DNA from: Geminocystis sp. NIES-3708
GTDB taxonomy: Bacteria > Cyanobacteriota > Cyanobacteriia > Cyanobacteriales > Cyanobacteriaceae
DNA length: 64,000 nt
Direction: 5' to 3'
Assembly: GCF_001548095.1 (NCBI RefSeq)
Contig: NZ_AP014815.1
Coordinates: 2,107,656-2,171,655 of the forward strand
The position numbers and the translations under genes are program-made. Below the pieces are notes generated by a model. It saw only the letters and a list, made by a program, of their open reading frames with translations, was not told the origin of the DNA and searched no databases. This document shows, piece after piece, positions 1 to 64,000 of this stretch (position 1 is its first letter; every line of letters starts with the position of its first letter).

Positions 1-2
1 GA

Positions 3-680
3 TTATACGAAACAGAAGCTATTTTACACAATTATAGCCTTTGTTATGCGTTAGGATTTGTGGACAGTGAAAAACATCGAACAACAGTTAATGATGAATA
101 TTCCTATAAGTATTTTTGTCAAGAACAAATACCTAAATATAAAGAACATTTAACTCTTTTAAATGAACAAGGAATTTATATAACTCCTGCTAAATCCATT
201 TCTCATAGTGCCGTATTAAATACATGGAAATATGCCAATAATAATTATCATGTTGAAATGGAAAAAACACAAAAAAATATTCCAAGTTTTGGTAGAAATA
301 AAGAAATTGCTCCAGAGAGTAAATTTGAGTGTTTTATTATTAGTAAAAACTCTTTTAAAAAAGAGAATACAGTTAATGTTTGGCAATGGAAAATACCAAA
401 ATTTATTCGTTTAGGAAAATGGATGAGTAAAGCTGAAGTAATAATAAACAAACTAGACTATAAAATCAAAAAAAATAGTAATTTTACTTGTGCTTATCCC
501 CTCAATCCTTTAGATGTAATGTTTACTAATCAACTAATCTCTTACGACGTGATTAATATGCCACCAGTTAGCCTAATAAAAAATGTGACAATGAAGGGAG
601 ATCATTATCAAATCAGTCTTGATGAAAACTCTAAACAATTAGTTAATATACCGGTAAATATGAATTATCGTTTTGAATAA
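3..680 (+). CDS. csc1: Csc1 (Cas5-type) subunit of type I-D Cascade, 5' end outside window
   Basis: The reading frame is open from base 3, so the gene starts left of the window; a GTG at 60 is internal. The first visible residues (LYETEAILHNYSLCYALGFV) match the conserved N-terminal block of Csc1, with about 20 residues missing. 225 residues are visible, close to the family length. Csc1 is the Cas5-like RAMP protein that, in type I-D complexes, holds the crRNA 5' handle beside Csc2 and Cas10d. It lies upstream of cas6, cas4, cas1 and cas2 on the same strand, the usual I-D order. Recognition rests on the N-terminal block and gene order; the rest of the protein is weakly conserved. Confidence 0.85.
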   Translation, partial: LYETEAILHNYSLCYALGFVDSEKHRTTVNDEYSYKYFCQEQIPKYKEHLTLLNEQGIYITPAKSISHSAVLNTWKYANNNYHVEMEKTQKNIPSFGRNKEIAPESKFECFIISKNSFKKENTVNVWQWKIPKFIRLGKWMSKAEVIINKLDYKIKKNSNFTCAYPLNPLDVMFTNQLISYDVINMPPVSLIKNVTMKGDHYQISLDENSKQLVNIPVNMNYRFE

Positions 681-811
681 TAAAAAAAAACCATGAAAAT
701 TATCGATCAAACTTAATCTTACACCTTTAGCAAATACTTGGGAATGAGAATTTATGTTCAATATTTAGCAGATGATTTATTTCCCATTAACTATACACTA
801 TTCACTAAAAT

Positions 812-1630
812 ATGCCTCACAGTTTAGTCATCAATTTTACACCTATTTCCGATATTCCTCTTGGTTATACTTCAGGGAAACATCTACACGGCTTATTTTT
901 TACCTTAGTTAATGCCGTCAATCCAGAATTAGCGGAATATTTTCATCAATCGGTGGCAAATAAAAGTTTTACGGTTTCTTCTTTACAGGTTATTAATAGT
1001 AATAAAAATCAAGATAAGTTTTTACAATGGCAACAACAAAAAACTGTCAAAAAAGGTAGTAACTGTTGGTGGAAAATCACATTATTAGATGATACTTTAT
1101 TTAGTCAATTAACCAAATTATGGCTTAATTTAAGACCAGAAAAACCCTATCATTTAGGAAGTGGAGACTTATTCATTACCAGTGTTTTAGCCAGTTCAGA
1201 TAGTCACCCTTGGGCGAATGCGATGAGTTATCAAGAATTGTTCGATCGAGCTTCGGAAACACAAAGAAATATCAACCTAAAAATATATACTCCCACAGCA
1301 TTTAGACAGGGGAAATATGATGTATCTTTACCTACTGCTGAATTAGTATTTAATAGTCTATTAAGGAAGTGGCAAAAATATAGTAATATCCCTTTTGATA
1401 ATATTAATTTTGAGGAATTATATCCGGCTTATTTTGACATAAAAACAGAAATAATTATCGATAATAAAAGTAAATTTATCGGTTGTATTGGTACTATCAA
1501 TTATAAAATTTTAGGAGAAATAGAAGCGATAAAAATTAAACAAATTAATACCTTAGCAGACTATAGTTTTTATAGTGGATTAGGGAGAAAAACGACCATG
1601 GGATTTGGCGTACTTAAAAGACTTAATTAA
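812..1630 (+). CDS. cas6: CRISPR pre-crRNA endoribonuclease Cas6
   Basis: 272 residues, normal for Cas6. The C terminus has the glycine-rich signature (GLGRKTTMGFGVLKRL, about residues 256-271) that binds the repeat RNA in RAMP folds. An N-terminal segment around GYTSGKHLHGLFF resembles the first ferredoxin-like domain with a candidate catalytic histidine (inference). Cas6 cuts each repeat of the array transcript, here expected to leave an 8-nt ATTGAAAC tag. It lies 131 bp after csc1 and about 60 bp before cas4, probably in one operon. Confidence 0.92.
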   Translation: MPHSLVINFTPISDIPLGYTSGKHLHGLFFTLVNAVNPELAEYFHQSVANKSFTVSSLQVINSNKNQDKFLQWQQQKTVKKGSNCWWKITLLDDTLFSQLTKLWLNLRPEKPYHLGSGDLFITSVLASSDSHPWANAMSYQELFDRASETQRNINLKIYTPTAFRQGKYDVSLPTAELVFNSLLRKWQKYSNIPFDNINFEELYPAYFDIKTEIIIDNKSKFIGCIGTINYKILGEIEAIKIKQINTLADYSFYSGLGRKTTMGFGVLKRLN

Positions 1631-1691
1631 TTATCTAAATATTCTTTGCGTCTTTGTGCCTTTGCGTGAAATAACCTTATCTTTAAATATT

Positions 1692-2282
1692 ATGGAAAAT
1701 GACTTTATTTCTATTGCTTCTTTAAACCATTATTCCTACTGTCCTCATCGTTATTGGCGAATGTTTTGTGCTAACGAATTTGAAGATAATCAATATACGA
1801 TCGACGGTACAACTTTACACGATCGAGTCCATACAGTAGGCGATTTAAACTTAGGAGAAACATGGCAAATTAGAGCGATTTATCTCAAATCTGAACGGTA
1901 TAAATTAATCGGTAAAGCAGACTTAATTGAAGCAGAAAACGGTACTTTTTACCCTGTTGAATACAAGCGAGGTAAAAAAGGCGAATGGATTAATGATGAG
2001 TTACAAGTTGTCGCTCAAGCTCTTTGTTTAGAAGAAATGACTGATACTAATGTTCATACTGGTTATATTTATTACGCTCAAACTCATCAACGACAGGAGG
2101 TAAAAATTGATGATAATTTAAAAAAAGATGCGATCGTAATTATTAAAGCAATTCAAGAAATAAATCAAACAGGAAAGATACCAAAAGCAGTTTATAGCAA
2201 AAAGTGTAAAGGTTGTAGCCTTTATTCTGCTTGTCTGCCGATAGCCAACGACAAAGTCAACCGCTACCGAGAAAGTGAATAG
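1692..2282 (+). CDS. cas4: CRISPR-associated exonuclease Cas4
   Basis: 196 residues from the ATG at 1692. A longer reading from 1605 would overlap cas6 and add residues unlike Cas4. Visible motifs are the first Fe-S cysteine (YCPHRYW), the Asp of GKADLIE, the E-x-K of PVEYKRGKKG, the Gln of LQVVAQALCLEE, and the C-terminal cysteine cluster CKGCSLYSAC. This is the RecB-like nuclease with a 4Fe-4S cluster that trims prespacers and selects PAM-containing ends with Cas1-Cas2. The stop codon lies inside a heptamer-type repeat that begins the insertion before cas1. Confidence 0.94.
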   Translation: MENDFISIASLNHYSYCPHRYWRMFCANEFEDNQYTIDGTTLHDRVHTVGDLNLGETWQIRAIYLKSERYKLIGKADLIEAENGTFYPVEYKRGKKGEWINDELQVVAQALCLEEMTDTNVHTGYIYYAQTHQRQEVKIDDNLKKDAIVIIKAIQEINQTGKIPKAVYSKKCKGCSLYSACLPIANDKVNRYRESE

Positions 2283-2314
2283 TGAATAATTAATAGTGAA
2301 TAGTGGATAATTAA
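2274..2314 (+). repeat. Left inverted repeat of four-helix-bundle cassette
   Basis: Tract built from the unit AGTGAAT (agtgaatagtgaataatt and variants). It overlaps the cas4 stop codon. Its reverse complement recurs at 2743-2792, on the other side of the four-helix-bundle gene, so the gene is bracketed by inverted repeats. Confidence 0.75.
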
Positions 2315-2367
2315 ACAAATTAATAATCAATACTCTTTAGTCATTTTTGAAATTATAAACAAATAAA

Positions 2368-2736
2368 ATGGATAGTATTATTTATCAAAAAGCATATAAA
2401 TTTTCTTTAAGAATTATTAAAGCATATAGATATTTAATTGAAGAAAAAAAAGAGTTTATTTTATCAAAACAATTATTAAGAAGTGCTACATCTATTGGGG
2501 CAAATATTGCCGAAGCTAGTGGGGCAATTTCCAAAGCAGATTTTAGGCATAAAATGTCCATTGCTTACAAAGAATCACTAGAGACACAATATTGGCTTTC
2601 TTTACTCAAAGATTCTGAAGTCATAGATGTCAAAAGTTATCAAAGTATTAATCAAGATGCTGTAGAAATTAGCAAAATTTTATGCTTGATCGTAAAAAAT
2701 ACAAAAGCAAAAAATAATAAACAAGATACCAGCTAA
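2368..2736 (+). CDS. Four-helix bundle protein (S23/IVP family) inserted in the cas operon
   Basis: 122 residues. The core pattern (SKQLLRSATSIGANIAEASG, then FRHKMSIAYKESLETQYWL and a C-terminal helix) is characteristic of the family first seen in 23S rRNA intervening sequences and also represented by the Avd accessory proteins of diversity-generating retroelements. No reverse transcriptase or template/variable repeat pair was seen nearby, so an Avd role is unsupported. It separates cas4 from cas1 and is bounded by inverted AGTGAAT-type repeats at 2274-2314 and 2743-2792, suggesting a later insertion. Molecular function is unknown; the family is nucleic-acid associated. Confidence 0.85.
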   Translation: MDSIIYQKAYKFSLRIIKAYRYLIEEKKEFILSKQLLRSATSIGANIAEASGAISKADFRHKMSIAYKESLETQYWLSLLKDSEVIDVKSYQSINQDAVEISKILCLIVKNTKAKNNKQDTS

Positions 2737-2742
2737 TTAGCA

Positions 2743-2792
2743 TTAACTATTAATTATTAACTATACATTATTAACTATTCACTATTCACTAT
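2743..2792 (-). repeat. Right inverted repeat of four-helix-bundle cassette
   Basis: Tract ending in attcactattcact, the reverse complement of the repeat at 2274-2314. It ends 4 bp before the cas1 start codon, so it forms the cas1 5' untranslated region and may affect its translation. Confidence 0.75.
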
Positions 2793-2796
2793 AAAA

Positions 2797-3804
2797 ATGG
2801 GAACAATTTATATTACTCAAGATGATGCTTTTATTGGTAAAACTGATGAAAGATTACAAGTTAAAGCTGATAAAAAACAATTATTAGATGTACCTTTTAT
2901 CAAGATAGATGGTCTAGTAATTTTAGGACGAGCAAATTTTTCTCCTGCTATTGTCTCTGAATTATTAACTCGCAAAATACCTCTCAGTTTTTTAACAAGT
3001 ACTGGGAAATATTTAGGGAGATTAGAGCCAGAATTAACTAAAAATATTTTCATCAGAAAAGCTCAATGGGCAGTGACAGAAAATTCTCCAAAAGCTATTC
3101 ATGTTGTCAACGGATTTATTCGAGGTAAACTAAAAAATTATCGCAACTTAATGATGTTAAGAAATCGTCAAGAGTATCATGAAAAACTAGAAAGCTCGGT
3201 CGAGCAAATTCAACAAATAATTAAATCTTTAGATACTAAAAATAACATTAATTCTTTGAGAGGTTTAGAAGGTGCAGGAAGTGCAATTTATTTTAGTTGT
3301 TTTAATGATTTTATTAAAAATAATAACTTTAGTTTTAAAACTCGTAATCGCCGTCCTCCAACTGATCCAGTTAATTCTTTACTCAGTTTAGGCTATGCTT
3401 TATTAAGGCATGATATTCAAAGTGCGGTCAATATTGTAGGTTTTGATCCCTATTTAGGTTATCTTCATGTTGCTCATTATGGCAGACCTGCTTTAGCATT
3501 AGATTTAATGGAGGAATTTAGACCAATTATTACTGATGCGATGGTTTTAAATGTGATTAATAATAAAAAATTAACTCCTCAAGATTTTATCACTGAACCC
3601 ATCAGTAATGCTGTTTCTTTAACCAAAGAAGGACTTAAAATATTTTTAAGATCTTATGAAGAAAAAAAACAATCGAAATTTAAACATCCAGTTTTAAATA
3701 AACAATGTACTTACCAAGAAGCCTTTGAAATTCAAGCTCGTTTATTAGGTAAATATTTAATGTCAGAAACTGAACAATATACACCTTTAATCACTAAAAA
3801 ATAA
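2797..3804 (+). CDS. cas1: CRISPR-associated integrase Cas1
   Basis: 335 residues, standard length. The metal-binding residues are recognisable: the Glu of LRGLEGAGSAIYF, the His of YLHVAHYGRPALALDL and the acidic pair of LMEEFRP. The N-terminal beta domain begins GTIYITQDDAFIG. Cas1 forms the integrase with Cas2 that inserts spacers at the leader end. It starts 4 bp after the heptamer-type repeat and is followed 11 bp later by cas2. All key residues are intact, so adaptation should be functional. Confidence 0.96.
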   Translation: MGTIYITQDDAFIGKTDERLQVKADKKQLLDVPFIKIDGLVILGRANFSPAIVSELLTRKIPLSFLTSTGKYLGRLEPELTKNIFIRKAQWAVTENSPKAIHVVNGFIRGKLKNYRNLMMLRNRQEYHEKLESSVEQIQQIIKSLDTKNNINSLRGLEGAGSAIYFSCFNDFIKNNNFSFKTRNRRPPTDPVNSLLSLGYALLRHDIQSAVNIVGFDPYLGYLHVAHYGRPALALDLMEEFRPIITDAMVLNVINNKKLTPQDFITEPISNAVSLTKEGLKIFLRSYEEKKQSKFKHPVLNKQCTYQEAFEIQARLLGKYLMSETEQYTPLITKK

Positions 3805-3815
3805 TCATTATTATT

Positions 3816-4091
3816 ATGTATATAATTATTAGTTATGATATTACAGATAATAAAAGACGTACTAGAATTCATAACATTTTAAAATCTTATGGTGAATGGG
3901 TACAGTATAGTATTTTTGAATGTGAACTCACCGAAACACAATATGCAAAATTACGTCATCGTCTCAGTAAATTAATTAAAAAAGATGATAATGATAATAT
4001 CCGTTTTTATTTTATGTGTCGTTGCTGTCAAGGTAAAATAGAGCGTATTGGCGGTGAATTACCTAGAGATAATACTATGTTTTTTGTCTAA
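3816..4091 (+). CDS. cas2: CRISPR-associated Cas2
   Basis: 91 residues, typical. It begins MYIIISYDITDNKRRTRIH with the conserved Asp at the end of beta-1, followed by the VQYSIFECELT strand and a C-terminal RIGG segment. It is the structural dimer of the Cas1-Cas2 integrase. It is the last gene of the operon, immediately before the leader. Confidence 0.96.
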   Translation: MYIIISYDITDNKRRTRIHNILKSYGEWVQYSIFECELTETQYAKLRHRLSKLIKKDDNDNIRFYFMCRCCQGKIERIGGELPRDNTMFFV

Positions 4092-4317
4092 TTTCCGTAA
4101 AGGAGAGGGTATAAAATTGGTTTTTCCTTCAAAAGTTTTTATCCTGTTTATGCCATAACGGTTTTGGGTTTTTCTATCTTTGATAACCTTACGTACTTTA
4201 TGCTATAAGTACTTCAGCATTTTTTATGGACATTCTATTAATTTTTATATAGAATTTGAGTGGGCTTACGCAATTGTACCTTGAAAACTTTATCTATCAA
4301 TAGCTTTGTTCAAGGCA
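4092..4317 (+). promoter_or_regulatory. CRISPR leader
   Basis: 226 bp non-coding AT-rich stretch between cas2 and the first repeat. It lies at the end opposite the degenerate repeats and upstream of the 3' GATTGAAAC side of the repeats, so it is the leader and array promoter region. Just before repeat 1 there is an exact inverted repeat, CCTTGAA at 4279-4285 and TTCAAGG at 4309-4315 with a 23-bp spacer, a possible recognition site for Cas1-Cas2 or a host factor (inference). No single -35/-10 pair could be chosen. Confidence 0.75.
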
Positions 4318-7300
4318 GTTTAAATTATTATTAATACCTATCAGGGATTGAAACAAATGTGTTACAAATCAAGGATGAGAAAGGTGAAGGTTTAAATTAT
4401 TATTAATACCTATCAGGGATTGAAACCTCTTACAGAATCCGAAAAATAATCCTCACCAAAGTTTAAATTATTATTAATACCTATCAGGGATTGAAACGGA
4501 TATTGAGAGAATTTTCTGTATCAGGCTTAAGATTTGTTTAAATTATTATTAATACCTATCAGGGATTGAAACGGAGAGGAAATCTATTCGGGAGTATCGC
4601 GCTCATGGAAGTTTAAATTATTATTAATACCTATCAGGGATTGAAACGATTTTTTGCTCAACAATAAAAGGATTTCCTTGACGTTTAAATTATTATTAAT
4701 ACCTATCAGGGATTGAAACGTTTTTGAGAATGCTTACGAGTGGATGAGTGAAGGTTTAAATTATTATTAATACCTATCAGGGATTGAAACACTTTTTCGG
4801 CAAATTCATCCAGCGGAATTCCTGCGATGTTTAAATTATTATTAATACCTATCAGGGATTGAAACTTGACTATTATTTTGATTATTATTCTGATTAATGT
4901 TTAAATTATTATTAATACCTATCAGGGATTGAAACCTTCTGAAATTTTTTGAGAAAATAAACCAAAGATGTTTAAATTATTATTAATACCTATCAGGGAT
5001 TGAAACTTTCTTGGATTTGAATTAATCTATATTTCTGTGATGTGTTTAAATTATTATTAATACCTATCAGGGATTGAAACATCATCCCGCCGAACATTCT
5101 TCTTTAGGGCTGGTGTTTAAATTATTATTAATACCTATCAGGGATTGAAACACCTGAAACGAATCCCTTAATTTACCAGTATCGACCGTTTAAATTATTA
5201 TTAATACCTATCAGGGATTGAAACCGTAAAAATCGCTTTAGTGGCACTGAACTCAATTTGTTTAGTTTAAATTATTATTAATACCTATCAGGGATTGAAA
5301 CGGGTATTACTAAAATTACTACGGACAATATAGGCGTTTAAATTATTATTAATACCTATCAGGGATTGAAACTTACAGCCCGTGAGGGATCACTTTCAAA
5401 AGCCTGTGTTTAAATTATTATTAATACCTATCAGGGATTGAAACCACCAATACAACAATGGTGCTGATTTTAAGATAGAGTTTAAATTATTATTAATACC
5501 TATCAGGGATTGAAACGCAAACGCCTCAGTCGTTATGTGGCTTCAGCGAATGTTTAAATTATTATTAATACCTATCAGGGATTGAAACATCAGATGATAT
5601 ATCAGATTGTATATCAAGATTGCTGTTGTTTAAATTATTATTAATACCTATCAGGGATTGAAACTCAATCTTTAAACCCTTTTATAATAAAGAGCTAGGT
5701 TTAAATTATTATTAATACCTATCAGGGATTGAAACTATTTCTCTAATGGGGGAGCTAAAAATCGTCAATGTAGTTTAAATTATTATTAATACCTATCAGG
5801 GATTGAAACTTAAACTAAATGATAATACTTTATCTGAAACGCTTATTAAGCAAGTTTAAATTATTATTAATACCTATCAGGGATTGAAACGACAGCTTCT
5901 TTATTAGCGATCGCTTTACATAGAAGTTTAAATTATTATTAATACCTATCAGGGATTGAAACGTTTTTGAGGTAACAAATTGGCTTTAATCTCAATGGTG
6001 CTGTTTAAATTATTATTAATACCTATCAGGGATTGAAACTAAGATACATAATATATTTAATGGGGATAGTACGTTTAAATTATTATTAATACCTATCAGG
6101 GATTGAAACAACATAGGAGGTATCGTAAAGAATAAAGATAATAGTTTAAATTATTATTAATACCTATCAGGGATTGAAACCAAGATGGTCAAATTTTCCG
6201 TACTGAGGATAAAAAGTTTAAATTATTATTAATACCTATCAGGGATTGAAACTTATTTTGGGGTTTTTGTAATTACCTTCTTTTTGGAGTTTAAATTATT
6301 ATTAATACCTATCAGGGATTGAAACAACTATCCTACCGCCCTGTAGCCTCATGCGATTAATGTTTAAATTATTATTAATACCTATCAGGGATTGAAACAT
6401 ATCAACGTTTCCAGCTTGTTATGGTATATTGGATAAGTTTAAATTATTATTAATACCTATCAGGGATTGAAACATTAAGATCATCGTCGCTAATAGAATC
6501 TAAGCGAGTTTAAATTATTATTAATACCTATCAGGGATTGAAACAATTAACAATTACGGCGGTGAAATTCCGCCACTAAAAGGTTTAAATTATTATTAAT
6601 ACCTATCAGGGATTGAAACATTAGACCCATCCATGTAAGGTGCTTCTTTCATTTTTGTTTAAATTATTATTAATACCTATCAGGGATTGAAACATTCAAT
6701 TCCTTTTTCGATATAATTTATCATACGTGTTTAAATTATTATTAATACCTATCAGGGATTGAAACGTCTCCATCTCCATAAAGTACTTTCTGCTATTTGT
6801 AAAGTTTAAATTATTATTAATACCTATCAGGGATTGAAACGCTAATACGACGTTTGAGGTACGAAAAAATAACAGGTTTAAATTATTATTAATACCTATC
6901 AGGGATTGAAACTTTAAATAGTATTAAAAGTATATTAATCAAAGATGTTTAAATTATTATTAATACCTATCAGGGATTGAAACTTCAATAACACTACCTT
7001 GTCCTCCACAGATAAAGAAAGTTTAAATTATTATTAATACCTATCAGGGATTGAAACTTTTCCTAATTCAGAAAATAAAGCTAATGTGCCTTTTAGTTTA
7101 AATTATTATTAATACCTATCAGGGATTGAAACGAATTTCAGGCATGGTGTAAAATCTTTTTTTTCTTTGTTTAAATTATTATTAATACCTATCAGGGATT
7201 GAAACAGCTTACAACTGCGAGAAAGTATCTGTAGCTAATGCGTTTAAATTATTATTAATACCTATCAGGGATTGAAACAGTTTGTTCTGCAAGAGCAATA

Positions 7301-10300
7301 GCTTCTTTATAAGGTTTAAATTATTATTAATACCTATCAGGGATTGAAACTTATTTTTCTTTTGTGCCAGTCAGAGTCGGTACGGAGTTTAAATTATTAT
7401 TAATACCTATCAGGGATTGAAACTAAAGAGATTTCCATTATACCTTATTTTATTTAGAGAGTTTAAATTATTATTAATACCTATCAGGGATTGAAACAAT
7501 TACAAAATTAAATAATCATTAATCTTGCCACTGGTTTAAATTATTATTAATACCTATCAGGGATTGAAACAATCTAATACTGGAGCTGATAGCGTGGCTG
7601 GGAATGTTTAAATTATTATTAATACCTATCAGGGATTGAAACGAAGAGAAAAAAATTAAGGAGGATTTAGGGAAAGGTTTAAATTATTATTAATACCTAT
7701 CAGGGATTGAAACAACAAATTCAATATTTATCTGTGGAAAACCACGAGTTTAAATTATTATTAATACCTATCAGGGATTGAAACTTATTCCTTACTAACC
7801 TTAATTGATTGTTTTCTAGTAGTTTAAATTATTATTAATACCTATCAGGGATTGAAACAGCAACTTTTTGTTGAGACATACGAGCGTGTTTGCCTGTTTA
7901 AATTATTATTAATACCTATCAGGGATTGAAACTAAATGCTAGTAATGCGGTGGGGAACGGTGGTACGGGAGTTTAAATTATTATTAATACCTATCAGGGA
8001 TTGAAACTTGGGTTGCCATTTTCTCGCATACTCAGCAACATCAAATCGTTTAAATTATTATTAATACCTATCAGGGATTGAAACATCTAAGTAAGAATTT
8101 AGAGTACTTACTAGCTTAGTTTAAATTATTATTAATACCTATCAGGGATTGAAACAGGTATAAGATTAGTAGTCATAGACTCTGTACCGTTTAAATTATT
8201 ATTAATACCTATCAGGGATTGAAACAGTTGTTCTATTCTTCAGACTAGCATTAGCAGTATAGTTTAAATTATTATTAATACCTATCAGGGATTGAAACAT
8301 CAGCATCTGTACCATAATTAGGTTGTCCAGTACCGTTTAAATTATTATTAATACCTATCAGGGATTGAAACTAATTATTGCTCGTTATTTCCTATGATAT
8401 TAATTCTCAAGTTTAAATTATTATTAATACCTATCAGGGATTGAAACTTTAATTTCTCACTTAAATCAATAATTTTATCAAAATCGTTTAAATTATTATT
8501 AATACCTATCAGGGATTGAAACTAAGCTACGCCCGTAGGATACGAAACATAGAGAGCGTTTAAATTATTATTAATACCTATCAGGGATTGAAACAATCCC
8601 AAAATAATATAAATTATCGTCTATATACTCGTTTAAATTATTATTAATACCTATCAGGGATTGAAACTTTGTTCGAGATTTTTAGCGGATTCTTCTGAAT
8701 GCTTGTTTAAATTATTATTAATACCTATCAGGGATTGAAACTAAATACACAACTTTAACAGAACTGGAGTCGATAGAGTTTAAATTATTATTAATACCTA
8801 TCAGGGATTGAAACCATTAAGGACTCGAACTCAGCCTTAGATTTGGGACTGTTTAAATTATTATTAATACCTATCAGGGATTGAAACATATAGAACTGCC
8901 GTAGACGAATTAGAGAGAACTGTTTAAATTATTATTAATACCTATCAGGGATTGAAACTTTTAATGCCAGTGGTAGTTTAAAGTTTTTAATACATTTGTT
9001 TAAATTATTATTAATACCTATCAGGGATTGAAACGTCGAAGTCTATAAGGAGCAATAGCTATGGCGGGAGTTTAAATTATTATTAATACCTATCAGGGAT
9101 TGAAACAGTAAAGAAAAAGGTCGGTAATAACATACCTTGTTTAAATTATTATTAATACCTATCAGGGATTGAAACAGCTAATCGATTAGTGAACAATGAT
9201 ATGTCTTTTGAGTTTAAATTATTATTAATACCTATCAGGGATTGAAACAAATCAAACTCAGAGACAAAATCAGCAACAAACCTGTTTAAATTATTATTAA
9301 TACCTATCAGGGATTGAAACTTAATGCCAAAAGGCAACAAATCATCTCAGGTGATTTACCGTTTAAATTATTATTAATACCTATCAGGGATTGAAACTTA
9401 GTGTAAACGCTCCCGAGTTACAGGACTCAAGGTTTAAATTATTATTAATACCTATCAGGGATTGAAACACTCAAGATTTTGAAGACGGACAATTACAAAT
9501 CGTCAGTTTAAATTATTATTAATACCTATCAGGGATTGAAACGTAATGCTTAACAGCCACTGCATACATTCCATTGAGTTTAAATTATTATTAATACCTA
9601 TCAGGGATTGAAACAAACAACTGGCAATACCGCCAACCCCCACTCAGTCTTGTTTAAATTATTATTAATACCTATCAGGGATTGAAACCGAGAAGACATA
9701 ACCCTACTAACCCTATTATGAGCGTTTAAATTATTATTAATACCTATCAGGAATTGAAACGTGATAAAATCATTGTCCATCTTTATTTTTATTTGTTTAA
9801 ATTATTATTAATACCTATCAGGGATTGAAACAAAGAAGGATATGACTTTGATACTGAAATATTTTTGTTTAAATTATTATTAATACCTATCAGGGATTGA
9901 AACTTATCTTTTTAATTTTCCGATCCCTTTTTAAAAGGTTTAAATTATTATTAATACCTATCAGGGATTGAAACGGCTCAAAGTGCTTTAAGTCAAGATC
10001 CTAGTTTAGGTTTAAATTATTATTAATACCTATCAGGGATTGAAACAAACGATAATCGGAAAACAGGAGATTTATCTTATGTTTAAATTATTATTAATAC
10101 CTATCAGGGATTGAAACGTTCCTGCTTCTTCGTGGCGTTCTGGTTCTGTTCCCTGTTTAAATTATTATTAATACCTATCAGGGATTGAAACTGCTAAATC
10201 GATTTATTTCGATAAAATACTGAATGTTCAAATTATTATTAATACCTATCAGGGATTGAAACTGGTGTGATCGCACCTGTTCATTCTCTTTCTGGTCTGT

Positions 10301-10408
10301 TTAAATTATTATTAATACCTATCAGGGATTGAAACCGTTAAAAGAGAATCTTGGAGAAGATTTATTTATTAGTTTAAATTATTATTAATACCTATCAGGG
10401 ATTGAAAC
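4318..10408 (+). CRISPR. Type I-D CRISPR array, about 84 repeats
   Basis: Repeat of 37 bp that starts GTTTAAATTATTATTAATAC and ends CAGGGATTGAAAC. I counted 84 copies and 83 spacers by eye (possible error of one); mean spacer length is about 36 bp. Nearly all repeats are identical. Exceptions are at 9724-9760 (G to A at 9752) and 10226-10262 (T to C at 10229), both near the right end, which marks the leader-distal side. The repeat 3' end ATTGAAAC fits the 8-nt crRNA handle of Cas6 processing. No duplicated spacer was noticed. One spacer (5891-5925) contains the cyanobacterial HIP1 octamer. Confidence 0.99.
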
Positions 10409-10409
10409 C

Positions 10410-10502
10410 AACCTTCACCTCGCTTTGATGAGCATTCGGTTACGCTATCGCTCCATCATCCGAGGGAATGCACTCTTACCATCATCATGAGTTGTCAAGG
10501 TT
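10410..10502. other. Self-complementary GC-richer element at the array end
   Basis: Starts within two bases of the last repeat and is clearly richer in G+C than its surroundings. It is bounded by AACCTT (10410-10415) and AAGGTT (10497-10502). Inside, CCTCG (10418-10422) plus GATG (10427-10430) can pair with CATC (10457-10460 or 10454-10457) plus CGAGG (10461-10465). GCATTC (10432-10437) could alternatively pair with GAATGC (10466-10471), and ACTC (10472-10475) with GAGT (10489-10492). It may be a structured RNA, a small palindromic mobile element or an array terminator; I cannot name it. The remaining bases to 10649 show nothing else. Confidence 0.5.
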
Positions 10503-10649
10503 CATAATTTTAACTTCGCCCAGTTTGTTAGACTTTTGCGAGGAAAGAATCCTACGATATAATCTAACTTTTACACCTTTGTGGATTAGTTCACTCGTTA
10601 CTTAAGCTCATGATAAGTTTATCATTATTTATATTTTTAAGCATTTATA

Positions 10650-11240
10650 CTATTTATTCATATTACATTGAACCATTCTTTCTGCTAAAACAGAATATAG
10701 TAGCCTACCTCCTGTAATAGAGTATTCAGGGCGAGGATTAGGAAAATGTCCAATGGGTGCTGTAGCTGTATAGTTAAGATTTTCAATAAAAATAATCCAG
10801 TCGTTATCTTTACGCCAACCAACACGATCTCCAAAACGATTATAAGCGTCATCGCCAATAAGTCTTCCGGGGCGATTTCCTGTTTCAATATATAGAGGTA
10901 GTTGAGCACTAAAACCGAATCTATTATTAGAATTTTCTAACCATAACTTATCTATAGTTTTTAAATCCCAGCAAGGTATGTTTTTTAAATCAGAAGGCGG
11001 AATCCAACCAATAGATTTTCTACCAGTAGCTTGTAAGATTAAATTTCTGGTTTCATCATTAGCTTTACGCCAATTTTGACTTTCTAAATATTGAGCGAGA
11101 TTATTGAAGTCAACTTTACTTTCAGGGGAAATAAGATCAGGATTTTCATTTAATAAAGCTGTTTGAGCGTAAGTTTTATTAAGGAAATTAGTGGAGATAA
11201 AAGTAAAAATAAGGGCAAGAAAAAAAGGTTTAATTTTCAT
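10650..11240 (-). CDS. GUN4-domain protein with N-terminal signal sequence
   Basis: 196 residues. Residues 1-25 form a hydrophobic signal peptide ending TYAQ. The rest matches the GUN4 fold: an N-terminal WRKANDETRNLIL block, then IPCWDLKTIDKLWLENSNNRFGFSAQLPLY, then VGWRKDNDWIIFIENLNYTATAPIGHFPNP. GUN4 binds protoporphyrin IX and Mg-protoporphyrin and stimulates Mg-chelatase in the cytosol. This copy appears exported or membrane anchored, so it is probably a paralog with another task, perhaps porphyrin sensing or sequestration (inference). It lies downstream of leuC on the same strand. Confidence 0.8.
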   Translation of the reverse strand: MKIKPFFLALIFTFISTNFLNKTYAQTALLNENPDLISPESKVDFNNLAQYLESQNWRKANDETRNLILQATGRKSIGWIPPSDLKNIPCWDLKTIDKLWLENSNNRFGFSAQLPLYIETGNRPGRLIGDDAYNRFGDRVGWRKDNDWIIFIENLNYTATAPIGHFPNPRPEYSITGGRLLYSVLAERMVQCNMNK

Positions 11241-11297
11241 ATTTGACAGTATTAATTTATATATTTTAAAATTATTAAAAATAGAAGATTTGAGTCT

Positions 11298-11340
11298 TAA
11301 TTATTAATTGTTAATTGTTAATTGTTAATTGTTAATTATT
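11298..11340. repeat. Heptameric tandem repeat (TTAATTG)n
   Basis: Five or so near-perfect TTAATTG/TTAATTA units between leuC and the GUN4-like gene. Such short tandemly repeated heptamers are typical of cyanobacterial intergenic DNA. Confidence 0.8.
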
Positions 11341-12740
11341 TATAGTTCTCTTATATCAGAAACTTTACCATTGATAGCCGCAGCTACTACCATAGCAGGG
11401 CTCATTAATAAAGTGCGCCCTTGAGCTGAACCTTGACGACCTTTAAAGTTACGATTAGAAGATGATGCACTAATTTGATCTCCTTGTAACTTGTCAGGAT
11501 TCATTGCTAAACACATGGAGCAACCGGGTTCGCGCCATTCAAAACCTGCATCTAAAAAAATATGATGTAGTCCTTCTGCTTCCGCTTGTTGTTTTACTCT
11601 TTCAGATCCGGGTACGACAAAGGCTTTGACATTATTCGCTACTTTATGCCCTTGAGCGAATTTTGCTGCTTCTCTTAAATCACTTATTCTGCCGTTAGTA
11701 CAACTACCGATGAAACAGACATCTATGGGAGTACCTTTGAGGGGTTGTCCTTCTTGTAACTGCATATATTTAAAGGCTTCTATGGCAATTTCTTTATCAT
11801 TTTCAGGTAAGCCGTCTAAAGTAGGTAAAGATTCATTGATGCCAATGCCTTGACTGGGAGTAATACCCCATGTAACGGTAGGTTCAATATCACTAGCATT
11901 AAACGTTACAATGTCGTCATATTCAGCATCAGCATCACTGCGGATACTTTCCCACCATGTCACTGCTTCATCCCATTTTTCTGCTTTTGGGGCAAAATCT
12001 CTATTTTTGAGATACTCATAAGTTACTTGATCTGGATTAATATAACCGCAACGAGCTCCACCTTCGATGGACATATTACATACGGTCATTCTTTCTTCCA
12101 TATTCATTTTTTCAAAAGTTGTACCTGCATACTCATAGGCATAACCAACACCACCATTTACCCCTAATTTACGGATAATATGCAAAATTATGTCTTTAGC
12201 ATAAACTCCTTGGGGTAATTCTCCGTTTACCTCAATTTTTCTCACTTTTAATTTGGTTAAAGATAAGGTTTGAGAAGCTAACACATCCCTTACTTGAGAT
12301 GTACCAATACCAAAAGCGATCGCCCCAAAAGCCCCATGGGTGGAAGTGTGAGAGTCACCACAAGCGATTGTCATACCGGGTTGAGTTAAGCCTTGTTCTG
12401 GGGCAATTACATGGACAATACCTTGATTACCAGAATTGGTGTTATAAAATCTGATGCTGTTTTCTTTAGTGTTATTTTCTAAGGCTTGAATCATCTCCTC
12501 CGCTAAAGTATCTACAAACGGACGAGCTTGATTTTCTGTCGGTACAATATGATCTACTGTTGCTACGGTGCGATCGGGGAAAAGTACTTTAATATTTCTT
12601 TCTCGAATCATGGCGAAGGCTTGAGGGCTGGTTACTTCATGAATCAAGTGTAAACCGATAAATAATTGAGTTTGTCCGGAAGGTAAAATACCGACAGTGT
12701 GTAAATTCCAGACTTTATCAAATAACGTTCCTTTACTCAT
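11340..12740 (-). CDS. leuC: 3-isopropylmalate dehydratase large subunit
   Basis: 466 residues, the full LeuC length. It belongs to the aconitase family; with LeuD it isomerises 2- and 3-isopropylmalate in leucine synthesis. The 4Fe-4S cluster cysteines are visible at C347 (GSCTNGR) and C407/C410 ([11 protein letters not shown]). Other signatures are the N-terminal [11 protein letters not shown] and the [18 protein letters not shown] block. No leuD is adjacent, as in many cyanobacteria where leuC and leuD are separated. Confidence 0.97.
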
Positions 12741-12946
12741 ATTAATTTTATATAGAAAATCCTCTAATTATTTTTATTATCTGTGAGAAACGATGATTTA
12801 AGCAATTGGTAATTTAGAAATTGAGAATTAGGAATCAGAAATTAATTGTCTATAGGTAAGGCGAGAGGCTTAATTCCCTTGTTGTTCTAGCTTTGTTATC
12901 ATGGACTTGAGAAAAATAAAATTTATAATTAATTTAGCTTACCTAC

Positions 12947-13315
12947 TTAACGAAATTCTCTACCAAAGGGAAATAAGGCTAAAGGTACTAATTTGAAATG
13001 TTGTTGAGCGAAAGGAATACCAATAATGGTAATAAATAAAATTCCACCAAAGATTAGATGAGATAATGCAATTACCCATCCACAATACACTGCCCAAATT
13101 ACGTTTAAAATAGTATTCAGGGTACTGGAATAGTTTGGCGTGATATAATTTTCTTTCCCAAAAGGTGTCATAATTGCAATGCCAATTTTAATGTTTTGCC
13201 AACCGAAGGGAATACCGATAATGGTGACACAAAGGGATAAACCACCAAAAATATAGCCGACACCACTTACAAAACCGCCGAAAATTAACCAAATAATGTT
13301 GCCTAGTAAAGTCAT
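12947..13315 (-). CDS. YccF-domain inner membrane protein
   Basis: 122 residues with two repeated halves. Each half has two hydrophobic segments and the conserved GIPFGWQ or GIPFAQQ turn (about residues 34-40 and 98-104) and ends in a PFG motif. This matches the YccF (DUF307) family of small integral membrane proteins. Function is unknown. It is monocistronic, with a MITE-like element just upstream. Confidence 0.85.
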   Translation of the reverse strand: MTLLGNIIWLIFGGFVSGVGYIFGGLSLCVTIIGIPFGWQNIKIGIAIMTPFGKENYITPNYSSTLNTILNVIWAVYCGWVIALSHLIFGGILFITIIGIPFAQQHFKLVPLALFPFGREFR

Positions 13316-13346
13316 GGAGATTAATTGAATTATTGATCTAAAAAAC

Positions 13347-13562
13347 TATAGCAATCCTAAATCAGTTGTCAAATATTTAAAAGTAATAATAAATTATATA
13401 ACGATTATATAACAAAGAGTTTAAACCCTTTACCTCTAAATCAGTTGTGGGATATTTAAAAATAGTACAAAATGTAAAAATCTAAGTTTAACAAGGGGTT
13501 TAAACCCCTTGCCTCTAAATTTTCGAGACTGATTTTGAGACAAATTATTGAGGACTGCTATA
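13347..13562. mobile_element. MITE-like element, copy 1
   Basis: Begins TATAGCAATCCTAAAT and ends AGGACTGCTATA, so the termini are inverted repeats. The interior holds two GTTTAAACCCC-type palindromes (around 13420 and 13495). The same termini and interior (AAATCAGTTGTC, ATATTTAAAAGTAA, ATTATATAA) recur at 38619-38752. There is no coding capacity. It fills most of the gap between yccF and msrB. Confidence 0.7.
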
Positions 13563-13581
13563 TATCAATAGAGTTTCGATT

Positions 13582-13613
13582 AAAAATTCCCCCAGTTAAT
13601 GTATTTAGGGGGG
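13582..13613 (-). terminator. Rho-independent terminator of msrB
   Basis: Read on the minus strand just after the msrB stop: a C5-6/G5 stem (13608-13613 with 13589-13593), a 14-nt loop, then AATTTTTAA. Confidence 0.65.
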
Positions 13614-13619
13614 TAACGA

Positions 13620-14018
13620 TTATTTTTGCGGTTCAAAATCTAACGCTACAGAGTTCATACAATAACGTTTTCCCGTCGGTTTTGGTCCATCATCAAAAAC
13701 ATGACCTAAATGAGCGTCACAAGCACCACACAGCACTTCTGTACGTTTCATGAAGAAGCTAACATCAGTTTTATAGATAACACTATCTTCTCTCACGGGT
13801 TGCCAAAAACTAGGCCATCCTGTGCCAGAGTCGAACTTAGTGTCGGCGGTAAATAATTCATTACCACAGCAAACACATCTATAAATTCCGTCCGCTTTAT
13901 TGTTGTTGTATTCCCCAGTAAAAGCTCTTTCAGTGCCGTGTTTTCTGGTTACTTGGAATTGCTCAGGGGTAAGAATTTCTTTCCATTCTGCTTCGGTTTT
14001 TTTGATTTTTTCTACCAT
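13620..14018 (-). CDS. msrB: Peptide-methionine (R)-S-oxide reductase
   Basis: 132 residues. MsrB reduces the R epimer of methionine sulfoxide in proteins using thioredoxin. Two zinc-binding CxxC pairs are visible (CVCC near residue 48 and CGAC near 98), as are the substrate-binding [11 protein letters not shown] and the catalytic cysteine C120 in RYCMNS. It is probably a single-gene unit with its own downstream terminator. Confidence 0.96.
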
Positions 14019-14169
14019 GATATTTTGAGATTTTATGATTAAAAGTTATAGCAAAGAGTAAGAAGTAAAAGACAAATGACAAAGAATAAATATATAAAAT
14101 AATTACTTCTTAGGTGTTTATGAGTAAGTATCCAAAATTCATACTCCATTTTACTTTTCTCAAATCTAT

Positions 14170-14290
14170 GATAACAAAGGGTAACAAAGAGTTTAAACAC
14201 TCAATTATTAGCCTAAAGAAATTGCATAGGTTTAAATCATAATAACAAAGAGTAACAAGGGGTTTAAAGCCCTTGCCTACAGATAATTAA
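14170..14290. repeat. Degenerate GTTTAAAC-centred repeats
   Basis: Two units related to the interior of the MITE-like element: AACAAAGAGTTTAAACACTC near 14181 and AACAAGGGGTTTAAAGCCC near 14255. These are the only recognisable content of 14019-14365, between msrB and the pseudogene. Confidence 0.55.
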
Positions 14291-14365
14291 TTTTAAATGA
14301 GAGATTGATGTATTTTAGATCATTAAAATTAAGACTATATTTTAATTTTTATTGTTTATTTATAC

Positions 14366-15405
14366 TTAACTTGATTTCTCAATTATTTTGATTTCTTCCT
14401 CCGTTAATCCATATAATTGATAGACTAATAAATCAATTTCTTTTTCTAATTTTGTGGTATCATTATTAGAGTTTTCTTTTTTCAAGTTTAAAATTTCTGT
14501 AACTAATTTTTTAAAAAGTTTTTGTAATTTTCAATTAATATTTTTTGGAATGGGAATTTTTGAAGTAGTAAAAATATCATATTACATTGTATGAATAGCC
14601 TTAGCAAACACAAAATGGTAAACATGCAAATTAATTAATTGACTGTGTAGTAAAGCCCAAATAAATTCAGGAATAATATTTTTATTAAGTTCTATTTAAT
14701 TAATAGTATCTACTAAAACATAATTTTTATTATCGGGAATTGTTGCGGTAATTTGAATATACTCCACTGGATTAATAATATGAGCTATTATATTTTGAAT
14801 AAGGATAGAATTAGTTTTAATGAAGGCTTTTGATCATTAATACTACTACGATTAATTGTACCTTGAAAACCTTAAATACAATACTTTTGAACTTCTGCAC
14901 CACCAATAACTATAGAATTTCCTTTATCACTAATAAATTTTTGTAACATTGCACCTCTTTGATTTTGACTAATATCATTTTAAAATTGACAGTTTTGACG
15001 TATCTTTAAACCGATATTAATTTCTTCAGCATTTAAGCCATTTAAGAAAAAATCAAACTCTTTAACTAATTTTTTATTAATTGTAGTTAAGTATTTAATA
15101 CTCTCATCAAATGTTTTGGAAGATATATAATTTTTAGCGACTACTTTACCATCAGTATTTTTGCTGTGATAAATAACTAAATCATTATTATCTTTGATGT
15201 TAAGATAGCGATAAGATTCGTAATAAACTTTATTTAAAAAATCTCTTAAATTATTTTTATGAAACTCCTCAGATTTATCCATTTATTCTTAAGTTTGCAT
15301 CAATAAACTATTTAAACTTTCTTTAAAAATATCAAGACATGAGCGTAAAACTTTTACTTTCCAAAAAGCTATATTTAAACTTTTTTGTAGAGTTGTATAA
15401 ATCAT
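14366..15405 (-). pseudogene. Decayed Eco57I/TaqI-like type IIG restriction-modification enzyme
   Basis: Minus-strand translation gives recognisable blocks broken by stops. The N-terminal part from an ATG at 15405 (TTLQKSLNIAFWKVKVLRS) hits TAA twice before MDKSEEFHKNNLRDFLNKVYY at 15282. That stretch ends at TAA (14980) and continues as QRGAMLQKFISDKGNSIVIG, then a TAA and a frameshift near 14825. The target-recognition/C-terminal part follows (QNIIAHIINPVEY, FIWALLHSQLINLHVYHF, TTSKIPIPKN) with further in-frame stops. It ends in the family tail LLVYQLYGLTEEEIKIIE. The methylase catalytic core (NPPY region) is absent, so this is an internally deleted remnant. Confidence 0.8.
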
Positions 15406-15437
15406 ATTTTTATTCTAGTAACTATATATAAATCAGG

Positions 15438-16211
15438 TTAATTCGTTGGTAAATCCCAATATTTTGCCCTTTCTTCTAACCAACCTTCTTGTTTTAATTT
15501 TCTGACAACTTGATTAATTTTATCTCTCAATTCTTGATATTGTCTTCCTTTCGGTAATGCGATCGCCAAAGGATAACCACCGAAAATAGTAGGTAATAGT
15601 TGATAATCGGGGTTTTCCTGTATCCATCCCGTTAATATAGTTATATCTCCTGCAAAACTTTGAATTTCCCCTGATTCTAAAAATTCTAGGGCTTGTTGAT
15701 AGGATGAAACTTCCTTTAATTTTGCTTGAGGTAAATTATACTTAATTTGTGCAATAGCTCTGGAATTGTTAAGAATGCCGATTTTACCGCTAAAATTCCT
15801 GATATTAGGGTTTATTTGCACTTTTTTGACGATAATTCCTGTACCATCAAGGTAGTAAAAATCACTAAAATCTACGATGCGCTGACGAGAAGCATTAACC
15901 GTTATAAAAGCGATGGCTAAATCTACTTCTAAATCTGTTACTTTTTGGATTCTTTCTTGATTAGACAGAGGAATTAACTTGAGTGCATTTTCACTGCCTA
16001 ACAATTCTAAAGCTAAACGACGAGCAACATCAATTTCAAAACCTCGTAAATTACCTTGAGAATCTCGATAACCTAAAGGGCGCAAATTATCTTTGACACC
16101 AATAACTAACTCTCCCTTTTTGTTAATTTCTTCCCAAGACGCACTATAAACTTTTACGGGAATACTGATAACAAAAGCGATGATGATAAATAGTAATTTT
16201 TGAGAAATCAT
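15438..16211 (-). CDS. Amino-acid-type ABC transporter substrate-binding protein
   Basis: 257 residues. It has a signal peptide (about residues 1-24) and then a bacterial solute-binding family 3 domain: ELVIGVKDNLRPLGYRD, GFEIDVARRLA, VDLAIAFITVNASRQRIVDFS. The family binds polar amino acids or related solutes in the periplasm for an ABC importer. No permease or ATPase gene is adjacent, so it is an orphan component or works with a distant transporter; the ligand cannot be read from the sequence. It lies next to the R-M pseudogene. Confidence 0.85.
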   Translation of the reverse strand: MISQKLLFIIIAFVISIPVKVYSASWEEINKKGELVIGVKDNLRPLGYRDSQGNLRGFEIDVARRLALELLGSENALKLIPLSNQERIQKVTDLEVDLAIAFITVNASRQRIVDFSDFYYLDGTGIIVKKVQINPNIRNFSGKIGILNNSRAIAQIKYNLPQAKLKEVSSYQQALEFLESGEIQSFAGDITILTGWIQENPDYQLLPTIFGGYPLAIALPKGRQYQELRDKINQVVRKLKQEGWLEERAKYWDLPTN

Positions 16212-16365
16212 GTAAATTAGTTGATACTTAAATCGGCTGAATATTCCCTGAATCCTTACGATAATTGAAAAACAGTTAAAAAATCAACTATAATCAAAAA
16301 CAAAATTGATTTTTATAAATAAATTATCATTATTTATAGATAAATTTACTAAAGAAAAAACACCT

Positions 16366-16611
16366 ATGAATTTTAACAAAAAAAATCTTCAACCAGTTTC
16401 TTTCAAGAAAATAATCTTTCTTTTTTTCGGAGGTTTTACCATTGCTACTTTTGCTATTGTTATTGTTTATTCGTTTTCTGTTGTTGAATTAAATTTAATC
16501 AATGGAGGATTTGCTTTATTTATCACTATATTATCTGGGTTGCTATCAAGTATTTTTGGTAAGAGATTTATTGATGCTTTTGTTAATACGTTAGAATCTT
16601 CTGGTTTTTAA
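16366..16611 (+). CDS. Small two-helix membrane protein, unknown function
   Basis: 81 residues from the ATG at 16366. A start at 16306 is possible but adds an AT-rich Lys/Phe-rich stretch. There are two hydrophobic segments (about 15-37 and 45-62), the second with a glycine-rich turn (LSGLLSSIFGKRF). No family was recognised. It lies alone between a binding-protein gene and recN. Confidence 0.5.
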   Translation: MNFNKKNLQPVSFKKIIFLFFGGFTIATFAIVIVYSFSVVELNLINGGFALFITILSGLLSSIFGKRFIDAFVNTLESSGF

Positions 16612-16701
16612 CAAGATTGAGATACTGAATTAGTATCTATCCCAAATAAACGTAAATAATATAACATAAACTATATTTAACAATGCTTAGTTCATTAGTT
16701 C

Positions 16702-18435
16702 ATGTTAATTGCCCTTCGGATTGATAATTTTGCTTTAGTAGATCATTTAGAGTTAGAGTGTGGAAACGGTTTAAATGTTTTGACGGGAGAAACTGGTGCG
16801 GGAAAATCCATTATTCTCGATGCCATTGATGTGGTATTGGGAGGAAAAGCTAGTCAGCGAATGATTCGTAGTGGTGCAAGAAAAGCCATTGTGGAAGCCT
16901 GTTTTCAGACTAATCCTGAGTTAGAAACTTGGTTAGAATCTCAAGAAATGGAGTCTTTTCAGGATGGTACAGTTATTTGTAGTCGTGATTTAACCATCAG
17001 TAAAGACAATTTTCGTTCTCGGTGTCGGGTTAACGGTGTTGTGGTTAATAAACAAATTATAACTCAATTACGTGATCGTCTTTTAGAAGTTACAGCCCAA
17101 AATGAAACAGGACAATTACTTTCTGTAAGTACTCAACGGGATTTATTAGATGCTTATGGAGGTAAAGAGTTAATTCAACAAAGAGAGTTAGTGACTCAAG
17201 CCTTTACTATCACACAACAGGCAGAAGAAGCCCTCGAATATCGTCGTCAATCAGAACAACAAAGGTTACAAAGATTAGACTTAATTCAACATCAAATTCA
17301 AGAATTAAACACTATTCATTTACAATCACCTACAGAATTAGAACAATTGGAAATTGAAAGCGATCGCCTTACTCATGTAGTTGAGCTTCAACAATTAAGC
17401 TATCAAGCTTATCAATTACTATATCAAAGTGAATCAGAGGAAAATCAAGCAGTAACAGATATTTTAGGTAAAGCAGAGTTAATTATTACAGATATGGCAA
17501 ATTATGACAAAGAATTAACTTCAGTGTTAGAAATTGTCCAAGAAGCCTTAAATCAAGTAGTAGAAGCAGGGCAACAAATATATAGTTATGGGGCGGGGCT
17601 AGAAGCAGATCCTGATAGATTAGAAGAGGTAGAAGAACGTGTTAGACTTTTAAAGCGGATTTGTCGCAAATATGGACCAAAATTAGAAGACGTGATTAAT
17701 TATTATGAAAGCCTCAAACAAGAATTAACAGAATTAACAGATAATGGCAAATCCATCGAAGAATTAGAGCAAGAATATCAAGAAAATCAAGGAAAATTAA
17801 TCAAACTATGTGCTAAATTAAGCCAACTTCGACATATTGCCGCTCAGAAATTAGAAGCACAATTAACTCAAGAATTAAAACCTCTCGGCATGGCAAAAGT
17901 ACAATTTCAGTGTCGAGTAACTCCTGTTAACCCAAATATCATGGGATCAGATCAGGTAGAATATTATTTTAGTCCAAATCCGGGAGAAGACTTACAACCT
18001 TTAGCTATGACTGCATCAGGAGGTGAAATGAGTCGTTTTCTTTTAGCATTAAAATCTTGTTTTACTCAATCAAAAATGGAGAATAAAACTTTAATTTTTG
18101 ATGAAATTGATGCAGGAGTCTCAGGAAAAGTAGCTCAAGCAATCGCTGAAAAGTTACACACTCTCAGTAAACAACATCAAGTTTTGTGTGTCACTCATCA
18201 ACCCCTTGTAGCGGCAATGGCAGATCATCATTTTCGGGTAGAAAAACATCTCACCAAATCTGAAAAAAACCAAGAATTAAGAACTGTTGTCAAAATAACA
18301 CACTTAGAACATCAAAAACATCGTCGAGATGAATTGGCAGAGCTTACAGGGGGTCATTCTGCTGAAGATGCCATTGCTTTTGCTGATTCTTTATTAGAAA
18401 CGGCGGCGTTAGTCAAAGAAAAAAATAGGAGATAA
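16702..18435 (+). CDS. recN: DNA repair protein RecN
   Basis: 577 residues. RecN is an SMC-like ATPase acting in double-strand-break repair. It has Walker A GETGAGKS (29-36), a long central coiled coil rich in Gln/Glu/Leu (about 160-390), the ABC signature TASGGEMSRFLLALK, and Walker B LIFDEIDAGVSG followed by CVTHQPLVAAMADHHF. It converges on the GH116 gene with only 3 bp between the stop codons. Confidence 0.96.
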   Translation: MLIALRIDNFALVDHLELECGNGLNVLTGETGAGKSIILDAIDVVLGGKASQRMIRSGARKAIVEACFQTNPELETWLESQEMESFQDGTVICSRDLTISKDNFRSRCRVNGVVVNKQIITQLRDRLLEVTAQNETGQLLSVSTQRDLLDAYGGKELIQQRELVTQAFTITQQAEEALEYRRQSEQQRLQRLDLIQHQIQELNTIHLQSPTELEQLEIESDRLTHVVELQQLSYQAYQLLYQSESEENQAVTDILGKAELIITDMANYDKELTSVLEIVQEALNQVVEAGQQIYSYGAGLEADPDRLEEVEERVRLLKRICRKYGPKLEDVINYYESLKQELTELTDNGKSIEELEQEYQENQGKLIKLCAKLSQLRHIAAQKLEAQLTQELKPLGMAKVQFQCRVTPVNPNIMGSDQVEYYFSPNPGEDLQPLAMTASGGEMSRFLLALKSCFTQSKMENKTLIFDEIDAGVSGKVAQAIAEKLHTLSKQHQVLCVTHQPLVAAMADHHFRVEKHLTKSEKNQELRTVVKITHLEHQKHRRDELAELTGGHSAEDAIAFADSLLETAALVKEKNRR

Positions 18436-18438
18436 AAC

Positions 18439-20844
18439 TTAGCTCAACACATGATAAATCGCCCATATCGCCATGGCTCGTAAATAATGACTTGCTCGAA
18501 ATGTGCCTACGGCAGTTATTGCCTCTGGGGTGCGAAATTGTAAACCGTTGTCATAAACTTGTTTAACTACGGTTTCCGCTACTTTTAACCCTTCTTCTTT
18601 CATGCCGTTGAGAATCATAAAAGCTACGATACCATAATTAATACCAGTCCACACTTCAAGAGGATGAGTATCATTTTCTTTCATTGGTTTTCCATCAGGT
18701 TTTAAGCCATTAGCGATGCCAAATTTTCCATCATGAAATTTCAAGTAACAAGCATCATAAACTTTATTTAAAGTTGACTTTACATACTCAGACTCTACCA
18801 CATCAGGTAATCCTAAAATTTGAGCATAAAATTGTCCTGAAAGTTGATCAGCCATAACTACATCTGAACCACTGCCTGTATCTAAATTATAATATTCACC
18901 ATTCCAAAGAGTTTGATGATAAATTGCCCTTGATTTTTGTAACCAATCTGCAAATACTTCTATGGCACTTTCAATTCCTTGAGGGAAATCTTCAGGTTGT
19001 AAGTTAGGATTCATCGGTGGATTGGCTATCAAAATTTTACCAATGGCGATCGCCGCTTCTAAAGAAACAATCCATAAACCACCACAATAAGCACTAATAC
19101 CCTGTAATCGCCAATCATCAAAAGTTTGATCTGGTGCACCTGAATTTTCAGGAATACCATCACCATCTAAATCAAAACCTTTGACATAGTGGAGAGTTTC
19201 GACAATACTATTCCAACACTCCCAAAGAAAATCTTGATCATGACTGCCTGTAAATAAATAATCTCGATAAACTTGTAAAACAAAATCGCAACCAAGATCT
19301 TTCCACAAATTACAATCTTGATAGCTAGTATAATTAGTTTTTTCCCAAGGGTGTTCATTGGGAGCACCTAAGTCATGGGGAGTTGCTCCTTTAGCCTTTC
19401 TAATGGCACTAGCACGGTTATAACCGATAACACGAGGAGTATCATCACCCTTAGAAATTGCCTTGCTAAATGCTTCTAAAATAGACTTATCCAGACGAGG
19501 CCATAACATGATCATGGAGAATGAACCATAAAGCCTTACATCTAAACTTTCATACCAACGATAATCAATACATTCTAGTACTCCAAACTGTCCTACAGGA
19601 TCATTCTCTGTCGCAGCTGTCCATAAACTACCACCATCGGCTAGTAAATATAATTCATTAAATAACGCCATCTTTAACCAATCTGGTAAATTTGATCGCA
19701 TTAAAATCGGTTTTTGCCATTCGGTAATGCGATTATGCCACATATCACTATGTTTTAAGGCAGTGCGTACTATTGCCCAAGCATTTTTTCCATTTCTACC
19801 GAAAAAGTCTGTATAACGACGATAATAATTTATTCCCTGAGCAAATTCGGTTACTGGGAAATCCCAAGCCAAAATAAAAGGAATTTTCTTAGTTTTCCCC
19901 GGTTTAATGGTAAATCTGATTGCCATTGCCCCAGCAATTTGTTCTCCCGGCTCAGCAGGTGTCTCGTCTTGGTAATCAGGTAATGTTCCATTCATAGCAA
20001 AATAATCCCAAATATCACTACCATCACCTTTAGGATTCCAGCGACTATGATAAAAAACCTCTAAACTGGGATTGGTGATACTGGCGATCGCAAATTGTCC
20101 TTCCCCTTCTTGAGGTTCATCATCCATACGAATACGATCAAATAAACAACCTACCCGAAAACTATCCTCAATCCACTGATTAAGATTACCCGTACTATCT
20201 CCCCAACGAGGCTGATATTCATATTCAGGGCTACCATCATCTCTAACTTGAACGGTAGGGCTTTTTATAGCATTAGTAAACCAACCAACACTATTTTGCC
20301 ACGAAAACATAATACTAATAGTAATATCTTTATCTGTAGGGTTATGAATACTCCAGTCAAACATCGCCACAGGATAACTAGCTTCTTGATAACTACCTGC
20401 CCAAATAGGAGAAAATTGTTCACAGACAAAACGAGATTGAAAAACTCCTTGATAATCAAACCAGCTACGAGGATAAAGTGCCGAATAAGTACCTTTTCCT
20501 TGAGGATACCATGTCCAACTTGATAAACTACCATCATCAGGAGGTGTTGTACTCATGGCATAAACTTGAGGACTTTCTCCTTCTACCTGTTCAAACACAC
20601 TGAATTGACAAGCAGACAATGCTTTAAAAATATGATTGCCACCGTCAATATGCCAGAGATTAAAATCACCATTAACCCCTCTACCAATACAACCGCTACC
20701 AAATCCTCCTAAGGGCATACCATGATTAGCACCATCATCCAAATTACTTAGATAACGTACAGTATAAGGATTTTCCCAGATTTTGCCTATTTCACATTGC
20801 CAAGCAGAAGGAGGAATCTTTGGGAGTTCGATTTTTGTTAGCAT
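18439..20844 (-). CDS. GH116 beta-glucosidase/glucosylceramidase-like protein
   Basis: 801 residues. It belongs to the GBA2-type family GH116: an N-terminal beta domain (GMPLGGFGSGCIGRGVNGDF near residues 42-61) and a C-terminal alpha-toroid catalytic domain. The probable nucleophile is E424 (ECIDYRWYESLDVR), and the acid/base lies in the PDQTFDDW motif (about 571-578), followed by SAYCGGLW. The family retains beta-glucosides, including glucolipids. The cyanobacterial substrate is unknown. There is no signal peptide, so it is cytosolic. Confidence 0.9.
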   Translation of the reverse strand: MLTKIELPKIPPSAWQCEIGKIWENPYTVRYLSNLDDGANHGMPLGGFGSGCIGRGVNGDFNLWHIDGGNHIFKALSACQFSVFEQVEGESPQVYAMSTTPPDDGSLSSWTWYPQGKGTYSALYPRSWFDYQGVFQSRFVCEQFSPIWAGSYQEASYPVAMFDWSIHNPTDKDITISIMFSWQNSVGWFTNAIKSPTVQVRDDGSPEYEYQPRWGDSTGNLNQWIEDSFRVGCLFDRIRMDDEPQEGEGQFAIASITNPSLEVFYHSRWNPKGDGSDIWDYFAMNGTLPDYQDETPAEPGEQIAGAMAIRFTIKPGKTKKIPFILAWDFPVTEFAQGINYYRRYTDFFGRNGKNAWAIVRTALKHSDMWHNRITEWQKPILMRSNLPDWLKMALFNELYLLADGGSLWTAATENDPVGQFGVLECIDYRWYESLDVRLYGSFSMIMLWPRLDKSILEAFSKAISKGDDTPRVIGYNRASAIRKAKGATPHDLGAPNEHPWEKTNYTSYQDCNLWKDLGCDFVLQVYRDYLFTGSHDQDFLWECWNSIVETLHYVKGFDLDGDGIPENSGAPDQTFDDWRLQGISAYCGGLWIVSLEAAIAIGKILIANPPMNPNLQPEDFPQGIESAIEVFADWLQKSRAIYHQTLWNGEYYNLDTGSGSDVVMADQLSGQFYAQILGLPDVVESEYVKSTLNKVYDACYLKFHDGKFGIANGLKPDGKPMKENDTHPLEVWTGINYGIVAFMILNGMKEEGLKVAETVVKQVYDNGLQFRTPEAITAVGTFRASHYLRAMAIWAIYHVLS

Positions 20845-21115
20845 ATTGACTGATTTAAAATATATTTCTTTTTAATTTTAAGCGATAGAAGACCTTTAGG
20901 AGTCGTATTCAATCAAATCACAGTTAAAAATACTGAAATATAAAAAAAATCAAAAAAAGCTGTTAAGTTTGGTTATAGTTTTTGAAAAAAAATGTTATTT
21001 TACAATAGTGGAAATCTGTGCAATTTTAAAATTTAAAGGAAGAACACAATTATTTATTAAATACCATCATAGGGAATTAATAATTTAAAGTCAAGAAAAA
21101 AAGAAATTTTGCCCG

Positions 21116-21694
21116 TCAAGAATTAACTACTTTTTCATAATCTTTAGGAGTATTGCAATTAAACAAAATTTGCTTATTTTTAACTACTAATTCCTTCACA
21201 TTTTCTTGATTTAACCATTGCTGAAAAGATCGATTTCCTGTTTGAATTGATTTTTGTAGAGAATCTTGACAATTACGGCGATAAAAACCACATAAACATT
21301 CCCAACCTTTATCATTTTTCGGTAAAAAAGCGATAGTATTTTCAGAAATATTCCCAAGGGTATTAATCCAATTTTTAAGATCATCTACTGTCAGAAAAGG
21401 TAAGTCACAAGCTAACAATAAAATCCAATCAGAGTTAATATAATTTAATGCCTCAAAAAAAGCGATTAATCCTCCTTGAAAATAAGATGATTCGGTAATA
21501 AAATTACAATCAACTGGCAAAATAGGTCTATATTTGTCTTGCCATGGAGTAATTATATAAACTTGATCTGTACATTGTTCAGCTATATGATAAATATTAG
21601 TTAATAAAGGTTTTCCATTTATGTCTAATAAAGCCTTATCTTTTTGCATTCTTGAGCTTTTTCCTCCCGCCAAAATTAAAGTTACAATTTTCAT
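21116..21694 (-). CDS. mobA: Molybdenum cofactor guanylyltransferase
   Basis: 192 residues. The nucleotidyltransferase signature LILAGGKSSRMQKDKALL (6-23) binds GTP, and LLACDLPFL (about 93-101) carries the metal-binding Asp. MobA attaches GMP to molybdopterin to form MGD cofactor for enzymes such as formate dehydrogenase or nitrate reductase. It is divergent from the phosphorothioation-associated gene, with 33 bp between starts. Confidence 0.9.
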   Translation of the reverse strand: MKIVTLILAGGKSSRMQKDKALLDINGKPLLTNIYHIAEQCTDQVYIITPWQDKYRPILPVDCNFITESSYFQGGLIAFFEALNYINSDWILLLACDLPFLTVDDLKNWINTLGNISENTIAFLPKNDKGWECLCGFYRRNCQDSLQKSIQTGNRSFQQWLNQENVKELVVKNKQILFNCNTPKDYEKVVNS

Positions 21695-21727
21695 AAATTA
21701 ATTACCAATTATTTATTCTTAATTATC

Positions 21728-22207
21728 ATGGCAATCAGAATTAAAATCTCTCAAGATAAAGCGAATTTAGTACAAAGTTTGGTCTTAAATAATGAAAATA
21801 ATCAGGGAGTATTTGCTACTTATGCCGATGTTATGGCTTTTGCGGCGGCGATAGGGAAGAAAAATAAACTTAGATTACCATTAGAGACGATCGCCAAAGA
21901 ACCTTCTCCCATTAGTTTAGATGTTTTTAGCAGTCGTGGATATGATTTTTTATTTAAACTTTTAGCTATCACAGAAAATCTGAATCCTCAAATTATTTCA
22001 GCTTATGATATAACCGCCGAAGAAGAAAGAGTAACTATTTTTGAAGAATATGCTAATGGCGGATTACTAAAGTTACAAGAGCAACTCAAAGGGGCAGTAG
22101 ATTATAGTGAGAGAATTTTATTGATTTTAAGTCAAGCAAACAATCAATTATCTAGTTCCACTTCTGCTAATTTTGATTTAACTAAATTTTTAGTAGATAA
22201 GCTCTAA
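21728..22207 (+). CDS. DNA phosphorothioation-associated protein 4 (orphan)
   Basis: 159 residues. It resembles the small family annotated as DNA phosphorothioation-associated protein 4: VFATYADVMAFAAAIGKKNK (about 29-48), a LLAITENLNPQIISAYDI helix, and IFEEYANGGLLKLQEQL (about 103-119). Members normally sit with dndB-E/dpt genes that replace a non-bridging phosphate oxygen with sulfur in DNA. No dnd gene lies beside it here; neighbours are mobA and a pentapeptide gene. It may be a remnant or have an independent role. Assignment is by remembered family pattern. Confidence 0.7.
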   Translation: MAIRIKISQDKANLVQSLVLNNENNQGVFATYADVMAFAAAIGKKNKLRLPLETIAKEPSPISLDVFSSRGYDFLFKLLAITENLNPQIISAYDITAEEERVTIFEEYANGGLLKLQEQLKGAVDYSERILLILSQANNQLSSSTSANFDLTKFLVDKL

Positions 22208-22220
22208 TTATTTATCTCAA

Positions 22221-22754
22221 TCATTGGAGATGCCTAATAATATTTGCCCAACGAAAATCGGCATTTTGGAAAATTGCACCGTCAAAATTACATAAAATTA
22301 AATCAGCTTTAATCAGATGAGTATTAATTAATTGAGCATGACTAAAGTTACTTTTATATATTTTCCCTTCTCCCAGTTCCGTTTCATATAAAATACTATT
22401 ACTTAAGTCTGATTCACTGATGATTACTTGGTTTAAATCCGTTTCGCTTAAGTTTGCTCTGTGTAATTGAGTATTGATTAAAATTGCTTTTCTTAAACAA
22501 GCTAATCTTAAGTTAACACCGATTAAATTGACATTAGTAAGATGTGCATTTCTTAAATTAGCAAATCTGAGATTACTACCAATTAAATTCACATCAGTTA
22601 ATTTACAATTACTCAAATCAATGCCTTCTAAGTCATAATTACTACAATTTATCCCAGATAGTTCAATCTTGACATCATCATTAAATTTACGCCACTGATT
22701 CCATTTTTCGACATTTTTAATTAAATTTTGCCAATATTCTTGATCATTAATCAT
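22221..22754 (-). CDS. Pentapeptide-repeat protein
   Basis: 177 residues. From about residue 35, A(N/D)Lxx-type pentapeptides repeat through the C terminus (LTDVNLIGSNLRFANLRNAH, RANLSETDLNQV, SDLSNSIL), predicting a right-handed quadrilateral beta helix. There is no signal peptide. Such proteins are abundant in cyanobacteria and their function is generally unknown. It lies 12 bp downstream of ccmP on the same strand, so probably co-transcribed. Confidence 0.9.
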   Translation of the reverse strand: MINDQEYWQNLIKNVEKWNQWRKFNDDVKIELSGINCSNYDLEGIDLSNCKLTDVNLIGSNLRFANLRNAHLTNVNLIGVNLRLACLRKAILINTQLHRANLSETDLNQVIISESDLSNSILYETELGEGKIYKSNFSHAQLINTHLIKADLILCNFDGAIFQNADFRWANIIRHLQ

Positions 22755-22766
22755 TTTTCTTATCCT

Positions 22767-23405
22767 TTACTCATTTATCTCTGATAAAATTACTCTACCT
22801 CCCACGTTGGCGATCGCCTCTAAAGCCGCTTGAGCTCCTGCTTTTATATCTCTTTCTGCACCGCCAAGATAAACTCTACCAAAACTACCCACTGCTTGTA
22901 CGGAAAGAATATTGATTAAAGCGGCTTTTTCTGCTTCATTAGCGGCTAAAGCAGCATAAGCGGCTGGTTTTACTTCTAAAACATATAAAGTTTCCCCAGC
23001 TAACAACATTTGTCCTCGACGATTACGGTTAATAATTTGTGCTTGATAAGGATCAATATTACGGATAATTTGACTAGAAACCACTTCAGGTTTAATGCAA
23101 TCTTTTTCACTTACTCCCAAAGCATCTAAAATAGCTCTTCCCGCAGTTTTAGTTTCTCCTTGATTACTAGAATGTATTTCTAATAATCCATAAAGACGTT
23201 CCACAAATTGAACTCCCGGACGTACTACCGCCGATTTTAACGCTATATCAGTAATCCTATTGATTTCAATGCCGGGAGAAATTTCAATCCACAGAGAAGC
23301 ATCACCGGGTAAAGGTAAAAAACCCAAGGCAACTGTACCAATATAGGAAGCGTGTTGAGGTTGTAATCGGTCTAAGTAAACGTAACTGCGGAGTTCAACA
23401 CTCAT
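22767..23405 (-). CDS. ccmP: Tandem-BMC carboxysome shell protein CcmP
   Basis: 212 residues with two fused bacterial-microcompartment domains. It starts [20 protein letters not shown] and contains the CcmP signature segments ([56 protein letters not shown]). CcmP forms stacked trimers with a gated large pore in the beta-carboxysome shell, proposed to pass RuBP and 3-PGA. It is distinct from CcmO by length and sequence. Its place outside the main ccm operon is normal for this gene. Confidence 0.9.
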
Positions 23406-23662
23406 GTTTTAAATAATTTAACTATTGTATTGGTCAACAGTGATCAATTATCAATGATTAACCATCAAAAGGCAAATATCAATCAGAGCCTATTAAGCTC
23501 GAAAGCATTTAGATTGTAAATCGAGCAGAAAAAGTAGATTGATTTATTAGTAATAAAAATATATGTAAATTAAATGTGTTTTAGCTTATCATTCTTTCTT
23601 TAAACTTTTCCAACAGGTTCTAAGTAAAATAAAGATATTAAGTTTTTTCAGGTGATTATTTC

Positions 23663-24436
23663 ATGAATATTATCAGAATTCCCGTTTTAAGTGATAACTA
23701 TATATTTTTACTTCATGATATTAACAGTAACCAAGTGGCTGTAGTTGATCCTGCCGAAGCAAAACCTGTATTAGCCGAAATTGAAAAAATTGGTGGCAAT
23801 TTAGTAGCCATTTTTAATACCCATCACCATGGTGATCATATAGGAGGCAATAAAGAATTATTAGAGCATTATCCTGATGCAGTGGTTTATGGTGGCATTA
23901 AAGATAAAGGTAGAATTCCTCTCCAAAAAGTATTTCTGCAAGAAGGTGATACGGTGGAATTTGCTGGTAGAAAAGCAGACATATTCTTCATTCCGGGTCA
24001 TACTTATGCTCATATTGCCTATTATTTTCCGCCCATAAATGAGTTAGATTCAGGGGAATTATTTTGTGGTGATACCCTATTTGCAGGAGGTTGTGGTCGA
24101 TTATTTGAAGGAACACCAAAAGATATGGTAACTTCTTTAAGTAAATTGCGTAATCTTCCTGATTCTACGAGGGTATGGTGTGCGCATGAATATACTTTAG
24201 GCAATTTAAAATTTGCCATAACGGTAGATGCTGATAATGAAGATTTACAAAAACGTTATCAACAAGTTATTATTGCTCGTCAACAAAATATTTCTACGAT
24301 ACCATCTTCTATTCAATTAGAAAAATTAACTAATCCTTTTTTCCGTTGGGATACACCTACGATTAAGTCGGCGATGGGTTTTGATGAACCTGAGAGAGTT
24401 TTTGGGCGTTTGAGAGGGATGAAAGATAATTTTTAA
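23663..24436 (+). CDS. gloB: Hydroxyacylglutathione hydrolase (glyoxalase II)
   Basis: 257 residues, metallo-beta-lactamase fold. It has the metal motif THHHGDH (53-59), further ligands in IPGHTYAHIAYY and LFCGDTLFAGGCGRLFEG, and the C-terminal HEYTLGNLKFA that contacts glutathione. It hydrolyses S-lactoylglutathione to lactate and glutathione in methylglyoxal detoxification. It is monocistronic. Confidence 0.94.
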   Translation: MNIIRIPVLSDNYIFLLHDINSNQVAVVDPAEAKPVLAEIEKIGGNLVAIFNTHHHGDHIGGNKELLEHYPDAVVYGGIKDKGRIPLQKVFLQEGDTVEFAGRKADIFFIPGHTYAHIAYYFPPINELDSGELFCGDTLFAGGCGRLFEGTPKDMVTSLSKLRNLPDSTRVWCAHEYTLGNLKFAITVDADNEDLQKRYQQVIIARQQNISTIPSSIQLEKLTNPFFRWDTPTIKSAMGFDEPERVFGRLRGMKDNF

Positions 24437-24615
24437 TTTAAAGACATATTATACTTTATTTAGATTTCAGGCAATGGGCACTGGTAATAGGAATTGATTA
24501 TTGATAAACAAGAATTTATTTTAAATTTCTTTTTTTGAAACGTCTATTGATAATTGCTAATGTTATCTTTGTTGGATGCAATAATAATTCTGAAGACAAA
24601 TATTGACAAGTAAAG

Positions 24616-24647
24616 AGGTAGAAAAGGTACTAATATTTCTACCTTTT
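24616..24647. terminator. Intrinsic terminator between gloB and ftrV
   Basis: Stem GGTAGAAA (24617-24624) with TTTCTACC (24636-24643), then TTTT. It lies between two convergent genes; the A-rich 5' flank could let it serve both strands. Confidence 0.65.
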
Positions 24648-24711
24648 GCTCATCCAAAGCTATTTATTCCCCGAAAATTTTTCTTGTCTATCTGTAATCA
24701 AAAGCCTGTTT

Positions 24712-24942
24712 TTATTGATTATCAATAGTTAAAATTTCATCTTCTCGAAAATGGGCTTTAAATTTTTTGTCAAATTTCACAAGATAAGGAAAATTTGCAC
24801 TTACAGGTCTTCCCTGCCATTGAGTTACAATTTCTATTAATTCTCCTTCCATCCCTTTTAAATCAAAGGCTTCTTTTTTATGTTCAGGATGATGATATAC
24901 CAATACTGATTCTTGTACTTTAATGCGATCGCCTACGTTCAT
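24712..24942 (-). CDS. ftrV: Ferredoxin-thioredoxin reductase variable chain
   Basis: 76 residues from the ATG at 24942 (MNVGDRIKVQESVLVYHHPE). An upstream in-frame ATG at 24993 is less likely, because family members start at the MNVGDR block. It is the SH3-like subunit of FTR, which passes photosynthetic electrons from ferredoxin to thioredoxin; the catalytic chain FtrC is encoded elsewhere. Conserved segments include SANFPYLVKFDKKFKAHFRE. Confidence 0.9.
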   Translation of the reverse strand: MNVGDRIKVQESVLVYHHPEHKKEAFDLKGMEGELIEIVTQWQGRPVSANFPYLVKFDKKFKAHFREDEILTIDNQ

Positions 24943-24993
24943 AGTTGAGATGTAATATAATAAATTTGAATAAACTTGAGGATATATGCCCAA

Positions 24994-25045
24994 AAGGTAA
25001 CTTTATTATTTTTGCATAATTAGTCATCGGTGCAAACGTTACCTT
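24994..25045. promoter_or_regulatory. Inverted repeat upstream of ftrV
   Basis: Exact 8-bp arms AAGGTAAC (24994-25001) and GTTACCTT (25038-25045) separated by 36 bp, about 50 bp upstream of the ftrV start. It could be an operator or an RNA hairpin; the regulator is unknown. Confidence 0.35.
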
Positions 25046-25078
25046 AAAAAAGTTAACAAAATGAGTAAACATTAGATC

Positions 25079-25264
25079 ATCTCAGTTCGACAGAGGAAAA
25101 GTTGTGAAAACGAGACAGGTGGAGAAGTGGACAAGGAAACAGGTAGAAAAATTCCTAATATTTGTACACTTTAAAATAATTTTATTGATTCATTGAGGAT
25201 ATAATCTCCCTGTCTTCGTATCAACAAGAGTCAATCATCATCTATTTTTATATCGAACTCAGGT
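25079..25264. repeat. ACCTGAGTTCGA-ended dispersed element, copy A
   Basis: Left end ATCTCAGTTCGAC, right end TATCGAACTCAGGT: imperfect terminal inverted repeats. The interior has a purine-rich tract (gagacaggtggagaagtgga) and cctgtctcg-like sequence on the other strand. Related copies lie at 28487-28594 and 46358-46506, with a half copy at 32628. It is non-coding and, with the inverted repeat above, occupies the gap between ftrV and purS. Confidence 0.6.
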
Positions 25265-25372
25265 TAGATCCGTCAGAGCTTACTCATGTTAAAATCCTTT
25301 TTAGTTTGGAAATTTTCATTAGAAGTAGCTCTGTGCTATTTCCACATTGATTTTATATTTTAGGAACTATCC

Positions 25373-25633
25373 ATGACTCAAAAATTTAATTCTCGTGTTT
25401 ATGTTACTTTACGAAAGTCTGTATTAGATACGGCTGGAACGGCTGTAGAATCAGGATTACATCAATTGGGTTATCAAGGAGTAGAAAATATTAGAATTGG
25501 CAAATATATTGAATTAACATTGACAGCAGAAAATAAAGAATCCGCCGATAAACAATTACATGAAATTTGTGATCAACTTTTAGCTAATCCTGTCATTGAA
25601 AATTATTCTTTTGATCTAATTCCTATTGATTAG
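25373..25633 (+). CDS. purS: Phosphoribosylformylglycinamidine synthase subunit PurS
   Basis: 86 residues, standard. PurS bridges PurL and PurQ in the three-subunit FGAM synthase of purine synthesis. The motif [19 protein letters not shown] followed by [11 protein letters not shown] is typical. It lies 46 bp before purQ, forming a purSQ operon; purL is not in the window. Confidence 0.95.
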
Positions 25634-25679
25634 AAGACGAACAGATAAGACAAAGTTATTAATTGTAAAGAGGTTTAAC

Positions 25680-26360
25680 ATGAAATTTGGTGTCGTAGTT
25701 TTTCCAGGTTCAAATTGTGATCGAGATGTAGCGATGGTGACAGAAGGGATTTTAAATCAACCTACACGTATGATATGGCATCAAGAAACTGATATTGATG
25801 ATTTAGACATCGTTGTCATCCCTGGTGGCTTTAGCTATGGTGATTATCTTCGATGTGGTGCGATCGCCCGTTTTTCTCCTGTCATGAAAAGTATTATCGA
25901 ACACGCAGAAAAAGGCAAATTAGTATTAGGTATTTGTAATGGCTTTCAAGTATTAACAGAGGCAGGATTATTACCCGGTGCATTAACTCGTAATCGTGAT
26001 TTACACTTTATTTGTGATCAAATACCAATTAAAGTAGAACATAATAACTCTCTTTGGACAAAAGGCTATCAATCAGAAGAAGTAGTTATTTTTCCCATTG
26101 CCCACGGTGAAGGAAATTATTACGCTGATGAAGATACCTTAAAAAAGTTAGAAGATAACGGACAAATTTTATTTCGTTATTGTGGTGAAAAAGGAGAAAT
26201 TAATAGTCAAAATAATCCAAATGGATCATGTAAAAATATAGCAGGAATTACTAATAAAAAAGGTAACGTTTTAGGGATGATGCCACACCCAGAAAGAGCC
26301 AGTGATATAGCATTAGGTTTCACAGATGGAAAAGCACTCTTTGCCAGTTTATTAACCTAA
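25680..26360 (+). CDS. purQ: Phosphoribosylformylglycinamidine synthase subunit PurQ
   Basis: 226 residues from the ATG at 25680, preceded by an AGAGG ribosome-binding site. A longer in-frame start at 25626 overlaps purS and adds non-conserved residues. It is a class I glutamine amidotransferase supplying ammonia to PurL. The nucleophile Cys is in [10 protein letters not shown], the His/Glu pair in MMPHPERAS, and the N-terminal [11 protein letters not shown] is diagnostic. Confidence 0.96.
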
Positions 26361-26423
26361 ATTAACGTTATTTAAACTTTGAAAAATTATAAAATTCTTC
26401 CTAAAATATATAAATTAATGTAA

Positions 26424-27104
26424 ATGCTTACTATAGAAAACCTAATTAATCAAATCCAAAAAGAAGCCCAAAGAGAAGAATTTCCTCTTGATATTCCTGT
26501 TTATGAATCAGCAAAAAAAGATCCGACTAAACCTATTTTATATTTTGGAAATTTAAAGAGTAATATTTGTTTTTTTGGAAGAGATTTGGGTAAAGATGAA
26601 GTTATGGCAGGACAACCTTTAATTGGAGCGGCTGGTAAATTAGTTAGACAAGGTTTTTATAAGGCAATCTATAAAAAAGAAACAGAAGATAGAGTTCAAT
26701 TAGAATCAATAAAAGATCGTTTAATTTTAACTAATACTGTACCCTATAAACCACCAGAAAATAAAGCTTATACTCTGAAAGTAAAAAAAAGATTTCGTCC
26801 TTTTATAGAACAATTTTTAGTGATTCATTGGCAAGGTAATCAAATTATCACCTTAGGCACAGAAGGTTTTAAATGGTTTGAAAATTATGCTAGTAAAGAG
26901 GATTTTAATGAATTTTGGTCTCAAGGGGATCAACGTTATCAAAAAAGTTTAAATATCACCATTAAAGCGTTAGATGAACAAGGGAAAATTCATCAAAAAA
27001 AAGTTGCTATTTTTCCTTTACCTCATCCTTCTCCTTTAAACGTAAAATACTATAATAAATTCCCCGCAATGTTGCAATATACATTATCTCAAATAGAGTT
27101 TTAA
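26424..27104 (+). CDS. Uracil-DNA glycosylase superfamily protein
   Basis: 226 residues. Features of the UDG superfamily are CFFGRDLGKDEVMAGQPLIGAAG (motif 1 region), ILTNTVPYKPPENKAY, and the C-terminal PLPHPSPLN loop (about 205-213), which is the DNA-intercalation motif. It does not match canonical Ung; families 4/5 or a divergent branch are closer. It probably removes uracil or a similar damaged base. It lies 13 bp before the PLD gene. Confidence 0.75.
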   Translation: MLTIENLINQIQKEAQREEFPLDIPVYESAKKDPTKPILYFGNLKSNICFFGRDLGKDEVMAGQPLIGAAGKLVRQGFYKAIYKKETEDRVQLESIKDRLILTNTVPYKPPENKAYTLKVKKRFRPFIEQFLVIHWQGNQIITLGTEGFKWFENYASKEDFNEFWSQGDQRYQKSLNITIKALDEQGKIHQKKVAIFPLPHPSPLNVKYYNKFPAMLQYTLSQIEF

Positions 27105-27117
27105 ATATGCCAAATAA

Positions 27118-28413
27118 ATGGTCAAAATTATCTCTTTATCTTTAACTATAATCAGTTATTTATTATTTTTAAATGGTTGTCAAAGTCAAGTTAAAAAATT
27201 GCCTCCATTATCTCAAGATTCTGCCATAGAAGTTTATTTTAATCACAATCAGGCAAAGGGGAAAGAATATTTAGATCCTTATCGTAATATTCAACGTACT
27301 GGAGATAATTTAGAAGCTATTATTATCGAACAAATAAACACAGCAAAATCAACTTTAGATATAGCAGTACAAGAGATAAATTTAACAAACTTAGCAAAAG
27401 CGATTATAGATAAAAAAAAACAAGGTGTAAAAGTTAGAATTGTTATAGAAAATAACTATAATTTACCCTTGAATCAATTGAAAAATAATGATGGTTTAGC
27501 TATTTTAAAACAAGTCAATATTCCCATAATAGATGATAGAGAAGATGGTAGTAAAGGCAGTGGATTAATGCACCATAAGTTTATCATTATTGATGGAGAA
27601 AAAATTGTTACAGGTTCAGCTAATTTTACCCTCAGTGATATTCATGGAGATTTTGAAAATTTAGAAACAATCGGCAATGCTAATCATATTCTAGTAATAA
27701 ATAGCTCTTCATTAGCCAATATTTTTACAGAAGAATTTAACTATCTTTGGGGAGATGGAGTAGGGGGAAAAAAAGATAGTTTATTTGGTTTAAAAAAGCC
27801 TTATCGCCGAGAGAAAATAGTTAAAATAGGAGAAAACACTATAGTTATAAAATTTTCACCTACTTCTCAAAGTAAATCATGGATAGAAAGCACCAACGGT
27901 TTAATATCTCATACTCTCAAATCTGCCAGTAATTCTATTGATTTAGCATTATTTGTTTTTAGCGATCAAGATATAGCAAATACTTTAAAAAATGAATCGT
28001 TACAAGGAGTAAAAATAAGAGCCTTAATTGATCCTAATTTTGCCTATCAATACTATAGTGAAGGACTAGATTTGTTAGGATTAGCTTTACCCAATAAATG
28101 CAAATATGAAAAGAATAATAATCCTTGGCAACAACCCATCGAAACTGTTGGAATTCCTAATTTAGCTCAAGGAGACAAATTACATCATAAATTTGGCATT
28201 GTTGATAACTATACCATTATCACAGGGTCTCATAATTGGTCAAATGCGGCGAATAATCTTAATGATGAAACTCTTTTAATAATTTATAATCCATTAATTG
28301 CCCAACATTTTCGTCGAGAATTTGATTACCTTTATCGTGATGCAATTTTAGGTATCCCTTCCAATATTCAAGAAAAAATAGACACTGAAATAACAAAATG
28401 TTCTAATAATTAG
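27118..28413 (+). CDS. Phospholipase D-like lipoprotein
   Basis: 431 residues. A lipoprotein signal peptide ends LFLNGC (Cys about residue 21), so the mature protein is membrane tethered. Two HxK(x)4D motifs form the PLD active site: HHKFIIID at 152-159 and HHKFGIVD at 356-363, each followed by GSxN(W/F). The family covers phospholipases, cardiolipin synthases and nucleases; the exported location suggests a phospholipase or extracellular nuclease (inference). Confidence 0.88.
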   Translation: MVKIISLSLTIISYLLFLNGCQSQVKKLPPLSQDSAIEVYFNHNQAKGKEYLDPYRNIQRTGDNLEAIIIEQINTAKSTLDIAVQEINLTNLAKAIIDKKKQGVKVRIVIENNYNLPLNQLKNNDGLAILKQVNIPIIDDREDGSKGSGLMHHKFIIIDGEKIVTGSANFTLSDIHGDFENLETIGNANHILVINSSSLANIFTEEFNYLWGDGVGGKKDSLFGLKKPYRREKIVKIGENTIVIKFSPTSQSKSWIESTNGLISHTLKSASNSIDLALFVFSDQDIANTLKNESLQGVKIRALIDPNFAYQYYSEGLDLLGLALPNKCKYEKNNNPWQQPIETVGIPNLAQGDKLHHKFGIVDNYTIITGSHNWSNAANNLNDETLLIIYNPLIAQHFRREFDYLYRDAILGIPSNIQEKIDTEITKCSNN

Positions 28414-28486
28414 AATGTAATAAACAAGTATTTTATTCGCTGCACAAATAATTCATTAATTGTCTCTACTGTTTAATACTTATATC

Positions 28487-28594
28487 ACCTGAGTTCGATA
28501 TAAAATTTTCGTTTCAGATGTTGACTCATTTTGAAAACAATCTACCTCATCTCCCTGTCTTGCCTCCATCAGTTTTATTCTGTCGAACTCAGGT
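28487..28594. repeat. ACCTGAGTTCGA-ended dispersed element, copy B
   Basis: Perfect 12-bp terminal inverted repeats, ACCTGAGTTCGA (28487-28498) and TCGAACTCAGGT (28583-28594), enclosing 84 bp of non-coding sequence. It lies just upstream of the groESL promoter region. Confidence 0.7.
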
Positions 28595-28651
28595 AAGTTC
28601 GGAAACCCGTACAATTGAGGTAGTTGCTATGGTGGTGAATTTTCGGTTAAA

Positions 28652-28678
28652 TTAGCACTCGTAAGGTGAGAGCGCTAA
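28652..28678 (+). promoter_or_regulatory. CIRCE operator (HrcA site) of groESL
   Basis: TTAGCACTC, nine bases, GAGCGCTAA. This matches the CIRCE consensus inverted repeat with one mismatch (C for T at the fourth base of the right arm). It lies 56 bp before the groES start. It is the expected target of the heat-shock repressor HrcA. Confidence 0.92.
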
Positions 28679-28734
28679 AAATAAAAACGAACTCATCAAA
28701 AATCATAATCAAGCAAAAAAGGAGCAAACTATCA

Positions 28735-29046
28735 ATGGCTGCAATTACCATTAATGTATCAACCGTTAAGCCTTTAGGCGACAGAGTTTTCGTTAAAGTT
28801 AGTGAAGCAGAAGAAAAAACTGCAGGTGGTATCTACTTACCCGATAACGCCAAAGAAAAACCCCAAGTAGGTGAAGTTGTTACCGTTGGCGAAGGTAAAG
28901 TAAATGATAAAGGTGATCGCACTCCTGTAGAAGTGAAAGTTGGCGATCGCGTATTGTACTCTAAATATGCTGGTACAGACATCAAACTCGGTGGTGATGA
29001 CTATGTATTACTATCTGAAAAAGATATTCTTGCGGTAGTATCATAA
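28735..29046 (+). CDS. groES: Co-chaperonin GroES
   Basis: 103 residues from the ATG at 28735 ([18 protein letters not shown]), preceded by AAAAAAGGAGC. An in-frame ATG at 28666 falls inside the CIRCE operator and is rejected. It has the mobile loop [19 protein letters not shown] and the family C terminus [13 protein letters not shown]. The heptameric lid of the GroEL chamber. It is 119 bp before groEL in one operon. Confidence 0.97.
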
Positions 29047-29144
29047 TAATACTTAAAAACCTTGAAAACCTATCTCCTTTGAAAATAAAGACTTTGCGTC
29101 TTTGCAACTTTGCGAGAGAAAATCAAAATTATTGCAAATTATAA

Positions 29145-30791
<1,647 letters not shown>

Positions 30792-30849
30792 TTAAAGATT
30801 GTGTTGGGTTTTGTTTTTCAATCCAACTCATAAATAAAAATAATTTTAG

Positions 30850-30871
30850 GGTGGGCATTGCTCACCTTTTT
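30850..30871 (+). terminator. Rho-independent terminator of groESL
   Basis: Stem GGTGGGC (30850-30856), loop ATT, GCTCACC (30860-30866), then TTTTT. It is the only clear signal in the gap 30792-31098 between groEL and comM. Confidence 0.8.
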
Positions 30872-31098
30872 AATGTTTAAAATGATAGGGCATTTTCAAA
30901 GTAGGAGTTAATTTGTTTAGCCCTTTTCCAATCTAACCAAAGTAGGTTTTTAATATTTGAATGAAGATGAGCAGACGACAGAAATACAATATAAGAAAAT
31001 AGATTTTTGTAGTAATTGATTTATTAATTACTAAAAAGTTCCTCCAATTAGGAATTTAGTAGTATAGTTAATTATTAATTGCTAATTTATTAATACCT

Positions 31099-32625
31099 AT
31101 GTTAGCTAGAGTTTGGAGTGCCACCATTATCGGTGTGGATGCGGTAAAAGTCGGAGTTGAAGTTGATGTGTCGGGCGGTTTGCCAAAAATTACTGTTGTC
31201 GGTTTACCTGATACTGCCGTGCAAGAATCAAGAGAAAGGGTAAAAGCGGCTATCAAAAATTCTGGGTTTGCTTTTCCTGTACGTAAAATTACGGTTAACT
31301 TAACACCCGCAGATTTACGAAAAGAAGGACCAAGTTTTGATTTACCCATCAGTATAGGTATTTTAGCCGCTTCAGAGCAAGTTGATCCGCAATTGTTAGG
31401 AGATTATTTATTTCTGGGAGAAATGTCTCTGGATGGAAGTTTACGCCCTATTGCTGGAGTGTTGCCCATGGCCGCAACGGCAGTAAAATTAGGTTTTAAA
31501 GGGATGATTGTGCCGAAAGATAACGCCCAAGAAGCCGCCGTGGTGCAAGGGATAGAAGTTTATGGGTTAAGTAATTTAGATGAAGTAGCCCAATTTTTGC
31601 AACAACCCGAAAAATTTTTCCCTACAAAATTTAACCTTCAAGCAGAATTTGAACCATTCTTCAATAATATCAATAATTTAAAAGATGTTAAAGGACAGAA
31701 TCACGCCCGTAGAGCTTTAGAAATTGCTGCAGCAGGAGGGCATAATCTTATCTTTGTAGGACCACCAGGAGCTGGTAAAACCATGTTAGCAAGGCGTTTA
31801 CCAACTATTTTACCACCTTTAGATTTTAATGAAGCACTACAAGTATCGCAAATTTATTCAGTCGCTGGATTACTTAAAGATAAAGGCTCATTAATACGAG
31901 AGCGTCCATTTCGTAGTCCTCATCATTCGGCTTCTGGTGTTGCCCTTGTAGGGGGTGGCTCATTTCCAAAACCCGGAGAAATATCATTGTCACATTTTGG
32001 CATACTTTTCTTGGACGAACTCACGGAGTTTAAACGTAACGTATTAGAATTCTTACGACAACCCTTAGAAGACGGATATGTAACCATTTCAAGAGCAAGG
32101 CAATCAGTGGCTTTCCCTTCACAATTTACCCTGATAGCTTCGACGAATCCATGTCCATGTGGGTATTTCGGGGATACTATTCAACCTTGTACTTGCTCAC
32201 CACGACAAAGAGAACAATATTGGGCAAAATTATCTGGTCCTTTACTTGATCGCATTGACTTACAAGTAGTAGTAAGTCGGCTAAAACCGGAAGAAATGAC
32301 TAGACAAAAAACAGGTGAAAGTTCAGAAATAGTTAGGGAAAGGGTTGTAAAGGGTAGAGAAAAAGCTCAAGACCGCTTCAAGAATGATAATATCAGTTTT
32401 AATGCACAGATGCAATCACGACATTTAAGAGAATATTGTATATTAGATGATATGAGTCGTAATTTGTTAGAGGGTGCAATTCGTAAATTAGGTTTATCGG
32501 CTCGTGCGATGGATCGTATTTTAAAAGTTTCTCGTACTATTGCAGATTTAGCTGGAGATGAAGATTTAAAGAGCAATCATTTAGCTGAAGCGATACAATA
32601 TCGTACCATCGATCGAATGCAATAA
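31099..32625 (+). CDS. comM: YifB/ComM family Mg-chelatase-like AAA+ ATPase
   Basis: 508 residues, full length. It has an N-terminal Lon-substrate-like domain (about 1-165), Walker A GPPGAGKT (221-228), Walker B LFLDELTEF, then CPCGYFGD and CTCSPRQREQY cysteine motifs and the C-terminal Mg_chelatase_C region. ComM is a hexameric helicase promoting branch migration during integration of transformed DNA, which would fit natural transformation. It is a single-gene unit. Confidence 0.92.
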   Translation: MLARVWSATIIGVDAVKVGVEVDVSGGLPKITVVGLPDTAVQESRERVKAAIKNSGFAFPVRKITVNLTPADLRKEGPSFDLPISIGILAASEQVDPQLLGDYLFLGEMSLDGSLRPIAGVLPMAATAVKLGFKGMIVPKDNAQEAAVVQGIEVYGLSNLDEVAQFLQQPEKFFPTKFNLQAEFEPFFNNINNLKDVKGQNHARRALEIAAAGGHNLIFVGPPGAGKTMLARRLPTILPPLDFNEALQVSQIYSVAGLLKDKGSLIRERPFRSPHHSASGVALVGGGSFPKPGEISLSHFGILFLDELTEFKRNVLEFLRQPLEDGYVTISRARQSVAFPSQFTLIASTNPCPCGYFGDTIQPCTCSPRQREQYWAKLSGPLLDRIDLQVVVSRLKPEEMTRQKTGESSEIVRERVVKGREKAQDRFKNDNISFNAQMQSRHLREYCILDDMSRNLLEGAIRKLGLSARAMDRILKVSRTIADLAGDEDLKSNHLAEAIQYRTIDRMQ

Positions 32626-32627
32626 AT

Positions 32628-32700
32628 ACCTGAGTTGGATATAAAATTATCGGTGAAGATTAAACAAGGAGATTAGAAGACTAGAAGACTACGAGAGAAT
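32628..32700. repeat. Half copy of the ACCTGAGTTCGA element
   Basis: Starts ACCTGAGTTGGATATAAAAT, then a purine-rich tract with GAAGACTA direct repeats; no right end was found. The rest of the gap to 32932 shows nothing recognisable. Confidence 0.5.
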
Positions 32701-32932
32701 TAACTTAAACATTGTTTCAATTGATTCTTGATAATTATTTGCTAAATTTATTTTTTCTATGAGGATAAAGTTTGGTATATTAAAAGTTTTAAATTTTTAT
32801 TTTTCAAGGTTTTTTACAGTTCACTGAGCTGATAAATGATTAGGAATGACCAATTAGAAATTAAATTTTATTTTAGAGTGATAATCTTAAGTAAAATAAC
32901 TATTAAATATTTATTATTCACTATTAATTATT

Positions 32933-33493
32933 ATGGTATTAACTGCTTCTAATATGTTGCCTTTAGGTACAATTGCTCCTAATTTTGGTTTAGCTGATGT
33001 TGTCTCTAATAAGATTATTTCTTTGACAGATTTTCGAGGTTATAAAGGATTAGTAATTATGTTTATTTCTCATCATTGTCCATTTGTTAAACATATAAAA
33101 AAAGAATTAGCAAACATTGGCAATGATTATAAAAATAAAAATTTAGGTGTTATTGCTATTAGCAGTAATGATGTTATTAATTATCCTGATGATTCCCCTA
33201 AAAATCTTAAATTGATGGCAGAACAAGAGGAATTTAATTTCCCTATTTGTTATGATGAAACTCAAGAAATAGCTAAAAATTATTTAGCGGCTTGTACTCC
33301 AGACTTTTATTTATTTGATAGTAATTTTAGATTAGTATATCGTGGTCAATTAGATGATAGTCGTCCTAGTTTAGATATTCCTGTTACGGGGAAAGATTTA
33401 CGCAATGCCATAGATGCTTTATTGACAAATCAACCCATAAATATAGAGCAAAAACCAAGTATTGGTTGTAATATTAAATGGAAAAATAATTAG
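32933..33493 (+). CDS. Thioredoxin-fold AhpC/TSA-like protein
   Basis: 186 residues. N-terminal APNFGLADVVSNKIISLTDF and YKGLVIMFISHHCPFVKH place it in the redoxin/AhpC-TSA superfamily. C49 is the expected active-site cysteine, with no second Cys at CxxC spacing. A cis-proline equivalent occurs in ACTPDFYLFD. It is a likely cytosolic peroxiredoxin-like or thiol oxidoreductase protein. It lies 61 bp upstream of the ATP-grasp gene. Confidence 0.8.
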   Translation: MVLTASNMLPLGTIAPNFGLADVVSNKIISLTDFRGYKGLVIMFISHHCPFVKHIKKELANIGNDYKNKNLGVIAISSNDVINYPDDSPKNLKLMAEQEEFNFPICYDETQEIAKNYLAACTPDFYLFDSNFRLVYRGQLDDSRPSLDIPVTGKDLRNAIDALLTNQPINIEQKPSIGCNIKWKNN

Positions 33494-33554
33494 TCATTAT
33501 AAAAATAAACAATAGAAACAAAATTATGAATAGCTTTAATATCAATTATAAATT

Positions 33555-35081
33555 ATGACCATTACTTTAGAAGAAAAACAACATTTTCAAGTATTACAAA
33601 ATCAGTTAAAAAACTATTGGCAAGAAGGGGATATTTTAGATGATGATGATCAAGATATTTTAGTAATTCCTTCTTTTAGTATTGATCAAAAAGTTGGCAA
33701 AAAAGTTGTCGGTTTTTTACACTATGAAGAAAGACTTTTATTTTCTTTGATTCGTTTAAGAAATCCTCATACCCGTTTAATTTATATTACTGCTCAACCT
33801 TTATCTCCAATAATTATTGACTATTATTTACAGTTATTACCAGGTATTCCTTTTTCCCACGCTAGAGAACGTTTATTATTATTAACAACCTATGATTCTT
33901 CTCAAAAACCTTTAACTGAAAAGATATTAGAAAGACCACGCTTAATAAGTAAAATTAAAAACTTTTTGCGTCCTAATAAAAGTTATATGGTCTGTTTTAA
34001 TTCTACTATTTTAGAACAAAAATTATCACTAAAATTAAATATTCCTTTATTAGCTTCTAGTCCAGAATTATTATATTGGGGTTCAAAAGGTGGTAGTCGA
34101 GAAATTTTTAAAAATTGTAATATTCTTTATCCTGATGGTAGTCAATTAGTTTATAATATCGATGATTTAATTAAAGAAATTACTCTATTATTAGTCAGAA
34201 AAACTTATTTGAATAAAGTAGTAATTAAATTAAATGAAGGTTTTTCAGGAGAAGGAAATGCTGTTTTAGATGTTAGTGGTATTTCTCACTTATTTTTAAA
34301 TGATTTAAGTTTAGAAAAAAAACAAAATTTAGTTGCTCAAATTATCCATGAAGCTAAATTACAAGGTTTAGGCGATACATGGCTTACTTTTTGTGATCGC
34401 ATTCCCGAATTAGGGGTTATTGTGGAAGAATTTATCGAAGGAGAAATAAAATTTTCCCCCAGTATGCAGGGTTATATAACACCTAGCGGAAAAGTCGAAA
34501 TAATTTCGACTCATGATCAAATTTTAGGGGGAGAAGATGGACAAATTTATCTAGGTTGTAAATTTCCAGCCCAAGAAAATTACCGTTTAAAATTACAAGA
34601 ATTAGGATTAAAAGTGGGTTTAGAATTAGCAAAAAAAGGGGCAATAGAAAGGTTTTCTGTGGACTTTTTAGCTATAAAAGAAGAAGAAAAATGGATATTA
34701 TACGCCATAGAAATTAACCTAAGAAAAGGTGGTACAACTCACCCATTTATGACGTTAAAATTCTTAACCAATGGTCATTATAATTGTGAAGATGGTTTAT
34801 TTTATAGTCCTGAAGAAAAAGCTAAATATTATATAGCTTCCGATAATTTACAAAAACCTCAATATCATGGATTATTACCCTATGATTTAATGGATATTAT
34901 TGCTAAACATCATTTACATTTTGATAGTAGCACCAAAACAGGAACAGTTTTTCATTTGATGGGTGCATTATCAGAATTTGGTAAAATAGGTTTAACCAGT
35001 ATTGGTAATTCCTTAGAAGAAGCAGAGGCTATTTACAATAATATTGAGGCTATTTTAGATGAAGAAACAAAAAATAATTGA
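33555..35081 (+). CDS. PGM1-like ATP-grasp peptide ligase
   Basis: 508 residues. The N-terminal region (VIPSFSIDQKVGKKVVGFLHYEERLLF) resembles the pre-ATP-grasp domain and the rest the ATP-grasp ligase related to PGM1 of pheganomycin biosynthesis. ATP/metal-binding residues are suggested by VVIKLNEGFSGEGNAVLDV (about 223-241) and FSVDFLAIKEEEKWILYAIEINLRKGGTTHP (about 370-400). The family forms peptide bonds; neither substrate nor product is known here. The Trx-like gene upstream and Uma2 gene downstream may share transcription. Confidence 0.75.
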   Translation: MTITLEEKQHFQVLQNQLKNYWQEGDILDDDDQDILVIPSFSIDQKVGKKVVGFLHYEERLLFSLIRLRNPHTRLIYITAQPLSPIIIDYYLQLLPGIPFSHARERLLLLTTYDSSQKPLTEKILERPRLISKIKNFLRPNKSYMVCFNSTILEQKLSLKLNIPLLASSPELLYWGSKGGSREIFKNCNILYPDGSQLVYNIDDLIKEITLLLVRKTYLNKVVIKLNEGFSGEGNAVLDVSGISHLFLNDLSLEKKQNLVAQIIHEAKLQGLGDTWLTFCDRIPELGVIVEEFIEGEIKFSPSMQGYITPSGKVEIISTHDQILGGEDGQIYLGCKFPAQENYRLKLQELGLKVGLELAKKGAIERFSVDFLAIKEEEKWILYAIEINLRKGGTTHPFMTLKFLTNGHYNCEDGLFYSPEEKAKYYIASDNLQKPQYHGLLPYDLMDIIAKHHLHFDSSTKTGTVFHLMGALSEFGKIGLTSIGNSLEEAEAIYNNIEAILDEETKNN

Positions 35082-35139
35082 CCATTAATTTAGTTCATAC
35101 AATTATTATAAATACTATATTTTTATTAAAATAAAGAAA

Positions 35140-35793
35140 ATGGTTACTATTTTAACAAAACCTATTGCCGAAAATATCATCTTATTAAATCATGTTAGTT
35201 GGGAAACTTTTAATCGTCTTCTTGAGGAATTAGGAGATCAAAGAAATCAACTTTTAAGTTATTATTTAGGTAATTTAGAAATTATGAGTCCTTTAGGTGA
35301 ACATGAAAATAACAATCGTTTTATTGATGATATAATTCGAGCAATTGCTGATGAACTTAATATTAATTTAAAAAAATTTGGCTCACTTACATTAAAATCT
35401 AATCAGGAAAAACAAGCCGTTGAACCCGACTCTTGTTATTATATAAATAATGAGCCTTTAGTGAGAAATAAACAACATATTGACTTAGACACTGATCCTC
35501 CTCCTGATTTAGTTTTAGAGATTGATATTACCAGTGCTTCATTAAATAAATTACCGATTTATGCTACTTTGAAAGTGCCTGAAATTTGGCGTTATAATGG
35601 TCAAAAATTAACTATATTTTGCTTTAATTCTGAAACTAATAGTCATCAACAATGCCCCAAAAGTAAAATATTTTCTTGGCTAAATTTAGATTTCATTCCC
35701 CAACTAATTAACCAAAGTTTAAACATCGGAGAAACAGCTACTTTAAAACAATTTCGTCAGTGCATAAAAGATAATATTGATCATATTCAATAA
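35140..35793 (+). CDS. Uma2 family putative restriction-like endonuclease
   Basis: 217 residues. It has the DUF820/Uma2 pattern: MSPLGEHENNNRFIDDIIRAI, then EPDSCYYI, then PPPDLVLEIDITSAS, giving a PD-(D/E)xK-type core. The lysine is replaced or shifted, since the EID segment lacks the common E-x-K. These genes occur in dozens of copies in cyanobacteria and their role is not established. Confidence 0.85.
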   Translation: MVTILTKPIAENIILLNHVSWETFNRLLEELGDQRNQLLSYYLGNLEIMSPLGEHENNNRFIDDIIRAIADELNINLKKFGSLTLKSNQEKQAVEPDSCYYINNEPLVRNKQHIDLDTDPPPDLVLEIDITSASLNKLPIYATLKVPEIWRYNGQKLTIFCFNSETNSHQQCPKSKIFSWLNLDFIPQLINQSLNIGETATLKQFRQCIKDNIDHIQ

Positions 35794-35843
35794 TCTTTTG
35801 TCATCATTATATTGAAGTTAAATTTAATTTAATAGAATGATTT

Positions 35844-36494
35844 TTAACGTCTTCTTTCTTGCAATTTTTTATAAACATCTCTTAAATTAACTTGATGATA
35901 AGCTAAAGCAACTAATGAGTGATAAAACAAATCAGCAATTTCTCCCGCAATTTCTTCTGGGTTATCATCTTTACAAGCCATAACGACTTCTGCGGCTTCT
36001 TCACCAATTTTTTTGAGGATTTTATTATCTCCACCTTCATACAACTTACAAGTGTAAGAACCTTCTACTGGATGCTCTTTGCGATCGCAAATCAATTTAA
36101 ACAATTCTGATAAAGTATCCGCAGGAGGTGCAGATTTAGAGTGATCAATTTGATGAAAGCAACTTCTTTCGCCAGTATGACAAGCGACATCCCCAATTTG
36201 CTCAATACTTAATAATAAAGCATCACTATCACAATCGTAGCGAATAGTTTTTATTTTTTGAATATGTCCAGAAGTTGCTCCTTTATGCCATAATTCTTGA
36301 CGAGAGCGACTCCAATACCATGCTTCTCCCGTGCTTAACGTTTTTTGCAATGATTCTTCATTCATCCATGCCATCATTAATACTGTGCCGTCGAGATAAT
36401 CTTGAGTAATAGCAGGTACTAATCCTTGTTCATTGTAGCTAATTTTATCAACGGGGATTGATTGACTTAGAGGAATGGAAGGATTAATAGACAT
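35844..36494 (-). CDS. hisIE: Bifunctional phosphoribosyl-AMP cyclohydrolase/phosphoribosyl-ATP pyrophosphatase
   Basis: 216 residues. The N-terminal HisI domain (about 1-120) has [14 protein letters not shown]-like [14 protein letters not shown] and the zinc residues in [10 protein letters not shown] and [10 protein letters not shown]. The C-terminal HisE domain (about 125-215) has [16 protein letters not shown]. It carries out steps 2 and 3 of histidine synthesis. The fused form is usual in cyanobacteria. Confidence 0.96.
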
Positions 36495-36725
36495 GGGCTG
36501 GTAATGATTTATAATTGACTAAAATTAAGTTTTCTATCATCATATCAGGATTAGGAGACAAAAATTTAGATTTTCTGAATATTTGAGAATTAAAGAATAA
36601 AACTTAGGGCGATATTGATATTAATAAAAGAAAAAATTATTGTTTACCAATTTAATATTATCGATAATACTTATAAGTATTAAGCAAATAAATACGAAAT
36701 TTAGTTATAAATTATCAAAAAAAAT

Positions 36726-37553
36726 ATGGCAATTAGACCTCGTAAACAGTTTGGCCAACATTGGTTAAAAAGTGAAAAAGCTCTCAATCAAATTATTATA
36801 GCAGCGGAACTAAAAAAAAGTGATCGCATTTTAGAAATAGGACCAGGATTAGGTGTTTTAACAGAAAGAATATTTCCTTATGTAGATAAATTATTAGCGG
36901 TAGAAATAGATCGAGATTTATGTAAAAAATTAGTATTCAAATATGGAAAAATTGATAATTTTCTATTAATAGAAGGAGATTTTTTAGACTTAAATTTAAC
37001 TGATATGTTAACAAATTTTCCTGCATTTCAAAATTATAATAAAGTTGTAGCAAATATACCTTATAATATTACAGGACCAATCATTGAAAAATTATTAGGT
37101 ACTATTAGTAATCCTAGGGAAAATCCGCTAGAATCGATTGTTTTATTGATTCAAAAAGAAGTTGGTTATCGTCTTGTTGCTAGTCCAAATAATAAGGTAT
37201 ATGGAGCATTATCAGTCAAAGTACAATACTTAGCAGACTGTGAAATTTGTTGTGATGTTTTAGCAAAAGAATTTTATCCTCGTCCGAAAGTTGATTCTGT
37301 AGTAGTCAAAATAACCCCTAAAAAAATAAAAAAACCTGCTGATAATCCTAAATTTTTAGATAGTTTAATTAAATTAGGTTTTGCTAGTCGCAGAAAAATG
37401 TTAAAAAATAATTTAAAATCTATCATTGAGCCAGAAAAATTAACTGATTTATTATCACAATTAAAGATAAATGATCAAGCGAGAGCAGAAAATTTGAGTG
37501 TATCAGAATGGATTGAATTAAGTAATCTTTTAAAACCCATAATTAAAACCTAA
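36726..37553 (+). CDS. rsmA: 16S rRNA (adenine1518/1519-N6) dimethyltransferase
   Basis: 275 residues. KsgA/RsmA dimethylates two adenines in the 3' hairpin of 16S rRNA. The N terminus RPRKQFGQHWLKSEKAL and SAM-binding ILEIGPGLGVLT (about 40-51) are typical, and the catalytic motif IV NIPYNITGPI follows. The C-terminal helical domain includes FASRRKMLKNNLK. Confidence 0.96.
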   Translation: MAIRPRKQFGQHWLKSEKALNQIIIAAELKKSDRILEIGPGLGVLTERIFPYVDKLLAVEIDRDLCKKLVFKYGKIDNFLLIEGDFLDLNLTDMLTNFPAFQNYNKVVANIPYNITGPIIEKLLGTISNPRENPLESIVLLIQKEVGYRLVASPNNKVYGALSVKVQYLADCEICCDVLAKEFYPRPKVDSVVVKITPKKIKKPADNPKFLDSLIKLGFASRRKMLKNNLKSIIEPEKLTDLLSQLKINDQARAENLSVSEWIELSNLLKPIIKT

Positions 37554-37630
37554 TTCTTTTTTATAGGGGTAGGTAATAAGCAATAAGAAATAATGCATAG
37601 GGTAAATTTTTTTATTTTGTACTGCTTTTA

Positions 37631-37677
37631 AAAGATGTAAGTTAAATGGGTTTTAGGTAACTAAAATTTACATCTTT
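37631..37677. terminator. Hairpin between rsmA and the SWIM gene
   Basis: Ten-base arms AAAGATGTAA (37631-37640) and TTACATCTTT (37668-37677) between convergent genes. It is a possible bidirectional terminator, but the loop is long (27 nt) and the stem AT-rich. Confidence 0.4.
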
Positions 37678-37744
37678 ATTGATATATAAGTATTTCTTCT
37701 AATTCCTACCTCCCACCTTCACGAAAAAACTTTTTCAGCAATCT

Positions 37745-38560
37745 CTAATTATTTAATGCGATCGCCATAGCTTTATTCGGTATTGTATTATAAACTTGGG
37801 TTAAATATTGCATTACCGCCTGAGAATCATTATAGGATAGAGGAATATCTCCTAATACATCCAAGATAGTTTTATTTTCTGTTAATGGCACAATTACTAC
37901 TAAAGAAGAATCTAACCCTTCCTCATATTCCCAAAAGTTATCGATAGTTAAAGGTGCAGCCGTCTTGTTAGTATGACTCTTGCGCTTAGGAATTGACTTG
38001 ATTTTTCCTAACATTTCTGGTTGTAGCATTTTTCCCGATAACTGATGACTACGAGAGACTCGCAATGCCTCTAAAATTTGTTCTTTACTTCTACCACGTA
38101 ACTGAAATATAATAAAAGGGTCTTCACTAAAACGATCTGCTAATTGATAATAAACTGCACCAATATGTTTACAAGGATTGGCTTTATCAGGGCAAGTGCA
38201 ACGGGATTTTACATCAGTTAAATTAAAAGGGAATAAACTTAAACCATTTTTAATAAAAACTTGTTCTATTTCTGAAGGCATTTCTCCTACTAATAGTTGA
38301 GCTGCCAAAATAGCCTTTTCTGACATACTCATAATCACATATCCCCAATCTTCATCAGAAAAAGCATCTAATGCTAATGTTACCTTATAAGGTTCTTCTT
38401 CCGTGCCTTGCACTTGTGCGATTAATTGAGATTGTTTAAATTCGATATTTAAAACATTACCTTCTCTGGAATAATTACGAGCTCTTTCTAACCTTTTTTT
38501 AAAACGATAAGAATCTAATAATTCTAGCCATTTTTCTACCCACCATTGTCTATTAATCAT
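37745..38560 (-). CDS. SWIM zinc-finger protein
   Basis: 271 residues from the ATG at 38560 (MINRQWWVEKWLELLDSYRF); a further in-frame ATG at 38626 adds an unlikely hydrophobic N terminus. The SWIM motif CxCxnCxH is present as RCTCPDKANPCKH (about 143-155). SWIM domains bind DNA or proteins and often occur beside SNF2 helicases; such a helicase is not adjacent. It is conserved in cyanobacteria and its role is unknown. Confidence 0.85.
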   Translation of the reverse strand: MINRQWWVEKWLELLDSYRFKKRLERARNYSREGNVLNIEFKQSQLIAQVQGTEEEPYKVTLALDAFSDEDWGYVIMSMSEKAILAAQLLVGEMPSEIEQVFIKNGLSLFPFNLTDVKSRCTCPDKANPCKHIGAVYYQLADRFSEDPFIIFQLRGRSKEQILEALRVSRSHQLSGKMLQPEMLGKIKSIPKRKSHTNKTAAPLTIDNFWEYEEGLDSSLVVIVPLTENKTILDVLGDIPLSYNDSQAVMQYLTQVYNTIPNKAMAIALNN

Positions 38561-38618
38561 ATTATTTATAGGGTTTTTTAACTTTAACTTTCTGAATATT
38601 AGAAATAGTAAACTTAAA

Positions 38619-38752
38619 TATACCAATGCGAAATCAGTTGTCCAATATTTAAAAGTAACAATAAATTATATAATGATATAACAAGAGTTTAAAACCCCTT
38701 GCCGCTAAATTTTTGAAACTTATTTTGACACAAATTATTTAGGATTGCTATA
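38619..38752. mobile_element. MITE-like element, copy 2
   Basis: Left end TATACCAATGCGAAATCAG, right end AGGATTGCTATA, interior with GAGTTTAAAACCCC. It is homologous end to end with the element at 13347-13562 but shorter. It lies upstream of the SWIM gene; the rest of 38561-38950 shows no gene. Confidence 0.7.
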
Positions 38753-39468
38753 ATCTGTTTCTCGATGTTGAAAAATTAATAATAATGACAATGGTATCAT
38801 AAGAGTTCTAAATCTTTTATGATCTTTTACGAAGATTAAGAGAGTAGAATAATAAAGAAATTTATACTATTATTATTTAATAAAGTAATGAATATATTAT
38901 AAACAAACTTAAAATTTAGAAAATAAAAATAAGTTACGTTTTGTATTCTCATTAATCAATATCGCCGAGATTTAGAAACCAAAATTAGATATGGTGGTAG
39001 TTGTAATGAAAGCTCAGTCAGATTTGCCTTTGCTAGCCTATTAAATGGTTACTGTAAACCTCGTAATTTTATCTTGGTAGATGAGTTAACGATTAAAAGT
39101 CGCATCAATACCTCTATTCGCCCTGAAGGTATGATCAAAGATGCTTTACGCTTTGACTGGGGATACTGGGAATCTAAAGACGCTGAAATTTAGGCTAAAT
39201 TTAAGAAAGAATACCCTAGGGATAATATTTTATTTGAGGATACCAAGACAGCTGTATTAATCCAAAATGGCGATGAATCTTTACGGATTAATATGGAAAA
39301 TGATGATGATTTAGACAAGTTAATTAATCAATTTTTAGACTATGAAAGGGCAGAAGTAAAATATTTTCGTCAGAATATTAATACTTTTAGTTAAGATTTA
39401 CCGACTATTTTAGATACCCTCAGAAATTTCATTGATAGTCAATGCTCCTCAGAATCAAATATATCAGG

Positions 39469-39488
39469 CAATGGGCTTAAGCCCATTG
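39469..39488. repeat. Perfect 20-bp palindrome in the type ISP pseudogene
   Basis: CAATGGGCTTAAGCCCATTG, a perfect palindrome of the dispersed TTAA-centred family, inside the pseudogene where homology to the enzyme is lost. Confidence 0.85.
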
Positions 39489-40081
39489 TTACCAAATCTG
39501 GGGATGAGAAAGTATAGTTATTTCAATTAAGTTTGAGACACGTTGAAAAATTTTGTAGGGTTGGCATCGCTCACCATCTGGGTTTTTGATATAAATATTA
39601 CTATTCTTAAACTATTTCATTCTTATTTAAAACGACTATAAATCAAACATTTATTGAGGCAAGGGATAAATTCTTAAAAGTATGTCAAGCATCCATTAAT
39701 CCTGACATCAAAATAGCTGATATTAGGGAGATGATTATTCAGCATATTTTAACAGAAGATATTTTTAATGAAGGTCAATTTCATCAAGAAAATAACATTG
39801 CCCGTTAACTCCAAGAAGTCATCAAAACTTTCTTTACTGGTAATGTTAAAAGGAATACTTTTAAGACAATTCAAAGTTATTATAATACCATTATTCGCAC
39901 TGCTTCTAATATAGTTAATTATCAAGAAAAACAGAAATTTTTAAAAGTAGTTTATGAGACTTTTTATAAAGCCTATAATCCTAAAGAAGCTGACAGGTTA
40001 GGGATAGTTTATACACCTAATGAAATAGTAAAATTTATGGTAGAAAGTGCCGATTATTTACTGAATAAACATTTTACAAGA

Positions 40082-40100
40082 GGCTTAAGCCCATTGCCTG
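40082..40100. repeat. Second TTAAG-centred palindrome at a deletion junction
   Basis: GGCTTAAGCCCATTGCCTG matches 19 bases of the reverse complement of the 39469 element and its flank. It joins the methylase N-terminal segment to the C-terminal tail of the type ISP remnant. Confidence 0.7.
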
Positions 40101-40450
40101 ACTACATAGTTAAACCTTTATCTGAAATCAACGTTAAGTTAAAAGCCGATAAAACTAACCATAAAATCATCATTGATGAAGTCACAACTTTAAAAAAAAT
40201 TCCGCCTTTGGCATAGGAATATAAACTAAGTAATTGTAGTGCAATTGAGTGGATATTAGATCAATATAAAGAGAAAAAACTCAAAGATAAAACTATGGCA
40301 GAAAAGTTCAATAATTATCGCTTTGCTGATTATAAAGAGCAAGTAATTTACTTATTAAGGAAAGTTACTACTGTTAGTGTTGAAACCATGAAAATTATTC
40401 AAGAAATGAAATCCCCATGATAGAGGAAATCATTAATAATATTAGTTAAA

Positions 40451-41692
40451 TTAACCAATAAAATTGAAGGTATCGGTAATGCGTCTCATGGCTTCAATGA
40501 CATTCTCACGACTGTTAAAAGCGCTAAGACGGAAATAACCTTCTCCTGCTGCACCAAAACCAGATCCGGGTGTGCCAACTACGTTAACATTATGTAATAA
40601 TTTGTCAAAGAAATCCCAACTAGATAAGCCATCAGGAGTTTTTACCCACACATAAGGTGCGTTAACTCCTCCATAAACTTTTAACCCTGCTTTACTTAAT
40701 TCTTCTCGAATAATTTGGGCATTTTCTAAATAAAATTTGACTAATTCGGCAATCTGTAACTTACCTTCTTCAGAATAAACTGCTTCTGCTCCTCTTTGTA
40801 CAATATAAGAAACCCCGTTAAATTTAGTAGATTGACGACGATTCCAGAGTTTCCAGATTTCTACCTTACTGCCATCATTGGCTTTTCCTGTTAAATTTTT
40901 AGGCACGACTGTTAACGCACAACGTGTACCTGTAAATCCTGCATTTTTGGAAAATGAGCGAAATTCGATCGCACAATCTTTTGCTCCTTCAATTTCATAG
41001 ATCGAACGAGGTAAACTAGGATCTGTAATAAATGCTTCATAAGCTGCATCAAATAAAATAATCGCTTCGTGTTTTTTAGCATATTCTACCCATGACTGCA
41101 AATACTCTTTTGTTGCGATCGCACCTGTGGGATTGTTAGGAAAACAAAGGTAAATTAAATCTACGGCTTCAGTAGGTAACTCGGCGGTAAAATTATTTTC
41201 AGCGCTGATGGGAAGATAGACTAAACCTTCATATTCTCCTTTTTCGTTCGCATCTCCAGTGTTTCCTGCCATGACATTGGTATCAACATAAACGGGGTAA
41301 ACGGGGTCAGTAACAGCGATTTTGTTGTTTTTGCCAAAAATATCGAGAATATTACCTGTATCGCACTTAGAACCATCGGAGATAAAGATTTCATCAGCAG
41401 ATATATCACATCCTCTAGCTTGAAAATCATGTTCGGCTATTTTTTCCCGTAACCAACCATAACCCTGCTCAGGACCGTAACCTTTAAAATTACTGCGATC
41501 GCCCATGTCCTCAACGGCTTTAATCATCGCATCACGACAGGCTTGAGGTAAAGGTTCAGTAACATCACCAATACCTAATCTGATAATATTAGCGTTGGGA
41601 TTTTCTTGGGCAAAAGTATTGACTCGTCTTGCAATTTCAGGGAATAAGTAACCTGCTTTTAATTTTAAGTAATTATCGTTAATTCTAGCCAT
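40451..41692 (-). CDS. dapL: LL-diaminopimelate aminotransferase
   Basis: 413 residues. PLP-dependent fold type I enzyme that converts tetrahydrodipicolinate directly to LL-diaminopimelate, the lysine/peptidoglycan route of plants and cyanobacteria. The N terminus [20 protein letters not shown] is diagnostic. Other motifs are CFPNNPTGA, the PLP lysine in [15 protein letters not shown] (about 242-256), and the C-terminal [14 protein letters not shown]. Confidence 0.97.
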
Positions 41693-41812
41693 TATGAAGA
41701 TATATTAAGATTATTTTCATTAGTTTATCATTATCAGTTAACAGTCTTATCACCTTGAAGATTTTTTCCTTCATTGATTAAGACTTTGTTGTCTGTGTTA
41801 CTTTAATCTTTT

Positions 41813-43357
41813 TTAGATAATTGCCTCAAATGCGATTCCTTCGTAAATAAAGTCAGGATGATTGGTGATAATACTATTTTTTTCTGTTTCCGTTGCATAA
41901 ATATAGCCACCCGATTCATTACGAAAACGGTAAATATCTATGCCCTTACTAACATTACCATCATAGGTATAAAAAGCGATTCCTTCTTCTTGCCAATCAG
42001 GATAATTTCCTCGAATTATCTCACTTTCGACTTCTCCTGCTAATAAATATTTTCCTTGGGAATTCTGAAAACGATTGATTCTGATTAACTCATCATTATC
42101 ATTATCGGCGACACCAAAGGCAAAACCTTCATTAATCCAATTATCATTGTTTTGCAGGATGGTTTTTTCTTCTTCTGTTACAAATAAATAGTTACCAATA
42201 GTGTTTACATCTCGAAAACGATAGATTGATGTATCAAATAATGAATTAGTGGAGTTAGTTTCATTGAACAAAAGATCATCTTCTTCATTAAAATTATCTT
42301 CGGACTGCATATTTCCAGTGGGAAAATCAAAATTTAAGAAATAATTATTAGTAGTTAAACCCTTAGTATTGTTTAACGTCATCAATAGATTTTGGGTAAA
42401 GGGATTAATGTACTGAAAAACATTGGTATTACCGTTAACTTCTTCTAAACGAATATTATAGATTTCTGAGAAGTAAAGAAGATCATATTGAGACTCAAAT
42501 TCTTCAATAATATCAAATCCATCGCCCTTAGTATAAAAAACTACATCTTTAACTTGATCTTGATTACCTAATTTTAAGTAATCGTTATCTATACCACCAG
42601 AAAGACTATCTTTACCGACACCACCATAGAGAGTATCTTTACCAATACCCCCATAGAGAAGATCGTTACCAGCATCACCTTTGAGGAGATCATTCTGTGT
42701 ATTTATTTGTGAATCATTATTGATTGTTTTTGGATTATCTTCATCACCATAAAGAGTATCATCTCCACCGCTACCATAGAGAGTATCATTATCAAAACCA
42801 CCGTAAAGAAGATCATTCCCTTCACTACCATCTAAATTATCCTCGCCACTTTCTCCCCTTAAAAGATCATCATCATTATCACCCGTTAAAACATCATTAC
42901 CATTACCACCATTAAGGATATCCTTACCAGCTCCCCCATAGGATATATTTCTACCATCACCACCATCTAGTTTATCGTTACCCGCACCACCGAAAAAAAA
43001 ATCATTTCCTTCTCCTCCATCAAGAAAATCATCACCATCTTCTCCATAGAGATTATCATTTCCTTCTTCTCCATAAAGATTATCATTGCCTTGTCCTCCT
43101 AAAGAGGTATCATTTCCTTTTCCACCATAGAGAATATCATCATTTCCATTGCCGTAAAGTTTATCATTTCCATCTGCTCCATAGAGGTAATCATTACCTT
43201 CTTCACCATACAAGCTATCATCATCTTCATCGCCATAAAGATCATCATTACCTTTCATCCCGACAATAACATCTTCCCCTTGAAGACCAAAAATGCGATC
43301 GGCTTGATCTGTACCGATCAAATTATCATCTTCTATTGTTCCTTTTATTACTGCCAT
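41813..43357 (-). CDS. RTX calcium-binding repeat protein with C-terminal triplicated domain
   Basis: 514 residues. Residues about 8-255 hold some 20 glycine/aspartate-rich nonapeptide repeats (GGxGNDxLY type), which fold as a Ca2+-filled beta roll. A linker (about 260-385) follows, then three repeats of a domain with the pattern YRFRD...YLFVTEEEK...EGFAF (about 388-514). There is no N-terminal signal peptide, as usual for type I secretion. It is probably a secreted or surface protein; no transporter is adjacent. Confidence 0.9.
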   Translation of the reverse strand: MAVIKGTIEDDNLIGTDQADRIFGLQGEDVIVGMKGNDDLYGDEDDDSLYGEEGNDYLYGADGNDKLYGNGNDDILYGGKGNDTSLGGQGNDNLYGEEGNDNLYGEDGDDFLDGGEGNDFFFGGAGNDKLDGGDGRNISYGGAGKDILNGGNGNDVLTGDNDDDLLRGESGEDNLDGSEGNDLLYGGFDNDTLYGSGGDDTLYGDEDNPKTINNDSQINTQNDLLKGDAGNDLLYGGIGKDTLYGGVGKDSLSGGIDNDYLKLGNQDQVKDVVFYTKGDGFDIIEEFESQYDLLYFSEIYNIRLEEVNGNTNVFQYINPFTQNLLMTLNNTKGLTTNNYFLNFDFPTGNMQSEDNFNEEDDLLFNETNSTNSLFDTSIYRFRDVNTIGNYLFVTEEEKTILQNNDNWINEGFAFGVADNDNDELIRINRFQNSQGKYLLAGEVESEIIRGNYPDWQEEGIAFYTYDGNVSKGIDIYRFRNESGGYIYATETEKNSIITNHPDFIYEGIAFEAII

Positions 43358-43811
43358 TTTATTTTTTTCCTCTAAAAATTTATTATTGAAAAAGTTACCT
43401 TCTCATTAACTGAAGTCATAATAAATCAGTTTTTCTGCATTTCAACATCTAAATTTTGACGTTTTTTAACTGTTATAAAGAATTAAGATATTTTTTTAAT
43501 ATTGTTTTTATTATATCTAATCAATAGAGAATATAAATAGGTTAGTCAACCAATTTTTACTAAAAATAATCAAGATTTGATAAAGATTTTTTTCTTAAAA
43601 TTATATAAAGACTTAAGTATTGAGTATCTTTTTTTCTGATTTTAAGTAAGAATACTGAGACTTATTTTTAAATTTAATCATATTCTGAATTGAGTAACTA
43701 TACAATAACAAGACGCTAATATGCCAATTTTTTATCTTGCCCATTCATCATCGATAAACAAGAATGAAAGGTTTATGATAAAAACGAAAAGATTTTTAAA
43801 AAGTTTAAATC
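43358..43811. other. Intergenic, divergent promoters of RTX gene and aas
   Basis: 454 bp of AT-rich DNA between divergent starts. No coding potential, repeat or recognisable operator was seen; it should contain both promoters. Confidence 0.5.
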
Positions 43812-45734
43812 ATGAATCAAGTTAATAATTCTCAATATTTTCAGCTTAACTCTCTCGGTGAAATATGGGATTTAGTGGTATCCCAATTTGGAGATATTGT
43901 CGCTTTATCTGACCCTCACAGTCAACCAAAAGTTGAATTAACCTATCGAGAAGTAGATAAATATATCAAACAATTTGCGGCGGGTTTGCAATATTTAGGT
44001 ATTGAATCAGGGGAAAAAATTGCCTTATTTTCTGATAATAGTCCTCGTTGGTTAATAGCAGATCAAGGTATAATTCGTAATGGTTGTGTTGATGCTGTGC
44101 GATCATCTCAAGCTCATCGAGAAGAATTATTATATATTTTAGGTCATAGTGATAGTGTTGTCCTTGTTGTTCAAGATTTAGCTACCCTCAAAAAATTACA
44201 ATCAGAATTAAAAGAATTTAACCTAAAATCTATCATTTTATTGTCTGATGAAGCCATAGAAACGGAATTTTCTCAACCTATCTATAATTTTGAGCAATTT
44301 ATGGCATTAGGGGATAGTCATAGTTTTACTCCCGTATCGAAAAATTTGGATGATTTAGCTACTTTAATTTATACATCAGGTACAACAGGAAAACCGAAAG
44401 GAGTAATGTTAAGTCACGGTAATTTGCTTCATCAAGTACGTTATTTAGAAACCGTCATCAAACCGTTACCCGGCGATCGCATTTTAAGTATTTTACCAAG
44501 TTGGCACTCTTACGAAAGAGCAGCAGAGTATTTCTTACTATCCAGAGGTACAACTCTAATTTATACTAATATTCGCTATTTTAAAGGAGATTTAAAAGAA
44601 TATCGTCCTCATTTTATGGTAGGAGTGCCTCGTTTATGGGAATCAATTTATGAAGGAGTGCAAAAACAATTTCGAGATGGTAGTAAAACTCAACAAAAAC
44701 TTGTCTTTTTCTTCCTCTCCTTATCAGAAAAATATCTGGAAGCAACTCGCATTTATAAGGGCTTAACCCTAGAAAAATTAAATCCAACTTTCCTTGAAAA
44801 AATTATCGCTCAAATTACCGCTTTATCATTATTTCCATTGCATAAATTAGGAGATAAATTAGTTTATCAAAAAATAAGAGATGGTGTTGGTGGTTGTGTT
44901 AAAACATGGATTAGCGGTGGTGGCTCATTAGCGAAACATATTGATAACTTTTTTCAAATTGTCGGTATTCCATTGATAGTTGGCTATGGTTTAACGGAAA
45001 CTTCTCCCGTCACCAATGCCCGAAGGGTTACTCGAAATATTGTAGGTGCATCTGGGCAACCCATTCCTGAAACTGAAATTAAAATTATCGACTTAGACAC
45101 TAAAGCAACTTTACCTCAAGGAGAAATTGGTTTAGTTTGTATTCGAGGTAGTCAAGTTATGCAAGGTTATTATAAAAACCCCGAAGCCACCGCTAAAGCC
45201 ATTGACAGTCAAGGATGGTTTGATAGTGGTGATTTAGGCATGGTAACACCTGAAAATGATTTAGTCATTACAGGCAGAGCAAAAGATACCATTGTTTTAA
45301 GTAACGGCGAAAATATCGAACCTCAACCCCTTGAAGATGCTTGTATTCGTAGCCCTTATATCGATCAAATCATGGTAGTCGGGCAAGATCAAAAGTACTT
45401 AGGTGCGTTAATTGTGCCAAATATTGATGCTTTGCAAAAGTGGGCACAGTCTCAAAATCTCAATTTAACTTTTCCCGATGTTTCTGCTAGCCCAGAAGAA
45501 CTAGAAAATAGTGATCTTTACGCAAAAGAGGTTATAAGCCTCTATAAACAAGAATTAAATCGAGAGGTAAAAAATAGAGCTGGATACCGTCCTGATGACC
45601 GTATCGCTATTTTTAATCTGATATTAGAGTCTTTTTCTATGGATAATGGTATGATGACCCAAACATTAAAAATCAAACGTCCTGTAATAACAAGCCATTA
45701 TCAAGATATGATTAATTCGATGTTTAATAATTAG
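43812..45734 (+). CDS. aas: Long-chain acyl-ACP synthetase (AMP-forming)
   Basis: 640 residues. AMP-binding superfamily with the P-loop-like LIYTSGTTGKPKGVMLSHGN (about 187-206), VGYGLTETSPV, GWFDSGDLG and the hinge TGRAKDTIVLSNGENIEP. The close resemblance is to the cyanobacterial single-copy enzyme that activates free fatty acids onto ACP for recycling. CoA ligase activity cannot be excluded. It is followed by ylqD, 107 bp downstream. Confidence 0.88.
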   Translation: MNQVNNSQYFQLNSLGEIWDLVVSQFGDIVALSDPHSQPKVELTYREVDKYIKQFAAGLQYLGIESGEKIALFSDNSPRWLIADQGIIRNGCVDAVRSSQAHREELLYILGHSDSVVLVVQDLATLKKLQSELKEFNLKSIILLSDEAIETEFSQPIYNFEQFMALGDSHSFTPVSKNLDDLATLIYTSGTTGKPKGVMLSHGNLLHQVRYLETVIKPLPGDRILSILPSWHSYERAAEYFLLSRGTTLIYTNIRYFKGDLKEYRPHFMVGVPRLWESIYEGVQKQFRDGSKTQQKLVFFFLSLSEKYLEATRIYKGLTLEKLNPTFLEKIIAQITALSLFPLHKLGDKLVYQKIRDGVGGCVKTWISGGGSLAKHIDNFFQIVGIPLIVGYGLTETSPVTNARRVTRNIVGASGQPIPETEIKIIDLDTKATLPQGEIGLVCIRGSQVMQGYYKNPEATAKAIDSQGWFDSGDLGMVTPENDLVITGRAKDTIVLSNGENIEPQPLEDACIRSPYIDQIMVVGQDQKYLGALIVPNIDALQKWAQSQNLNLTFPDVSASPEELENSDLYAKEVISLYKQELNREVKNRAGYRPDDRIAIFNLILESFSMDNGMMTQTLKIKRPVITSHYQDMINSMFNN

Positions 45735-45841
45735 TAATTTGTAAGGGTGAATAGTATTTATCTAAGAAAAATTAGATTCACCCAAAAATCAGTAATTAAT
45801 AAACAATAATTAACATTAAAATTAGGAAAAACTTAATAACC

Positions 45842-46270
45842 ATGACTCAGAAATTAACCTTAAAACGTCCAGTAAATGTGAAAGTAATTGTTACCCCTGC
45901 ATGGCAAGATGAAGCCCAAAAACAATTACAAACTCAAATTAATCAACTTGATCAACAAATGTTACAAATAGATCAACAAGGACAAAGTGCGATCGCTGAA
46001 ATAAAAAAACAAGGCAGTTTACAAGCACCCCAACAAATAGAAAATATCCAAGGACAAGTTAACCAGAAAAAAGGTGAAATGTTGCAGCAAAAAAATCAAT
46101 TTTTACAACAAATGCAACAAGTTCAATTGTTAGAATTAGGACAAGAAGTATTTCAAGCACAAATGGAAAGTTTTTTTGATGTTCAAGAAGGAGATAATTT
46201 AGTAGAAAAACTTAATGTAGAAATCATCCTTCGAGATGGGGTAATTGAAGAAATTAGAGGAACAATTTAA
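45842..46270 (+). CDS. ylqD: YlqD family protein
   Basis: 142 residues. It begins with a beta strand region (KLTLKRPVNVKVIVTP), then a Gln/Glu-rich coiled coil (about 20-105), then a C-terminal block FFDVQEGDNLVEKLNVEIILRDGVIEEIRG, the YlqD pattern. Function is unknown. Upstream, an imperfect hairpin GGGTGAAT (45745) / ATTCACCC (45776) lies between it and aas. Confidence 0.8.
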   Translation: MTQKLTLKRPVNVKVIVTPAWQDEAQKQLQTQINQLDQQMLQIDQQGQSAIAEIKKQGSLQAPQQIENIQGQVNQKKGEMLQQKNQFLQQMQQVQLLELGQEVFQAQMESFFDVQEGDNLVEKLNVEIILRDGVIEEIRGTI

Positions 46271-46357
46271 TTATTACAATTGAAGAAAAAAATTTTTAGC
46301 TTAATATCGAAGAAGCTTGACAGCAAATAATTTGATATAAAAATAGGTAATAACTGA

Positions 46358-46506
46358 CTTAGAAGAAAGGAAGACAGGCAGACAGGAAGATTATGTTTTT
46401 GTGAATCAATAAAATTCTCTCGAAAATATACAAATATTGAGATTTTTTTTAGCATTCTACTTGTCTTCTTGTCCACCTATCTCGTCTTCACAATTTTTCT
46501 TCTAAG
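46358..46506. repeat. Dispersed element, divergent copy C
   Basis: Arms CTTAGAAGAAA (46358-46368) and TTTCTTCTAAG (46496-46506). The interior carries agacaggcagacaggaag and TTGTCCACCTATCTCGTCTTC, which match copy A at 25079-25264 in inverse orientation. It separates convergent ylqD and ppc. Confidence 0.55.
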
Positions 46507-46520
46507 AAAATGGGGTGAAA

Positions 46521-49500
46521 TTAGCCAGTATTACGCATACCAGCAGCAATACCATTGATAGTTAATAAAGCACCCCGTAATAACTCCTCTTTGCTATAGC
46601 GGAAATGAATTAAACCTGCTTTATCTTGACTGGCGTATTGTCTTAAACGTTTGAGTAAGGATACTTGTAAAAATCCTAGAGGTACTATCGTACCGTTACG
46701 CAGTTGCACAGAACGTTGTAACTCAGGATCATTATCAAGTAGTCTTTCTTGCTCATTAATTTGCAAGACAATATCACGACTTAAATAATACTCTTTCGCA
46801 ATTTGGTTAAATACTTTCTGAAAACGTTCTTTATCTTCATCTTTAGCCAATTCATCGACATAATGACTAGCCATTTGTAAATCGACTTTAGAAAGAGTCA
46901 TTTCTGCTTTAGAAATAACCATCTTAAAGAAAGGCCATTTTAAATAAAAATAACGCAATAACTTCAAATTTTCCTCTGGTTCTTGATTTAAAAACTCTTG
47001 TAATGCCGTACCTACACCATACCATGCAGGAAGTAAAAAACGACTTTGAGTCCAACTAAACACCCAAGGAATCGCTCGTAAAGAAGAAATATCTTTTTTT
47101 CCACTGCTACGACGAGCAGGACGAGAACTAATTTGTAATTTACTAATTTCTTCTATGGGAGTAACAGATAAGAAAAAATCAATGAAGTCCGGTTGTTCAT
47201 ATATTAACTGACGATAGGCTTTTCGTGAATATGCCGCAATTTCTTCCATTATCTGATTCCACGGCTCAATATCATCAAAACCACTACCAAGTAAACTAGC
47301 TTGAATTACAGCAGTACTAATGGTTTCAAGGTTATATAATGCCAATTCAGGTAAAGAATATTTAGAAGCTAAAACTTCCCCCTGTTCAGTGATTTTAATT
47401 CTACCGTCAATGGTGGAGGTAGGTTGTGCTAGAATAGCCGCATAGGCTGGACCTCCTCCTCTACCAACTGAACCTCCACGACCATGAAATATTTTTATGT
47501 TAAATCCATACTTATCACCAATTCTGGCAAGGGTTTTTTGAGCTTTATGAATTTCCCAGTTACTGCTTAAAAATCCTGAATCTTTATTACTATCTGAGTA
47601 ACCCAACATGATTTCCTGTAAGTTTTTGGGGTTTAGTTCTGGTAAAACAAGGTTAGAAGGTAATTTGGCTACATTTTCATATCCTCCCGCTAAACAAGCT
47701 CGATACAATGGCAATTCAAATAATTCCGTCATCACCATAGGCGCTCGTTTTAAGTCTTCTACTGTCTCAAATAAAGGCACAATACGAATACTTGTGATTC
47801 CTAAAATAGGATCATATAATCCTGCTTCTTTTGCTAGTAATAAAACTTCTAAAACATCACTAACATAATTAGTCATGCTGATAATGTAAGTATGACAAAT
47901 ATCTAAACCAAATTCTGTTTGTAACGCTCTGAGTATTTTAAAGGTTTCAATTGTTTCTCCTGTAGCATCAGAAAAATTAATTTCGCTAGGAATTAATGGG
48001 CGACGGGTTTTTAGTTCTTGTACTAACCATGCAGTTTTTTCTGTTTCTGATAATTCTTCATAGGGTTTATCTAAAACTCCTAAATACTCAGCGATTTCAC
48101 TAAGTGCATCAGAGTGACGAGAAGAATCTTGGCGAAAATCTAAGGGAGTCAAATGAAAACCAAATATTTCTACTTGAGAAATTAAATGATCTAATTCTTT
48201 GCATTTTAATCCTGTATTTTCAAGGTTATATTTGATTAAATTAAGATCTTCTAATAAGTCCAATTTAGAGGGATAAAGGCTATCATCTTTATTGGCTAAT
48301 TTGATTGATTTTCTGGTTTCAGGATCAGATAAAGCTTCGTTTCTTACCTGAGTATTTTTTAATCTTTGCTCAATATAGGCTAATTTTAGGCGATAGGGCT
48401 CTTGACGATAACGAACATATAATTTATCGTATAGTTCTGGCATTCCAATGCGATCACGTTCTAAAGAATCTAATAATTCAGGCATCACGTTACACCAGTG
48501 TAAAGATAAACTGAGAATATCATTGAGTTGCCCCATGGATTCTAAATATTTATCAATTACAAGGTTACGTTGATAACAAGCCGTTGACCACGTTACTTCA
48601 GGTGTTACAAAAGGATTGCCGTCTCGATCTCCTCCTACCCATGATCCAAAATAACAGAATTTGTGAGTAGGAGATTTTAATTTTGGGAAAGTGTTATGTA
48701 AAGCCTGTTTAAGACGGATAGATAACTCAGGTAAAGTCTGAAATAAAACTTCTTGGAAATAATGTAAAGCATAATCAACTTCGTCTAAAACCGTTGGCTT
48801 AAATTGATGTAGCTCATCTGTACGCCACCACAGACGCACCTCTTCAGTCAAACATTCTCGATAATTCTCAGCCTCCCAAGAATTAGTTAAACCCATAGCA
48901 CGGAAAGATTCTTCGGCGGCATCTAATTTTTCAAGAAAATGAGAGATACGACGTTGTTTTTTGCGGATAGTATGACGAACAATTTCTGTGGGATGGGCAG
49001 TAAAAACTAAGTTAATATCTAATTGATCTAGTAATTGTTGAATTTTTGGGGGCGGCATATTCAACTTTTGGAGATAAGGAAAAAGCCAATGAAAAGTTCC
49101 ACCACTAGCAGGATTACTTTTCGGATTAAAATAACTTTGTGCTTCTTCTTTAGTATCTAATGTTGTGGGTTGATGATTGTGAGATTCAGGTTTTTGAATT
49201 GCGTTAACTTGGTCTTCAGTTGTGGTTCTACGAATTAACTTTTGTGTTCTTTGTTCGTAGTGTTGTTCAACAATATTAATTAATTGAAAATATAACGCAA
49301 AAGCTCGAACAGCTTTAATAGCATCATCTAATTCTAATTGTTCAATCCATTTACTTACTGATATATTCTGTGTTTCATTTGTTTGTCCTTCAGGAGAACA
49401 AGCCGACTTGAGTTTATCTAATAAATCAACTAATTCTTGTCCACATTCATTAGTTAAGACTGATTCCCATAAATTTTCTACTAATTTGAGTCGGTGACGT

Positions 49501-49568
49501 AATAACAATTCAGAACTAGAATAAATACTTAATTCTTCTGTATAGTTAGTCATGGCTGAAGTCATCAT
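46521..49568 (-). CDS. ppc: Phosphoenolpyruvate carboxylase
   Basis: 1015 residues. It carboxylates PEP to oxaloacetate, the main anaplerotic reaction of cyanobacteria. The catalytic His lies in [12 protein letters not shown], the Arg/Asp region in [15 protein letters not shown], and [37 protein letters not shown] and the terminal MRNTG are all intact. The start could be M1 or M2 of the [11 protein letters not shown] terminus. It has a long (about 550 bp) upstream region. Confidence 0.97.
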
Positions 49569-50116
49569 ATTTTTCTTTTATATCTTAATTAATGGGTGTT
49601 GATCTTAACTTAAACAAAGGAAATGTTAGAACATAAGGTATAATTTTTGTTTCTTTCACATACTTATAATCGAGCAATAATGGACAATTAATCAGAAAAA
49701 ACTACCATTACTCACTATTTTAAATTTATAAGTAACTATCAGAAGTTGATATAAAGGGTATTAATCCCATAGTTAATATACAATTTATTTGTCTAAAGAC
49801 GAATACTTAATAATAGTTAATTATTTTCAAACTGTTTGTTCTCCTTTTTATTAATCAAATCTTATTACTTTAAATTTAAGCAATTCTGATTTTTCCTACT
49901 CAATTGTAAGTTAAATAATACGATCCTAGAATTTTAACGGTAATGATCCATCGCATATAGTTTTTTACGATACATTTTTTTAGAGAATGAATAGGTAAGT
50001 ATAATTGATTGTGAATTTTATTTTGACAAAGCTCTTGATAACAATTGCTTTAAACCCATTACCTACATACAATTAATTTTACTTAAGTACTGATTAAATA
50101 ATTGATCATTATCCTG
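49569..50116. other. Intergenic region upstream of ppc
   Basis: 548 bp, AT-rich, no gene seen. A degenerate GTTTAAAC-family fragment (ACAATTGCTTTAAACCCATT) lies near 50041-50060. It presumably holds the ppc promoter. Confidence 0.45.
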
Positions 50117-50314
50117 CTAATTTTTGGCATTATTGAATTGATGGTTTTTTAAAATCGGCAATCTTTCACCTCTAAAAATCTCCTCACTGGCTTTACCCAT
50201 ATCTTCTAACATCACCACTAATTCAGATTCTACTATTTTTGTAATAATAACCGTTGGAGTAAATAAACTCAAAGCCATTTGAGAAATAAAAGTATTGAAA
50301 TTATTTTGATTCAT
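50117..50314 (-). CDS. Small hypothetical protein
   Basis: 65 residues. The central part (MALSLFTPTVIITKIVESELVVMLED) is a hydrophobic-rich helix/strand region, and the end carries EIFRGERLPILK, a segment I have seen in short cyanobacterial proteins of unknown function. There is no signal peptide, cysteine or metal motif. It is divergent from the AI-2E-type permease gene, with about 270 bp between starts. Confidence 0.55.
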   Translation of the reverse strand: MNQNNFNTFISQMALSLFTPTVIITKIVESELVVMLEDMGKASEEIFRGERLPILKNHQFNNAKN

Positions 50315-50583
50315 TATATTTATTTGTATTTAATAGTATTTATGAACTAATTAACTTAAGACCTATTTACCTGAGATCTTACACTGTTCTCAAAAAAAAG
50401 AACCATTGAGATTAATCAAGCAAGAATAAGTTAAAATCTATGGGAAATTACCATATACTTTTTAATTACTTTTTTGGTAAGATTATTTTTTATTACATTT
50501 CAAAAGATACATTTAAAAAATTTTTATTATTTGATGTTTTCGATATTTTCTAAAAATTATACATATCATATTTTTTTGTACTT

Positions 50584-51600
50584 ATGAATTTTGGTGAATC
50601 TGTCGGTTTTTTATGTTTTTTAATTTCTCTTTATATTCTCTGGCAATTACGTCAATTATTACTATTAATTTTTACTTCGATAATTTTTGCTGTTGTCTTA
50701 AATAGGTTAGTAAATAAATTAACTCAATTCAACTTAAATAGAAAAAAATCTATCTTCATAATTATTATCAGCATTATTATTATTATTAATATTTTATTAC
50801 TGTTAATTTTGCCTCCTTTTATTGAGCAATTTCAATTACTAATTAATCTTTTACCTAAAGTTATCAAAAAAATAACTGAATTTATTAATAATATAGATTA
50901 TACACAATATCAAATATTATCTCCTCTTAACGATCTTGACAAAATTTTAACAAATTATAGTTTTTCTAGTTTGGCAATTTTCAATAATTTTATTGCTATT
51001 TTTTCTAATGTTTTTATCGTCACATCACAACTAATCTTAGTTTTTGTTTTAACAGTTATTTTTCTTTTAAATCCACAACAATATCGTTATTATTTTCTAA
51101 AAATATGCCCTTCTTTTTATCGTAACCGTATTGATCATATTCTCAATCAAAGTGAAATTGCTATAGTTAGTTGGTTAAGTGGTATTCTTATTAACTGCGT
51201 TTTCATTGCCATTTTAAGCGGTGTTGGTTTATGGATTTTAGGTGTAAAATTAGTATTAGTTCATGCACTTTTAGCTGGATTATTAAACTTTATTCCTAAT
51301 ATCGGACCAACTTTAAGTGTTGTTTTTCCTATTATGATAGCAGTGGTCGATTCACCTTGGAAAATTATTCCTGTGATTATCTGGTATTTTATTGTTCAAA
51401 ATATCGAAAGTTATTGGTTAACCCCAAAAGTAATGGCTGATAAAGTATCATTATTACCAGCAGTAACTCTTTTTGCACAAATATTTTTTGCCACTTCTTT
51501 TGGTTTATTAGGATTATTATTAGCCCTTCCTCTCACCGTTGTGTTTAAAACTTGGATTGATGAAATTTTATTTAAAGATATTTTAGATAGATGGATATAA
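50584..51600 (+). CDS. AI-2E family transporter (PerM-like)
   Basis: 338 residues with about eight transmembrane segments and the conserved LAGLLNFIPNIGPTLSVVFP motif (about 236-255) plus ESYWLTPKVMADKVSL. The family exports or takes up small solutes; members include TqsA and Na+/H+ antiporters, so the substrate cannot be set. It converges on the histidine kinase gene. Confidence 0.9.
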   Translation: MNFGESVGFLCFLISLYILWQLRQLLLLIFTSIIFAVVLNRLVNKLTQFNLNRKKSIFIIIISIIIIINILLLLILPPFIEQFQLLINLLPKVIKKITEFINNIDYTQYQILSPLNDLDKILTNYSFSSLAIFNNFIAIFSNVFIVTSQLILVFVLTVIFLLNPQQYRYYFLKICPSFYRNRIDHILNQSEIAIVSWLSGILINCVFIAILSGVGLWILGVKLVLVHALLAGLLNFIPNIGPTLSVVFPIMIAVVDSPWKIIPVIIWYFIVQNIESYWLTPKVMADKVSLLPAVTLFAQIFFATSFGLLGLLLALPLTVVFKTWIDEILFKDILDRWI

Positions 51601-51628
51601 ATAATAATTAATATTTTTTGATTTCTAA

Positions 51629-53053
51629 TTATTTTATTCCTAAAGGTAAAAATATAGTTAAAATTTCCCCTTTATGAGGTTTTTGCTTAATAGTTAATTT
51701 ACCACCTAAAGCATGAAAAATATTTTTAGTGACATCATGACTTAAAGATAAACTACCTGTATCAGGTTGAAAAAGTAACAATTTACCTAAACATTTGACA
51801 TGATCATTATTAAAATTTGATTCTGATAAAAACTGTAATTTTAGTTGATTTCCAGCAGGTAAAATTAATACTTCAAAATTACCACCACTAGGTAAATTAC
51901 GAGTAAATTTTTCGATTAAACTACCTAAAATTTGTGTTAAAATTGCCGGGTCACTAACTATTTTTGGCAATTTTTGTGGTATGATTATGTCCAAAATAAT
52001 ATTACGTCTTTGAGCTTGTTTTTTCCAAGAAGGAATGGTACGATTTAAAATTTCTTCTAAGGAAGTTGGAACTAACTTTACTACTTCTTTTTTTGTCGAT
52101 TGTGATTCTAATTCTGCTGCCCTAAAAATTAATTCCATACGGTTAATTTGTTCAGTACATTCTTGTTCAATTAGTTCTAAATGTTTAACTAAATCTGGAG
52201 TTAATTTTGCTCTTTTAATTAATAATTTAGTAATTGTTTGTATTGTTGTTAAAGGAGTTCTAATTTCATGGGTTAATGCTTGTAATAATTCAAACTCAGG
52301 ATAAGGAGGTAAAGGAGTTTTTTTCAAAGAAATACTTTGACTTTGACGAGGAATTTTGTTTATTTCTTGTTCAGTTTTCGATGTATTAAAATGTTCTAAT
52401 TCTTTCAATAAGTAACGAGTAAATTGACTAACTATTTTATAATTAGGAACAATATTAATAAATTTTTTGATTAAATTTTCCAAATATTCAGTTTGATAAT
52501 TTTGACTAAAAATTAATCTAGTCTTTAATAATAACCATGCTTTTTTTATAATTTCTGGAGTAAAAGAAAATTGAAATCTGGATTGATTATTTTTATCAAT
52601 GCTCTTGACAATTAAACAGCAAAATTTTTCCGTTAAAATTAAACAAAATTGTTCCTTAATTAAAAGATCATCAATATCTAATACAACATCAATAAAATGT
52701 AATGGAGATACTGGCTTAAATGTATGATGAAAATCACAAGGCATTAACGCCATTCTCTTATTATTAGAAGTAGAAAAAACTACTGTTTCTAGTCGAGAAA
52801 CTAATTTTATATCTGTAATAAGAGGAGTCGGAGAAGAAAAAACTACTCCTTGTATTAATTCATTATTTTTGTTATCAATCCCAATAGTTAAATTTAATAA
52901 TTTTTCTAAGGAAGCGATCGCTCCATTCCATTCTTGTTGTGCTTTAATTGATATATTCTCACTATTATGGGTAGAATCTTCTAAGTCGTTACCCCAATCA
53001 TCTTCCATTAAAATATCACTTAAATTCATCTCCAAACAATTAGACAAAATCAT
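51629..53053 (-). CDS. Histidine-kinase-like protein with degenerate ATPase domain
   Basis: 474 residues. The N-terminal part (1-250) has no recognised sensor domain and no transmembrane segment. The H box is intact (ALTHEIRTPL, H262). The HATPase half is recognisable (SDPAILTQIL, then ALGGKLTIKQKPHKGEILTIFLPL), but the N-box Asn is replaced by K382 (GSLIEKFTRN). The G boxes read DTGSLSLS instead of GxGLGL. Autophosphorylation may be lost or altered; it may act as a scaffold or phosphotransfer partner (inference). No response regulator is adjacent. Confidence 0.75.
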   Translation of the reverse strand: MILSNCLEMNLSDILMEDDWGNDLEDSTHNSENISIKAQQEWNGAIASLEKLLNLTIGIDNKNNELIQGVVFSSPTPLITDIKLVSRLETVVFSTSNNKRMALMPCDFHHTFKPVSPLHFIDVVLDIDDLLIKEQFCLILTEKFCCLIVKSIDKNNQSRFQFSFTPEIIKKAWLLLKTRLIFSQNYQTEYLENLIKKFINIVPNYKIVSQFTRYLLKELEHFNTSKTEQEINKIPRQSQSISLKKTPLPPYPEFELLQALTHEIRTPLTTIQTITKLLIKRAKLTPDLVKHLELIEQECTEQINRMELIFRAAELESQSTKKEVVKLVPTSLEEILNRTIPSWKKQAQRRNIILDIIIPQKLPKIVSDPAILTQILGSLIEKFTRNLPSGGNFEVLILPAGNQLKLQFLSESNFNNDHVKCLGKLLLFQPDTGSLSLSHDVTKNIFHALGGKLTIKQKPHKGEILTIFLPLGIK

Positions 53054-53439
53054 GGTTTAATCATCAAAAAAATCCTCCAACAGAAATTAATGATAACTTG
53101 TTTAATAGTTTTATTAAAGTGTTATAACCGAACCATTAAGATACTGATTTCCCTTTTAATTTAATAATCCTGAATTTGTGACTAAGTCTTGTCTTTTTAT
53201 TAAAAGTGAATTTTTTACTTGATACGGTAATGTAAAAAACTAATAAACACCGTAGCATAATTTATATTATGTAAACAACACTGATATTAATAATCCCTAA
53301 ATTTAATAAAAATACAATCTTAAAAAATAACTATAAATAAAAAATTAATTGTTCATTGTCCATTGTCTATTGTCCATTGCCATAAATGATATGATTAAAA
53401 ACTAAATAGATATATTAAAGAGATTATAAGAAATTAAAT
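53054..53439. other. Intergenic with heptamer tract upstream of secA
   Basis: 386 bp between divergent genes. A heptamer tract (TTGTCCA/TTGTCTA units) lies at 53344-53381. The rest is AT-rich with no recognised site; it should hold the secA promoter. Confidence 0.55.
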
Positions 53440-56259
53440 ATGTTTAAAAAGCTATTCGGAGATCCTAACGCTCGTAAACTTAAGAAACTACAACCTCTGA
53501 TTACTGAAATTAGCCTCCTAGAAGAAGATTATAAAAAACTTACCGATGAAGAAATGAGGGCGAAAACAGCTTCTTTTAAAGAAATGTTAGCTAAGGCTAA
53601 AAATCGGGAAGAAAGAGATATTCTTTTAGATGAAATATTGGTAGAAGCCTTTGCCCTCGTTAGAGAAGCAGGGGTTAGGGTTTTGGGGATGCGTCACTAT
53701 GATGTTCAAATGTTAGGAGGTGTAGTATTACATACAGGGCAAATTGCTGAGATGAAAACAGGGGAAGGTAAAACCCTTGTAGCAACCCTTCCAGCTTATC
53801 TTAACGGTTTAACAGGAAAAGGTGTTCATGTTGTTACTGTTAATGATTATCTTGCCCGTCGTGATGCAGAATGGATGGGGCAAATTCACCGTTTTTTAGG
53901 CTTAAGTGTTGGTTTAATTCAAAGTGGGATGACATCAGGGGAAAGACAAAAAGCCTATAGTGCCGACATTACCTACGCTACAAATAGTGAGTTAGGTTTT
54001 GACTATCTGCGAGATAACATGGCAACGGATATTGCTGAAGTGGTGCAAAGAGTGCCTAATTATTGCATTATTGATGAAGTCGATTCTATATTAGTGGATG
54101 AAGCTCGTACTCCTTTGATTATATCAGGTCAAGTGGAACGACCGATGGAAAAATATATGGAGGCGGCAAGAATTGCTCAATTATTGAAAAAACAAGAGGA
54201 AGAAGGGGATGGCGGAGATTATGAAGTGGATGAAAAAGCCCGTAATGTACTTTTAACCGATGAAGGTTTCGCAAAAGCCGAAGAATTATTAGGGGTAAAA
54301 GATTTATATGATCAAGAAAATCCTTGGGCTCATTATATATTTAACGCTATCAAAGCTAAAGAATTATTTACTGCTGATGTCAATTATATTGTCCGTAACA
54401 ATGAAGTCGTTATCGTCGATGAATTTACTGGTAGAGTTTTAGCTGGTAGAAGATGGAGTGATGGTTTACATCAGGCTATTGAAGCCAAGGAAGGAGTAGA
54501 AATTCAAAAAGAAACTCAAACTTTAGCTAGTATTACTTATCAAAATTTCTTTTTACTCTATCCTAAATTATCAGGGATGACAGGTACAGCAAAAACTGAA
54601 GAGACGGAATTTGAAAAAGTTTATAAGCTAGAAGTAAGTATTATTCCCACAAATCGCCCTTCTGACAGAGCGGATTTACCCGACGTCGTTTATAAAAATG
54701 AAATGGCAAAATGGAAAGCCGTTGCTGAGGAATGTCAAGAAATGCACGAAACGGGCAGACCTGTATTAATTGGTACTACCAGTGTTGAAAAATCAGAATT
54801 ATTGGCAAGATTATTAGTAGAAAGAGAAATCCCCCATCAAATTCTCAATGCACGCCCAGAAAACGTGGAAAGAGAATCTGAAATTGTCGCTCAGGCAGGA
54901 AGAAAAGGTGCTATTACGATCGCTACAAACATGGCGGGGCGTGGTACAGATATTATTCTTGGTGGTAACTCTGACTATATGGCACGATTGAAAATTCGGG
55001 AATATTTCATGCCTCAAATGGTTACTCCTGAGAATGATCAATTTATGGTAAATGTACCCGGAATTGATATGAATAAACGTCCAAAAGGACAAGGTTTTGG
55101 TGCTAATGGTGACGGTAAAAAAGTCAAAAACTGGAAACCTTCCTCCGATATTTTTCCTTGTCAGTTATCTTCTGAAACCGAAACAAAATTAAAAGAAGCC
55201 GTAAAATTTGCCGTTGAAACCTATGGGCAACAAAGTCTTTCAGAGTTAGATGCTGAAGAAAAAATTGCCATCGCCGCTGAAAAAGCTCCCACCAATGACG
55301 CTGTAATTTTAAAATTAAGAGAGGTTTATCGAGCAATTCGTCAAGATTATGACAGTTTAACTGATAAAGAACATGAATTAGTAGTGGAAAAAGGCGGTTT
55401 ACACGTTATTGGCACAGAAAGACACGAATCAAGACGTATAGACAATCAATTAAGAGGTAGAGCAGGAAGACAAGGAGATCCGGGTTCAACACGTTTCTTT
55501 TTAAGCCTAGAAGACAATTTATTGCGGATTTTCGGCGGTGATAGAGTCGCTGGTTTAATGAATGCCTTTCGAGTTGAAGAAGATATGCCCATCGAATCAG
55601 GGATGTTAACTCGCTCACTAGAAGGGGCACAGAAAAAAGTCGAAACTTTCTATTACGATGCCCGTAAGAGCGTTTTTGAGTATGATGAAGTTATGAATAA
55701 CCAACGTCGTGCTATATATGCTGAGCGTCGTCGGGTGTTAGAAGGAAGAGAATTAAAAGAGCAAGTATTGCAATATGCTACTCAGACAATGGATGAAATT
55801 GTGGATGCTTACGTTAACCCTGAATTACCCCCTGATGAGTGGAATTTAGAAGGTTTAGTTAATAAGGCTAAAGAATTTATTTACTTATTAGAAGATGTCA
55901 CTGTTAAAGACTTGGAAGACATGACGGTAACAGAAATGAAAACTTTTCTTCATGAAGAGGTGCATAAAGCTTATGATTTAAAAGAAAATCAAGTGGAACA
56001 ATTACAATCTGGTTTAATGCGACAAGCGGAAAGATTCTTTATTCTTCAACAAATTGACACTTTGTGGCGTGAACACTTACAAGCTATGGACGGTTTACGA
56101 GAATCTGTCGGTTTGAGAGGTTACGGACAAAAAGATCCGTTAATCGAATATAAACAAGAAGGCTACGAAATGTTTTTAGAGATGATGATTGACATTCGCC
56201 GAAATGTGGTTTATTCTCTATTTCAGTTTCAACCTCAAGCACAACCCCAATCGGTTTAA
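53440..56259 (+). CDS. secA: Preprotein translocase ATPase SecA
   Basis: 939 residues. It drives export through SecYEG at plasma and thylakoid membranes. It has Walker [13 protein letters not shown] (about 104-115), the [25 protein letters not shown] region, [10 protein letters not shown] motif VI, and the C-terminal helical wing. The zinc-binding CxCxSG tail of proteobacterial SecA is absent; it ends [10 protein letters not shown] as in other cyanobacteria. A GAAACCCA/TGGGTTTC stem (56310-56343) follows. Confidence 0.97.
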
Positions 56260-56309
56260 TAAATCATAGGTAATAGGTATCTTGTATGTAATTAGTAAAT
56301 TTTAATGGC

Positions 56310-56343
56310 GAAACCCAATTTTAGTATGCTTTTTTTGGGTTTC
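56310..56343 (+). terminator. Possible secA terminator hairpin
   Basis: GAAACCCA (56310-56317) pairs with TGGGTTTC (56336-56343). The T-run lies in the loop rather than after the stem, so confidence is low. Confidence 0.35.
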
Positions 56344-56384
56344 CTATCCTCAACTTCCCCGATAATAATTGAATCGTTTAAAGT

Positions 56385-56438
56385 ATTCATTATTAATTAT
56401 TCATTGTTCATTAATTAATTATTCATTATTCATTATTT
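56385..56438. repeat. Heptamer repeat tract (ATTATTC/ATTGTTC units)
   Basis: ATTCATT/ATTAATT units in tandem directly before the 114-residue gene, of the same kind as at 11298-11340 and 53344-53381. Confidence 0.65.
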
Positions 56439-56441
56439 CTG

Positions 56442-56786
56442 ATGCTAAGTCGTCAAAAAGAAACTGTTGAAATAGTAGCCTTAACAAAATTAACTCCAGA
56501 AGAAAAGCGTTTTCAAGAAGAAAAATTAAGAGATATTTACTTACTTTTAGAAAACTTAGCACTCAATGAAGAAATGACAATTAAACTTATAATTGATTGT
56601 CTTTATGATATTGGAATTATAAACTTAATTAATAAAAAAATTTCTAATCGTTCAATGAATAAACTAGCTAAATTTTTATCGGGTACTCCTAAGCCTTTAG
56701 TAAAAATTATTGCATGGCAATGGGTGAAAAAAAATCTGCCCAGTAAAGTTTCTAATTGGCTTTATAATAAAGTTAAATTTAAGTAA
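56442..56786 (+). CDS. Hypothetical protein, mainly helical
   Basis: 114 residues, Lys/Leu rich. The N-terminal amphipathic part (about 10-60) is followed by LAKFLSGTPKPLVKIIAWQWVKKNLPS (about 75-101) and a basic C terminus. No transmembrane segment is certain and no domain was recognised. It starts 4 bp after a heptamer tract and ends 52 bp before the 610-residue repeat protein; co-transcription is likely. Confidence 0.55.
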   Translation: MLSRQKETVEIVALTKLTPEEKRFQEEKLRDIYLLLENLALNEEMTIKLIIDCLYDIGIINLINKKISNRSMNKLAKFLSGTPKPLVKIIAWQWVKKNLPSKVSNWLYNKVKFK

Positions 56787-56838
56787 TTCTCTTTCTCAAT
56801 CAATAGGAAAAATAATATTAAATTGTTAAGATACAATA

Positions 56839-58671
56839 ATGTTAGACACTAAAATTATACATAAATATAAAATTGCTGAAAATAATAATAATACTTATTT
56901 ACTTTTCATATTAAATAAAGCTGATTTAGATATAAATTTTTTGAATAAAGTTGACTGGAATTGGTTGGAAAATAAATATCCTGAAGTTTATAATTTTTTG
57001 TACAAAAATAAAGAGAAGAGAAATAGTAAGATAATCTCTTTAGCTAAAGATTTTTTTACTCCCATTTATAATAAATATAGTTTCTTATTTATCTCTACTC
57101 CCAGTGATATTTTAGGATATAAGCATAATTTTAGTACTGAATATTGTATCAAAATATTTCAACAATCAATATCGTCTATATTAATCAAACTTGACTCAGG
57201 AAATTTATTAAGTTATGATGAAATTAATTATCTCAAAGCAAATAGATTAGATGAAGTAAAATTCAACAAAGTATTAGATTTTCTCAACCTTAAAAAAAAA
57301 TATAATGCTATTGAATATTCTAATATCTCTCCTGATGATCGTTTATATACTATTTTAAAAAAATTAGAAAATCAAATACAGTTAACGGATAAAGATTTAA
57401 GATTTATTCAAAAAAATCATCTAACTTTCATTCTCAAAGAGTATGAATTACAAGAAAAAAAAAGAGAAAAACATTTTTTAGAACTCAAACAAAAATATCA
57501 CGCTGTTTCTTGTGTAGAAACATCTCCTAATAGTATTTTATACCAAATTTTAAAAAATATTGAGGGTTGTCAATTCTTAAAAACTCATGAAATTAATTGG
57601 CTAACATCCAACAATCTTAATGATACCTTAAATATCGCTAATTTTATCGCTTTAAAATCTAAGTATGAAGCAACAGAAAATCAAGATTTATCTTTGACAA
57701 GTCATTTATATAAAGTGCTTCAAAAAATTAATTCGGATACTCCTTTACCTGAAACAGATATTAACTTTTTGAATAAGAGAAAATTAACAAAAACAATTAA
57801 TATTGCTGTTGAAAAATATGCTAGTTTTCTGGTTAATAAAATATCTTTAGGAGAAGAATTAAATAAACAAGAATTAGATTGGATTGAGAAAAATAAGAAA
57901 AAAGATGTTATTAAATTAGGTAAAACTAAGCATTTTAATCAGTTAAAAGAGAAATATGAGGTAGAAGCTTTTTCTGATGATTTTCCAGAAAGTAAATTAT
58001 ATTTAATTTTACAAAAATTGGACAATAATAAAAGGTTAGATACGACAGAAATAGTCTATTTACAAGAGAATAAATTACCGACAAATCAAAGATTATATAA
58101 TTTTGAATATAAAGAAAAAACTTTATTTAGTGGCAAGATATATATTTGTTATCACACTATAGAAGCTCAATTTTATGAAGATGATTATAAAAAAACTGGA
58201 AATAGGTGGAATCTTCCCAATATTAGCAGTCATTGGCGTAAAGCACAGCAACCAAAAAAAGCTTTGCAATCAACAGAAAATATAAACTTTGATCAGCTCA
58301 AAGAAGATAAATTAAAATCCGCTATTTTAACGACTAGAGGAGGAAGTTTTCGAGATATTGATAACTTAAATGAAGCAGAAAAATGTGCTAGACAAGCAAT
58401 AAAATTTCAGCCGTCAAGTCATCATCCTTACACTTTAATGGGTGCAATTTGTTTTGATCGTTACCAATATAATGAAGGAGAAAAATGGTTTGCGGAAGCA
58501 ATAAAAAGAGGAGCTTCTCCTAATTCTATTGACTCAGAAATCAAGAAATCAATTGAAAGAATGAAAGATAAGCAAAAAAGAGATAAAATAATTAAGGATT
58601 TACTAAAAAAAGATCCACAACGTTATAATTGGGCTAGGAAATATTTAAACAAAAAAAGTAACTTAAAATGA
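56839..58671 (+). CDS. Large protein with internal repeats and C-terminal TPR-like region
   Basis: 610 residues. At least four copies of an internal unit of about 50-60 residues occur near 150-200, 215-265, 268-320 and 370-420. Each reads LKxKYxA, then a polar stretch, LYxILxKL, then a helix with a conserved E/D-I-x-(W/F)L followed by N-x-L. A more divergent copy is near 110-140 (NYLKANRLDEV). The C terminus (about 495-560) looks like TPR helices: GGSFRDIDNLNEAEKCARQA, YTLMGAICFDRYQYNEGEKW. Cytosolic; probably a protein-interaction scaffold (inference). No named family was recognised. Confidence 0.7.
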   Translation: MLDTKIIHKYKIAENNNNTYLLFILNKADLDINFLNKVDWNWLENKYPEVYNFLYKNKEKRNSKIISLAKDFFTPIYNKYSFLFISTPSDILGYKHNFSTEYCIKIFQQSISSILIKLDSGNLLSYDEINYLKANRLDEVKFNKVLDFLNLKKKYNAIEYSNISPDDRLYTILKKLENQIQLTDKDLRFIQKNHLTFILKEYELQEKKREKHFLELKQKYHAVSCVETSPNSILYQILKNIEGCQFLKTHEINWLTSNNLNDTLNIANFIALKSKYEATENQDLSLTSHLYKVLQKINSDTPLPETDINFLNKRKLTKTINIAVEKYASFLVNKISLGEELNKQELDWIEKNKKKDVIKLGKTKHFNQLKEKYEVEAFSDDFPESKLYLILQKLDNNKRLDTTEIVYLQENKLPTNQRLYNFEYKEKTLFSGKIYICYHTIEAQFYEDDYKKTGNRWNLPNISSHWRKAQQPKKALQSTENINFDQLKEDKLKSAILTTRGGSFRDIDNLNEAEKCARQAIKFQPSSHHPYTLMGAICFDRYQYNEGEKWFAEAIKRGASPNSIDSEIKKSIERMKDKQKRDKIIKDLLKKDPQRYNWARKYLNKKSNLK

Positions 58672-58733
58672 TTTGATTAATTTCAAACTATGCACTTATA
58701 CTATAAGATTTGTTAAGTTTAAATAACATTTTC

Positions 58734-59273
58734 TTATTTCTCATGAGGTAAGGGACTTAAAATATAATCAAGAGGATAATATATTAAAGGAGTCCATAAA
58801 CTGCTAATAATGGCAGAAGTTAAAGAATTTTTTTGATAATTTAACCATATATCGATTAAAGGTATTTCAGTTTGAAGACTGTATTGTAAGGCTATAATTG
58901 TCTCATTAATAATTGCCATTCCAAAAACTATTAAAGTTAGGGAAATAACATCTTCTTTAACATACTTATCTTTATAAACATTGCTAGTAAATAAACTCAC
59001 TATCACTAAACCTAAAATATGAGAAGGGAAAAAACCTGTTAAACTATCCCATATCAATCCTAAACAAATAGCCGCTACGATACTTTGCCATAAATTGCGC
59101 TTAACACTCCAAATTACTAACCAAATTAATAACCAATTCGGAGTTATCCCAATTAATTCTAATCCTGAAATTCTTACTAATAATAATAAACAACAAATAA
59201 TTAACGAAAAAATAATTAAAAATATTCGTAACCAATAATTATTTTTCCAACTTATATCTAGTATTTTTAACAT
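58734..59273 (-). CDS. mreD: Rod shape-determining protein MreD
   Basis: 179 residues with five or six hydrophobic segments. It has the MreD pattern of a short N terminus, GITPNWLLIWLVIWSVKR and SIVAAICLGLIWDSLTGFFPSHILGL. It is part of the MreBCD elongation complex for peptidoglycan synthesis. mreB and mreC are not next to it; the upstream gene is on the other strand, so it may have been separated from the operon or its promoter is local. Confidence 0.8.
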   Translation of the reverse strand: MLKILDISWKNNYWLRIFLIIFSLIICCLLLLVRISGLELIGITPNWLLIWLVIWSVKRNLWQSIVAAICLGLIWDSLTGFFPSHILGLVIVSLFTSNVYKDKYVKEDVISLTLIVFGMAIINETIIALQYSLQTEIPLIDIWLNYQKNSLTSAIISSLWTPLIYYPLDYILSPLPHEK

Positions 59274-59622
59274 TAATATATTAATAATTAGGGTTTGCTC
59301 ATGGGAGTCAGAAAACTATAAAAATTAGGTATCAAGAAATACTAATACTAAATTAACAAAAAAGTACGACATTTTGGTTATTTTTATTCAATAACTCAAT
59401 ATTTCTGTATTTAGTCTTAATACTAAAATAGACATCTTTATTTATAAGTATTTCTCTTATGTGCTATTTGGTATCTTCATCACTCATACTTAAAAATTTA
59501 AGTTTTTGGGCTTTTATTAATACTTTGCAATTATTTACGATCAGCTAAAATAAATTTTGTCATAATAAAGATAGACTAAATAATTTTTATAAGTAGTTCA
59601 ATCTTAAATCAAGGAGGATAAA
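59274..59622. other. Intergenic between mreD and a small secreted protein
   Basis: 349 bp AT-rich, divergent starts. Nothing recognised apart from the strong AAGGAGG ribosome-binding site at the right end. Confidence 0.45.
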
Positions 59623-59964
59623 ATGAACACTGTTAATAAAATTTTATCAATCACTGGTATTGGGGTTATTTCAATATTAGGAATTAATCCCGGTGGGAAT
59701 GTTGTTGTAGCACAAATTAGAGGACAAGATTCTCAACAATTTTTTGATCGTGGGAATCAAATTATGGAGCAACAAATTCAACAAATTGAACAAGAAAATC
59801 GACAACAAATTCAAGTCAATAAAACTGAAAAAGAGAATGAATTAGAGACAGAATTAGAAATAAAATCTCCCGATAATGTAGAAGTAAAAGAAGTACCTGA
59901 TTCGTCAGTACAATTAGAAGATAATGTACCAGAATCTCCTAACGAAGAAATTAAAATCAACTAG
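59623..59964 (+). CDS. Small secreted Gln/Glu-rich hypothetical protein
   Basis: 113 residues preceded by AAGGAGGATAAA, an unusually full Shine-Dalgarno for this genome. Residues 1-31 form a signal peptide ending VVVAQ. The mature part is acidic and rich in Gln and Glu (QQIQQIEQENRQQIQ), a short coiled coil followed by an acidic tail. No family was recognised; probably periplasmic. Confidence 0.6.
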   Translation: MNTVNKILSITGIGVISILGINPGGNVVVAQIRGQDSQQFFDRGNQIMEQQIQQIEQENRQQIQVNKTEKENELETELEIKSPDNVEVKEVPDSSVQLEDNVPESPNEEIKIN

Positions 59965-59995
59965 GTTTTTTTCTCAAATTATAAATATTAATAAT

Positions 59996-60817
59996 TTACT
60001 TACTTTTTTTTGGTAGATTCTGCCAATCTTCTAAGTCTAAATTGAATAGTTTTATATCATCTTTACCCATCATTAAAGGTAAATTTCCATTCCATTGATT
60101 AATTGCTTGTCTTTTTAAAATTTCTGGGGTTAGAGATTCTTGCAAAATACGGTGGGCTTCTGCTTCTCCTTTCGCTAAACTGATATTAACCTCTGCATCT
60201 TTTTGAGCTTTTAGGACTTTAAAACCTGCTTTTTTTGCCTCTTGTTCTGCAATTTGTTTGGCTTCTACGGCTTCAATAAAGTGATCAGAAAAGTCAATAT
60301 GAACTAAAGATATATCATCAACTTCTACGAAATATTTATTTAATCTGCGGGTTAATAATAAATCAATTTCTCTTTTTAACTCTTCTCTTTTAAGGATGAT
60401 TTCTTCGGCAGTGTATTTAGCTAAAACAGCTTTAACGATTTCTTGAATTGCTGGATTAATGATACTTTGAATCATATCATTTTCTGTACCAATTTGCTGA
60501 AAAATTAAATTAACCTTATGGGGATTTAAGTGCCAATTTAAAGCAATTTCATTAAATACTTCCTGTAAATCTTTTGTGGATGCTTCTGTCCTAATTTCTT
60601 CTTTTTGAATCCTAACTGTTATTTTTTGTACAGTATTAACTAAAGGAAGAATAAAATGTATTCCTTCTTCTAAAATATCTTTTTGCACTTCCCCGAAACG
60701 CATTAAAATACCCCTTTCACCTGCATTAACAATGGCAAAAGGGTTGAGTACAATTATAAGAATTAAAGATAAAAAAAGTAAGTTAATGGGTTTAGATAAA
60801 AATTTATTTTTGCCCAT
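59996..60817 (-). CDS. Prohibitin/SPFH-domain membrane protein
   Basis: 273 residues. One N-terminal transmembrane anchor (about 11-30), then the SPFH/band 7 domain (VNAGERGILMRFGEVQKDILEEGIHFILP, about 30-58) and a C-terminal Ala/Glu-rich helix (AEQEAKKAGFKVLKAQKDAE). These proteins form ring assemblies that scaffold membranes and modulate proteases such as FtsH. It lies 5 bp after the PAP2 gene, so probably in one operon. Confidence 0.92.
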   Translation of the reverse strand: MGKNKFLSKPINLLFLSLILIIVLNPFAIVNAGERGILMRFGEVQKDILEEGIHFILPLVNTVQKITVRIQKEEIRTEASTKDLQEVFNEIALNWHLNPHKVNLIFQQIGTENDMIQSIINPAIQEIVKAVLAKYTAEEIILKREELKREIDLLLTRRLNKYFVEVDDISLVHIDFSDHFIEAVEAKQIAEQEAKKAGFKVLKAQKDAEVNISLAKGEAEAHRILQESLTPEILKRQAINQWNGNLPLMMGKDDIKLFNLDLEDWQNLPKKSK

Positions 60818-60822
60818 AAATT

Positions 60823-61506
60823 TTAGTTAGTATTTTTGTTGTTTTCAGGGAAATTAAATAAAAATGTTACTAGGGTTGTCCATGCTATAGCTAATAACCA
60901 TCCTCCTAGTATATCACTAGGGAAATGAACTCCTAAATATAAACGAGTCCAAGCGATGGAAATTACATAAATTCCAGCTAAAATCAAGATCAATGGGTTT
61001 TTAAAACTATCCCAAAAAATGACTAAAATAGTTAAAGCGAGAGTCATACTAGCCATAGCGTGACCACTTGGAAAAGAAAAGTCTGAAGGAAAAGGATAAC
61101 CAGATTCCCATAAATGGGGACGAGGACGATGGAATATTATTTTGATGATAAAATTAACTATTGCACTGCTAAAAATGCTGATAGTTAAATAAGTTAATGA
61201 ACCTTTTTTTCTTAAAAATAAAAGTAATAAAATAATCGGAGTTATTAATAGCAAAATTAATCTAAATCCACCAAAATTAGTTAAAACGGAGGCAAAATTA
61301 TCTAAAAAAGGTTGAGAGCTTTTATGAATATGAGATAAAATCAAAATATCCCATGAAAAATTACTATCTTTTAAAGAAATAATATTTAAGGCTAAAATTA
61401 AAAAAGTAACTAAAGGCAGTACCAACCCCCAAATAATTATTTTATGATTATGCTGAAATCTTTTATAAGTAGTTTTAATATATTTGTTGAAAGTTATATT
61501 TTGCAT
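60823..61506 (-). CDS. PAP2-family membrane phosphatase
   Basis: 227 residues with about six transmembrane segments. The three phosphatase motifs are complete: KIIFHRPRP (about 126-134), PSGHAMAS (about 148-155) and the C-terminal RLYLGVHFPSDILGG (about 190-204). It hydrolyses lipid phosphates or undecaprenyl pyrophosphate. It lies between a small membrane protein gene and the SPFH gene, transcribed together. Confidence 0.92.
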   Translation of the reverse strand: MQNITFNKYIKTTYKRFQHNHKIIIWGLVLPLVTFLILALNIISLKDSNFSWDILILSHIHKSSQPFLDNFASVLTNFGGFRLILLLITPIILLLLFLRKKGSLTYLTISIFSSAIVNFIIKIIFHRPRPHLWESGYPFPSDFSFPSGHAMASMTLALTILVIFWDSFKNPLILILAGIYVISIAWTRLYLGVHFPSDILGGWLLAIAWTTLVTFLFNFPENNKNTN

Positions 61507-61536
61507 TTTTATAGATAATTTTAGTCGGAAACATGA

Positions 61537-61935
61537 TTAAAAAACATTTGTGCTAGTTAAAAAAGAGGGTAATGAAAAATCTAATAAATTATTTTGCCAT
61601 AAAATTACCATTAAAAAAGTAAAGGCAGTAGAAGTTCCTACACCCATCCAAATATTTTTAGCTAAATTTTGTTTTTCATCCGATTTATTAATCAAGTTTA
61701 CTGTACCTAATTGCATCAGAATAATACCAATAATATTTGATAACCAATAACCAATAATAGATGCAGGAATCAATAATTCAGAGGAAAAAATACTGATAAA
61801 TTTGCCAAACCCATAGGCAATAGGTAAATTAAAAATTAAGTCATTCCACCAACATAAAGGAGATAATAAAAAACCGATTATAAAGATAAGGCTATTTTTT
61901 AATTTTTCCAATGTAATAAAATTAGTAAAATTCAT
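61537..61935 (-). CDS. Small multi-span membrane protein, unknown function
   Basis: 132 residues with four hydrophobic segments (about 14-34, 39-57, 58-80 and 100-118). No family was recognised. It is the first gene of the apparent three-gene unit with PAP2 and SPFH, starting 31 bp before PAP2, so it may have a related envelope role (inference). Confidence 0.6.
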   Translation of the reverse strand: MNFTNFITLEKLKNSLIFIIGFLLSPLCWWNDLIFNLPIAYGFGKFISIFSSELLIPASIIGYWLSNIIGIILMQLGTVNLINKSDEKQNLAKNIWMGVGTSTAFTFLMVILWQNNLLDFSLPSFLTSTNVF

Positions 61936-62002
61936 ATTAATTAAAATTATATTAATTAAAATTTGTTATATTATTTATTAGCTGTTAATTATTAATTGTT
62001 TA

Positions 62003-63031
62003 TTAGCCTCTTTTTCGATTAATTTGATCAAAAATAGCTTTATCTGCAAAAAATTGAGATTGAATTTCTCCCCAACCCCCAAAATCCTTAACGGTTACTA
62101 ATTTTTTCACCGCAGGATATTGAGATGCAAATTCTTTTGCCACTTGAGGATTTGTCGAACGAAACCCAACACTAGCAAATTCTCTTTGTGCTTCGGGAGT
62201 GAAAAGAAATTGTACAAAGGCTTCGGCAACTTTTCTCGTACCGTGTTTATCAACATTTTTATCTACCACTGCCACGGGGTTATCAATGGAAATATTATAG
62301 TCTGTGGGAACATAAAATGGTACTTTTGAACCTTTTTTCTTAGCTAAAATTGCCTCATTTTCATAGTTTAACAACACATTACCCCTACCTCTTTTATAAA
62401 ATACATCACTAGCTTCCCTTGCATCTTTCGGTAATTGAGGTACTGGTATATTACCATAAATTCTCTCAACGAAACTTCTAGCTTGAGCTTCTGTGCCACC
62501 ATTGAGGGCAACTGAACCCCATAAACCCAAAAAATTCCATTGTGCCCCACCAGAAGTTTTAGGATTAGCGGTAATCACCTTGACATTTTCATTGACTAAA
62601 TCTGACCATTTTCTGGGTTTTACGCCTTTTTCTCTTGTTATAAAAGTCATGACTGATTTAGTAACGATGGCATTATTTGGTGCTCTGCTTTCCCATCCGG
62701 GTTTAATCAATCCTGCTTTTTCAACTTTTTTGGTATCCCCTGCTAAAGCTAAGGCAGCGACATCAGCTTCTAAACCATTAATAATAGCTTTTGTTTGAGT
62801 ACCAGAACCAGCATAGCTTTGACGAAAAACCACATTTTGTCCTGTTTTCTTTTTCCATTCAGCAGTAAATTTAGGAATAATTTTCGAGTAAGCACTTTGA
62901 GTAACGGCATAAGAAACAAGCGTTACGGTAAGAGGCTGTTGGGCAGTAGCGGTGAAATTAAAGGAAAATAAAAGTGTGATGCTTAAAGTGGCTAATCCTA
63001 AACCAATTAATCGTAAATATTTAGAAAACAT
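62003..63031 (-). CDS. sbpA: Sulfate/thiosulfate ABC transporter substrate-binding protein
   Basis: 342 residues, SbpA/CysP family. A signal peptide (about 1-30) ends at TATAQ. The sulfate-binding motifs are ITANPKTSGGAQWNFLGLWG (about 153-172), NYENEAILA and the C-terminal VAKEFASQYPAVKKL. It captures sulfate in the periplasm for CysTWA, which is not in the window. It is a close paralog of the partial gene at 63270. Confidence 0.93.
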   Translation of the reverse strand: MFSKYLRLIGLGLATLSITLLFSFNFTATAQQPLTVTLVSYAVTQSAYSKIIPKFTAEWKKKTGQNVVFRQSYAGSGTQTKAIINGLEADVAALALAGDTKKVEKAGLIKPGWESRAPNNAIVTKSVMTFITREKGVKPRKWSDLVNENVKVITANPKTSGGAQWNFLGLWGSVALNGGTEAQARSFVERIYGNIPVPQLPKDAREASDVFYKRGRGNVLLNYENEAILAKKKGSKVPFYVPTDYNISIDNPVAVVDKNVDKHGTRKVAEAFVQFLFTPEAQREFASVGFRSTNPQVAKEFASQYPAVKKLVTVKDFGGWGEIQSQFFADKAIFDQINRKRG

Positions 63032-63269
63032 AGTTATATATTAGAGAATGGGCAACGAGCAATAGGCAATGGTATTAAAAGAAAAAACTCGATTTTAAAT
63101 ACTTTTTTGTTAATATATAGCAGTTTTAAACCCTTAATTATTTATATATTTTCATACATTAATCATAAATAGAATTAATGATAATAAGGGGTTGAATTCC
63201 CCTTACCGTCATAAAATTAATTTTATTTAAGCTACTTAAATTAAGTTATTTTTGAGAAAATATTAACTA
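63032..63269. repeat. Gap between the two sulfate-binding genes with a palindromic repeat
   Basis: 238 bp. A GTTTAAAC-family palindrome (AAGGGGTTGAATTCCCCTT) is at 63188-63206. A degenerate heptamer-like tract (gggcaacgagcaataggcaa) lies near 63049. Confidence 0.5.
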
Positions 63270-64000
63270 CTATTTACTTCTCATAATCTGATCAAAAATT
63301 CCTTTGTCTGCAAAAAATTTAGAATCAATTTGATTCCATCCGCCTAAATCTTTAACAGTAACTAACTTTTTAATGGTAGGGTATTGTTTAGAAAATTCTT
63401 TTGCCACTTGAGCATTTGTCGAACGAAAACCAACTTTTGCAAACTCCCTTTGAGCTTGAGGAGTAAAGGTAAATTTAACAAAGGCTTCTGCTACTTTTCT
63501 TGTCCCTTTTTTATCAACATTTTTATCGACAACGGCAATGGGATTATCAATGGAGATATTAACATCTGTGGGTACAAAGTAAGGATCTTTTGCACCTTTT
63601 TGTCTGGCTAAAATAGCTTCATTTTCGTAGTTTAACAATACATCTCCTTGCCCTTGTTTGATAAATACGTCAGTGGATTCTCTGGCATCTTTAGGTAATA
63701 CAGGTACAGAATTATAAACTTTATCCACAAAAGTTTTTGCTTGAGCTTCTGTACCACCTTTAGCTGTAACTGATGACCAAAGTGCTAAAAAGTTCCATTT
63801 TGCACCACCAGATGTTTTCGGGTTAGCGGTAATCACTTTAATTTTAGGATCTGCTAATTGTGACCAATTTTTAATTTGAGGTTTACCAGGGCGAGTAATA
63901 AAAGCAACCACCGATTTAGTAACGATAGCATTGTTAGGAGATTCTTTTTCCCATCCGGGCTTAATTAATCCTGCTTTTTCAATTTTAGAGGTATCTCCTG
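63270..64000 (-). CDS. Second sulfate-binding protein, 5' end outside window
   Basis: The minus-strand frame is open to the right edge (residues at the edge read DTSKIEKAGLIKPGWEKES), so the N terminus with the signal peptide lies beyond 64000. About 240 residues are visible. It is strongly similar to sbpA at 62003 through ITANPKTSGGAKWNFLALW, DAREST and the C terminus SKQYPTIKKLVTVKD, so the two are tandem duplicates transcribed in the same direction. Confidence 0.92.
   Translation of the reverse strand, partial: GDTSKIEKAGLIKPGWEKESPNNAIVTKSVVAFITRPGKPQIKNWSQLADPKIKVITANPKTSGGAKWNFLALWSSVTAKGGTEAQAKTFVDKVYNSVPVLPKDARESTDVFIKQGQGDVLLNYENEAILARQKGAKDPYFVPTDVNISIDNPIAVVDKNVDKKGTRKVAEAFVKFTFTPQAQREFAKVGFRSTNAQVAKEFSKQYPTIKKLVTVKDLGGWNQIDSKFFADKGIFDQIMRSK

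Follow-up and report, generated by a model that had tools for sequence, protein, structure and literature searches.

The 23S rRNA of Coxiella contains an intervening sequence (IVS) in which an open reading frame (ORF) of the S23 family occupies the loop of a terminal stem, and upstream of this ORF lie tandem heptamers, GACAGAT, whose copy number varies among strains (PMC4990558). A Xanthomonas relative of S23, whose solved structure is cited in the same work (PMC4990558), is a toroidal pentamer. The family is homologous to the four-helix-bundle protein Avd of diversity-generating retroelements (DGRs) (PMC10053308), and 23S rRNA IVP was listed among the new associations of CRISPR adaptation modules (Altae-Tran et al. 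2023; PMC10910872). Heptamer repeats have been treated apart from these proteins: TAACTGA direct repeats were described in Beggiatoaceae, Cyanobacteria and Bacteroidetes, with no evident mechanism of transfer, and in the Beggiatoaceae mostly sit just before start codons (MacGregor 2015; PMC4679880). A literature search covering few subscription journals yielded no paper connecting inverted heptamer tracts with S23 genes located elsewhere than in rRNA.

Here, an S23 gene situated between cas4 and cas1 of a cyanobacterial type I-D CRISPR operon is compared with these systems. With a probability of roughly 0.7, we take it for a single copy of a small cassette that is mobile and consists of a heptamer tract, the S23 gene and the same kind of heptamers in inverted orientation. 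This reading would give 'four helix bundle protein' genes, a large family, a shared genetic anatomy, and would unite in one testable system what has hitherto been described separately: the intervening sequences of rRNA, the scattered heptamers and a CRISPR gene linked to adaptation.

The S23 block of the type I-D operon

The stretch of DNA analysed, termed the window, comprises 64,000 nt of Geminocystis sp. NIES-3708. It opens inside csc1 of a type I-D operon with the gene order csc1, cas6, cas4, S23, cas1d and cas2, and a long CRISPR array follows 3' of cas2. The neighbours of the S23 gene were identified by profile as Cas6, Cas4, Cas1d, Cas2 and Csc1. The features are as follows.

787 to 806, minus strand: solitary heptamer tract in 3'-arm orientation, without an S23 gene, just 5' of cas6
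812 to 1630, plus strand: cas6 (profile match)
1692 to 2282, plus strand: cas4, the upstream host gene, its C-terminus RESE* encoded by the tract (profile match, comparison with the sister genome G009)
2274 to 2314, plus strand: 5' arm, tandem heptamers of the TAGTGAA/AGTGAAT type, overlapping the last cas4 codons and the stop (Tandem Repeats Finder)
2274 to 2790, plus strand: whole block, predicted RNA stem with the S23 ORF in its loop (RNA fold)
2368 to 2736, plus strand: S23 (four-helix-bundle) gene, 122 aa (PF05635, TIGR02436)
2742 to 2792, minus strand: 3' arm, inverted 5'-arm heptamers of the ATTAACT/TTCACT type (Tandem Repeats Finder)
2797 to 3804, plus strand: cas1 of type I-D, the downstream host gene (TIGR04093)
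3816 to 4091, plus strand: cas2 (profile match)

An earlier sequence-only reading, made from the letters and a list of ORFs, had assigned the gene to the four-helix-bundle family, which is confirmed by matches of its product to PF05635 (3e-30) and TIGR02436 (2e-31). The closest solved structure by sequence is 2rld (5 chains), and the NCBIfam equivalog model of Avd, DivGenRetAVD, is not matched. To our knowledge, no catalytic site has been described for the S23 family. The S23 gene is the sole ORF between the arms, where neither a transposase nor an integrase nor a reverse transcriptase was found.

The flanking tracts, too, lie where that reading had placed them (2274-2314 and 2742-2792 by Tandem Repeats Finder), and their inverted orientation is borne out by the pairing of 2274-2314 with 2750-2790, which yields 41-nt arms of 88% complementarity. 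As had likewise been described, one of them runs over the cas4 stop and the other adjoins the cas1 start: cas4 terminates at 2282 within the 5' tract, which encodes its final codons and stop, while merely 4 nt separate the end of the 3' tract from the cas1 ATG at 2797. Since the inverted flank-to-flank alignment score at this gene is 31, compared with a 99th percentile of 22 among 312 control ORFs, the bracket exceeds chance. In the predicted RNA fold, 2274-2312 pairs with 2752-2790 in a stem of ~38 bp that holds the S23 ORF in its loop (-103.7 kcal/mol, z = -4.3; an equally good fold in 0 of 100 shuffles). Comparable tracts are present at many further places in this genome, the one at 787-806 being an example, and a lone tract is therefore no marker of a cassette end. 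Further heptamer arrays without an S23 gene were noted in the window at 11297-11337 (TTAATTG x5.9) and 56384-56437 (TATTCAT x7.6).

G013, a genome of a different genus, carries an S23 gene at the same cas4|cas1 place. In the comparison with G013, dN/dS amounts to ~0.04 for S23 versus ~0.11-0.15 for the cas genes, which indicates that the S23 protein is under purifying selection, and the dS of S23 is similar to that of its cas neighbours. The shared site, the similar dS and the low dN/dS together argue that the filled allele is old and its S23 gene selected; judged by these values, S23 is a long-standing resident of this operon lineage.

Heptamer arms as a general trait of S23 genes

Whether the arms are peculiar to this operon was addressed by aligning the 220 nt upstream of each S23 gene to the reverse-complemented 220 nt downstream of it, in a sample of 112 S23 loci from many phyla and with 312 ORFs of the same loci as controls. 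The median inverted score was 25 in the S23 loci, as opposed to 10 in direct orientation and 10 for the control ORFs. A score of at least 17 was reached in 95 of the 112 S23 loci versus 8 of the 312 control ORFs, two of these 8 being S23 genes themselves, and inverted pairs are more than 12-fold enriched around S23 relative to other ORFs of the same loci. An enlarged set comprises 122 distinct S23 genes of several phyla; 98 of them possess inverted flanks, and a clear inverted pair is missing within the 220 nt examined in the other 24. Such arms are also found in Bacteroidota, Acidobacteriota and Firmicutes.

The arms are built uniformly. A period of 7 was detected in 111 of 184 flanks, while any other lag from 4 to 13 occurred in at most one flank each, and arms of at least 4 units have a median length of 5.4 units. 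The units conform to the consensus C-A-[GTA]-T-N-A-[TA], roughly CAGTTAT, the rotation having been chosen against CAGTTAT, which favours that reading. The units keep the same polarity from locus to locus, by 54 to 3 in the 5' flanks and by 49 to 2 in the 3' flanks, and the 5' and 3' units of a locus agree in all or all but one of their 7 positions in 51 of 68 loci versus 19% for random pairing. Moreover, the heptamer tracks the protein: heptamer similarity grows with S23 protein similarity (rho 0.55, pairs below 75% identity). S23 rarely heads its own transcription unit, the arrangement of a divergent upstream and a co-directional downstream gene being found for 5 of 117 S23 genes versus 47 of 240 controls.

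Beyond the arms, a pattern of three heptamer units was used to count tracts in 389 genomes from the order, 306 of which have a detected member of the four helix bundle family. The reversed pattern does not provide an independent control, as it is also matched by related heptamers in rotated, reverse-complemented form; counts were pooled and genomes compared instead. The median number of tracts, raw with respect to genome size, is 5, 25, 131, 191 and 315 for genomes with 0, 1, 2-3, 4-6 and at least 7 S23 copies, respectively (rho 0.52, 389 genomes), and where a genus includes genomes with and without S23, the S23 carriers are richer in tracts in 20 genera and poorer in 7 (p = 0.019). Tract-rich genomes without a detected S23 gene exist (e.g. 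G041, G050, G061), as do S23-bearing genomes with almost no pattern-matching tracts. Owing to these exceptions in both directions and to the raw counts, the correlation lends support to a link of tracts and S23 and is not proof of it.

Empty sites, unrelated sites and the CRISPR association

The block occurs at unrelated sites. Among 466 locus pairs with at least 78% nucleotide identity in S23, the distal flanks are unrelated on both sides in 217; many of the pairs stem from few genera and hence are not independent events. In the two alignments inspected, L179/L182 (98.6% identical) and L205/L252 (94%), similarity stops at the outer ends of the tracts.

Furthermore, sites are empty in close relatives. 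The sister genome G009 has no S23 gene at its cas4|cas1 junction, which measures 84 nt versus 524 nt here. The two sequences are 98-100% identical over the 150 nt up to the edge of the 5' tract and ~98% identical from the cas1 ATG onwards; cas4 of G009 ends with the ancestral REEN*, whereas that of the window ends with the tract-encoded RESE*. The sequence-only reading had taken the joint absence of the gene and both tracts from related junctions as its criterion of insertion. The gene is absent from G009, but not strictly the whole block, given that a short heptamer tract still precedes cas1 in the empty allele. The reading had also called for a search for further genomic copies with the same flanks: a second S23 gene of this genome (contig 1, ~3,169,100), bracketed by inverted tracts of another heptamer, is placed between an ORF and a gene that, as read from its translation, is kaiB-like. 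In G009, this ORF and the kaiB-like gene are 27 nt apart with S23 absent, and a 94% identical S23 copy is located elsewhere in the genome. Filled and empty cas4|cas1 alleles coexist in the genus; in genus g33, the I-D operons of three species bear 0, 1 and 2 S23 copies. With regard to target-site duplications, relatives with an empty site are either too diverged or have a tract at the site. A block at unrelated sites combined with empty sites in relatives is what characterizes a mobile element, and the earlier proposal of a mobile unit inserted in an adaptation operon is largely supported by both observations.

As to possible vehicles, no S23 relatives were found in viral_contigs, two weak matches were obtained in phage records, and an S23 relative is present in 26 plasmid records, for the most part large replicons from Nostoc and its relatives; a phage or virus origin as the main vehicle was rejected on these counts. 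Ten identical S23 copies in G376 (C2, L233-L242), with a downstream arm of CTTCTGC-type heptamers, reside in one multiplied insertion sequence (IS), apparently between its transposase gene and right end. They were rejected as instances of S23 transposition, S23 being carried passively inside the IS.

Across the order, S23 lies within cas6-cas4-cas1 in 16 of 122 scorable I-D loci, always co-directionally, at cas6|cas4 in 14 cases and at cas4|cas1 in 3, G083 having both; a decayed copy is found upstream of cas6 in G012. At least one flank contains a period-7 stretch of at least 28 nt in 16 of the 17 I-D copies, and nearly all copies have inverted tracts, with units that differ by lineage (TAGTGAA, CAGGTAT, CAGTTAA, CAGATGA, CAGGTGA). 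Heptamer tracts are present at ~12-14% of S23-free I-D junctions. A tree of 121 S23 proteins, based on 120 columns and weak at its inner forks, requires at least three separate entries into the I-D operon. In addition, a type III-B CRISPR operon (L251; G065 C3:125000-128500) has, between its cmr2/cas10 and cmr3 genes, an S23 gene with inverted GGAGATA-like tracts. Elsewhere, the block adjoins hemE, nrdB, bioU, oppB, photolyase, MacB/FtsX, UDP-glucose dehydrogenase and other genes. A specific defence association of S23 was rejected, its neighbours elsewhere being mostly housekeeping genes.

Several I-D junctions display further peculiarities. L196 (G071) has an inverted pair of heptamer tracts with no gene inside at cas4|cas1, which may be the remnant of an S23 block after gene loss or a state preceding insertion. 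At the same junction of L201 (G005), the 3' end of cas4 is repeated in tandem as four copies of ~70 bp, together with a hairpin (TTTGTAGTAAGGGCTTTAGCCCT). In a decaying I-D locus of G009 (L198), cas6 and cas4 are separated by a protease-like ORF into which a transposase-like ORF is inserted, and cas1 is broken after about 160 codons, while L200 (G001) shows an in-frame TAG near the cas4 3' end (CSLY*ACLP) beside an intact cas1. In the Nostocales loci L244-L248, the 3' arm of S23 falls within an apparent extended N-terminal coding region of cas4, and the tract may be translated.

How these data are to be read depends on what the gene and the tracts each contribute. The tracts could be ordinary cyanobacterial short tandem repeats grown in intergenic gaps, next to which S23 lies by chance, and it is true that heptamer tracts are common in this genome and in the order, S23-free junctions included. 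Yet this is contradicted by the comparison with control ORFs, and neither the enrichment of inverted pairs, nor the fixed polarity, nor the matching of arms locus by locus, nor the arms of Bacteroidota, Acidobacteriota and Firmicutes would be expected of it, so that we consider it very improbable. Somewhat better placed, though still improbable, is a genuine accessory gene of CRISPR adaptation, recruited beside Cas4 to help spacer acquisition, with the tracts incidental. In its favour, S23 genes of at least three lineages are found in cas6-cas4-cas1 operons, where they run in the same direction as the cas genes in every case and border cas4 in almost every case; a further copy separates cmr2 from cmr3, purifying selection acts on the protein, and 23S rRNA IVP was reported among the adaptation-module associations (Altae-Tran et al. 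2023; PMC10910872). However, a fixed place in type I-D operons is not seen, with just 16 of 122 loci occupied at a variable junction; like blocks stand outside CRISPR beside hemE, nrdB, bioU, ABC-transporter and UDP-glucose dehydrogenase genes; and the period-7 stretches accompany 16 of the 17 I-D copies. The outcome that the sequence-only reading had named as fatal to an insertion, a tract-free gene conserved at cas4|cas1 in most I-D loci, was not found, as S23 is there in 3 of 122 and in cas6-cas4-cas1 in 16 of 122. Because of this low occupancy, the different junctions and the at least three lineages, S23 is neither an ancestral nor a specific cas gene, and because the block also lies among housekeeping genes, its CRISPR association is recurrent and not exclusive. 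By way of caution, the reported association of S23 with CRISPR may largely reflect the insertion of mobile blocks into operon seams.

Less easily dismissed, albeit unlikely in our view, is a passive block, moved only by IS elements or by homologous recombination between existing tracts, in which S23 would be a host gene of unrelated function. The ten identical copies within the IS of G376, beside its transposase gene, speak for it, as does the tract before cas1 in the empty allele of G009, a possible seed of recombination. Against it, the inspected mobile pairs lose similarity at the tracts and reveal no IS ends, the heptamer co-varies with the protein, and the number of tracts follows the number of S23 genes.

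Proposed mechanism and comparison with known systems

Such a cassette would settle at gene seams, very often inside operons where both neighbours are co-directional, directly behind the stop of the upstream gene and directly ahead of the start of the downstream one; since the tract carries stop codons, the upstream gene survives the insertion. The window S23 gene would probably be expressed as part of a cas transcript that reads through it, and in this mRNA the arms may pair into a long stem whose loop contains the ORF, which is the layout of 23S rRNA intervening sequences. We infer that S23 would bind the heptamer arrays, the pentamer contacting them as RNA or single-stranded DNA, and thereby drive copying or insertion, the complex being what moves and the scattered gene-less tracts being by-products. 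The block may in this way explain a scattered repeat family that so far lacked a source. The farthest-reaching version of this proposal, in which the S23 gene and its arms are the two components of a mobile system that is autonomous and uses no known transposase, is tentative, and we hold it to be possible and not probable: the pentamer would read one heptamer per subunit and copy the block into seams, the STRR and TAACTGA repeats would be its gene-less offspring, and rRNA intervening sequences one of its branches.

Compared with described elements, the window block combines familiar traits in an unfamiliar way. Insertion sequences and MITEs are mobilized by a transposase of their own or of a relative, while only the S23 ORF is present between the arms here. 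REP/RAYT systems (REPINs) resemble the block in having one gene between inverted copies of a genome-scattered repeat; they differ in that S23 is not a Y1 transposase and its repeat is a tandem heptamer array instead of a palindrome. Indeed, the window protein matches PF05635 only and not a Y1 (HUH) transposase. Unlike the Avd gene of DGRs, the block is devoid of a reverse transcriptase and of template and variable repeats, and has cas genes as neighbours; a simple motif scan of S23 loci found no RT-like ORFs, and PADLOC reported one RT match among 63 neighbours of S23 genes elsewhere. The TAACTGA repeats are nearer, as the dominant S23 arm unit, TCAGTTA, reads TAACTGA on the opposite strand, and those of Beggiatoaceae share with the S23 3' arms the position just before start codons; both they and the cyanobacterial STRR heptamers were, however, described as direct repeats without a link to S23.

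The closest known relatives of the block are the 23S rRNA intervening sequences. They differ from it in their location, the window block lying between protein genes of a cas operon (cas4 and cas1) and not in 23S rRNA, and 0 of 19 non-cyanobacterial S23 loci were situated inside an rRNA. They differ as well in that the arms of the window block are heptameric on both sides and its ORF is subject to purifying selection, in contrast to the decaying ORF of Coxiella. In common with the intervening sequences of Coxiella, Leptospira and Brucella, the block possesses an S23-family ORF (PF05635, 3e-30) looped out by a stem of terminal inverted repeats, which for the window is predicted, and the likeness extends to the repeat unit itself, the GACAGAT of Coxiella being a rotation of the CAGATGA found in G071.
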